The position numbers were made by a program, and so were the translations under genes. From contig CP141143.1 in assembly GCA_035235625.1 (NCBI GenBank), forward strand, positions 31,692,592-31,756,591: a stretch of DNA of 64,000 nucleotides, given 5' to 3'. Within the stretch, counting starts at the first letter, position 1. Each line of letters starts with the position of its first letter. The notes below the pieces were generated by a model that was not told where the DNA came from, ran no database searches, and saw nothing but the letters and a program-made list of their open reading frames with translations. Shown here piece after piece: positions 1 through 64,000 of this stretch. The DNA is from Saururus chinensis (lineage: Eukaryota; Streptophyta; Magnoliopsida; Piperales; Saururaceae).

Positions 1-1055
1 AGTTCTCACTTTACTAGATATTGGACTACCATGAATTAGATCTCAATCTTTGCCTAAAGTCTAGCCCACCCTATCCACAACATAAAGTAAGGTGTCAGTA
101 GGGCTCATGGACCCTAGTATCGAGATTTCTACTACCATGGTCATCGAAATCTCCTATATTTCATTGTGGAGGAATAGTCATTTTTTTATCTTCTAGTCCA
201 TTTGAACTAAACTCCAGGGCCAGAGGAACGGCTCTACATAACTCTCATCCTTAGAGAGCCGGAAGAACATGTTCCTTTTTCATATCATACCATTCCATTT
301 TTCATGACTAAAAGACTTACTTGAGGTGCCAATAAGGCACTTGAAATCTCAAATCATTTGTGCTAAATGCAATCAATTCAAGGTGACCAAATCATCACAT
401 CTCATGGTTTCATACACATGCATGAGGGTTACTAACCCTTGATTAGCATATGCTTACTCAACATTCCATACACTTCACAAGGTCCTCAAAAATCATGTAA
501 TTTTATGTAATTACTATATAACTTATTCCTTACTATATAACACATTAAAATCTTTACTACGAAATACCATTGGTAACCTCACTCATAGGTCGGCCAGGTC
601 ACTAATGACCATCGGTAGATCCTCTGATGTGTCGAACCCTCATCGACAATCGGTTGGCTGGGTAAGCCCACCTCACCAATGTGTCGGTCTCACTGCCGAT
701 GACTAGTCAATATGCATGGTTCTGTATGCATGCATGGACCATTGTATCATCTTACTTTCACCTTGGCTACTTCACTGATGATCGGGAAAAACATGATAAG
801 TCTCCCCTTCCTTCCCAACACATTTTTCTTGCATCAAAACTATTAGAACTCATTCCAAAACAAGTTACAAACTAATTTAAGTCACAAAAATATTAAACTA
901 GCCATAATCTGAATTCAAGATTAAAGCACCTTTATGCAAAGCACAGCTTAAGAAAATGCGTAAACATGAGTTCCTAATCATTAAGAACTTAAAGAAAATA
1001 AAAAATGAGAATTCTATTCTTGAAATTCAAGTGGAGTTTTCAATCTGACATGTAT
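1..1055. other. No gene recognised
   Basis: AT-rich sequence without long frames, RNA gene or clear repeat structure. Confidence 0.5.
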
Positions 1056-1779
1056 TGTAACGCTTGAGATTTTTCATACATTTCCCTTAAAATTCATGGA
1101 AAATATTTGCAACATAACGGCTGTAAATCGGGACAAATGACGAATACAAAACCTGTGAAAGTAGTCCAAAATTTAAAACATCACACAACAATCATTTTCC
1201 CATCCAAATTTTTACTCATTTGATTAAACATTGTACGCCCAAACCAAACATCCTCAGGCACTTCTCAAAAATAAACGTATGAATAAATTGCTATGATCAT
1301 TGACTTTAAATTCAAATCTCTCCCAGGCATCCCTGAGTGTAAGTCCCATAACAGTCCATAGTCTAATCCAAATTACAAGTCCAAAAAGATAAACATCTTA
1401 ATTCTCATCTCACCCAATACATCAGATCGTGGCACAAAATAATACTCGTAGCGGGTCAAGTATATACTTGAGTCCAAGGGAATCAATCTACCATGGAAAC
1501 CAACATCCATCTCCAGGAGCTCTCCGTCACAAACTTGTAAAAGCCTCCCGAACAACAGCGCTAAAAATAGGGTAATGAGTATTTTCATACTCAATAGGAA
1601 AATACTCAGTAGGGTAGTTTTAAATAGTGAACTCATTAAGTCCATACATAGATGCGTTCATGCAACTCAAATATGAAGCAAACAAACATATCATAATCAT
1701 GCTCATACGCATACAATCACACATAGCATCATGCTAAAATCATATCATCAAACCGATCTTACAAATACGCCCTTAATCA

Positions 1780-2060
1780 GGGTCTTACAAACTTACACAT
1801 ACTTGTACGACCTTACTCATACAATCATTTGCTTACTCATATAACTTACACATACTTGTACGACCTTACTCATACAATCTTATACTTACTCATATAGTCA
1901 TACGCGTACTCATATAACTTACACATACTTGTACGACCTTACTCGTACAATCTTACTTAGAATCATACTCTTACAGTCTTACTCATACTCTTACAGTCAT
2001 GCTCATACTCATACTCTTATAGTCAAGCTCATACTCATACTCTTACACTAGTACACATAC
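1780..2060. repeat. Degenerate tandem repeat of CTTACACATACTTGTACGACC type
   Basis: Irregular repeats of ACTTGTACGACCTTACTCAT and CATACTCTTACAGTC words with period 20-60 lie within the long LTR-like block. Confidence 0.6.
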
Positions 2061-3328
2061 TATCAACCACTAAAGCTCATTACAACTAATAAGCTCCAGC
2101 ATCGAAATGGAAAAGAATGTCATTTGGGCATTACCTTAACCTCTGGGGAGTGACTAGACGCCATGGACTTTTCCGAAGGCAAGGCACACCAATGCTCATG
2201 GGGCACATGATCAAACAGGTAAGAGCAGGTCTATGATACTACTTACCTGATCATGCAAACATAAACACAAACACCCACACTTTAGGGGCCATTCAGTTGC
2301 CCACCATAATGGGTCTTATAGTGCCATAGAATTGCCCACGATAATGGGTCTTATAGTGCTAGTGGCACTCTTGGGAAGAATCATACAATGCTCTCAATAT
2401 AGCATCAAACTTCTGGGTTTATACAACACACATACCAAATAAAAAACATACATCGCTCTCAATAGAGCATCAGACATATGGGGCTCAATACAACACACAT
2501 ACCAAATAAAAAATATGCATCGCTCTTAACAGAGCATTAGACGTCTAGTGCTCTATATAGCACATAGACAACATCCCGCAGGATAAACACCATGATAAGA
2601 TATGAGAAATGCTCAGCCGACTCATTATCGGCTAGCTCAAACACAAAACTTAATCCATCGAAATCCTCTGGTCTCAAACTCACAATGCTATCATTAACTT
2701 TACTTATAATTCAAGTTTGAATTAAGTAAGTTATGTGGTATAATTATGCCACACAAACTCTCAAACATACTATGCTCTATTGATCAAACCGAAGTTGAGC
2801 CCGATATGAAACCCTAGTTCGTTAAGGCAAAACACTTCACTTAACCTGTCCATCTTACAACATACACACCGTACACCAAAATCTTACGTATTCATACAAT
2901 CTCCACTATCCACCTTATGGCCAAAACATCTTACACAAATGTCATCAAACTAAGCTCCTTAGAGCCAAATCCAGTTATCACCCTCTTACTAATACCTCAC
3001 TTATTATGCTTACTTTTAACTTTATAATTTGTATGTTATGCTTGTACAATTATGCACACTCTTACTATCTAACAATCCCCAAACATACGCTCTAATCCAA
3101 ACAAAACAAATCGCTCCAATCCTCGCCCATCAAACTTACATCATCTGTCTTCTGTCATATGCTTACACATCCACAACAAATCTAGATGAAAACCTCTGTC
3201 ATCTCTTGCTGTCCATCGCCCATACTTTTGCTCCACACATGCATACACATATCCATCAAATAGGTATATAGCCATCATATGTATGTCCATCACACATGCG
3301 TATAACATATACATACTTCCATGTATTG

Positions 3329-3716
3329 CTTACCAACATACTCATTAGCCATCACTAGCACACTCATACACATCCATACACGTAGCTTACTAACATACTC
3401 ACTAGCCATCACTAACACACACATACACATCCATACACGTAGCTTATTAACATACTCACTAGCCATCACTAGCACACACATACACATCCATACACGTAGC
3501 TTACTAACATACTCGCTAGCCATCACTAGCATATACATATTCCACATACATAGCTTACAAACATACACACTAGCCATCACTAGCACATACATGCTTCCAC
3601 ATATGTAGCTTACAAACATACACGCTAGCCATCACTAGCACAACAAAGTTCCACACACGTAGCTTACAGACATACACGCTAGCAATCACTAGCACATACA
3701 TACTTCCACATACTTA
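3329..3716. repeat. Minisatellite, seven units of about 54-58 bp
   Basis: Units run from GCTTACTAACATACTC through AGCCATCACTAGCAC to ACATCCATACACGTA. Because several units are exactly 57 bases (19 codons), both strands stay open for about 100 codons, with peptide repeats like SLLTYSLAITSTHIHIHT. No promoter, splice site or conserved protein is associated, so I treat the frames as a by-product of the repeat length. Confidence 0.85.
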
Positions 3717-5561
3717 CAACCAACATGCATGTCATATGCATTTCAACATGACATAATTCATCCTCTTACATCATGTAAATGGATCATAATCTAACATCCA
3801 TAGCATTAAATCATATAGTCCTAGCATGTTGCTACTCATTTAAAGCATGCTATCATGAAATTACAAGTTTAAAGCTCCCCTACCTCGAAATCATGACTTT
3901 CGATGGCGAGCACATGACAGTGGCGGCGTCAGTGGCAGAATTGGCGGTCAAAAGCTTTGCCAAGTTGAGAGAGTTGTTGTCCCTAGGGTTTAGGAAGCGC
4001 CAGAAAAAATCATGGCCAAATGGCACGACACATTTTAGTGCGGCAAAATCCACAATCCACGGTGGCACACTAGGGCAGCCGGGAGAAGGGTCATGCCAAC
4101 ATAAGTGGCAGTGTGACTAGAAGTCGAGGGTGTACTCACTAAAGGTCGCCCAATGGCTGAGAAATACTCGACCGGCTGCACGCCGTAGAAATTGGCTGCA
4201 GACAACACCAACAACGGCAATTTCGCGTCAACAAGGGCCCACATAAGGGTGAGGGGCATGGAGCGATGCTCAAGGATAGAAGAGAGGTGGTGGAGGACTC
4301 CGATGTCAACTCCGTTTGGTGGTAGAGCCAACTGATGAACAAGCGGCACAAATACGGCGCCTAAACCCAAAAACACACACACGTGGCTACATGCACACAT
4401 GGCCAAAAAGTGCCACTCTAGGGGGGAGATGGGTCGGACGGTGGCGGCCCAAGGTCCACAAAGGGGCAACGGAGTTAGGGCCAGGAAGTGGTGGCCGATC
4501 GAAGCAGCAACATTGCCAATTGCCACCCACAACCAACACATTTGGTGCGGGCAGCTATGCATCTCACATGGTATAGGGCAAAGGCAAGCGGCCCATTCTG
4601 GGCAGAGGTGTAATTGGCCAAGTGGGGCTGGCCAGCGCTGTTGCCGAGCAGGGGTAGAGCTCACGATGGCCAAATGGCACACGGCTCACCAATGATAATG
4701 ACCTGAGATGCACCAAAAACATCTAATCGGGCGGAGCATGACAATAGGGCAAAGCGGGGTCAGAAACGACAACCACTAATTGACACTGGGTCAAGGTAGG
4801 CTGGACGGAGTTCAACTGGAGTTCGTTCGGTGGCCAAACAATGACCGGAAACACCTGGGTCTAAAAAAATGTCACCGACAATGATATGAAAATATAAACA
4901 AAACCCGACCAAAGTACTGGTAGCTCACAGGGGAGCAAAGAAAGCATGGCAATGGCTCTAGCCAGTGCCTATGGGTTGCTAGCGGCTAAACAAACATAAG
5001 TCTAGTTGAGGGTAGCCGCATCGCACCCCCACGGCTCAAAAACAAGAATAAGAGTGGAGAAAAACTAAAGAAAAGTCTCGTACCTCGTGGAGGAGCGAAG
5101 AGGCCATGGCGGTGGTCATATCTGGTACCTACAAACTCGTGGTGGTGAGGTAAAGAGGATCCTGATAAGAACTGACAGAATTAGAGGACAGAGGAGAAAA
5201 AACAAAGTGATCAAAATCTCACTCGGGTTCTCACAAAACTTACTGGACGTGAAAAAGTTATTGGAAGTCGCTCTAGGAATCCAATCTTTGGATTTGATAT
5301 TTATATAACTTCTTTTTAAATTTTCCATCTACATCCCTAGTATGCGTTCACTTATTGTTTATGCGTTGTACCTCCAAAATTTGCACCGTAAGCGCACAGT
5401 GATGCATGCGGCCTGCTACTAAGCCCCACACCCAACTCTACGGGTATAAATATGTGGTAAATACACAAATACAATATGCTAAAGTGTTACATTTTCTCGT
5501 TGAAAATATAAAAAAATAGCAAAAAAATCACAAAAAATTGTAGAAAAATCAGGGCATTACA

Positions 5562-7163
5562 TGTACCGATACAAAGCTTCCCTTCTATGACACGAGTCTT
5601 CCTCTCGATTTGCACTTGGATACTAATCTTTCGATGCTAGGACTCCCTTCTCTCTCCCAATTTAGGATTTTACTCTATTTAAATTGGGATAACTACTTAT
5701 GGAGTCTTGTAACTGCAAAACTACCTAATTTTTTGAGCTAACTAATGCATACAATTATTATCGATAGATCATCAACACACTGATGCCTACTAATAGTAAT
5801 ATTGTACTATATCATCGGTAGCCGACTGACATGTCGGTGGCTTTCTGGTGATTAAAAATAAACTTTTAATTAAATATAAAAAATTGTTTCCCCTCTTGAA
5901 AACATGGGGTATCATACAAAGCATTTGCTTTAAGGGTTTAGGGCAAGTTGTAGTGTAGACTTTTCTTCTTGTAGCTTCAAATTATTACACTTCTTTAAGT
6001 TTGTTTCTAGGCCCATGAGAGTTCAATTTATTGTTGATATTAGTCAGGGTATCACATGACAGACTAGTGCCCAACATTAGATCTTGTAATTATTTTAAAG
6101 TGACCTAGATATTTTAGTAATGTATTTATTCTAAATCTTGATTTGTGAAAAAGAGAATGTTATGTCTCGAATGTGATTTGTTTATTTCTATAATTGATGA
6201 CAAATGGTTATTTTGCTTCATCTCAATAAAGATTTTAGTGCATGTTTTTCAAAAAAAATTCTAGAAATTGCATGTATAAAATTGGAGACATGACACTGGG
6301 TATACCATATACTCAACATCCTTGTGGCATAGGTACTTTATAGAAGTAAGCTTACTTTGGGATATTTGTGGCATGACGAGGATGACAACTTTAGGCCACT
6401 TAGGATGCATGTTTCTTTTATTTCATGATGTTATCAAATTTATGTGTGGATACTAACAACTTTTAAAAATTAATCTAGTTAACTTAACGATCAATTTTAG
6501 TAATATAATGTAGTAGATTAAATTACCCAAATTGAAAACCATCTAGAGTGCAAAAATTAAACAATCAAGCACATAAAACACAAAATCTTTTGCTTGAAAA
6601 ATCCATCTAGGGAAAAACCACTAGATCTCGTCTAGCCATTCAAAATCTACTACGTAGAAATTTAGTATAGGTCAACTTAGAACAATATCTCGATTTACTC
6701 AAGATGTACTTCACTTCTCGCCTAACCAATATCCCCTTAGTTTTACCTTTCATGCCAAGTTTTCTAATATTAGTGTCTTGAATCTTCTCATCATATGATT
6801 CTCTCCAAATCTTCACTAGAGAATGTCAACAATCACTTTTTAGTTATTAGACTATTTCAAAGAGATAAAATCAAGTATTTTTAGGGTATAGGACAAACTC
6901 TCAAGACAAACATCATATTAAATAAACATGATTTCAGAAGATTTGAATGACTTAAAGGTATGAAATAAACAAGAAAAGATCGCTTGAACCAAAGAGTTTG
7001 AGATACACAAGAGAAAAGAGACAAATATCACTCTATATCAAACTATCATTTTTCCAAGGTGAAGTACGTTTGTCCCTCTTATTTTTTTGTGGAACATACC
7101 TATTTAGAGATAGGGTATGTCAAAGTTGAAGATTATGACAAGCTTGAAACAAACGAGTAATCT
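5562..7163. other. No gene recognised
   Basis: AT-rich DNA with no frame or terminal repeat that I could support. Confidence 0.5.
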
Positions 7164-7200
7164 CTCCATCCCAAAATAAGTGTCCTATTTTGGGATGGAG
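7164..7200. repeat. Stowaway terminal-repeat remnant (perfect short palindrome)
   Basis: CTCCATCCCAAAATA, seven bases, then TATTTTGGGATGGAG, followed by TA. The word is the standard Stowaway terminus, so the two ends appear joined with the interior lost. Confidence 0.6.
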
Positions 7201-7586
7201 TAGTATTTTAGGACACTACCCCTTAGATAGTCTATTTACTGATCGAATCACTTATGCAGGCCTATAGAGTAAGAAGTAGATTGATCAATCAATGAGGTAC
7301 TGTAAATTACTAGAGGGTAGACTGATCGATAAACTTTCAGAAAATTAAGAAGCAGTCCAAACTCAATTCTGATTCTTTTGAATAATTGTTACATGTAATC
7401 TTTTTCGTTGATTTTATTAAATATTTAACATCTTCAAACTTCAAAAACTCTTTAAGTTCATATTGATCTTTTAAATCAACAATTATATATCTAGATACAA
7501 AATGAATCAATTAGTAATTTTATCATATAATTTTTCAATACATGATTTTTACTCTATAGAATAGACATACATTATGAATTGACAAC

Positions 7587-10500
7587 TAGGGCTGCCAATG
7601 GAATGATATGGTGATGGCATAGCTTATTCCATTACTATATCAATTTCCTAAATCTTTATCCATAACCCATTATGGCCAAAGGTTTCTCTAAAGTTTACTA
7701 TCGATAGGCCCATACACGCTTGCCAAAGCCCATTCTTTACTATCCACTGTATTCCAGGACAAAATCGAGATTGTGAAAAAGCAAATAGATGAGTCAAGCT
7801 TCTTGATAGCTGTAACACCCCAACCCAAAAACCGATCCGGACCAAGGGTTATTCGAAAAACAGAACCAGAGTTTAGTAAATTAAATAGAAAAATTAAAAT
7901 GAGACCAACTAGGAGCGGCAAACTCTATTAATTGTAGCTCATGGAAACTATATTAATTCAGATTTGAAAAATTGAATTCGAATAATTTATATTTCAAAAT
8001 ATTTTTGTTTCATATCGCAGACAAAGCCATACTCCAATACCATTTGTAACACCCCAACATGAAAACTGACCTGAGGGTTATTCGAAAAACAGAACTTTAG
8101 TTTAGTAAATTAAACAAAAAAATTAAAATGGGACTAACAAGGAGCAACAGACTCTGTGTGCGAGAGTATAAATGTTCTTCTATGCACTACGGAACTTTAG
8201 CATCCCATTGCGCATTGCTCAAAACAAACCTAATTTGGATCATGCCATCGCGGCATTTCATTGGTTGCCTATATACATAGTGAATAATGTCTACAACGTT
8301 ATTCCAATATGATCGAATAGTTTTGCCAATTGGCTATTACACGCATCACACATCAAAAAATCATATACGTTAAAATACATGTATTGTTATATCCAAATAA
8401 ATCATTCAAAACTAGATAAAAATCTCATAAAACAATGGAGTCAAACAGAAGCTCATAAATCAACAGAAATACATATCTCACTCTATCATAGAAGTGAGTA
8501 GAATATTATTAAAATCACACATGTCTCTCTATCTCCGAGTGGTAGCAAAACACAAAACAAAGTAGATCAAATCACATTAGACAATAATAGATTTCATCTG
8601 ACCATAAAAGATCATATTAAATCAGATCGGAGCATATCAGATTAAACAAAGTATTCCATAGCAAATAGGATTAGAGCATATCATATAAAATCGGATCAGA
8701 ATGTATCATAATCTACTAGATCATAGCAAAACATATATCTTAATTAAAATATATTATTAATTAAGATATGCATGCATATTAATTTAATTAAATAAAAAAG
8801 TCTAGAATGCTTACTCGCCTATTAGTTTCGGAAGTCGTGATGTTTGGAGTTGTTCGTTTCTATTGGGCATCCTCCTTTTTCTTGTCTAGAGATGGTGGGA
8901 AGAACCTCCTCTAACTCCGGAACAACTTTCTCATTATGTTTGAAGGCGGCGAACATAATTTCCCCTACTCGAAGATACTTTTCTCTTTCTGTGCCCATAG
9001 GCAACTGACAAAACATCCCCTACCTGGAGTTACTTTTCTCTATTTGTGGCTGTAGGCTGCAGATAGAACCTCCCCTACCCGGAGACACATTTTTCTTTTC
9101 GTGCCCGTAGGCTGCAAACAAAACCTCCCCTTAACCTGGGGATGTACCTCACACTACAAGGCCTTATCATGGAGGATGGAGTCACCCCTACTCAAGGCCA
9201 CTTCCCTCGCTATGGCCCGAAGATGGAGGACAAAACGTTCTCTTACTCCGGGCCACTTCTCTCTCTTTAGGGCTCAAGGGTAATGGACATAGTCTCCTCT
9301 TATCCCAGTGTATTTCCCCCTTATAAGGTTGCTAACTGGAAGAATGAATGCTTCCATTGCGTAGAACACCCTCGAATTAGCTAAGAATGTATTTTGAACA
9401 GAAGAAAACAGACTTAAAATGAATCCGAAAACTCTCCCAAAAGTTTGAACAGAAATGAGTATTTATAGAAGAATGACGTGAGAGTGTACATCGGAAGGCA
9501 GAATATGCATGCACCTGCTCGCACCACATGGCACATTTTGATTTGACCAAAAAATATGGTTGGCGTGCATCACGCGCGTGTAATGCACCCGTCACACTGG
9601 ACCCGTATCGCACAGACGACCATGATTGCACATCGCGGCACATCCTGCGCCTCATCTCGGCTCGGCTAGCTGATGTCAGCTATTATGTCTTTTCTTTAAT
9701 ATTTCATTATTATTTCATTCAAACATAATTTAAAATTTAAAATGTAATGACTTCTTATCCCGAAGTTGAAATTGCGCATTCTTGGTACAAATGGGCTCGT
9801 ATTGACAAACCCTTCCAAACTAGACCCACATGAGTAGGTTTTCTTGCATTTTTCAAGTGAATCCCACCCATGTTGCATGCTGCTGTCATAACTTTCATTC
9901 CTAACCTCAAATTCGCGTGTTCTTCGATTTGTTACACTCGTTACTTCAAGCTCTATTTATATACAGGGATTTCATTGATTGAAACCCCTTAACATTTAAC
10001 AAAGAATTACATAATTACCCCTAACCCATTAGTTTAGGCATAATCGGAACACAGGGTGCTACAACAACCCTCTGATCCCACAACAATAGAATACCACCCG
10101 CACTCTGTCAACCAGCAAAACTTCCCCATTGGAGAAACAATTACTCCACACCTCTCTAAAAAACTTCTTAAAAACAATACAACACTGGGTTTCCTGCAAA
10201 AGAATAAAGTAAGGGCTCCAAGAATCAAACCGACTTTCACTATCGCTCTACGGTCTGCTTAACAAAGTCCCCTAACATTCCAAGAAAGAATTTGGATCTT
10301 CATGATGAAGCTCCAAAAATGAGACCCTTTAAACTCAAAGAGAAGGACCGTGCCAGCTAATCTAAACAAGCAAGGGATTCCCGATCTACAACTGCCCTAG
10401 CGCTCAACTTTCCTTTCTTTTAAAATTAAGATACCTAGCTGATTTGGCAACGACATAGCTTGAAATTCTTCTTTGAGTGGCACAAGTCTTTATTGAGGAG

Positions 10501-11854
10501 ATATAAATTTGAACCCATCCTTCCAAAAGGAAGATGTCTTTTGTTTTCCCCTTGTAGGGATTGTCTTGCGATCATATTGGCATGGTTTCCCAAGCTATAT
10601 CCATTAACTAAAGGTATAGGCTTTTTCATATCCGCTCCATCCACTAATAATTGGCCGATTAATTGGTTAACCATTATCCATTACACTTTCATAAGGATTC
10701 ACAATTCAATGTAATAAACACACCATCTTAAAATTTATAGCCTGTTTGGCAAAATAAATAGACTCTTCAAATTTTCTTAATCTAAGTAGTTCATAGCATA
10801 TGCAGGGTGAATGCTAACTAGATAGACACATCCAACTTAATCTTTATCTTACATACAACTTAAATATTACAAAGTATTTGGAGAACTAACTAATAGACTC
10901 AAATCAACTTATGAAATAAAAGATTCAAAATCTCCTTAGGTTAAAAATGAAAATAACCTACTTAGGGTTTGAAATTCGATTTAAAATTATAATTTTGATG
11001 GAAGAAAATTAATAATCTAAATTGGGGAAGTGAAAATTGAAGATGATTAAGATAAACAATTATAAGATTAAGGGGTGATTAAGGGGAAAACCTCACCTTA
11101 AGAAGGGTTTCTTATTTGGAGAATGGGGGTAGAGCTTAGCCTTCTTCATATTCTCAACCCTTTTTTATTTGAAAATAGTTAAAGTTTTTTTATAGTAAGG
11201 CTTATGGGCTAGGAATTGAATTGTTGTGCTAGAAAATTGGTGAAAAAGCCTTAAGTTACCATTCAAAGTGTACTCTTGACTCAAAAACAAATTTAATTAC
11301 ACTCAATCTCACTTAAACAAATTAAAAGAAGGTTGGTGGCCCATATGGGTAGCATGTCATCCCACATACCCACAGTGAGGCCTACTTGTTTGATTAATGA
11401 AAATGGAAAGAAAATGTCTTTAAATATGTAGAAATTAGGTGAATAATGCTTAACAGTAATACTCTAAACTAAAATAAAATTAAACCTTAAGAAATTCACA
11501 AATAACCTAACTCATTACTTAACAAAAATCAAATCAAATTAAATTGACAACAAATAAATTAACAAATTTAAAAGAAAATAATTTAGAGATCTTATATATT
11601 ATATATAAAATATATAAAAAAAATATATGCATATTATATATAAACTTAATATGTAGAATATTTTTACAAATATGACAAACAAGTAATGGATAAATGGGTA
11701 TGAAATAACTTTTTTTGTAACGGTTCCATTTAGAAAATGATCAGATAAATTATTCTCTTATTTACCCATTAAATAAATTTAACCATACTATTTAACATTT
11801 TAGCAGTATGGTATATATGATAAAATAATATAACGGGTACCATTGATAGCCCTG
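7587..11854. mobile_element. hAT-type DNA transposon, interrupted by an LTR remnant
   Basis: The left end TAGGGCTGCCAATGGAATG and the right end (inward) CAGGGCTATCAATGGTACC form an inverted repeat of the common plant hAT type. The flanks TTGACAAC (7579-7586) and GTGACAAC (11855-11862) match at seven of eight positions, as an aged 8-bp duplication would. About 2 kb of its own DNA remains (7587-7810 and 10064-11854), AT-rich and without a recognisable transposase domain. An LTR remnant fills the rest. Confidence 0.78.
7811..10063 (-). mobile_element. LTR retrotransposon remnant inside the hAT element
   Basis: Read on the minus strand, an LTR of about 2 kb starts TGTAGCACCCTGTGTTCC at 10063, has a TATAAATA box near 9465, and ends GGGGTGTTACA at 8045. 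It is followed by TGGTATTGGAGTATGG, which resembles the initiator-Met tRNA primer site. A second LTR tip of about 110 bases ends at 7811. The rest is missing, so the copy is broken and old. The family cannot be fixed from LTR sequence alone. Related pieces occur at 23740-23960 and 25927-26872. Confidence 0.7.
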
Positions 11855-11862
11855 GTGACAAC

Positions 11863-12642
11863 TTGCATGGCAAACATGGACGTGCAATCTCAAGCGTTGG
11901 TTGCATATACATAGGGCACATATAATTGTGCACCTTGGAAGTTTTGTGTATCATGTAAGTGTAACGAATCTCTCTAAAATAGGGGTGCTCATGGACATCC
12001 ATAGTCTAGATATCCATCTATGTCTGCATCTTTTTATATATAAAGCAGACAATTTTTTTGTATATGGGGCAAACACATACCAAGTTTTATGTCCGCCCTA
12101 ATGGGGCACTATAGACGTGAACATACCTTTTTCTGTATCAGCAGATGTTCGCATCTACCACCGTTACCCAATACTCCTATAAATATTAGTGTATTATTAA
12201 ATACTAAAAGTAAAAAATAGAATTTAGTACATATGTATTATATTATGATAGTTCTAACATGATACATAACTTAAAAACATAAATTCAGTACTTATGTGAG
12301 TACTTATATAAATGTTGAATAATTTAAAAATATAAATTAAAAACCTATATAATATATTAAGACAGTCTTAACATACTAGATAGGTACTTTACAACTTAAA
12401 ATTATGAATTTAGGACCTACCTAACATATTAAGATAGTTTTAACATTCTACATAGTTACTAGATAATTTAAGTTAAAATAAAATTTAAATATTAAAATTT
12501 TAATCTAAGTTTGTCCGTATTTATTTGACTTTAATTATGCAAATAATAAATAAATATGGACAAATACGCATCTCTGTATATGTGTCCATTTCTATCTATA
12601 AACAATTCCCAAATAGGGAAGATGGGCCGAAGAACCCCAGAT
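11863..12642. other. AT-rich spacer upstream of the qRRM gene
   Basis: Contains several loosely repeated AACATACTAGATAGGTACTT-like words (12240-12460) and nothing coding. Confidence 0.45.
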
Positions 12643-13495
12643 TATATATGTGCCGTCTATAGCCGAAATTTGGCAAGACGCGCGTGTAATGCCGAAAAAT
12701 CCAGAATTAAGATACGCAGTCTGCCTTTGATCGGGTCCGTCTGCTGTTCTCTTCTTCTTCAGAGTCGCCACTGGTTTTGGGGGAGAGGAAGTGGAAGGGG
12801 GAAAAGGGAATTCCGGGCTTGTACGGGAAAATGTTCTCCAAAGGGTAAGGGGGTCTCAATCCATGTCCCACTATCTGGGGCGCTCAAATTCTTTGTCAAT
12901 TGTTCTTGTTGATCACATCTATGATTAGGGTTTAACGATTTATTGTTCTTGTTCTTCTCTTGTCTAGTGGTGGGTCGATTTAGGATGTAAAGTTTACGTA
13001 GTTATTCTAATTCTAAATTTGTTTCTGGTTGTTCAGACTGACAGTAAACGTTCAGTTTAACTTGTAACACTTCGCATCCAAGTTTGATTTATTTGCCTTT
13101 GCACTATATTTTAAGCCATTGTATTATGATCCATATGGCTGGTATTTTAGCATGAGGATGAGTTGATGACCTATGAAAGTTTTCGTTTATGTCTTTTTTT
13201 TATCATAAATTTACTTTTCTCTAGCTTATTATGTTGACTTCCTTTTTTGCTGAGCGGTATTTCTATTTGGGGTTTGTTTCTTGGTTTTTTTGTGATAAGA
13301 TGGGAAGATATTTATGCAGAATTGAGCATTGAAATCATTTTGCACTTGTTTGTTTTGATCGCATGTGATTTCTTCATTTGTTTAAAATGTTTGCAAACTT
13401 CAATCAGTACTCAATAGTCCACATTCAGCTGGGCGGGTTGTATTCAAGTGTTATTAACGGGTGGGTTGTTTTTATGGGTTTTTTGGGGACTGAAG
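12643..13495 (+). other. Promoter, 5' UTR exon and leader intron of the qRRM gene
   Basis: A TATATAT tract near 12643 could be a TATA box. The next 200 bases are pyrimidine- and then purine-rich and look like a transcribed leader. A donor GTAAGG begins at 12845. The following 650 bases are T-rich and lack long frames, as expected of an intron. The acceptor TGAAG ends at 13495, so the spliced leader would resume seven bases before the ATG. Leader introns are common in plant RNA-binding protein genes. Transcript evidence is absent, so the boundaries are inferred. Confidence 0.55.
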
Positions 13496-13502
13496 GAAAT
13501 AC

Positions 13503-14258
13503 ATGGATGGTGGAGACGGGCGGGAAATGGGTGCCAAACGACAACGGTTAATGGGTCCCAACTCTGCATTTTATGGTGGTCCAATGTCATCTAACTTCAT
13601 GTACAATACTTCTGCCTTCTCGTTTATGGCCCAACTCCCACCTTTCCCAGTTGTTCGTTTGCGTGGACTACCCTTCGATTGCATGGAATCTGATGTTGCT
13701 GACTTCTTCCATGGTCTGGAGATTGTAGATGTCCTCTTTGTCCACAAAAGTGGTCGTTTCAGTGGGGAGGCTTTTTGTGTATTAGGGTATCCTCTTCATG
13801 TTGATTTTGCGCTCCACCGAAACAGGCAAAACATGGGTCGAAGGTATATTGAGGTCTTCCGGAGTAATAGGCAAGAATATTATCTTGCAGTTTCAAAAGA
13901 GGTTTCAGATGTGCGGTTTAGTTCTCCAAAAAGAGGTGCTAATCGAGCAAGGTCTTATGATGATGGAAAGGATGGGGCCATTCACACTGGAGTCTTACGA
14001 CTGAGGGGATTGCCTTTCTCAGTCGGGAAGGATGATATTTTGGATTTCTTTAAAGACTTTGAAATTTCTGAAGATTGTGTTCATATTGTTGTTAATTCAG
14101 AAGGAAGGGCCAGCGGGGAAGGGTTTGTGGAGTTTGCAAATGCAGAGCAGTCAAAGGCTGCAATGGCGAAGGACAGAATGACTCTGGGGAGCCGTTACAT
14201 AGAGCTTTTTCCGTCCTCAGTCGAGGAGCTGGATGATGCAGTTTCAAGAGGACGATGA
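13503..14258 (+). CDS. hnRNP H/F-like RNA-binding protein with two qRRM domains
   Basis: Intact 251-aa single-exon reading frame. Two RRMs of the quasi-RRM (hnRNP F/H, GRSF1) kind are visible, at about residues 50-121 and 164-237. Each opens with the strand motif VVRLRGLPF or VLRLRGLPF, carries SGRFSGEAF or EGRASGEGFVEF in the RNP1 position, and ends with GRRYIEVF or GSRYIELF. The aromatic RNP residues of classical RRMs are largely replaced, as is usual in this family, whose members bind G-rich RNA and act in splicing or RNA processing, normally in the nucleus. A basic linker (about 136-155) joins the domains, and the first 45 residues are low in charge and rich in Ser, Phe, Met and Asn. The length matches small plant members with two qRRMs. 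The ATG lies seven bases after a plausible splice acceptor, so the coding exon probably follows a 5' UTR intron. I see no disruption. The exact target RNA is unknown. Confidence 0.93.
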   Translation: MDGGDGREMGAKRQRLMGPNSAFYGGPMSSNFMYNTSAFSFMAQLPPFPVVRLRGLPFDCMESDVADFFHGLEIVDVLFVHKSGRFSGEAFCVLGYPLHVDFALHRNRQNMGRRYIEVFRSNRQEYYLAVSKEVSDVRFSSPKRGANRARSYDDGKDGAIHTGVLRLRGLPFSVGKDDILDFFKDFEISEDCVHIVVNSEGRASGEGFVEFANAEQSKAAMAKDRMTLGSRYIELFPSSVEELDDAVSRGR

Positions 14259-15269
14259 ACTTGACCTTGTGGGAACCTTCTGGATGATCTTTGGCTTATC
14301 CTAGTAAATGGAGTACTTGTTGTTTTACTTCTCTAATTTCTAGTATCTTTTACTGAGTGATTGAATTAAGAGAGTAACCTATTATGAATATTGATATCTG
14401 AAACGCTTTGATACTCCTTTTTCCCCACTATAGCAAGGTTATTCATGTTTGAATGTTATATGTTATGTAGTTAATGTGTTTGCTTGAATGCTGTTTCATT
14501 TATTTGCCTTTCTCAATCATATATATATATATATATATGTTATCAACATCATTATTTATCATCTCCCGCTCTGGGTTTGGCAGCATTTACGGTTTTATAG
14601 TTCTTTTCTGTACAGAACCACTTGATAAGTGTAATTATGAAGTGTGAGCCTGAGTTTGCCAACGATATTCCATATTGTCGTTTTTTTGTTATATTTAAAA
14701 TGATCCAAACTTAAATTGAACTTAAATTACCGGGAAAATTCGCTATTTGATTATGATTATGATTTAAAATATAGATGTTGGATTCATGTGAGAAATGTGT
14801 CAAGATTTTGAGTGAGTTGCCGTTTATGACACAAATCTATGATGGAAATGTATCTTCTGAGTAGGGTTGTAATTTTATTGTATGTTTTCTTGTGTCTTTA
14901 CCTGCTTAGAATCATTTGATGTGTACCCATAAATTCTGTGGCATTGTTCTGTCCCTCTGGCAGCATTATATAGTTAGTAATTACTTGAAGTTATAACCAG
15001 TTCATGATGAAAGTTGTTTTAGAATTGGTTGTAAGTTTTTTCAGAAGATTTTCGTTTGGGATTTATTTTTGTCAAGGAATATTACAACTATGGAGATTTA
15101 CGGTCTTGTGAGGGTCCTCACGTGACAGCAGTTTCGTTTGTCACTTCACCAGTTGATTAAAGACCACCTCGAACTCAACTTCCACGTCAAATTTGGTCAT
15201 CCCCCACTTAATGGCCAAGTTAAGCAGTTGAAAGAGTCAAAAGCTGACGCTATTACATAAAACTCTCGA
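14259..15269. other. 3' flank of the qRRM gene
   Basis: Holds the likely 3' UTR, with T-rich sequence in the first few hundred bases, and a short TA tract (14520-14538). No AATAAA was convincing. Confidence 0.4.
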
Positions 15270-15445
15270 TGCACAATAATTATCTACATAAAATGATAAT
15301 TAGATATAAAAAATTTCACATTTGAATTGTAATTGGACAAAATGAGTGAGTTATTTATGTGAGGCCTATATGTTTTGTCCAATTAAAATTCAACTGCAAG
15401 TTTTTGGTGTATGAATATTACAATCCTAAAATGGCATAGATATTT
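15270..15445. repeat. MITE-like inverted repeat
   Basis: TTGAATTGTAATTGGACAAA pairs with TTTGTCCAATTAAAATTCAA around a 28-base loop. Weaker pairing extends outward for another 60 bases on each side. Non-coding. Confidence 0.6.
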
Positions 15446-16049
15446 CAACAATACCTTCTTTTTAAGTCAAAGTATCTGTCATCAACCACCTCGTTGACCT
15501 AATTTTTGAAGTTGATGATGTTGGTTACTAATTACCGTCTGCTTCAATCAACTAAATTGGAAGTTCCCTCCCGTTGGCCTCCTCTTGCTTTAGCCCTACT
15601 CCCTAGCATCTGCCCTTCTCCCTTTTTGGACTGACATAGGAAGGGATGCTCATCCATCCTCTTAGCCTCTCTCTCTTATGCGCCCTATCTCTCTCAAGTT
15701 GCTACCTTGGGAGGCACACCAACTTTGCCATGGACAAGCATCTAAGGGCTAAGTGGTTAGAAGACAAAGCAGAGTTTTTTACTCCACTACTCAACTCCAT
15801 GCTCCATGCTTGAGTGCTTTCCAACATTGAAAATCAATAAGAGTAAATTCTCTTTTATTCTACTAGGAATAGTATACGTGCAAAAGCACGTAAAAACTTT
15901 TATGTTAAGATATTTATAAATTCAACAGATTTCTCTAAAAGATAAATTTTGTAAACAAAAAAAGAAACAAATTAAATAAAATTATTTTAATTTTTAAAAA
16001 ATTTACAAAAAAATAATTAAGACAAGTTATCTAAAGAAAAGGTACATAA

Positions 16050-17049
16050 TGTGTAAAAGAAGGAGAAAGTTATAGAGGGTTGATTCTTAAGCAAACGATG
16101 TTAGAAACATGAGATTTGATTATAATAGTGAAATACTATTTAGTATGTTAGAATAGCTACGAAGTTTAATATTGAAAAAATTAATTGAGTAGTATTAAAA
16201 AGTTATGCTTTGACTTGCTACTAAGCTTGCTGGTGCTAATGCGATTGGACTTTCATTATATCTGGCTATCACCAATTGAGAGCTAAGTTGCCACGAGGGT
16301 TGATATTTGATCAAAATCAATACATAATAAAAAAATAATTTTAAAAGTTATATCCATCCGCAAAGCATTATGTATATGTGCTATTATATATTCATTAACC
16401 ACGGAAGTGAAATAAATAGGAAGGTACGCATCCATAAGAGCACTAAATGGCAACTTCATTCAATTTGTTTTTTTTTTCTATTGTTAAAAGAATAACACGT
16501 CCTAACAATCTCTGTTTAAAACAATAATGAATCATGAAGAAAAAATTGTCTTGTACTTGCAAACTACATATACTTGACAAGGAACTTACTTATAATGGTA
16601 AGGACCCCAATGAATTTATTGAAGTCATCATTAACACCAATAGTGTGTCCCTTATATTGCCACTCATCACTAATGTCTGAAACTACAAATGAAGATTTGT
16701 TAAGTGGCATGAGTGGAAGCTTGGTGCTGAGTTTGGCCATTATAGGTGCCAAAATCCAAATTTTAACTTCCGAGGGTGTAGATCACATGTAAATCTTACA
16801 TAAATATGCATATAAGCAACAATTCATTGTTGAAAGATTAATTAACCATAAATTATGGATGAGAAATGTAATGAAGAAAAAAAAAGGGTATAAAGTATAA
16901 AAGACGGAGAAAAATATAGAGCGGATGATTGTTAAGCAAAAGATGTTAGAAGCATGAGATTTGATTGCATTAGTCAAAAACTATTTCACATGTTAAGATA
17001 TATAGCTAAAAAGTTTAATACTAAAAAAATTATTTGAGGAATATTGAAG
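16050..17049. repeat. Pair of 150-bp direct repeats
   Basis: Segments 16050-16203 and 16895-17049 share GGAGAAA, TTAAGCAAACGATGTTAGAA-like and CATGAGATTTGATT stretches at about 80 percent identity. Between them is AT-rich DNA with no recognised gene. Confidence 0.65.
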
Positions 17050-17639
17050 AGGAGGTACATCTAGGGTTCTTATAGGGGTTTCTACAACACATTCATCTTA
17101 CAAGGGAAGTGTAACTACCACACTATTCAATTTATTGGAAGATAGGAAACACTTAAGATATTCTTTAATATCTTAGTATATGTATCAAGATAATAATAGA
17201 AATATTATTTGAATGTTCTATTATTGTGTGCAAGCACATGCAAGTTTGAAAGATTGGAATATGTCTATTTTAACATAAGATACGAATATTGGTAAATTTG
17301 TATTATACTTGACATGGTGATACTACTTGACAACAATGAAGATAAGAAAACTAATTGGAATATAGAAGATATATATGACGATCATACTATTAGAACTGTA
17401 ATCTATTTTATTGGATATATCATTTAAGACATAATAGTATCCCCAAAAAAGATGAGTATTTATTCAAATGGACTTTGCTAATCAATGCGTTGGGCATTTT
17501 AACCGTCAAGTTGTTTTCTACATTGACTCAATCCCAATATTTGCTTAAATCTTGTTTAGATTCATGCAAGTAGATAACTATACAAAATTATGAAATAATG
17601 AATAGAATATGAAATTTATATATGTGATAATCAAACATT

Positions 17640-18795
<1,156 letters not shown>

Positions 18796-19354
18796 ATTTA
18801 AGTAGTTAATTTCACTAAATATCAGAAAAAATGCTATGTGCAAATAAATAAAATACACTAACATATTCCATACTATATTGCCAATCCTCAAAATATTAAT
18901 GAAAGATTATCAACTTTTTTCTTCACCTAATTTGCCTTTGTGACATTGGTTCCATATCAGATACAAACTTACTTTTGATAACTCAATCCTCCTTTTCCAT
19001 GATCCTTCACCTATCTCTTTTAGACTATATAGGCAAATATGTTGAATTAGAGTGTTGCTATTGTCTTGTTGGAATGGAATTTGGATGCTAGATAATTTAT
19101 GAATATCTTTTTTATTCAATATTGTTCTCTAAATCTGTTTTTTCATACCAAGAATTCAGTCACAAGCAAGAGGATTGTAAATAGTGATCACAAAGGGGAA
19201 ATTTCTTTTTTTTATACCACCAATGGGAAATTTGAAAGGACATGTAGTAAACTGCCTAAAGACAACAATTTCAATTAGGACATCTCATTAAAATTGTAAA
19301 AAGAAATTGCTCTTTATTCCTACTCCATCTCTACAAAAGGGGGGGGTTTTCTCA

Positions 19355-22300
19355 TCAGTGAGGCCCACCATAACAAACTAATAAAATCACAAACTTAAGT
19401 ACCCAAATAACCCCCAAATTTGCTAAATATAATGAAAGTGAAGAGAGGCATGGTTGCTTACAATGACACTTACAAAGAAAAAGAAGAAGTCAGGCAAAGA
19501 AAATAGAGAAGTTATAGAAATTGAGACTCAGGGAGACAATGAGTAAAGAGTCATAGATATTTAGATATTTAATCAATGAGAGAACACTTTAGGGTTTAAA
19601 AAATTGAGAGCCTATCAGGTCATGCAAGAAATCTAGGGGGCCATAATAGTAAAAAAGAAGAGGGGAGATACAATCGGAACTCACCTAAAAAAAGACTGTT
19701 GATTTAAGCAGACGCAACTCCACAACGTTGAACCCAATGTTTGACTAAATCCAGCCAACTAATCTTGAAAGGAGCCTCTAGTAAATACACATATTCAAGC
19801 CAAACTAAGAGAAGGTCAAAGATACACGTTCCATAATCCAATTTGACATATATAAGACTCATGCATCACATAGTTTACGCGATTATAGAAATAAGTTAAA
19901 AATATTATGTTCAAATTGCTCCATTAGTGAGTGATACACTACAAATGATTATATATATATAATACTCAATTCATATTTCGTTATCAAACTCAAAATAGAA
20001 ACACGTATTAATATAAATAATCTTTATCATAATTATGAAAATGACATAATTATTATCTATGAGAATCGATGACTAAGCACTTTCCATAATCAGCAAATGT
20101 AAAGCTAATTTTTTGGACAAAAATTTGGCACAAATCAACCTACCAAATATAATTATATAATTTGCATTCTTATGACCAAAAATAGAATATACTTATAATG
20201 GTCAATTAAGTAGTTTCTCATCCAATTTGGCTACCTACAATCTGTGGTTCAAACCTACATTAAAAGGAATTTATTATTTATAAAAATATTTAATTATTAT
20301 TATTGTGACCGTTAATTTGACATACACATTCACAACTATAATTATGCACACGATTTTAAAAACATCAACTGATTTATTGAATGAAAGATCGTGTTCTTAT
20401 AGGCTTATAGCTTCCAAAAATAATTTTAAAAAATAATTTTTTTAGCAATATCAAAATGATAAGTCCATATTTCCAAAAATCTTATTATTTTTTTCGTCAT
20501 AGGATTACCATCAAACTGTATTTATTCTTTATTTGCCATCCCAATTGAAAGGTCTACAAATTTGCTAGATTCATAACTCTTTGGATGAGCCATAGATTTC
20601 CTAAACAGACATTTATTAACAATGTGGCCAAATAGACAATACATTTAAAAAATAAAAATTATTTTTCAAAATACAATATATAGTCTAATCACAAAGAAAA
20701 CCAGGGACCCAACATTGGGTGTTTGTATGGACCTCAACTATTTTTTTAACCAATATTTTGATATTATTCATCATCCATATTGCAACTCATATAGGCACAA
20801 CATACTATAGTATTAATTATGGAATTGTGACACGTTAAAAATATAGTTGAAAGAGTATTGCTATAGCCGGCATTGACCATGTTCATTCTTATAAATAAGC
20901 CACCTACCAACATGCTGACTATACATGTTCATTATAACTATCATTATACCAAAATTCATAGACATCAATGCACACCATATCCAATCAGCAACGAGCTGTT
21001 GCCATTACTAAAACACAACTTTTAAAGAGAATTGGGGGAAATACAAAAATTCATGCCACAATAAACACAAAATCAATATCAAGTTTTTTTCTTATAGATC
21101 TATGATATATTTATGAAAACATCAATAGAATTACATCATATATGTAACACGAGAATAGATTGTCACTCAATATATTAGCCACAGGCCCCAAAAAATCAAT
21201 TCTACCTTAAATTCAGTCCAAGGGTCATCTCTTTCAGCGTTATGGAGTTAAAAATAATCAATTTGCCTTGTGGAGCAACATTTTGCAACCATGAATAATA
21301 GAAAAGATACCTATCAAGCAAAATAGATAGAACATCACCATTAACAGATAAGATGTTCCTGAAAAAAAGTAGAAATGTATCCCATTTATGAAATAGACTA
21401 CAACACGTACATACCTGAATTGCATCTGACCTGCACTGGGTGAAATGCATCAGTGTTGGGACAGACTTGAAAATACATAACAAATATAAAAATAAACAAA
21501 CTCCGTATCTATTTCTTATGGGTATGTTAAGAACAAGGAAATGTGAACTTTCTACGACCAAGCACACTAAAGAACAATTGCTATTCAAGTCTAACTTTTT
21601 AAAAAAATTCTATGATTTTGATAATAACTAATCATCAGCTGAAACACCTTTTCTATATTTTTTTCATAGTAGTCAAGTTTGTTTGATAACTGCCATTTGC
21701 AAATATATGTACTTCATATTCCAACAAAATTGACAGACATATTACCTTGTCACACGTAATAACATTACCTCAAATAGGGGATTCAATATTTAAACAACAA
21801 ATAATTTTTTGAGTTTAAAGAATTGAAACTATGTTGAGTATTGACGTATTCCAAACTTCTCAAAGCAAAAAAATACTCAAGTTGCACAATTACTATTATA
21901 TGGTTAATCTAATGGAGTAATTAAAATTCTATACATTTATGGAAGGTGAAGAAATCTCCCATCATATATTGCATGCAGAGCATCAACAATAGTTTGAGGA
22001 CAAAGTAGAAACTAGTTTTGTAGATAGGCATTTTGGAGACACCTGAAGATACATAGAAGAGAAAAATGAAACGAAACCCATATATATCGCTAATGGATAG
22101 GTTAAGAACAAACAGTAGAACGAGTACTCATGGGGAAGAACTTATTGCGCAACGCATGACTAAACATATTCCAAAATATCACCTCAATAGGTAAAGTGTA
22201 AAATATGAAAAGTGGGTTGATTATAACTCACATGTCTAGCAATAAACACGGATGTGGTACAAATGGACGTGAAATAACAAAACTGAGAGGATGAACAACA

Positions 22301-23157
22301 ACTACATCTTGCATAAGAAAGATCGCAGATGACCCTATCAAATATGAAATTCAAAATTGGTTAATTCAAAGAAATCTCCCAATGCAATATTTGCTAAACA
22401 TATAAACAAAATAAGAATCAAAATCGTGTCTAATTAGTTCACAAAGCCACCAAGAAGCAGTTAAATAATTAATTGGCTACTTAAAAGATAACTAAGAAAA
22501 TGTAATCATACAATTTAAATGTGGGATATAACAACATTCACTGTACATATTACCATTATAAACATTTAAAAAGCCAATAACAAAGGAAAAATATAACCAA
22601 AAACTCCAAACCAAAATAAAGCGCAAAGATGGGGAATGACACCAAATGCATACGGAGCACTAACAGCTTCTCAGCCTACAAAGATCATTTGGGTTTCACA
22701 TGTAAAGAAATTATATCATTCTGTCCTACTGAACAGGGAGGAACTAACATCGGTGCTATAAAAGGAATCATCCACAACCCCATAAACATTATCATCCTCT
22801 CTTCATCCCATTTCATAACTTCCCTAATGTACTTGAACACTGTGTCAATAGTAGCACATTCCCGAGCCTTTGTTTGCTGCACAAATAACTTCCTATCACT
22901 TATTGAAGCATAATGATCTTTGAATTTCACAACTACATAATAATACACCTGATGAGCCAATGACTGATTACTGTGGTGTGGCTTTACTGGGCTAAAATCT
23001 TCAAACCATTTACAAACCGTTAAAGGCTTTAAAGGCATCTTACTTGTTTAGAAGATGAACAAAAGTAACATCCTTGAATAATGGGTGTCTTATAACACTT
23101 TCAAAGAGAGCTCTGCTAATCAGCATCTTGTTTTGCAGGGAACCTGTTCCTTTGGAT
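19355..23157. repeat. Segmental direct duplication, copy A (3.8 kb)
   Basis: From TCAGTGAGGCCCACC onward this segment matches 53706-57512 base for base, with occasional substitutions and small indels; I estimate over 95 percent identity. It contains the last exon of an XLG pseudogene at its right end and otherwise AT-rich DNA that would be the 3' flank of that gene. A frame of about 128 codons on the minus strand (21202-21588) is kept open in both copies but resembles no family. The similarity stops at the foldback at 23158. Confidence 0.92.
22716..23157 (-). pseudogene. XLG: Extra-large G protein (XLG) last-exon pseudogene, copy A
   Basis: Minus-strand reading gives SLQNKMLISRALFESV, then HPLFKD, LLNK, WFEDFSPVKPHHSNQSLAHQ, YYYVVVKFKDHYASISDRKL, ATIDTVFKYIREVMKWDEE and finally DDSFYSTDVSSSLFSRTE before the stop. 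This is the C-terminal G-alpha-like domain of plant XLG proteins (NKxD-type guanine motif, DSFYST tail), non-canonical G-alpha subunits acting with G-beta-gamma at the plasma membrane and nucleus in immunity and development. The NKYD motif is broken by a stop. A frameshift follows the NKxDAF motif, and another lies between KWDEER and the DSFYSTD tail. The exon is cut at its 5' side by a foldback element. Not functional. Confidence 0.85.
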
Positions 23158-23722
23158 GACGCCTATTGACAATTAAGCTTGATCATGTTCCATAGCCTTA
23201 AAATAATTTGGGAGTGTTGTCCACCAGACATTGTTTTTTGTTCATTTAGGCCATACTATGATTATTGAGTGGACCCATTAAGCCAATGTTTTCCTACTAT
23301 GCTTTGCTTTTTAATATTTTCTCCCGCTTTAGCTATTTCATGACAAAACAATTCCAGTATAAAAATTAAAAAAATTAACAACTTTGACAATTTAGTACAT
23401 TGATTTTCACTTGTACAAAACTTTATACTTTAACTCAACTTAGATAGAACTAAGACATTTGGGATTGATCTTGAAAATCAATGTACTAAATTGTCAAAGT
23501 TGTTAATTTTTTAAATTTTTATACTGGAATTGTTTTGTCATGAAATAGCAAAAGTGGGAGAAAATATTAAAAAGCAAAGCATATAGGAAAACATTGGCTT
23601 AATGGGTCCACTCAATAATCATAGTATGGCCTAAATGAACAAAAAACAATGTCTGGTGGACAACACTCCCAAATTATTTTAAGGCTATGGAACATGATCA
23701 AGCTTAATTGTTAATAGGTGTC
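23158..23722. mobile_element. Foldback (long-inverted-repeat) MITE, 565 bp
   Basis: Arms of about 245 bases (23158-23405 and 23475-23722) are near-perfect inverted copies, from GACGCCTATTGACAATTAAG inward to AGTACATTGATTTTCA, around a 70-base loop. No coding sequence. It sits exactly where copy A of the 3.8-kb duplication stops matching copy B. No clear target duplication was seen. Confidence 0.85.
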
Positions 23723-23739
23723 CTAGAAATTCTTTTTTT

Positions 23740-23960
23740 TCATGCGTGCATTTTTAGCTAAATCGAGGGTGTTCTACGCAATGGAAGCGTCCATTCCTTG
23801 AATTAGTGACCATATATGGGGAAAAAGCCCCGGGACAAGGGGAGATTCTATCTATAGCCTACAGACACAGAAAAAAGTTTCTAGAGTCGTTCGGAGTCCG
23901 TTTTCTTCCGTTGAAGAGGCGTTCTTACCTAAATCGGGTGTGCCGAATGTTGTGGACATT
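23740..23960 (+). mobile_element. LTR fragment related to the remnant at 9.1-9.4 kb
   Basis: The segment contains AATCGAGGGTGTTCTACGCA, AATGGAAGCGTCCATTCC and the phrase ACAAGGGGAGATTC, which are reverse complements of sequence at 9080-9390 in the LTR remnant nested in the hAT element. It is a short, broken piece with no ends. Confidence 0.6.
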
Positions 23961-24682
23961 TAATAAATAGGGTGAAGAGTTCTCATACACATATTAGGTT
24001 ATGATCAATCCACTTGTATGAAGTAGGGTCCCATGAGTGATCAATAGATAAGCCGTTGAGTTAGTCCAGGAACATATAGTGATTAATTTATAAGTGATTG
24101 GCTTATCAACATCTATTGGATATAGTGAGCTAGAAAAGCATCTCAGTTGTGAAGGAAATGAATTCTTACAGTTTTTTAAATTCTTCTAAGAGGCCCGTTA
24201 TTATGTGTTTGGGTTCGCACGTAGTTACATAAGATGGTACAACTTAGGAAGTCGTATTTCAATGTTACTTAGGGGGCAAGCAGCCCTGAAAAAAAAACGC
24301 ATAGTCAATTTTTTTTTTTTAAATTCATGGACGGAGACAGAAAAAATTCAAGGGGTAGTTTGTCAACATTTTTTTTTTAAATCCACTTATTTTGCAAAGA
24401 TTATTACTAATTTGGCTGCTATAATAAATGTATCACAATTAAGTTTGAAGGGACTTCAACCAAAACCTAGACAAATAAAATCAGAGATTTAAACAAAATA
24501 AAAATCTTTTAAATTTTAATAAACAAGGTATCACACTTACATTTGGGAGGACATGAACCAAAACCCCACACCATCTACAAAAAAGATTAAAATGCATCAA
24601 TTATGGCTCTGAAACTGGATGATAATTACAACAATCTTATCAAAATTAAAAGGCTGAATGCAGAATGGTAGGATTGGAGCTT

Positions 24683-24702
24683 AAGCTTAAGCTTAAGCTT
24701 AT
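24683..24702. repeat. Short AGCTTA repeat
   Basis: TTAAGCTTAAGCTTAAGCTT, three to four units of a self-complementary hexamer. Confidence 0.85.
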
Positions 24703-25114
24703 AGTACTTAGGGTGTCGGCAGCCCTGGGATAACACGCACCCTTGAATCCCTCTATTTAACGGCTGGCAATGCATTGGCTTGGTGTGTGCACGATAGGGT
24801 CATGTAAACTTTTTCTTCTTTAAGAAGCTTCTTATGAGTCTGGCCTCTTGCATAACTTTATGGCTGGCTAGTGAATCTCGACGCAATCACCTCCTAAAAG
24901 TGTGGTAAGAAGAGTCTAATCACATCCATGTACTTGTAATTATGATCAGAGGAGAGTGATCAAATCCTTGCAATCATGCTGAGGGGAGAGAGACTATATA
25001 TATCCTTGTAAGCGTGGCTAGTGGTTAGCAAACACAACCTTGTAATTATAATCCAATGCACACATCTTAAACGTGACAATAGTGAAGTTTCGAGTGATTT
25101 GGTGACATACATTA

Positions 25115-25643
25115 TGTAATGCCGGATAATTTTTAATATATATTTTTTAAAAGTTACAATTTTTGTTGTAATATAATGATTATAAATATAAAAAAATAAT
25201 AAAATCAAATACTTGTGAAATTAGTTTTATTATTTAAAATATTATATAATTATTTTTTTCATATAAATTTTTTTTCAATAATTGTATGACTAAACTAAAT
25301 ATTATCAAGAGTGGATCAAAAATAAACGTACAAAATAAATTATTATGATCATAGGCTCAAACACAAATACATCCTAAGTATCCATGAGTATAAGTCCCAT
25401 AAGTAGTCCAAAGTCTAATCTAATATACGAATCCAAAAATACAAACATTCAAATTTTCATCGCTCCCAATACATTAGATCATAGTAAAATAATATAGACC
25501 TACAATGAGTTAAAGATATACCTGAGTCAATTGACATCAATCCACCAATATGCACTAGCGCAACCAGCAGAGCTTCCAAGTAACACATTGTGTACAATAC
25601 AACAAGTGACTAATTATTTTTTATTGTTAGTTCCAAACTTTAT
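25115..25643 (-). mobile_element. LTR fragment related to the 4.5-kb LTR block
   Basis: Starts (plus strand) TGTAATGCCGGATAATTTTT. From 25310 to 25540 it parallels 1260-1500 of the long block, sharing AAAATAAACGTA, AGTATAAGTCCCATAA-like and CCCAATACATTAGATC-like stretches. The CACTA left end stops it at 25643. It is a broken copy of the same LTR family in the same orientation. Confidence 0.65.
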
Positions 25644-25926
25644 CACTACAGTAAAATTAGCTTTCAGCAAAAGTCACCAACCATTGCTGAAAGCCACTTT
25701 GACTGTTGCTAAAGGTATTAGCGACTACTCTCCATCGCTGAAAATAGAGTTGTTGATACCATTAGCAATGGTTGGCGTGATTTTCAGCGATAGTCATGGC
25801 CATCACTGAAAATCCACCACCCATGTCACAAATAACTCTTTAATGACAACATTGGTGGCATTAGCGACAAGTGTAGTCGTCATTTAAACTGTATATTTAG
25901 TGATGGTCAATGTAGACTGTCACTAG
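25644..25926. repeat. CACTA left terminal and subterminal region
   Basis: Begins with CACTACAG, followed by degenerate sub-repeats such as AGCAAAAGTCACC, CCATTGCTGAAAG, AGCGATAGTCATGG and CCATCACTGAAAAT in alternating orientation. These are more decayed than those at the right end. The series resumes at 26880-27010 (AGCGACGGTCATGGCCGTCG), so the inverted-repeat block between was inserted into it. Confidence 0.65.
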
Positions 25927-26872
25927 AACTATATTACCCCACTTTTTCCGATTATGTCTAACCTAAGGGGTTAGGGGTAATTAGATAGTTTTTAGATAAG
26001 TCTTAGAGAGTTTTTGAGGTTGAAACCTTCGTATACGAGTGGAGCTAAAAAAAACAAGCATAGCGAATCAAAGTACACACAAAATAGAGGTTGGAACTAA
26101 AAGTTATGACTTCGGAAGCATGCAATTTTGGCGGGACTCACTTAAAAAGGGCACAATATATTGCTTTAAGTAGGCTAGTATCGAAGGGATCTTCGATATG
26201 AGTTCAATGGTACCAAGAATGCGCAAATCTAAGTTCGGGGTAGAAAGTTACATGCGTTTAAAAATAAATATTTAAAAAAAAATTAAAAGAAAACAGCATG
26301 CAAGCACGACGCATGGTAAAACGCTCGTCGCACAACCACGAAATTGCGAGTGACGCCTCTTAAACTGCAGCGTGCGCCCACGAAACTGCTAGTGATGCCT
26401 CTTAAACTACAGCATGCGCCGTTTCAATGACGTGCTTGCGGTTTCGCGGGTGTGCATTGCGCCACAAAGGCCGCGCGGGCATGTTTGCCATGCAACACGC
26501 ATTTTGCTGCAGATCCTTTTTCTTAAACATTTATCTTTAAATGCACGTAACTTTATACCTTGGACTCGGATTCGCGCGTTCTCAGTACCGTTGGACTCGT
26601 ATCAATAAGCCCTTTGATACTAACCCACTTAAAGTAGTATATTGTACCCTTTCTAAGTGGGTCCCGCCTAAAATTTACACTTCCCGAGGTTATAACTTTC
26701 AGTTCCGACCTCCATTTTGTACGTTTTTTGATTCGCTATGCTCGTTTCTTCGAGCTCTACTCATATATGAATGTTTTAATATCTGAAACTCTCTAAGACT
26801 TATCTAAAAATTCTTTAATTACCCCTAAGCCCTTAGGTTAGACATAATTGAAAAGGCAAGGTATTACAAAAA
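25927..26872. repeat. Long inverted repeat (foldback) built from LTR-U3-like sequence
   Basis: Two arms of about 345 bases (25927-26275 and 26535-26872) are inverted copies at roughly three-quarters identity. They share blocks such as ATTATGTCTAACCTAAGGG, GATAAGTCTTAGAGAGTTT and CATAGCGAATCAAA. The GC-rich centre is also partly palindromic. The flanks TAGAACTAT and AAAAACTAT agree at seven of nine bases, as in Mutator-type insertion. The right arm resembles 9740-10063, the start region of the LTR remnant in the hAT element. The block interrupts the CACTA subterminal repeats. Confidence 0.65.
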
Positions 26873-27306
26873 CTATATATATCAATGACGGTTTAAGCAT
26901 GTCACTGAAAAGAACTTTCAATGACGGCCTAGATGACTATCACTGATGAAGGTAGTTTATTTTTAAAAAAAATACCATACTTACCTTTAGCGACGGTCAT
27001 GGCCGTCGCTGATGGTAATTATTTAAAAAAAACCATAAAAATTCCAAAAATCACACATCATAAACCGAATACAAAAAGCTCAAACATATATAATGTAGCA
27101 TCAAGAAACCAATAACATCCCCTCCAAAGGATTAGATCTAAACACAAACAAAAAAAATCAATAAACCATTCAGCAAATGCTTATTCCAACAAACTGTAAG
27201 TTCTAAAAAAATTGGAAGTCTCAGTACTGATGGAATTCATCACAAATTTACAACGACTACAATCTGACTAATAAAAAGACATCCCATTTATACGAAAAAA
27301 TCAATG

Positions 27307-27328
27307 ACGAGAGAGAGAGAGAGAGAGA
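27307..27328. repeat. (GA)n microsatellite
   Basis: About eleven GA units within the CACTA interior. Confidence 0.9.
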
Positions 27329-27539
27329 GGATCACAACATGCATACATTCACTTCCCGGGAAAGCTTCCTCGGAAAGGATTGGAGTGACCCGGGAAGCCC
27401 ATTTTACCCATAAAATGGTGGTCCATTTCTGCATTTTGTGAATCAATGATCAGAGACACTGCTTTGGCAAGCACCATGAAAACTCAAGCTTGCACTTAGT
27501 AAATTGTGAAAGGACAGCACAAAGACAAGGGAACATATG

Positions 27540-27770
27540 AGAAAAACAAACAACAATGTCACAACATCGGGCTTTTCTTTCAGATTATCAAGAATCTCCA
27601 CTAGTTGCGTCTGAGTTTTGCAGTACAAAGACATCTGATAAAGTTTATCAGAAGCCAAATCATGTGTATTCTCAGTAATGTCAGAAAATGATGTTATTTC
27701 AACTTTATCATATGTGTTTGTACGCATACGTCCTTGTGCTCCTTGATTCCTACATTCAAAAAAAGCTGAG
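27540..27770 (-). pseudogene. Unidentified exon-like fragment inside the CACTA element
   Basis: After an acceptor-like TTTGAATGTAG on the minus strand, the frame runs NQGAQGRMRTNTYDKVE, then ITSFSDITENTHDLASDK and LYQMSLYCKTQTQLVEIL, DNLKEKPDVV. It is hydrophilic, free of stops for about 75 codons and amphipathic near its end, and then runs into a hydrophobic stretch that looks like intron sequence. I do not recognise the protein. Its position beside other captured fragments in the same orientation suggests a further captured exon. Confidence 0.35.
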
Positions 27771-27969
27771 GATTAATGACAATCTTAGCTCCATAGTATG
27801 CCTTCATAGGAAAATGAAACAACAATGTGAATTGTGGTAAGACAAACAGAAGAACATGAAATTGCCAATTAATAGGATAAGCATAGGGAAATGAAAGCAG
27901 AAGCATCTCTAAATTCCCTCTTCTCCCTTTTTTCTTTTTCCTCTTGCCTAAACCATGATTCTTTCTACT

Positions 27970-28190
27970 TTACTTTCATATGAAAAGAAGATTACTTGAA
28001 GCAGTAACCTCTAGCTTCATAGGAAATTTAAGATGACCATCACTTTTCTTTTTATTCACAGCAGCATCAGCAACTTCTTTAACAACAGAGGTATCTTCTT
28101 CAGCAATATTCTCTTATGAGGATTTGACATGCTTTTTTTCTACTATATTAGCAACAGAGGTATCTTCTTCAGCAATATTGCTAAATACTT
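27970..28190 (-). pseudogene. Unidentified coding-like fragment inside the CACTA element
   Basis: The minus strand reads ENIAEEDTSV then VKEVADAAVNKKKSDGHL and KFPMKLEVTASSN. A 27-base piece encoding NIAEEDTSV is duplicated in the same frame about 70 bases apart, with one stop between the copies. The composition (acidic and lysine-rich, few stops) is protein-like. I do not recognise the family. It may continue from the VPS33-like fragment or come from another captured gene. Confidence 0.35.
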
Positions 28191-28199
28191 GATATAATT

Positions 28200-28311
28200 G
28201 AATTGTTTTTTAGGCAGCCCAGCATGTGTGAAAGACAACAAAACAAGTAAACGTAGGACTGCTCCAATAGGTTCCTGCTTATGAATCATTTCTTCAATGT
28301 AATCAAAACAT
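28200..28311 (-). pseudogene. VPS33: VPS33-like (HOPS/CORVET Sec1-Munc18 subunit) exon fragment
   Basis: On the minus strand, after an acceptor-like CACAG, the frame reads CFDYIEEMIHKQEPIGAV then LRLLVLLSFTHAGLPKKQF. This resembles the C-terminal region of plant VPS33, where a DYIE-x-I-x-KQE segment precedes LRLLVLFS and a GLPKK motif. VPS33 is the SNARE-binding subunit of the vacuolar tethering complexes. Only about 37 codons are present before the match fades, so this is a fragment inside the CACTA element and not a gene. The assignment is from remembered family motifs and is moderately sure. Confidence 0.5.
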
Positions 28312-30296
28312 CTGTGATAGAAAATTGTATGGTAAACTTAAGGTAAAGGGCATTCAGTGTTAGAAGTGGGCTTACAATAAATGGGTTAAGCCCATATCGT
28401 TTAATAGGCATGATAATATTTATGTGAGTCAATCCCATATTACTCAAGTGGGTCAAACCCATATGTTAGAAGAGCCGAAGCCCACTTTGTGTTGAATGAG
28501 AATCACACATGTAAATTTGTTGAAGAAGTGAATAGGTAAAAGGAGATGATGTTGGTATATAAGGCATTAGTTTGACCTTTCAAGTTATGCCCTTGGGCCA
28601 ACCCACCTTTGTGGGGGAGAGAGATGTTGGACTAAAGTACCTAGGTGGGCTAACCCACGCGCGCCTCCGCGGCCGTCCGTCCAGCCGGTTCGGTTCGGTT
28701 CGCACGTGCGGCCGAACGGGTTAGGTTGGGTCAACAAGATAGTTTTCTATTAACCAAATTGGGCTCGATTTGTTTCCACTAAAGAATATGTCCGTTAACG
28801 GATGGACGCATCCGTTTGAACGGGAAAATGTGTCTTAAACGGGATTTCCTATAAAATCATTGAAAATAATTTCTGCACTAATCCAATTTGGGATTTCCAT
28901 CCGTTTCCATTTCTGTGAGAGCATACAAACTTTGGTTCACTGCATGTACTGTGTTGGAGGTGCTCCTATAATACATGGTTGATCATCTTATCCTAAGAGG
29001 CAGACGCCGAAGAGTCCTAAGCACCGTTAAGGAGGGAGAATTATGTCCTAAGGACAAAGCGACTTGCTTGATTTGATCATAATCTTTTCAGTAAGATTTC
29101 TCATCACCATCTTTGCAAAGGTATGAAAATAACAATCTTAAGACAGTATGTTAGGTCAATGGGCTATAGGAAGAGCTCAAAGTAACTTGTATAATGGTAA
29201 GTCTCGACATATACGTCGGGGGCACAATACCATAAAATAATTACTCTCTAGTGGAATAATTTCTATTGAGTATGTTAGGTCAAAAGAAAATATTGCGGAT
29301 CAGCTTACTAAGGGATTGACCAAAGAACAAGTGAGTAATTCATCGAGGGGAATGGGCTTGAAGCCTATATATTAAGAGTCACCATAATGGCAACCTAACC
29401 TAGTTGACTGGAGATCCTAAGATCCAGGTTCAAAGGGACAACTGAATTGTGGTGGATTTAAGGGGAATCACTATTGAGATAAATTCTCGTCCCCATTCCT
29501 ATGATGAGATAGTGATGCCTACATAATGAATCAGGATAAGTTTTGCTTTTAATGGTTCTTATAGCTTGAATTCATTCGAATGGGGTATTGCAGGATACTC
29601 CTAATGAGAATCACCTATATAAGTGTGAAGGGACCGCTTCTATGAGGATTTTAATGCTAAATCTTCTAGAGCACTCATGAAAACCAAGTTTGTTCAGGGC
29701 CGAAATGAGCACAACGATGAGAAACACAGTGTGTTTGAGAAGTGATTGTGTGAATTTTATTGTCTTTGTTTACACAAACGGCTGAACAATTCAAGACATC
29801 ACGTTCACTGATTAGCCACTAAACCCGATAGTTTTCACAAGGGAAGGTTCAAAGCCAAAAGCTACTTATCCCCCATACATGATCTTTTCAATATTGCTTT
29901 CACGATTTATCTACATTATTTTGCATAGTTATCCAGCTAATTCTCATTTATGTGGGGGATTGTTAGAAGTGGGCTTACAATAAATGGGTTAAGCCCATAT
30001 CATTTAATGAGCATGATAATATTTATGTGGGTCAAGCCCATATTACTCAAGTGGGTCAAGCCCATATGTTAGAAGAGCCCAAACCTACTTTGTGTTAAAT
30101 GAGAATCACACATGTGAATTGGTTGAAGAAGTGAATAGTCTCACATCGCCTAGTAGAAGGAGATGATGTTGGTATATAAGGTATTAGTTTGGCCTTTCAA
30201 GTTAGGCCCTTGGGCCAACCCACTTTTATGGGGGAGAGAGATGTTGGACCAAAGCACCTAGGTGGGCTAACCCACGCGCGCCTCCGTTGTTGTTTG

Positions 30297-31086
30297 CATG
30301 GAAGGCCGTATCGATACGCATAAGAGTATCGATGATCATGGATACGGGTACGCGCCGATGATACGCTTGGTACGCGCCGAAACAGGTATAAACCCTTTTA
30401 TAAATATAAAAAAAATTATAATTAATAATATATCATTATAATACTTCTTTTAGAGCATAATAAAACCATATAATGCCGTATCAACCAATACAGGTATTCT
30501 AAAATTAGTTCATTCATAACTATATATTATTGTGCTCTCCATCCCATATAAATTATTGGACATTCTTTTCAATATTAAGTGCTTTAAAATTAATTAATTT
30601 TAAAAATAAATAATATACTTAATATGAGTTTAAGTTATATGTTTAAATAAATGTATATTTGTGGAGCACTATATGTAAAACAAAAAATTATGTAAATTGT
30701 ATGGACCTACCCGTATTGATCTCATATAACTTTAAAAATAAATTTTTTAATATAACTAAAACTTAAACTTTTAAAGAAGTTGGGTTTGAATTGTGTATTT
30801 ATTTTTAAGAAAAAAATTTGAAAAAAAATTTTTTTTTCAAAAAAAAATTAATTTTTTAATTAAAAAATAATTTTTTAAATAAAAAAATATTTTAAAAAAT
30901 AATATATCGATACGTATCGGCCGTATCGATACGGTACAGCCGATACGGCCGGTACGTATCGATATTTCCTGTGGGGGCGTATCGCCCCCCGTATCGTACC
31001 GGTATCGACCGATAAGGGTACGTATCGGCCGATACGGGTACGTATCGGCCGATACGTACCAATATCGGCCGATACGGCCTTCCATG
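30297..31086. mobile_element. Non-autonomous hAT element (790 bp) nested in a copia 3' LTR
   Basis: The element starts CATGGAAGGCCGTATCGAT and ends GATACGGCCTTCCATG, an inverted terminal repeat. It is flanked by a perfect 8-bp duplication GTTGTTTG (30289-30296 and 31087-31094), diagnostic of hAT-type insertion. The empty site can be compared with the other LTR at about 28670. Close to the right end, 30900-31080 holds a cluster of CGATACGTATCGGCC-like palindromic words. The middle is very AT-rich. No transposase is present. Confidence 0.88.
30900..31080. repeat. Array of palindromic GTATCGGCCGATAC-type words in the hAT right arm
   Basis: At least eight overlapping copies of words built from CGATACG, CGTATCG and GGCCGATACGG stand in 180 bases, many perfectly self-complementary. 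The left arm has only two or three. Such subterminal arrays in hAT elements are transposase-binding sites. The GC content contrasts sharply with the AT-rich DNA on the inner side. Confidence 0.75.
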
Positions 31087-32729
31087 GTTGTTTGTCCAGC
31101 CGGTTCGGTTTGCACGCGTGGCCGGCTAGGTCGGGGCGAGTCGGGTTGGGTCAACAAGATAATATTTTGGGACAAATTTATTTGGTTTGGTTTTCTATTT
31201 AATTAGTTTGGTTTTTTATTAACCAAATTGGGTTCGGTTTGTTTTCACTAAAGAATATCTCCTTTAATAGATGGACGCATCCATTTGAACGAGAAAGGGT
31301 GTCTTAAACGGGATTTTCTATAAAATCATTGAAAATAATTTTTGCACTAATCCAATTTGGGATTTCTGTCAATTTCTATTTTTGTGAGAGCATACAGACT
31401 GTGGTTCGCTGCATGTACTATGTTGGATGTGCTCCTATAGTACGTGGTTGATCATCTTATCATAGGAGGCAGACGCCGAAGAGTCCTAAGCAACGTTAAA
31501 AAGGGCAAATTCTATCTTAAGGACAGAGCGACTTGCTTGATTCGATCATAATCTTTTTGATAAAATTTCTCATCACCATCTTTGCAAAGGTACAAAAATA
31601 ACAATAAGCTCCTCCCAACTGCATGCAGCAAGTCAGATATTGCAAGCATAATTTGCTAGGATGATACACTTGCTGGCTACAAGGGTAACCTTGATTCTCT
31701 TTATGAGACCAGAAGTGTGGGATGCACAGATAGAAAGGCGGGGACACAAACTGAGGCTTTCTAAAAAATGCCATGACCGAGATCTGAATTTTGTGTATAA
31801 ACAATTCAATACTAATCTTCATGGAGCTATGCGGGAAGGAAGAAAACGAATTGAATATGTTATCGTGCAATTTGATTGCTAACAACAAGTATGCTGAAGA
31901 GTAAGAAAAAGCAAAGACTACGCAATGCTTAAGACATTTCCGCACTCAACTGGGCAGAGAAAGAATTTAAGAACTGAAATCATAGTCTTAACAGTCAAAT
32001 TGAGTACATATAAATATTGCAGATATAACAAAATAATAGCCAATATAACCAGCATGGTTCAAACTAAATCATAATCGTCTTCCTTTGTATACTGGCAACT
32101 TTTATTTATTACCACAGGGAAACTGGTAAAGGTTCAATGGTTGATTTTGCCTTTAAATGTCCAAAGCAAAAGGTCTAAGAATTGTGGCGAGCTCATTGAG
32201 CTCCACATGGTTTAGTTACCCTTGATTCAGCCAAGTCAAAACCTTTTTAGCCCGTTTTATTGACAGTGCAAATGATGAATTCTCATAATAGAGGACAGAT
32301 ACATAATCCCTAAGATCCAAGGCATTAGGGAAAAACATAAATTAAACTAACCATCTCTAGGAAGCGTTACTTCCCCACTGCAACACATTGAAATCCTATC
32401 AGATTAAAGAATGAAAATATCAGGCTTGCATTTCATAGCTCTCGCCCTCCACTATAGTGTGCTCAATTTCAAGCTGGCTGTGAAATGATGGTTTTGAGGT
32501 ATAGGTTGACAAATGTTGGGCAAGATTAATATGCCTCTGGAAATAATAGCAGCAATAAATGACAACTTAAAGACCTTAAAAATACTTCAAATTAATCTGG
32601 GATGCAAAATTACATAAGAATCATTCCTCCCCAACATCCCAAAAGAGAAAGAAAAGGGGATACAAACAAATTTAGATGCAGTACAGAACCAACAACATTG
32701 AGGAATAGAGGGGAAATGAAAAACCTTAC

Positions 32730-32987
32730 AGCAAGAAGGGGAAGTAGATTGAGGTGAGCCTGGTTTCCGGTCTTCTCGGCGTGAAGCCTGACAGAGCGCT
32801 TCATCATGGTGTTCTTCCCCATCAGAACCACGGAGTCCCCGCGGAGACCCTTGCGGATATTCTGGAGCTGGTTCGATCCGACGTTGTCGGCGGCGGTGAT
32901 CAGGACCTGGCTGTACTCGTCGAGAAGCTGGCAGAGCTTCTTGTCGTACGCGACCTTCTTGTCGGCCTTGGACGCCTTCACCGCCAT
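32730..32987 (-). pseudogene. RPP0: Captured exon 1 of 60S acidic ribosomal protein P0 (uL10)
   Basis: Codes without a break for 86 residues starting [18 protein letters not shown] and including [16 protein letters not shown] and [18 protein letters not shown], then LLPLLA. This is the N-terminal rRNA-binding part of plant P0, a protein of about 320 residues that forms the ribosomal stalk base. A donor GTAAGG follows at the position of a known P0 intron. The rest of P0 (GNVGLIF onward) was not found downstream on this strand, where the CACTA interior and an LTR remnant lie. Leader-like sequence and about 100 bases of upstream DNA are retained to 33239, next to the CACTA subterminal repeats. 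The open frame suggests recent capture. It could be transcribed, but cannot make whole P0. Confidence 0.85.
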
Positions 32988-33239
32988 TCCTCGGGCTTTC
33001 AATGAAAATAAGGAAAAAAAAACGGAAAAATGACGCAAAAACGAGAGCCAAGACGAGGCAGAGCTTGTCAAGGCGGACAGCGGCAAAAAACACAAAAATC
33101 CAGAGAAGAAAAACTCGGTAGGAGCTTGTACAAAAATTCAGAGAAGCAAGAGAGGGGAAGGGCAGTGGAAATTTGTGGCAGGTGAAAGAGCAGGAGAGGA
33201 AAAGGCGTGGGTTTATGAAATGAGGAGGGGAAACAAATG

Positions 33240-33734
33240 AGGATCATCAGCGACGGCCATAGGATTGGCCGTCGCAGATAATATTCATTAGCGACGGCTA
33301 ATTCTTATGGCCGTCGCCAATAAAATTTCTGCAACTCTTTCGGCCGTCGCATAGTATTAATCAATAGCCAGATGGCCGTCGCAGATAGTCAATAATAGAG
33401 ACATCTCTATGAGCCATCGCTGATGTTTATCATATGCGACGGCTAAGCCAGCCGCAAATGACATTATAATTACTGACAATTTCAGCCGTCACTGTTGATG
33501 TCTAGAACATCAGTGATGGCTATCGTAGCCGTTACAGTTGTTGGAAAAATACTCCTAGTACTCAAGAAAAATTAGAGTATCAACGACGGCATCTGTCAGC
33601 CGACTCAGATGATTGTTAATAGCAACGGCCAACTGTTTTAGCCGTAGACGTACTCTATTACTAATAGTTGTTCAACTAATTAAGAAGCAACCGTCGCTAT
33701 TAATACGTCACCATTGCCTAGTCTTTTTATAGTA
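33240..33734. repeat. CACTA right subterminal array of GCGACGGC motifs
   Basis: About a dozen copies of GCGACGGC, GCCGTCGC and near variants (GCCATCGC, GCCGTCAC, GCAACGGC) occur in 480 bases, alternating in orientation and separated by short AT-rich spacers. Neighbouring inverted copies can pair into hairpins. The pattern matches CACTA subterminal repeats. The array starts directly upstream of the P0 fragment's former promoter region. Confidence 0.75.
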
Positions 33735-35262
33735 TTATATATGATATGTTTACATAAGAGTACTTTAAATGCTTAGAGTTCAAGATTTTCACATGACTTT
33801 AGACTTATAATTAGAAGAATACCTCAACAACTAACTATTATGACTTAAATTTTCAAACCCATGTTTTTTGTAAGATCATGTGTGGTAAATTAAGATGAAT
33901 TTTAAATATAAAATAAATCATCCGGTTAAATATCCAAACCACGTTAAATCAGGTTTACAAATATAAATATCAAAATATATAATATTATTAAACATCTCTA
34001 AAGTCCATAAATAGCAAACTAACCATATGAGTACAAGTGCATTAACCATTTAAAAATAAATAAACTAGGTAAATTTAACTCTTATGTTATTATTATAATT
34101 ATTTATAAAATTATAAAAGTAAGAAATTAGATCCTACTAATATAGAAGAAGATGACATATATAAGTCTTAATTATTATTATATATTAAATAACTAAATAT
34201 AGAGATCTCCACCCCGATTACCTCACTTGGTCATAGTTGTCAACTTCTCTCTCGGTCTCTCTTACTACTTAAACACTCATCCAATTACCCAAGAGAATCT
34301 CTCTGAAGACAATAGTCGTGGCCTCATCTACGAATAAAATGATGATGGACAAATGGGCATAGATGCAAATAAAATTTGTCTACCAGCTATTTGGTCGAGG
34401 GCCAATCATAAATAATAATATTTTATAAAGAATAAATATTTTGGCTATCTGCGCATACTGGGGTAATACTTTCAGGATCAAAATGGTAGATTAGTGTATG
34501 TAAATGTGTTTGAATTTCATGAAAGCATATACTTAAAGGGTTTAAACAAATAAGCTGAAAAAAAGAGAAATAAAGAATTAAAAGTCATGGCAAATGTACC
34601 ACACTTTTTGAAAGCAGACATAAAAAAGGACAAAAGTGATCCTCATTTCACATTAAATTTCAAACAAATGTCATCGCCCTCCCCCGTCTCTCCACTTCCC
34701 ATTGTGTAACAGCCGCAATAGTGGTAGGCTTGGTCCATTTTCGCTTATTTCCGCCACGGCCTAGCTAACTGCAGCTAGCCTAGCCATAGCCGCCAATCGT
34801 GTCTTGGCTACAACCAATTTATTTTTCAAAGCAAAATTCTAAACCTAGTTTGTGATGGGTAAAGCCTACGAATAATATTGTCGACAAACTGATAAATAAA
34901 TAGAGTATTTTAAAAACTTAATTTTAAGAAAAGGGTTTATTAAGGCCGTCAACTTTTTGTCGGGGCTTGTAAAAGAGCAACCATGCTAAAATAAGTTTAA
35001 TTAGTGCGTAGATTCCAAATAGTCTATACTACTTAATTAACATAGCGGGGATTCCACGATGCAAGATCAACAGTCACGGGATGAACAACATGACATATCT
35101 GATCGATGGGATGCAAAATCATATGAAGGCCACAAATGGGTTCATTTCGATCATGCCATCTTGCCAATACCAACCATCACAAGATGAGTAACATGACAAA
35201 ATTTTGAATTGAATTGCAGAGGCTTGTTTGCATGGCCTATGAACAAAGTTGCACCTGTATTG
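33735..35262. other. No gene recognised
   Basis: Very AT-rich DNA between the CACTA right end and the first patatin relic. Confidence 0.45.
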
Positions 35263-35404
35263 GGTCCCTAGTATGATGGCGTCGCGAGTGCAGGGACTGC
35301 TATCGGGGAGACGAGGCTGAGCGAAGCTCTCACCGATGTAGTCATTCCAACATTTGACGTCAAGAATCTTCATACTATAGTTTTCTCCAAATATGAGGTT
35401 AAAA
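35263..35404 (+). pseudogene. Patatin-like exon 3 relic (copy 1)
   Basis: Reads [17 protein letters not shown] after TRLSEALTDVVI, which is the middle of patatin exon 3, and starts with the usual GPKYDG region. The Lys codon of that motif is a stop (TAG), and roughly ten bases encoding the following KYLK are missing, although the downstream part returns to the starting frame. No exon 1, 2, 4, 5 or 6 sequence was found nearby, so this is an isolated exon relic, not a gene. It resembles copy 2 at 36.6 kb more than the intact gene (NLH and SKY in place of NLQ and SKN). Confidence 0.8.
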
Positions 35405-35499
35405 TGCTCCACACGATTTCTCAAGAAAATAATTTTCTTACCTTTTCACGATGAGCTTAGTGACTTTTTCATGACGAGTTCGGTGATTAGGGTTTTCAA

Positions 35500-36551
35500 T
35501 TGAACGATATAGTTATAGTATAACCTATTTTATTACTCTAATTATTTTTTAAATTTTTATCTATAATGACTATTAAGTAAACAGTATAAGCAATTCTATA
35601 ACCTTTTTGCGCACTAATCAAAAACCAATTTTTAAATCATTCTACAATGAAACATACATAGATATCTAATCAATTAGCAATAATCATATATCCAATCAGC
35701 AAATCATGCAAATAGGAATTCAATATGAGACAAAAATAAACTGACCTGGGCGTTCCAACTCTTGCCCTCCAAGAACTAGCCCTTGCACGCTAATCACAAG
35801 ATCAAACAAGTAACGGAGAAAGGAGATTACTTATGTGTTGATCCATCACAAACCACCTCTTAGAATGAAGGAAATCACAGCAACAAACCAGCCCTTGAAT
35901 CAGCCTCCATGATCCAACTAAAGAGGGGAGTCTTTTCCTCCTTTCAGCTAGCTAAAGAGACTAAGGTGAGGGGAGAATTGGGGCGGTCGGCAGCAAGGAT
36001 TCTTTCCTCTATGTGCAGGCCGAACCAAGTGAGCGAGAGAGAGGGGCGGCAATTGGGAAGAGAGGAGGAGAGGAGTGGGGCAGCCCAAACTTAGGGCACT
36101 CCTCCTCTCTTTAAATACTCTTTCATTTCTTTCTTTAGGCGGACCTATTTGTGGGCTTTTCTATATGGGCTTACTTTCATAATTCCTTCCGGTTTCTCTT
36201 AGAGGTTCAAACACAACGGAATCTGGCTTTGTTTCTTAGAACCCGCAGAAGCCTGGACCCCCTACACACGGCCAAGCTCACGACAGGGTCGATATCTCGC
36301 TAACCACAGGTCCCACCCTCGACACATAATTTGCGTGTTTGGGCCCCACAATATGTTAATACATGACCTAGTCAAATGCCTACTATGTGTGAGTAACGTC
36401 GGAGGGTCCCAATCGAATTAGTGTAACGATGGCATATGTGGGGTCGGCGCAACCGCCCCTACCACCCTTTAGCCCCATAGCTCGTACCATTTTACCCAAA
36501 CCACGACAACATTGGACCAAACCGGGCCCGAGCCCATATCATAGTCCAACA
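35500..36551 (-). mobile_element. LTR remnant (probable Ty3/gypsy solo LTR) between the patatin relics
   Basis: Read on the minus strand, the block starts with TGTTGGACTATG at 36551. It has a GC-rich upstream part, a TATTTAAA box near 36115, then a leader rich in CT and in CCGCC-like stretches, and grades into AT-rich DNA. This is the layout of a plant LTR with U3, promoter and R/U5. No gag or pol sequence adjoins it. The left border is uncertain by a few hundred bases and I found no matching target duplication. It is an old, broken copy. Confidence 0.45.
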
Positions 36552-36556
36552 TATAC

Positions 36557-36708
36557 TAGGTCCCAAGTATGATGGCAAGTACCTGAAGTCGCGAGTGCAG
36601 GGATTGCTCGGGCAGACAAGGCTGAGAGAAGCTCTAATCAATGACGTCATTCCAACATATGACGTCAAGAATCTTCATCCTGTGGTTTTCTCCAAATATG
36701 ATGTTAGA
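36557..36708 (+). pseudogene. Patatin-like exon 3 relic (copy 2)
   Basis: An open stretch from GPKYDGKYLKSRVQGLLG through TRLREALINDVI to PTYDVKNLHPVVFSKYD covers almost a whole exon 3. It has no internal stop, and an AG acceptor dinucleotide sits just before it. As with copy 1, the neighbouring exons are absent: upstream is an LTR remnant, and downstream is unrelated AT-rich DNA. It is likely a fragment of an ancestral tandem patatin array of which only the gene at 41 kb survives. Confidence 0.82.
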
Positions 36709-37359
36709 CCTTCCAACTTTGTAGTGGTTTTTCATGCAAAACTAACTGTACACATTTCTAACAATAACTTATCACATTGATGTACATTTTATTAAAGTTT
36801 GAGACATCAACTGCCACTTTTTTTTATATAGTTCAAATAGAGGAACATAGTTTATGTCACATTCAAAAGCGGGAAATCAAACATTGGAAAGACCCAACAA
36901 GTTAAGAGGAGAGTAAAATAAAAAGAGAAATTTCACTTAATATATGTAGCAAGTAAAGAGAGAGAAATTGATAGGAACACCGAACACTAGGGAAGAAGAG
37001 GATAATCTCTATGTTCATTCCCCCGTTTAGATCTTGAATGATGAAAACCACTCCATCTCCTCTCAGCTGCCAACTTACTGTATTCCTTCTAATAAAATTA
37101 TTTGGATGTATATGTTGGCCATGGGAAGGGCTCAGGCCCACATCATCTTTGTTTCAAGTCCGGGTGAGCCAGTATGAGCCAAGAGGTTCAAGGATAGTGG
37201 AGGTGCATGGTCGAGCTGACCCTATAGGAATCATGTTGAAACCCATTCTTATGGGGGACCCAAATTTAACACACATATATATATACACACACGAGGATGT
37301 GACTTGGGTGTGCATATTCACCTTATGGGGCCCTGTCCTAAAATATGTGTATATATATA
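36709..37359. other. No gene recognised
   Basis: Short TA and CA tracts (37270-37295) and no supported frame. Confidence 0.45.
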
Positions 37360-38000
37360 GTTAGACCTGTAGTTAGCAAGGGGCCGACCCTATTACAAGC
37401 ATGGTTGCTTGTAGGGGCTTAGGACTCTATTGGCTCTAAGAATCCAAGCCCACATTCGTATAAAAGACTCTCAAGAGTAATTTGTGTAGATAATTAGTAG
37501 AAAGCCCATGACTGAAGCCCACTTAAGAAAGAGGAGTATATAATGCTTAAGAAAGGAGGAAGAGCCCCAAAATCTCTTCCCCCTCTCTTGGCGTGGACTA
37601 GCAAGAAGGAAGAAAAAGAGCCTGGCCGCCCTTCCCTCCTCCTCCTTGATTTCTTGTATTGGGAAGTGTGCCACCAAGTAGATTCAAAAAAGGGTTTTTG
37701 GGGCTTTGCTACAAGAGATCTAGCATCATTGCAATAGGATTAAGAAAGCCCTTTACATAATCATGAGGTAATCTCCTCATCTTAATTGAATTGTCATTCA
37801 ATTGGATGTGGGTGTCGACGTAAAGGTTATTAGCGTCTCTGGGCAAATTAGCCTCAAAGGTTAGTGTGTTGAGTTTCTTTGATTTAATTTCTTAGATGTG
37901 ATTACTCCTTGAATGATTATATTGTTTATGATGATGTAATTTTCGTGTGCATGAGTGGAGAAATCGAAAAAAGAAGGGCATTCTTCTCTTGCTCCATTGT
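37360..38000 (+). mobile_element. Possible LTR fragment
   Basis: A TATAAAAGAC box (37459), a purine-rich leader, and a stretch with GAGGTAATCTCC and TTAGCGTCTCTGGGC resemble the promoter-to-U5 layout of the copia LTR at 43.7-44.4 kb. No terminal TG/CA pair or coding region is evident, so this is tentative. Confidence 0.3.
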
Positions 38001-40176
38001 TGGTCTCACACCCCCTCCCTTGCTTTTGTTGTGCCGCCACTCTTCATTATAGACTATAAAGCATATTAGGAAAAGAGAAGGAATAAGATGGGTGCCTAGT
38101 AAAAAGCAATGTGATTTTTTTTTCTTTTGAAAAATATTTTAGTGACATAAAGGTTTAGACATGATAAACCTATTTCATCATATACACACCGCTGATTAGG
38201 ATGGCCTATTTTTCTAAACCACACTAATTAATGGTGTTTGGATTATAAAGTAGGTTTATCATGTATGAAACTTAACTTTAATATAGCATTACTCTTTTTA
38301 TATTAATGGGGGCCCAAATAAATGTTGATAAGAGGTATGGGTACCCCAATAATTGGAGCCCCCTCAAATTTTCTTCTATCTCATGATAGGCAGCCCTATT
38401 TATTCTCCTATCCTGATCAAGGTTTTGGCTCTCGCTTTTTCACAGTGAAAAGTTACTTTTGTGAGAACCCTTTTTTAGCGGAGGCTAAATGAACTAAACA
38501 TAAGATTTACTGGCGGTTCTTGATTTTTAGTGGCCATTTTTACTTTATTCTTTGTAACGATATGAATAGACACAAAACAAAAAGGGGAGTCGCTTGAATG
38601 ATGTAGTTATCAAATAAAGATGGATTGCAATTTGTCTTGCCCAACGGAGTTGATATTGGTAAAGTATAATTATAATGATAATGACACGTTGCTTCAATTA
38701 TTTATGTGTACCTCATAATTTGTTAGTAAACTCAAATTACAATCACAAGTTCACTTACCAATATTTCTATGAGCAGCTCATGAAATATTGGTATTTAATA
38801 ATTTGGTAATAAACTATGATTATAAAAAGTGACTTCAATTACTAATATTTCTATGACCAGTTCATGAAATGTTAATACTTAATGTGAAAAGTAGTGTCTC
38901 CGTTGTTGCGCGTGCTTAATCAGGCAAGTCCAACAAAAAAACAGTACAAACAACCAGTACAGGTCGATTAGGGTCACCGATAAGTGGCAAGTTTCAAGGG
39001 ATTTTGATTTTTTAATTGAATACTGATGCTTAAAATAGCGTCTGATTCGAAGAAAAGGGGGAACTGTTCATGTTAATCAGCAAAATTCTACTAGCCAGCC
39101 CAACAGTTTTGTAAGTACCTACCACCTTGTGCTGCTGTCTAATCTCCATCCAACAGTTCATAATACTCCCTAACTCATAAAAACTTTTTCCATCACTTAA
39201 ATGACTTCTAATAATTTTGTGAGTACCCGCCAAATATCTAGAAGTTTGGCTAATCCGTGGAAGTTGCTAAGGCCGTGCTGATCACGTGGGTTTTCATTGC
39301 ACTAAGAGGTCAAAGAGTCAAAAAAGGTTGGCGGAAACGTTTCCATTAGATGAGAAATCTTCCCCTCGAAGACCTGCAGCCAAAAGACAAGACATTCACG
39401 ATAATCTTATTTTCCATGCTTGAAGAACCTGGATTCCCATATGATCTTATTATCAGTTTTTGTTTTTAGAGAATTGGCTCAAAAAAGATAAGATCAGACA
39501 GGTCATTTGATCACTACGGGACAAAATATTGAAATTAAAATTCTTTTCAGCTGAAATTTAGCGAAAATTATATTTTTGCATTGACTAGCTCGGATGAATT
39601 TTATTTTACTAGTCAAAATACACGTACTTAACTTAGTAAAGAAACATAAAAAATTATAAAACAGGGTATGAAATGCAAATAAATGCTCTTAAAAAACATA
39701 AAATTTCTTCTGTTCACCCCCATCCATGTCACAAACTATGCACTCAAAGAGTTTCTATAGAACCTCAAACTTCTTTCTTTTTACATTCAACAACTTCATT
39801 TGTAAAGTTTTTTATATTAATGCTAATATTTGTAGTCATATTAAGAAATATCCAAGAAAAAGGAAAAACTTCTATATTGGTGTTTCTATGCCATTTTTAT
39901 TTTTTGCTAGATGCTTGATATATCTGTCTGCTTTATGTCCTGGGGTCCTTTTAAAATCTACAAGCACCATAGAAGTCACAAGTTCAAGATTCCCAACTCT
40001 TTTGTTCATGTAATTCCAAAATTCCCGATGGAGAGAATTCAGTCCCCAATCACATTCACAAGAGATATTTTTTTTTTGATAAGTCACAAGAGAACAATAT
40101 TTGAGGAATATATGTGTATATATGTATATCGATTGAGAGAGATGATATAGTTAGTTGCTATACTCATGAGCCAAGT
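38001..40176. other. No gene recognised apart from a direct repeat
   Basis: Frames of 70-95 codons near 39670-40150 overlap on both strands with no family resemblance. A transposase relic cannot be excluded. Confidence 0.4.
38727..38882. repeat. Tandem direct repeat, about 80 bp
   Basis: ACCAATATTTCTATGAGCAG and CTAATATTTCTATGACCAGT, each followed by TTCATGAAAT or CTCATGAAAT, mark two adjacent units at about 80 percent identity. Non-coding. Confidence 0.6.
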
Positions 40177-40380
40177 AAGTTGTACGAATCCGAGTCACCC
40201 AATTCCCATTTGAGGGCTAAAATTGGAAATTCGGGCGTTCCAATCTACCCTAAGATAGAATTCGGGCGGCCATAATAGGTATGGCTCATATATACCTCTA
40301 TACCTATGAGCCAACAAAATAGAAAATTGGGGTGTTTCAATCCCCCCTAAGATAGAATTCGGGGGCTCACATTGCTCTCA
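40177..40380. repeat. Tandem direct repeat upstream of the patatin gene
   Basis: Two units share ATGAGCCAA and CCTAAGATAGAATTCGGG words with a period of about 120 bases, roughly 600 bases before the patatin start codon. No promoter function can be shown. Confidence 0.6.
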
Positions 40381-40976
40381 TTACTCTTTTAACTAACCCC
40401 AAGTTGGAATTATTCATTATAAAAAGTAACAAGTTGGAATACAATTCGATCACCCTCGTATGATGCATCCATCTCAAGATTAAAGAAAAACACGTTGTTA
40501 AATTACCTTGCCAAACCTCTCATATTTAATCCATAAATCCATGGTCATGCATCAAAATATGCACTAATCTTGCATTAAATCATCACATGGATCACATACG
40601 ATTTTCATTTTGATCAACCCAAGTAGGAATTATTTAACATAAATAGATATTAGAATTCATTTTGACCTCGTCCAATCTCTAGATAAGAAAAACAAAAGAG
40701 CACGTTGTTCAAGTATCCTGCAAGAAAAATGTTTTCCTAATAGCTTGCATGACACCACGGACACGTCGAGAGGGAACCTTGGAACCTGTTAGTTTCGGTT
40801 CCCAAATTTCTATCTTACCAGTTCCTTGGTAATGTGACGACCTCCCAGCAAGACAAGTCCATTCCGCAAGATCTCTTCTATTTAATCCCCAAGCAGATAC
40901 ATTAAATCATGCACCAATTAAATTCTTAGATATACTTCGTTCATATCTCTTGTCCGCAGGTATCCAACTTCCATCA

Positions 40977-42983
40977 ATGGAAAAAATGGAGGACAAGATA
41001 GTCGTGCTTAGCATTGATGGAGGAGGCATTAGAGGCCTCATCCCAGCAACCATTCTCGCTTTCCTGGAGTCAAAGCTTCAGGTTTTGATAACTTTGCCAC
41101 TGATCAATATGTCATTCTTATATGCTATAGCTAAGTCAGCTATGTTTGAAGTGAAAGGTTGACAACCGTTCATGAGTTGCTATCTTTACTGGTGCAGGAG
41201 TTGGAGGGCAGGGAAGATGCAAGGATTGTAGATTACTTTGATATGGTTGCAGGAACCAGCACGGGTGGCCTTCTAACAGCCATGCTCACGGCCCCCGACG
41301 AGAACAAGCGCCCTCTCTTTTCAGCCGAGCAGTGCGTCAAATTTTACCTGGAAGAGTCCCCAAATATATTTCCTCAGCAGGGGTAATTACCTTTTATTTC
41401 TTGGCAGATTGACAAGTCAAAGTTGTTGAGTTCAAGAATTTAAACAAGATTTTATGAAAATATTACTAGTTGGCAGGTCAATTTGAAGATACTATGAAGC
41501 CAATTTATACGTGTAATGACATCTCAATTTAAAGATTATATAAAAATATTACTATTTCACTGTTTTTGTCTTGATCATAATTCATAAGGTGAGAGTCTCA
41601 TGTGACCCCAAAATGATCTTTCTTTCAGTGGAATCAAGTGGGTGGTGAACAAGGCCAAATCTTTAGGCGAACCCAAGTATGATGGTCACTACTTGCAGGC
41701 CAAAGTGAAGGACCTTCTCAAGCACACCAGGCTCAGTGATGCTCTCACTGATGTTGTCATTCCAACATTCGACGTCAAGAATCTACAACCAGTTATCTTC
41801 TCCAAGAATGAGGTAACTAGCCAGCCAGCTCCGTACGCATTTTAATCATTTGGTTCTCTTCCATTAATTGTAGCAATTCATGTCATTTCCACTACTATGG
41901 CCAGGCTGAACAAAGAGCTGAGATGAATCCACTCTTCTCTGATGTGTGCATTGGCACATCAGCAGCCCCAACCTACTTACCAGGTCACTTCTTCAAGACC
42001 AAGGACAATGATGGAGGGGACAAGGAGTTCCACCTCATTGACGGAGGAGTTGCCGCCAACAACCCTGTGAGTATTTTTAACCCCTAAATATGAAGTAAAT
42101 ATAATGATAATTAATTTCTTAACAGCTTAATTAAGCTATTGGGAAATAACGATTATCTAACATCGTATTAGATCTCCTTAGGAAGGTTCACATGCAAAGT
42201 TTGATGAATGCTTACATGTGCGAGGGAATATATTGAAATAGAAGTAAATATATTGATAATCCCTTCAGGAAACAAGGGTTATTTAACAATACAGATACTG
42301 GTCATGTATGAGTGCAGTTGTTGGCGGCCATGACCGAGATGAAGAAGCGGCTGGTGAGGAAGGATCCTGATGATACATGGTCAGTGATGCCAGGAGAGTG
42401 TGGCAGGTACTTCATCCTCTCGCTGGGGACTGGGGTGGCTAAGGAGAATCACAAGCTAACTGCTGCGGAGACGTCCTCATGGGGCCCACTTACATGGGCC
42501 TATCATATTTCAGACATATTCTTCCAAGCCAGCGGAGACATGGTGGACAATCACACATCCCTTCTCTTTCAGGCCCTCAAGTCTGAGAGGAACTACCTCC
42601 GCATTCAGGTCTCCTATCTCTATTAGCACATCTCCTTGTCTTTAATTCTTTTTTGGCACATCGCTCACTTGTACGTAATTCTCTTGGTTTTGTTTCATTC
42701 TACTTCGCAACAATATTGTCACCACTTTGCTGATAATGGCATGAAGGCGGAGTCATTGGAGGGGGATACAGCATCTGTAGATATTGCCACCAAAGATAAC
42801 TTGAAGAAGCTTCATCAGATCGGTAAAGACCTTTTGGAGGAGCCAGTGAAGAAGGTCAATGCCCTTACAGGAGAGTTTGTGAAAGAGGAAGTGAGTACAA
42901 CCAACGTGAAGGCTCTTACAAAATTTGCTGAGAACCTCATCAAGATTCGCCAAGCCAAGCTGCAGAAAGCAAACAGCTCCTAG
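40977..42983 (+). CDS. PLP: Patatin-like phospholipase (lipid acyl hydrolase), six exons
   Basis: Exons 40977-41081, 41198-41382, 41629-41812, 41905-42066, 42318-42608 and 42747-42983 all have GT-AG borders and join in frame to 387 aa, close to the usual length of about 400 aa. The oxyanion loop DGGGIRG is at residues 14-20. The nucleophile elbow GTSTGG is at 54-59, with Ser56 as predicted nucleophile, and the catalytic Asp sits in DGG at 204-206. Both members of the Ser-Asp dyad are therefore present. Family members release fatty acids from phospho- and galactolipids and act in defence, stress and oxylipin supply. No signal peptide is evident, which fits cytosolic patatin-like proteins rather than the vacuolar storage patatins. 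The ATG at 40977 is the first in frame; Met4 is an alternative. AATAAA at 43101 may direct polyadenylation. The least certain border is the exon 6 acceptor, placed by family alignment. Two relics of a related gene lie upstream. Confidence 0.92.
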
Positions 42984-43683
42984 GCAGTGATTAACGAGGC
43001 TTTATGTACTAAGTAATTACCCAGCATTGCTGATTTAAACATTAGTGTCCCGGGAGGCAGGATTGCTCCATATGCCATTTGCTTATCTCAATTGTCATCG
43101 AATAAAACAATTAAGATTTCAGCTTCGAGTGTATAGAAATTAAGCTGGTGACGTTTACTCATATCATATTAGAGGTGGCTTAAGGTCCTGGTTAATTTAG
43201 ATTAATGCATCTATATGCACCCCAAGGGATTCCTGTTTCTATCTTACCTAAGATTATATTTTAAAAATTTCTCACATGTACTCCAAGGTGAGTAAATATT
43301 TCTATTTTTTATTAATGTACCCTGCAAAATGTCTCATGTGTACCCCAGCTCAAAATAGACACCATTTCATCTTCTACGCCCCTCTCTCCAGTCTCCTTCT
43401 GCTCTTTGGCTTTTGCTCCGGCCATCTCTTTCCATCTCCTGATCGCTGTCCCTCTGCCGTGCCCCTCTTCTCTACCTCTCTTCTTCGCCCATCTTCCCTG
43501 CCCCTCTTCTCCGCCTCTCTGCCCCACTCCTCTCCTGAGCCCCTTTACCCTGTGGGAGCCATTTCAGCAGCTTTGCATGCCATGGGTCATTCACACGGTG
43601 GGTGGCCACTATGTCTTCTTTCATCTGTTGTCAAGGGATGCCCACTACGAGAGTCATTCCAACAGCTTTGTGTGCTACAACTC
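42984..43683. other. 3' flank of the patatin gene and a CT-rich tract
   Basis: AATAAA at 43101, then a CT- and CCC-rich stretch (43380-43560) that keeps both strands open by composition only. Confidence 0.5.
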
Positions 43684-44443
43684 TGATATTGGGTGTGGGT
43701 TCGTACCCACTTAAAATGGAAAAAGGAGTCCGGTTTGGGAAAGAGACGAGAGGGAGTAGGTGGTTAGGTGGACCCCACCTAGGTGATGTGGAAAGGGTAG
43801 GACTTGACTAAGTCCTACCCTATCACGTTGGAAATTTCAATTATAATGGTAGTGAGAGATAGATTCTCTCATATCAATATATATCTCTCCCTCACGTGAA
43901 ACAAAAAGGGTATACGACGCAAAAACTTCGTTTTTTCTCTCCCAGGACAAAAAACAGAAAGCAAGTTTTTCATTTGGTTCTTTTCTCCCAGACAAAATAC
44001 ACAAAGATAAAGCTTTATCTTTTTTTCCTCTCCAACGAGTACAAAAGAAAATATCAATTTCTTTTCTCCTTTGGTGTGTGGTGATCAAACCCTATCTCAA
44101 GCTAATAATTCCCAGTAAATTAGTAAGAAGAAGAAGGGTTTTCTCTCTTGATTTTTAAGAGAAGGATTCATCACAAGAGGTAATTCTAATTCCCCATTAT
44201 TATACTTGATATAACAAAGAGGTCGTGCAGGGTGATTAACCACGTCCTTGGGGCTCAGCCCCTAAAGGTTAGTAGTATTTAATCTTTGCTTTAATTTATA
44301 TTAATTCAAAGTAATTTGGATTTACTACTGCTTATTTGTGTTTATGTGTATATGCATGTAATTTGATTGAGAGGGATACAAAAGTAATATTTTTGCACAT
44401 CCACAAGGCCGGGCTCAACCACAAAGCTTCCACTGCACCACCA
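43684..44443 (+). mobile_element. Probable 5' LTR of a Ty1/copia fossil
   Basis: A block of about 760 bases ends just before TAGTATCGGAGCC (44448), which resembles the initiator-Met tRNA primer site. It has a TATATAT box near 43877 and a purine-rich leader with repeated AGAAG. The start near TGATATTGGG is a guess. No second LTR copy was recognised in the window. Confidence 0.5.
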
Positions 44444-46495
44444 ATAGTAGTATCGGAGCCCTGGTTCGTGGATTGGGTGCTAAAAATTACCTTTTTGCCC
44501 CTTGCCATCCCTAATAAGACTAGGGCTAGGGATTACTATATCTCTCTCATAAAGCTAGTAATTAAAATTCCATCTGAATAGGATTTTTATTTACTGTCTA
44601 AAGTAGGCCTCTACCAAATTTGAGATTATTTGGATTTCGAGAAGCATGCCAAACACCGCCGTCAAGAACAGGGGTATTTTGGTCAATTTGGACCAAATTC
44701 GCCCTAATTCGAATTAAATTTTTTCAGTATTTTTACTGGGTTCTTTAGGACCCATTGGCTGAAATTATCATTATTTTGGTAAATTTGGATTATAGATTTA
44801 TTCTATAAATAGATTTTGCCCCAAGGATGATTTCAAGGGCATTATAGGAAATTCACCTTGCTGAATTATATTATTGAGGCTTATTTTATATGCTGTTTAA
44901 AGGTAATTACATGCTTAATCTCTTGTGTGAAGTAATTAATGCATGATATAAAGTGCACAATTGTTGTATGTGATTGATTGTACTTAACTAGCCCAAGGGT
45001 AGTTTAGTAACTTCACACAAATCATACTTTTATTTTCTGGACAGAAGTGTATATTATCTTTATTTATAAAGTTCACTCCCTTTCATTGTTTGTTTAGCAT
45101 AGTAAGCATACATACATTGCTTATTTGTCTAATTGAGTGGATTATTGTTTTAAATAACCCTGTATAAGGGTAAAATAGTAATTCACTCTATTTTCACCCC
45201 CACACACCAAGATTATTCTTGTGAGTGAACTTGCTTGTTGCTGAGATTAGATAGAGTCCTATTCCTTTTATATCCATCTAAATAAGTTAGCAGTATTATT
45301 TATTTGCCTATTTATTCCCTTGTTTACCTTTGTAGACAATTTTTGTTTATTCCATGGCATCCCGTATGGTTGCTAGTGAGCTAAGCAAAACTGAAAAGCT
45401 CAACTCCACCAACTACCTCACCTGGAAGAGGAGGATCAGACATATTCTTTTCCTAGATAATTTGGCCCATGTTTTGGACCAGTGTGCAGACCCGCTTACA
45501 GATTCCTCCACTCAGGCTCAAAAGAGAGCTTATGAAAAGTTTAAGGAGGAAGATGCCAAAGCAAGGACTACCCTCCTTACATTCATGGAGCCAAACATTG
45601 AAATGCTTTTTGAAAAGCATAAGACTGCCAAGGAAATGATGGAGGCAGTAGCTAGGCGGTATGGAGAGCACACAGAGGCACATATTAGGATGTTGCAAAC
45701 CCGTTATCAAAACAGTCGCATGAGGGAAGGAGATAATGTGCTTGAGCACATTAATTCCATGTCCATCATTGCAAGTGATCTGGAGATCCTTAAGAACCCC
45801 ATAAATGAGGGGATCCAAGTTTCAACTGTTCTGAATAGCCTCCCTAGGTCTTGGGAGAGTGTGGTTGTTGCATTAAACATCTCTGATAAGAAACTCACAT
45901 TGGATGATCTCACTGCCAAGCTTGGCTTAGAGCAGGAGAGGAGGAACCATGTGAGTGCTCTGAGTGCATCTGCCAACCTTGCTCAGCATGGTGGCTCTAA
46001 GAAAGGTGGAGGAGGTGGTGGTCAAGGTCAGAGGAAGAAAAACTTCAAGAGAAAGGGCAAGAAACCCCAAGGTGGTGGAAAGGGCAACAATGGCAACAAA
46101 CCCAAAGGGGCTTGTTTTAAATGTGGCCAGATGAGTCATTTTAAAAATAACTGCCCTAATGGGGATCAGGGAGCTGGAAGCAAGGCAAATCAGAAAGGGA
46201 AAGCTATCATTTGCATGATCTCAGAAGTTATGATTGCTAACTCTAATGAGAAGAGCTGGTGGCTAAATTCTGCAGCCACTAAGCATGTGGCTATGACTAG
46301 GGGTGACAGGATGACTGATCTGTCTCCAGGGCAACACAAGATCTACATGGGGAATAACACATTATGATGTGACTGCTACAGGCACCTATAGGATCCCTCT
46401 TCCTCAGGGGATGAACTTGGTGCTGACAGATGTCCTCTTTGCCCCTACCATCAGAAGGAATCTTATCTCAATTCCCCTCCTCACTAGCAAGGGGA
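44444..46495 (+). mobile_element. Ty1/copia fossil: leader, gag and start of the protease region
   Basis: After the primer-site-like sequence comes an AT-rich leader of about 900 bases and then a copia gag region from 45354. It has the UBN2-type gag core, a Gly-Lys-Asn-rich linker and a CCHC knuckle (CFKCGQMSHFKNNC), followed by protease-like words (SWWLNSAATKHV). The element stops short at about 46495, with no integrase, reverse transcriptase or 3' LTR. It is broken, although gag is well preserved, suggesting moderate age. Confidence 0.85.
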
Positions 46496-47460
46496 AGATG
46501 AAGAGTATATTAAAAAAGGCTATTAAAAACTACAAAATAAAGAAAACCTAGCTACTTAAGATGAAGAGAAAAAGAAAGTATACAAAGAAAACAAGAAGCA
46601 AGATGCAAGATGCAAAAGCTCTACTCTACATACAACAAGCAGTGAACAAAGCAATTTTTCTAAGAATCATAACTTTCACAAAATCTAAAGAAGCATAAAA
46701 AATTTTGATGAATGAATTTCAATGGACCGAAAAGGTAATTGTTATCAAGCTTCAAACTTTATGGAGAGATTTTGATAATCTGACAATGAAAAATAATGAG
46801 AATGTTCAAGTTTTCAATTCCAAAGTTACTACTATTGTTAATCAAATTAGAAGCTATAAATATATTTTTCCGGATAAGAAGATTGTAGAAAATGTTTTAA
46901 GAAGTATGTCAGCTAAATTTGAGCATGTTGTAGCCATTATTGAAGAGGCAAAAGATTAATTAAAATTGAGCATGTATGAGTTAAAAAAACTCATGAAGCA
47001 AGAATGAAGAAATTTACTCATTCCTCCATGAAGCAAGTTTTTCAATCCAAATTGACTTTTAAAGAGAAAAAAGAATATGGAGGAAATAATTTTTTTCAAA
47101 ATAATTCATTTCAGGGTAGAAGAAATAGAAACCAAGGAAATGGAATAGGCTATAGAAAAAGGAAGGCAAACATAAGAGGTAAATATGAGAAGTAAAATAA
47201 TGGTTATTTCATTTGCAAGAAACCAAATCATGTTACCAATAATTGATATTTTAGATGCAAGAGATGCAAACACTATACTCATGCTCCAAAAGATTGCAAA
47301 TTTTAAAACAAGGACCAAACACATTTCACCTAAAAAGATAAAGATAAACAAAGTCAATTGTTATGCTCTTGCATAATCATAAGAAGAAAGAAATGATATT
47401 TGGTACTTGAATAGTGGTTGTAGTAACCACATGATGGGTAACCAGGAAAGATTTGTCAAG
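46496..47460 (+). mobile_element. Second, unrelated Ty1/copia gag fossil
   Basis: A different copia gag follows directly. Characteristic words are KLQTLWRDFDNLTMKNNE, VNQIRSYK and EHVVAIIEEAKD, then a lysine- and asparagine-rich linker and a protease-region start. It is more degraded and AT-richer than its neighbour and has no visible LTRs. Broken at several points, older than the first fossil. Confidence 0.75.
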
Positions 47461-49059
47461 CTTGAACAAAATAGCAACTCTTAAGTAAAGCTAAGAGATG
47501 GAAAAATGAAAAAGTGAACTCCATAAACAAGTTAAATTAAGGGCTCATACACATACTATTTAAAGAACATTATGAGCTCAAGCTACATGGAGGAGCACTT
47601 GGAGCCCATAGGGAGGTATGCTAAAAAAACCACACCTATTGGATGAGGCAAAACAAACCTATTAATAGTGCACATATGTCATGTATGTCGTGTCATGGAT
47701 AACACGTTTATTAAATTCATCGTGATATCGATGATATGCAAGCCTCAAATCATGTAATTGCTAAATAAAATCCCAAATTAGAGGTTTAATAAAAAGCTAA
47801 ATAAATGTGGTAGTAAACATGTGAGCTTAAATAGTGCAATGTGTGTATGTGTGTCCAATGTCGCCCCCATGTGCAGATCGGCCCTTGGACCGGGTTCGGC
47901 GATGTATTTTATAACTTAATTTGAGGGTGTACCCATTAAATACATTGAGATCAATAGATAAAATGGTATGGGTATCTGTTCATTATTTAAGCCTTGGTCA
48001 TCACCTATTAAATTGTTGTGCCGAATTATTTAGGCCCAAAATTTAATTTACTATTCACTGAATTATTTGGGGCTATTTACTAAATTATTAACATAAATTA
48101 CTCAGAGCTAACAGGTGATGACCAAGGCATATTCAACTTGAAAAATGCTTCTATGACGTTAAAAAAAATACGTAAATATCTTACTTCATCACTATGGTTT
48201 TCAAAAGATGAAATAGGATATTGATATACGTTTTTCAACGTCATGATAGCATTACTCATTTAACTTAGAGAGCGGCAGGATCGAACTCCACTATAAAGAT
48301 GTATCTCGCTCCTCGTACACTCTCTGCCATGTTGGATTGCACCTTGTCCCTTGGAGCTTTGACCCTTATTTTCTTATTTCTTGTAACATTAATTTTATAA
48401 AAAAAAATTTATTGGTCTTTTTATGTAACTCTTTAATTTAAAGAACAATGCATGGTTATTTTTGAGGAAATTGAGAAATTATATTTTACAATAGAGTTTG
48501 TCAAAGAAAATGATTTTAAAATTAGGGAATTGTTCGTCAGTTGGATTCCTACTCATGATATTACTTGAGAGGCAAACGATGAAGCTACCATATCCGTTGA
48601 CGGGACTCCGGTAGGCAAATGATGAAACTACCATATCTATTCTTTCTAATTTTTAATGTGAGAATGTTGTGTTGGATTTGATGCTGCATCACATACAAAT
48701 AACCATGCAACTATAAAATTATGAGGTATAATTAAATTAATTAATCATAGTTGTTGGATCAAACTCTTCGTAATCAGCCCAACTCCATGAGCTATCTTCT
48801 AAATGGCTAATTGGCGGAAGATGAAGGACCGCTTACTAGCCACTAGGTAATATCCATATAATTATTTGTCCTATAAAATAGCCCCAAATAAGAATTTAAG
48901 AAAATTATATATCATTGGTGCTATCTGACTAAAAAATTAGAATTTACAAGTTTTGAGTTAACCCCCCCTGGAGCCATTCAAAGAAAAAAAAAATAGCCTC
49001 CTTACATCACCCCCTATATTTTTGATCTAGGAAAGGAAAAGATTCAACCTTGATGGCAA
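47461..49059. other. No gene recognised apart from hairpin MITEs
   Basis: AT-rich sequence after the copia fossils. The phrase TTTAATTTACTATTCACT plus a following ATTATTTGGGG recurs at 52850, suggesting a further low-copy repeat. Confidence 0.4.
48149..48252. repeat. Small hairpin MITE
   Basis: GCTTCTATGACGTTAAAAAA pairs with an inverted copy ending TTTTTCAACGTCATGATAGC, arms about 44 bases, nearly no loop. A second hairpin (CCTTGGTCATCACCT and AGGTGATGACCAAGG) lies directly to the left at 47991-48129. Confidence 0.6.
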
Positions 49060-49464
49060 TTAAAATGTAAACATACTTTCTTGATCTGCCTGTGAATTTG
49101 AAGACCAACATTGTCTGCTTTCTAGCTCTCATATTTCAACTTGTCTTTGTATAGCATCCCTATTTTCAACAGTATTTTGAACTGCCATATGAGAGGCACG
49201 TATATTCAACTCTTATGGGCCAAGGATGACTTGAAGAACTTGGTTAATGTGAACCAGGACAGCTTTTTTATGCTGCAAGTCTCATTTGAAAAAAAAATCT
49301 TCACTCCACCTATGTCTTGGGCTTTCATATGACTTCTGAACATCCTTCCACTGTCTCCTGCTTGCACTTCTCTCAAATGGGTAGTTGTGAACATCTGCAG
49401 TACTAACATTGCCTCTATTATTCTGAACATTCCTAATTTCTTCCTCAGAATCATATTGTAACCG
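49060..49464 (-). pseudogene. Degraded coding exon of an unidentified hydrophilic protein
   Basis: Following an acceptor GGCAG on the minus strand, one frame reads RLQYDSEEEIRNVQNNRG then NVSTADVHNYPFERSASRRQ and WKDVQKSYESPRHRWSEDF. After a stop the same frame continues with ASHMAVQNTVENRDAIQRQ and ELESRQCWSSNSQADQESMF, broken by two more stops. The composition (charged, Ser-Arg rich, few hydrophobic runs) is unlike random AT-rich DNA here. I do not recognise the family. Confidence 0.45.
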
Positions 49465-49851
49465 CTGCCAAAAAACTAGAACTTATCAGAAAATACGACA
49501 CATTTGAAAGAAAAACCATATGAAGCATAATGAAAGTAACAAATTTAAAGGAAAATAGAACATCTAACTTGTACATATTCAAAATGGCTCACTCCTTGCT
49601 CGCCATTTTTGTGAATTAAGTGTTAATAGACAGTTATAGAGGCTCAAAAGATAGTCTGCATCTCAGAGGTTTTAAGCCAAGAGACACCAGTACATGAAAA
49701 TAAATATTCAAGAATAAGAAAATCATGAATGACTAGAAATATAATTTAAAAACAGATTCTTCGGATGATCACTTTCAAATAAATCAAGCGGTAGAGAAAG
49801 ACAGCGAGATTGTTCATAGGATTTGAGTTGCACCAGACTACATTAGTTAGA

Positions 49852-50238
49852 TTAAAAATTAGCAATCCATTCCCTCACTAAAGCCAAATTCTCTTCATCT
49901 TGCTCAGGGTCTTGTGTATCATCTGCAGGAGAATACAACTTGAAATTATAGCTTAAATATAGACACAATCATGAAGAAATTATGGTGAATGGATGTTCAC
50001 TGAATTAAGTAATTTGTCTATTAATACTGTTGGTCCATTCAAAACTGCATGTCTCAGTAAATTAACACGGACCTTCAGAGGCTGCACCATTATCTTTGGG
50101 TTGATCAAATTTTGCCTGCCAAAACTTTAGTAACCTTCCTTGCAACAAGAAGAAGAAGAAAATGAATAAAGAAAGAAGGAAACATAAAACCTTACCTATA
50201 GGCATCACAATGTACTGATCTTCGTGAATGAGTGGCTT
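49852..50238 (-). pseudogene. Three small exon-like pieces ending a coding sequence
   Basis: On the minus strand three segments have good borders. 50238-50196 reads KPLIHEDQYIVMPI, with donor GTAAGG. 50115-50073 reads AKFDQPKDNGAASE. 49922-49852 reads DTQDPEQDEENLALVREW then IANF and a stop. Segments two and three join in frame. Segment one joins only with an alternative acceptor inside segment two. The acidic tail and short exons look like the 3' end of a real host gene, but no upstream exons were found, so it is probably a relic. Family not recognised. Confidence 0.45.
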
Positions 50239-51164
50239 CTGTAGAACATGTCAAATTCCCGCTACGTTTAGTTTAATTTAAAACAACGGAACTAGAGTTG
50301 AATGGTGAAAAAACCATTGCAAAATCGTAATTAACATTTTAGAGAAGATCTATAAATGAGTGTACTTTCTTTCTTTTTCCTTTTCTTCTTTGAACCATGG
50401 AGCAGTAAGGTTGGGGTCACAACGTACCACCCAAATAAGGTCAAAAGTAGTGATTTAGCATTCCTAGATGGAATTAATTTTAGACTACGGATTAACAAAG
50501 GATCATATGTTAATCTAACACAAAATTCGAAAGTGTTTAAATCTGATTTAAAATATTAGATTAACTTGTCCACCTTTGTTGAATATATTATGCTCGTGCG
50601 TGGTAATCCATCCACGCGTGCTTTGTTCGTCTGTAGTACTGATCCACTTACCCAAGTTCTACTTGCAGGGCCTCTCTTAGGACTCTACTTGGGTGGTGCA
50701 TGGATGGTAAAGCTAATTGGCCGTTAAGAGGTGAAGCTAATAATCTGAAGCTGAAGATCTATAGCGAATACGAGCCATCTGTTCATTTGATTGCAATTCA
50801 CAAATATAAAATGATTGTCCACTTTTTTCGAGCCATCTATATCATACATCTTAGTTATTGTCAATCAGCTCATGATTATTATTAGCAGTGCGTGGTTGTT
50901 TTTTCGAAATTATGTGGAAGATAAGGATATAATAGCCTTCAATCCTTGTACAAAATTTTCGCTTGAACCGAAGTCATGCACTTTCATCTTTCACACCTAC
51001 TATGCTTTACTGTATGTTATATTTTTGCCTTGGAAACTTGCTCTGTCTCGTAAGTCTTATCTGTTTGGCTACTGTAAATTGTGATATACAATGGACATGT
51101 TAGATTAACACAAAAGCTCATATGTTAATCTAATATCTAGTGGTATCAACAAAGGCTACGGATA

Positions 51165-52266
51165 GAAGAGTTTTTTATGTTCTCTGCTCAATATGAGCCT
51201 ATAAGGAATGTCCGAGAACAATTTAGATTTTTAGATTTACAGTGCATATGTTAGAGATCATTAACATTAACGTGTATTACTGTGCGCACTCTTGATCTCA
51301 TGGATAAATGACTTTCATATGTTTTTTATGTTGGGCTCACAGTGAGTGGGGAATATTAAAATCTCTTCCTTATTGCCAAGTGTCATGCCTGATGGCACGT
51401 CATGGATGCTGTGACAAAATCTTGTTATTTAATTACAAGGTGTTATAGTTCTAAAATTCTATTTTTTTTCTTGTTATTTAATTACAATGTTTTATAGTTC
51501 TAAAAAAAAAATTTGACTAAAAAAATTCCCCAAGCTAACTCTGACTTCAAATCAAACTTTATGGTGATAGTAGTGTCCAATTTCAAAATTCATCAAACTC
51601 CCTTAGCTAATATAGATTCCCCTTCTAAAATACATTTATAATAAATTTTATATTATATATTTATAAAATAATATTTAATTATTATTTTAATCTTATTGTA
51701 ATTTGAATATATTAACTACATGAATGAAATATTTTTACTTGTTAAAAAATTATACTTCTTGTCCCACACTAATAGTGCCATTTGGTGTTCAAAATTTTGA
51801 ATAACTAAATGGCTCTATTTATGTGGGATGTTGGGAGTATTTGCAAGATTTTTTATAATTCTATTAATTTTATTTAATAAAAAATAATCTAATTTCAATA
51901 TATGACTCCAATTTTATTATTTTATATTTGCATATAAAAACTCCCCTCCACTCAAATAGTTTTGGAGCATAACTCCGAATCTTAAATTTTTGAACATTAC
52001 AATATACAAACCTTGTAAACAATGTCAGAAGACCAATATGTGCCTTTGGAATTTACTTGCAAGGAGTATAAATGCAAACACAAACCTTGCAATGAATCTC
52101 CCACTTGAATTTCTTATGATCTCCCTACCTTCCCAACCATCGAATGAAAGGAGAGGCCTATGAATCTAATTCTAACATGTGCATTGTAAATCTAAAAATC
52201 TAAATTGTTCTCGGACATTCCTTACATTAGGCTCATATTGAGCAGAGAACATAAAAAACTCTTCTC
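51165..52266. mobile_element. MITE-like element with 95-bp terminal inverted repeats
   Basis: The sequence AGAGTTTTTTATGTTCTCTG through GTCCGAGAACAATTTAG to AGTGCATATGTTAGAG (51165-51256) reappears inverted at 52170-52266 with about 90 percent identity. The 900 bases between are AT-rich and non-coding and hold a Stowaway element. No target duplication was identified. Confidence 0.7.
51755..51837. mobile_element. Stowaway MITE (83 bp)
   Basis: Ends CTTCTTGTCCCACACTAAT and (inward from the right) CTCCCAACATCCCACATAA are inverted repeats of the Stowaway/Tc1-mariner type. The element is flanked by TA on both sides, as expected, and almost the whole of it folds into one hairpin. Confidence 0.82.
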
Positions 52267-53705
52267 TAATAGCTACTAAAGCAAACCAACCAGGAGCCCA
52301 AAAATTTTAATACGGTGGATAAATTGGCAAGGGGCAATAAATATCGGTAGTGAAAAACTTACACTTCACAAAATATATATAACAGTGGTAAATTCCTTTA
52401 ATTATTCAACATTTTGTTTTATAAAACATATCTTGTTTTCCAACCAAAAAAATGATGTAAAACACCCCCACATAGATGGCCAATATGACAACAATTTCCC
52501 GAATGATATCAATATACACAATTTTCTCTTGCCACATCCTTAATAACAGGGCAAACTAAACACCAAAATAGTCCCAAATAAGAATTTAAGAGAAAACAAA
52601 TTTACCTAGGAAGAATCTACAATAATTTGTGTTACAATCTAGCTACTAAGGGGTCATTTGGGTACTGAATTAATTCAGTAGCGAAATAATTTAGTAGTGA
52701 ATTAATTCAAAAAATTTACCGCTGAAATTGAATTACGTTTAGATAGAGAATTTGTTAGAATAAATTTAGATATCGCGTCAAACCCAATTTTAAAACTTTA
52801 AACTAATATAACTATCTCTCTCGAATTCAGATATCCTAAATTTAATTTACTATTCACTAAATTATTTGGGGTTGTTTACTTTATGGGGCTATTTACTACA
52901 ATATTGAATGTAAGAGTTTATCCTAAAGAACATTAAATGTGAGTTAATAGTGAACAATAAATTTATGTGTAAATTAAATTTAAGTTAGTAATTTTTATAT
53001 AGTGCTCCACAAATATATATTTATTTAAACATATAACTTAAACTCATATTAAGCATATTATGTATTTTTAAAATAAATTAATTTTAAAGTTATGAGAAAG
53101 AATGAGCAACTCACCTGGCCTCTATAACTATCTATTACAATTCAACATTATAGAATCTGAAAAAAAAGTTCTAGTTGTGAAATTCTCTTTAAATTAGTTT
53201 TCTTGGCATTACATTACATATGCATGGATAGATGAGCTATAAATATGATCTATTAGTTACTATTCCTCACCTAGTGACCTATTAGATAAGTTATGTGGAT
53301 ACTCAACAAGTTAGCTTTAAATAGTGGATATCACTAAATTTCAATTAGACAAGGTGGTGAATGAAAAACTATTTTTAAAACAAAATAGGGCATATATGAG
53401 TAGTTTGTTTTCTATAATTGTTCTCCCAATACCTACACGTTAATGAGTAGTTACTTCTTAAACTTACTATATATTTCCCTGTAAATACCTTGACTCTTAA
53501 TTTATACACTTCTATTTTGTAATTTCGTTATGTCATAGGCCAAGTTTGTTTTACCCTTAAATTAACTAGCTAAGTTGCGATAGCAAAATATATCATATAT
53601 GATACCTACTATGCTTTCAAGATTAGAACTAAGACATATAAGTTGCTATTTTGTTTAAGTTGTTCCCAGAGCCAGCACCTCTTCCGAATGTCTCCAATTT
53701 AGCAT
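52267..53705. other. No gene recognised
   Basis: AT-rich DNA between the MITE and copy B of the large duplication, containing a hAT interior relic. Confidence 0.45.
52997..53100. repeat. Inverted relic of the hAT element's interior
   Basis: ATAGTGCTCCACAAATATAT and AAACATATAACTTAAACTCA are reverse complements of 30590-30680 inside the 790-bp hAT element, so a fragment of the same family sits here. Confidence 0.65.
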
Positions 53706-54292
53706 GCTCAGTGAGGCCCACCATAACAAACTAATAAAATCACAAACCTAAGTACCGAAATAACCCCCAAATTTGCTAAATATAATGAAAGTGAAGAGAG
53801 GCATGGTTGCTTACAATGATACTTACAAAGAAAAAGATGAAGTTTGGCAAAGAAAACATAGAAGTTATAGAAATCGAGACTCAGGGAGACAATGAGTAAA
53901 GAGTCATAGATATTTAATCGATGAGAGAACACTTTAGGGTTTAAAAAATTGAGAGCCTATCAGGTCATGCAGGAAATCTAGGGGGCCATAATGGTAAAAA
54001 AGAAGGGGGGAGATATAATCGGAACTCACCTAAAAAAAGACTGTTGATTTAAGCAAACACAACTCCACAACGTTGAACCCAATGTTTGACTAAATCCAGC
54101 CTACTAATCTTGAAAGGAGCCTCTAGTAAATACACATATTCAAGCCAAACTAAGAGAAGGTTAAAGATGCACGTTCCATAATCTAATTTGACATATATAA
54201 GACTCATGCATCACATAGTTTACGCGATTATAGAAATAAGTTAAAAATATTATGTTCAAATTGCTCCATTAGTGAGTGATACACTACAAATG

Positions 54293-54323
<31 letters not shown>

Positions 54324-57300
54324 TACTCAATTCATATTTCGTTATCAAACTCAAAATAGAAACAAGTATTAATATAAATAATCTTTATTATAATTATGAA
54401 AATGACATAATTATCTATGAGAATCGATGACTAAGCACTTTCCATAATCAGCAAATGTAAAGCTAATTTTTTGGACAAAAATTTGGCACAAATCAACCTA
54501 CCAAATATAATTATATAATTTGCATTCTTATGACCAAAAATAGAATATACTTATAATGGTCAATTAAGTAGTTTCTCATCCAATTTGGCTACCTACAATC
54601 TGTCTATGGTTCAAACCTACATTAAAAGGAATTTATTATTTATAAAAATATTTAATTATAATTATTGTGACCATTAATTTGACATACACATTCACAACTA
54701 TAATTATGCACACGATTTTAAAAACATCAACTGATTTATTGAATGAAAGATCGTGTTCTTATAGGCTTATAGCTTCCAAAAAAATTAAAAAAAAAATAAT
54801 TTTTTTTGGAATATCAAAATGATAAGTCCATATTTCCAGAAACCTTATTATTTTTTTCATCATAGGATTACCATCAAACTGTATTTATTCTTTATTTGCC
54901 ATCCCAATTGAAAGGTCTAAAAATTGGCTAGATTCATAACTCTTTGGATGAGCCATAGATTTCCTAAATAGACATTTATTAACAATGTGGCCAAATAGAC
55001 AATACATTTAAAAAATAAAAATCATTTTTCAAAATACAATATATAGTCTAATTACAAAAAAAACCAGGGACCCAACATTGGGTGTTTGTATGGACCTCAA
55101 CTATTGTTTTAACTAATATTTTGACATTATTCATCATCCATACCGCAACTCATATAGGCGCAACATACTATAGTATTAATTATGGAATTGTAACACGTTA
55201 AAAATATAGTTGAAAGAGTATTGCTATAGCCAGCATTGACCATGTTCATTCTTATAAATAAGCCACCTACCAACATGCTGACTATACATGTTCATTATAA
55301 CCATCATTATACCAAAATTCATAGACATCGATGCACACCATATCCAATCAACAACGAGCTGTTGCCATTACTAAAACACAACTTTTAAAGAGAATTGGGG
55401 GAAATACGAAAATTCATGCTACAATAAACACAAAATCAATATCAAGTTTTTTTCTTATAGATCTATGATATATTTATGAAAACATCAATAGTATTCCATC
55501 ATATATGTAACACGAGAATAGATTGTCACTCAATATATTAGCAACAGGCCCCAAAAAATCAATTCTGCCTTGAATTAAGTCCAAGGGTCATCTCTTTCAG
55601 CGTTACGGAGTTAAAAATAATCAATTTGCCTTGTTGAGCAACATTTTGCAACCATGAATAATAGAAAAGATACCTATCAAGCAAAATAGATAGAACATCA
55701 CCATTAACAGATAAGATGTTCATGAAAAAAAGTAGAAATGTATCCCATTTATGAAATAGACTACAACATGTACATACCTGAATTGCATCCGACCTGCACT
55801 GGGTGAAATGCATCAGTGTTGGGACAGACTTGAAAATACATAACAAATATAAAAATAAACAAACTCTGTATCTATTTCTTATGGGTATGTTAAGAACAAG
55901 GAAATGTAAGCTTTCTACAACCGAGCACACTAAAGAACAATTGCTATTCAAGTCTAACTTTTAAAAAAAATTCTATGATTTTGATAATAACTAATAATCA
56001 GCTGAAACACTTTTTCAATATTTTTTTCATAGTAGTCAAGTTTGTTTGATAAATGCCATTTGCAAATATATGTACTTCATATTCCAACAAAATTGACAGA
56101 CATATTACCTTGTCACACGTAATAACATTACCTCAAATAGGGGATTCAATATTTAAACAACAAATAATTTTTTTAGTTTAATGAATTGAAACTATGTTGA
56201 GTATTGATGTATTCCAAACTTCTCAAAGCAAAAAAATACTCAAGTTGCACAATTACTATTATATGGTTAATCTAATGGAGTAATTAATATTCTATACATT
56301 TAATGAAGGTGAAGAAATCTCCCCTCATATATTGCATGCAGAGCATCAACAATAGGTTGAGGACAAAGTAGAAACTAGTTTTGTAGATAGGCATTTTGGA
56401 GACACTTGAAAAGATACATAGAAGAGAAAAATGAAACGAAGCTCATATATATCACTAATGGATAGGTTAAGAACAAACAACAGAACGAGTACTCATGGGG
56501 AAGAACTAATTGCGCAACGCATGACCAAACATATTCCAAAATATCACCTCAATAGGTAAAGTGTAAAATATGAAAAGTGGGTTGATTATAACTCACATGT
56601 CTAGCAATAAACACGGACGAGGTACAAATGGACGTGAAATAACAAAACTGAGAGGATGAACAACAACTACATCTTGCATAAGAAAGATCGCAAATGGCCC
56701 TATCAAATACGAAATTCAAAATTGGTTAATTTAAAGAAATCTCCCAATGCAATATTTGCTAAATAAGAATCAAAATCGTGTCTAATTAGTTCACAAAGCC
56801 ACCAAGAAGCAATTAAATAATTAATTGGCTACTTAAAAGATAACTAAGAAAATGTAATCATACAATTTAAATGTGGGATACAACAACATTCACTGTATAT
56901 ATTACCATTATAAACATTTAAAAAGCCAATAACAAAGGAAAAATATAACCAAAAACTCCAAACCAAAATTAAGCGCAAAGATGGGGAATGACACCAAATG
57001 CATACGGAGCACTAACAGCTTCTCAGCCTACAAAGATCATATGGGTTTCACATGTAAGGAAATTATATCATTCTGTCCTAATGAACAGGGAGGAACTAAC
57101 ATCGGTGCTATTAAAGGAATCATCCACAACCCATAAACATTGTCATCCTCTCTTCATTCCATTTCATAACTTCCCTAATGTACTTGAACATTGCGTCAAT
57201 AGTAGCACATTCCCGAGCCTTTGTTTGCCGCACAAATAACTTCCTATCACTTATAGAAGCATAATGATCTTTGAATTTCACAACTACATAATAATACACC

Positions 57301-57512
57301 TAATGAGCCAACAACTGATTATTGTGGTGGGGCTTTACTGGGCTAAAATATTTAAACCATTTACAAACAGGTAAAGGCTTCAAAGGCATCATACTTGTTT
57401 AGAAGATGAACAAAAGGAACATCCTTGAATAATGGGTGTCTTACAACACTTTCAAAGAGAGCTCTGCTAATCAACATCTTGTTTTGCAGGGAACCTGTTC
57501 CTTTGGATGACA
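53706..57512. repeat. Segmental direct duplication, copy B (3.8 kb)
   Basis: Same content and orientation as copy A, 34.35 kb further right. It differs by point changes, by a longer TA tract near 54300, and by retaining the XLG exon beyond the point where copy A is cut. The left border is the shared TCAGTGAGGCCCACC. I see no terminal inverted repeats or matching short flanks at the borders, so it does not look like a simple transposon insertion. Confidence 0.92.
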
Positions 57513-57574
57513 CTTGATCATAGTCATTGAAAGAAACACAGAATATAATAGCCCGAACATCTTCTAATAAGGCT
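57068..57574 (-). pseudogene. XLG: Extra-large G protein (XLG) last-exon pseudogene, copy B
   Basis: This copy keeps more of the 5' part of the exon: ALLEDVRAIIFCVSFNDYDQ follows an acceptor CTAG, then GTGSLQNKMLISRALFES, HPLFKDVPFVHLLNKYDAF. The NKYD guanine-binding motif is intact here, unlike in copy A. Soon after, the frame shifts, and the tail region reads partly in another frame, ending IRTE before the stop (family ending is usually IRQE or VRQE). Shared frame damage with copy A shows the exon was already dead, or dying, before the duplication. Upstream exons were not found; the former intron runs into tandem repeats. Confidence 0.85.
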
Positions 57575-57579
57575 CTAGT

Positions 57580-62750
<5,171 letters not shown>

Positions 62751-62820
62751 CCCATGTAAAATTCTATTTAAATTGAATGAAGTTGAAATGTTAGTTTACA
62801 ACTTGCACCAATTAAACTGA

Positions 62821-63091
62821 AAGAAGTTGAAAAGGTAGGAACAATTTGGCACACGAAGCAAAGGAACTTAAAAGAGCATGAAATGTTTTCTTATTAAATT
62901 TAATTCAACTTAAAAGGTAGGAAACACCCCCTTCTTAAATTGAATCCAACGTCCAAGAAGTTGAAAAGGCAGGAACAATTTGGCATACGAAGCAAAGGAA
63001 CTTAAAAGGGCATGAAACATTTCCTTATTAAATTTAATCCAACTTAAAAGGCAGGAAATGCCCCCTTCTTAAATTGAATCCAGCATCCAAC
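62821..63091. repeat. Tandem duplication, period 134 bp
   Basis: AAGAAGTTGAAAAGG, GGAACAATTTGGCA, ACGAAGCAAAGGAACTTAAA and CCCCCTTCTTAAATTGAATC recur once with a few substitutions. Confidence 0.85.
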
Positions 63092-63412
63092 CTCAACCAA
63101 AAATAGCATATATTAACATGCCATAAGGGTGATTAAATGAACATACCAAATAAATCACTACCCTTAAATATCACATTAATTATTGACAACCGATGACAAT
63201 GCCAATACCAAAACTATCCCCAAAAATAAATCCTAATAACGAACATCATCCTACAAAACCAAAACATAAGTATGAAGGATATTTTTGTCCAACATGATAA
63301 ATTTATTTATCCTCATTGATTATCATTAATTATTTATATCTCATACCTTAAATATACCAAGAAACTCACCAAAATTACATCCAAAAGCATAGGAAAAGGA
63401 GGCATATGAGTA

Positions 63413-63797
63413 GAGGGCATTTTTGGCCGCCCGTGGTAAAGTGTTTCGGATGCCATTAATTTTGGACCTAAATTCCTAGGATACCCTTGTAGAATACCTA
63501 TAATTTCATAGAAAATGAACTACATAAGCACGTAAATACTCACTCATTGGTGGCCTAAACCATCATTTGTTAGTTGAAAAAAATCAAACCGGCCACTGCT
63601 CTTTTTATGGAGAGGTGAGAGCATTTTCGTCCACAAGTGGCAATGTATCTCGGACACCATTAATTTTGGCTCTAAATTCCTAGGATACCCCTGCAGAATA
63701 CATATATCTATAAAACTTGAACTAAATAAATATGTAAATACCCATTCCTTTCATCCATTGAAAAGTTGAACTGACCGCTACTCTCTTTAAGGAGAGG
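63413..63797. repeat. Tandem duplication, period about 204 bp
   Basis: Both units carry CCATTAATTTTGG, CTAAATTCCTAGGATACCC, AGAATAC and a later GGAGAGG stretch, with about 75 percent identity. Confidence 0.75.
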
Positions 63798-64000
63798 ATT
63801 TAAGTATTTTGGATCTAAATACTTGTAAGCGTTGTATCAAGTGAAAAAGATGGAGGTGTCCTGGGTAGGCCCACCCTAAATGTTAGCATTTACATAGTGT
63901 TTAATTCAATAGATGATCATACTTAGAATTATGTATAATTCATAGTCTCTCGCATGATTGCATGTAAGTTATCAGAATTGAAGGAATGGGCACATTAGAA

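Follow-up and report, generated by a model that had tools for sequence, protein, structure and literature searches.

Gene capture by DNA transposons is familiar, and proposals for its mechanism differ. The soybean CACTA element Tgm-Express1 carries fragments of five host genes, spliced into chimeric transcripts (PMC1947982). Pack-CACTA elements are found in Arabidopsis and maize; maize elements often contain DNA from several loci, and hold the most loci (PMC8903248). For animal Pack-TIR elements, gap-filling and FoSTeST models have been described (PMC8277862).

The element described here lies in a genome of 516 Mb, in 11 contigs, whose genes and transposon types are those of a plant. The window, which is the whole stretch of 64,000 nucleotides analysed, corresponds to C4:31692592-31756591. 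A sequence-only reading had proposed that it contains a CACTA-type element with several host-gene fragments, and this observation is confirmed: Fragments from three parent loci are found inside CACTA ends, as in other Pack-CACTA elements. Like Tgm-Express1, the element contains pieces of several unrelated host genes, exonic as well as intronic. The soybean element, which lies within an intron of a gene that is expressed, gives rise to chimeric transcripts (PMC1947982). Ours has relatives without the ribosomal P0 fragment and a visible stepwise history. Tandem insertion followed by remobilisation is favoured in PMC8903248, while the P0 junctions in the window point to template switching within the element. 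Junction microhomology and template switching during repair are shared with the animal Pack-TIR elements. These are animal systems, and the authors deem an application to plant Pack-MULEs worth exploring (PMC8277862). Gene capture by CACTA elements is already known, so this case is another Pack-CACTA and a useful worked example, not a new type of system. In a single genome there are the parent loci, P0-free relatives, others that have P0 and lack VPS33, and a pair with both fragments, which allows the order of capture and the junctions to be read.

Structure and ends of the element

The features of the element are the following (window positions, strand, description):

25644..33734, no strand, whole non-autonomous CACTA element
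25644..25934, plus, left terminus, CACTAC and subterminal repeats
25935..26899, no strand, nested insert, foldback-like, whose inverted arms are 171 bp long (25945-26115 and 26684-26854)
26900..27335, plus, remaining left subterminal region, partly common to relatives L010, L011, L015 and L018
27361..27553, minus, homeodomain-gene fragment, inferred intron and later exon, 94% identical to C11:10405599-10405791
27885..28156, minus, exon-like multi-copy piece
28174..28357, minus, downstream portion of the VPS33 fragment, containing exon B, 95.7% identical to C7:40018248-40018431
28358..31606, plus, LTR retrotransposon inside the VPS33 fragment, direct repeats D1-D3 (89-94%)
31607..32624, minus, upstream portion of the VPS33 fragment, containing exon A, 92% identical to C7:40018433-40019461
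32662..33081, minus, P0 fragment made up of 94 bp before the ATG, exon 1 and the beginning of intron 1 (donor GTAAGG), 92% identical to C11:29035530-29035956
33092..33108, plus, 17-bp filler
33235..33734, plus, right terminus, subterminal repeats and end TAGTA

The CACTA-like ends and subterminal arrays of the earlier reading are well founded. At the left boundary, TTAT is followed by CACTACAG at 25644; at the right boundary, TAGTA (33730-33734) is followed by TTAT. The left end is a CACTA terminal repeat, and its inverted counterpart is degenerate in the window and reads GTAGTG in the C2 relative (GCCTAGTTTTTTTTGTAGTG), which has a different flank. The TAGTA of the window is a worn TAGTG. The termini of the closest relative, a twin copy in C3, are CACTACAAAAAAA and TACTACAAAAAAA. 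Subterminal repeats of the types GCGACGGC and GCCGTCGC are present in both orientations near both ends. Repeats D8 and I18 connect both sides, while D4 and D9 are found on the right side.

Both types of end recur with other flanks. Left ends of the CACTACAAAAAA type are also found at C1:35.9, C4:38.2 and C3:2.43 Mb, each with a different flank, and homologous right ends at five other sites: C2:30.54, C2:6.95, C5:46.317, C10:22.25 and C6:24.006 Mb. The possibility, raised with the sequence-only reading, that the two ends belong to different elements in other copies did not materialise. At another site, C6:23999697-24005817 (L037), 6,121 bp include a left end (L037:698), a right end (L037:6818) and a P0 fragment, which shows that the two types of end go together. 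In the C6 left end, CACTAGGTC, CACTA runs straight into GGTCAATAG, and the A-rich stretch seen in other left ends is missing. A stretch of 1.4 kb at C4:38.2 Mb holds a left end together with sequence of the right subterminal region (74%, E 1e-9). No left ends were found in the stretches examined around the C2 (about 5 kb left of P0) and C5 relatives.

The element is 8.1 kb long, or about 3.9 kb without two later insertions, which take up about half of its span. These insertions, 25935-26899 and 28358-31606, had been overlooked earlier; both are missing from the C3 twin (C3:46.943-46.949 Mb, reverse strand), where the retrotransposon site is uninterrupted. The right LTR of the retrotransposon holds a further repeat, at about 30290-31090. 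A motif in the interior of the retrotransposon suggests that it is copia-like; the internal open reading frame (ORF) has no match in Pfam.

Homology between the window and C3, with gaps and 82-97% identity, extends from about 25543 to at least 42357, past both element ends. The C3 copy was considered as an independent sister insertion and rejected on this account: With flanks in common, it is a segmental duplicate, and both copies come from one insertion. It therefore cannot supply a target duplication. The 3-bp duplication which the earlier reading suggested looking for was not found in exact form in the window (TAT on the left, TTA on the right, with TTAT abutting both ends) or in the C6 copy (TGA and TGG). 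As for an empty site, none was found: a query with the right flank (33735-35235) gave only C3 over most of its length among the 40 scored of 1,082 candidates, and no third full-length copy of the flank was among them; a common repeat of about 240 bp was also matched.

No transposase family was matched in the 19 element ORFs scanned, which were chosen from a longer list. This is expected for a non-autonomous CACTA member. Genome-wide there are no fewer than 152 matches to Transposase_21, and several of them have long open frames, so it is plausible that transposase is supplied in trans by another locus. The window contains no tRNA and no known RNA family.

Captured fragments and their parents

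A search for parent genes, suggested by the earlier reading, located the loci of three of them: P0 (C11:29.04 Mb), VPS33 (C7:40.02 Mb) and a homeodomain gene (C11:10.41 Mb). P0 exon 1 is present and open on the minus strand, as had been proposed (32730-32987, ATG at 32987; Ribosomal_L10, E 5e-12). Its parent locus has ORFs with RL10P_insert and Ribosomal_60s matches, and the SDDDMGFSLFD tail is also there.

The VPS33-like piece also holds, with a parent which is 92-96% identical in DNA over 1.2 kb. The two parts of this fragment are contiguous in the parent (C7:40018248-40019461) and are split in the window by the retrotransposon. Two minus-strand ORFs match the Sec1 family, 32420-32566 (profile 323-355, E 0.005) and 28143-28337, in the exon B part (profile 359-405, E 7e-4), but both E-values fall short of the Pfam cut-off, so the VPS33 identity rests on the parent locus. 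The same two ORFs at the parent locus also match Sec1 weakly. In a protein search against PDB, exon B gave a weak VPS33 match with an E-value of 0.02, and nothing relevant was obtained for exon A.

Of the two further exon-like stretches of the earlier reading, the first, 27361-27553, is homeodomain-gene DNA: Its counterpart covers the end of, and continues past, an ORF with PF00046 (E 3e-15). This parent is presumably a WOX-type gene. The second, 27885-28156, is a multi-copy piece found at no fewer than ten other loci, to which no parent has been assigned. Six stretches were picked through part of this piece (28017-28153) in search of additional P0 copies. Five of them have no P0 or right-end match; both are present in the sixth, at C5:46.3 Mb.

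The single-element view of the earlier reading stands in that P0, VPS33 and a third gene have been captured, all on the minus strand. Three inferences drawn from it do not. The shared orientation had been considered notable, but three parent-assigned genes agree by chance in 1 of 4 cases. A captured P0 promoter had been suggested. Homology with the parent ends 94 bp upstream of the ATG (97 bp in another alignment), and from about 33092-33109 on there is element DNA, also present in relatives without P0, which leaves this idea unsupported.

Finally, the open P0 frame had been read as a sign of use. The frame is open in three of the five copies (C4, C3 and C2, the last with one extra codon), and broken in C6 and C5 by a common 11-bp frameshifting deletion. 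We counted changes without the extra codon of C2, and excluded C6 and C5:46.3 Mb as frameshifted. Between C4 and C3 there are one synonymous and three nonsynonymous changes, over 58.7 and 199.3 sites. Between C4 and the C11 parent there are six of each (dS 0.11, dN 0.03), a comparison which includes the parent's own constrained branch. The C4 and C3 counts give no sign of constraint on the P0 copies, with changes too few to exclude it.

Order and junctions of the captures

The distribution of the fragments points to separate events. Among 48 matches to 31610-33734, P0 is covered by seven (two genes and five element loci) and the VPS33 part by three: the parent, the window and C3. No VPS33 match is found in C2 or C6, and C2 has about 1.2 kb of other sequence in the VPS33 position. 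Since five element loci carry P0, and VPS33 is confined to the window and C3 copies, P0 was captured first. VPS33 followed in the common ancestor of these two copies, and capture was stepwise. The fragment-bearing element is dispersed: P0 copies are found on C4 and C3 (one duplicated insertion), C2, C6 and C5.

Two relatives, L053 (C4:35.858 Mb) and L055 (C4:2.817 Mb), have no P0 and carry some C2-type sequence. After this part they continue with window positions 32622-32664, and then with 33092 or 33102 onward. The flanks of P0 are joined, directly in L053 and with 7 bp between them in L055. The exact pre-capture state is found in no relative: for 106-108 bp of L053 and L055, BLAST finds nothing corresponding in C2.

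At the left P0 junction, a 5-bp microhomology, ACAAA, is common to the element and the P0 intron; only 0.8% of 200,000 random junctions reach this length. At the right junction, P0 homology ends at 33081, and after 10 bp there is the filler ACAAAAATCCAGAGAAG, which matches element DNA at 33130-33146 in 16 of its 17 bases. A looser alternative alignment places the filler with P0 upstream DNA. The doubled filler motif is readable, with small changes, in all five P0-bearing copies (C4, C3, C2, C5 and C6), which count as a single event, and is single-copy in L053 and L055. At its right end, the VPS33 fragment has 3 bp (32622-32624) in common with element sequence. Microhomology, filler and overlap fit repair synthesis with template switching.

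We consider it very probable that this is a Pack-CACTA: a non-autonomous CACTA element, moved by a transposase from elsewhere, which gained host fragments in separate steps and later insertions. A break or gap inside the element would be repaired by synthesis which switches to a host gene and then back, leaving a captured fragment, and a transposase encoded at another genomic locus would move the element. Later the element gained the foldback-like insert and the LTR retrotransposon; it is also part of the segmental duplication with C3. Most likely it now has no host function. Against this reading we count the inexact target duplication, the deviating C6 left end, the lack of an exact pre-capture relative, the looser filler alignment, the left ends not found in the C2 and C5 stretches examined and the fact that one junction represents one event.

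Other readings of the locus

Two neighbouring elements might have been excised, together with the host DNA between them, as one new element. Such tandem insertion is a published model with similar CACTA examples (PMC8903248, PMC13317346). The element also has a hybrid-like appearance, as its left half resembles the C1, C4:38.2 and C3:2.43 relatives and its right half those in C2, C6 and C5. However, P0 sits within sequence which is joined in L053 and L055, its borders are microhomology and templated filler instead of element ends, and C6 already has both end types together. We regard this route as unlikely; the P0 junctions favour template switching inside the element.

A chimeric gene is less probable still. 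According to this idea, a transcript would run through P0 exon 1, with VPS33 exons A and B joined on in frame by splicing, and would give a fused product. Both the end of P0 exon 1 and the start of exon A fall between codons, and AG is kept at the acceptor sites; chimeric spliced transcripts are known from the soybean CACTA element (PMC1947982). But in-frame joining is expected by chance in 1 of 3 cases, GC stands at the donor site of exon A in the window, against GT in C3, and the intron between exons A and B contains the 3.2-kb retrotransposon. The short P0 upstream stretch, the frame broken in two copies and the few, apparently unconstrained changes between C4 and C3 also speak against it, and we find it very doubtful. 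It is only slightly less doubtful that the second capture, beside the first, made an in-frame P0-VPS33 join which is transcribed as a chimeric gene in one locus or in both. Of the two, the C3 copy is the better candidate, with its GT donor and without the retrotransposon, but it has a Gly-to-Trp change in the P0 part.

The weakest reading, two elements with unrelated ends at 25.64 and 33.73 kb and gene pieces between them by chance, could draw on the lack of an exact target duplication and of a left end in about 5 kb to the left of P0 in C2, but it is made highly improbable by C6 and C4:38.2 Mb, where left-end and right-end sequences lie within 6.1 and 1.4 kb.

We should also note that the C2 locus contains a DEAD-box helicase piece, about 4 kb from P0 and on the same strand.

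Segmental duplication and direct repeat

The region between 25543 and 42357 of the window is duplicated segmentally at C3:46.928–46.949 Mb, on another contig of the genome, and the left border of this duplication falls outside the CACTA element, at a distance of only about 100 bp from its left end. Identity between the window and C3 varies along the duplication: it is 82% at the left border, 86–88% directly beyond the element's right end and reaches 97% at 40–42 kb.

Separately, the window contains a 3.8-kb direct repeat (19355–23160 and 53708–57511, 95.5% identity), whose copies are 34 kb apart, one on each side of the element. The first copy includes a G-alpha-like ORF (22685–23038), a weak match which is below the cut-off (E 0.002).

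A P0-bearing relative in C2

The exon-like piece of the element has a counterpart in the P0-bearing relative at C2:30.54 Mb, where positions 3285–3698 of the stretch L029 correspond to 27976–28113 in the window. The C2 version is about 315 bp longer and forms a single 137 amino acid frame, open throughout; the extra stretch is absent from the window and from L012, another stretch compared. This locus also contains a DEAD-box helicase fragment (L029:555–905; PF00270, E 1e-22). It lies on the same strand as the P0 piece, at a distance of about 4 kb, and may be an additional capture. In the approximately 5 kb to the left of P0, no left end of this C2 element was found.

Other repeats and a probable host gene

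A repeat with many GTATCGGCCGATACG palindromes (30290–31090) is nested in the right LTR of the retrotransposon inside the element. A sequence that matches it at 80% occurs at C5:2.37 Mb, where another P0 gene is about 4 kb away. Directly to the right of the element, a common repeat of about 240 bp is found (33902–34143); an initial search with the flank sequence which contains it listed 1,082 candidates. The RRM protein ORF at 13503–14258 (PF00076, E 5e-15) is probably an ordinary host gene.
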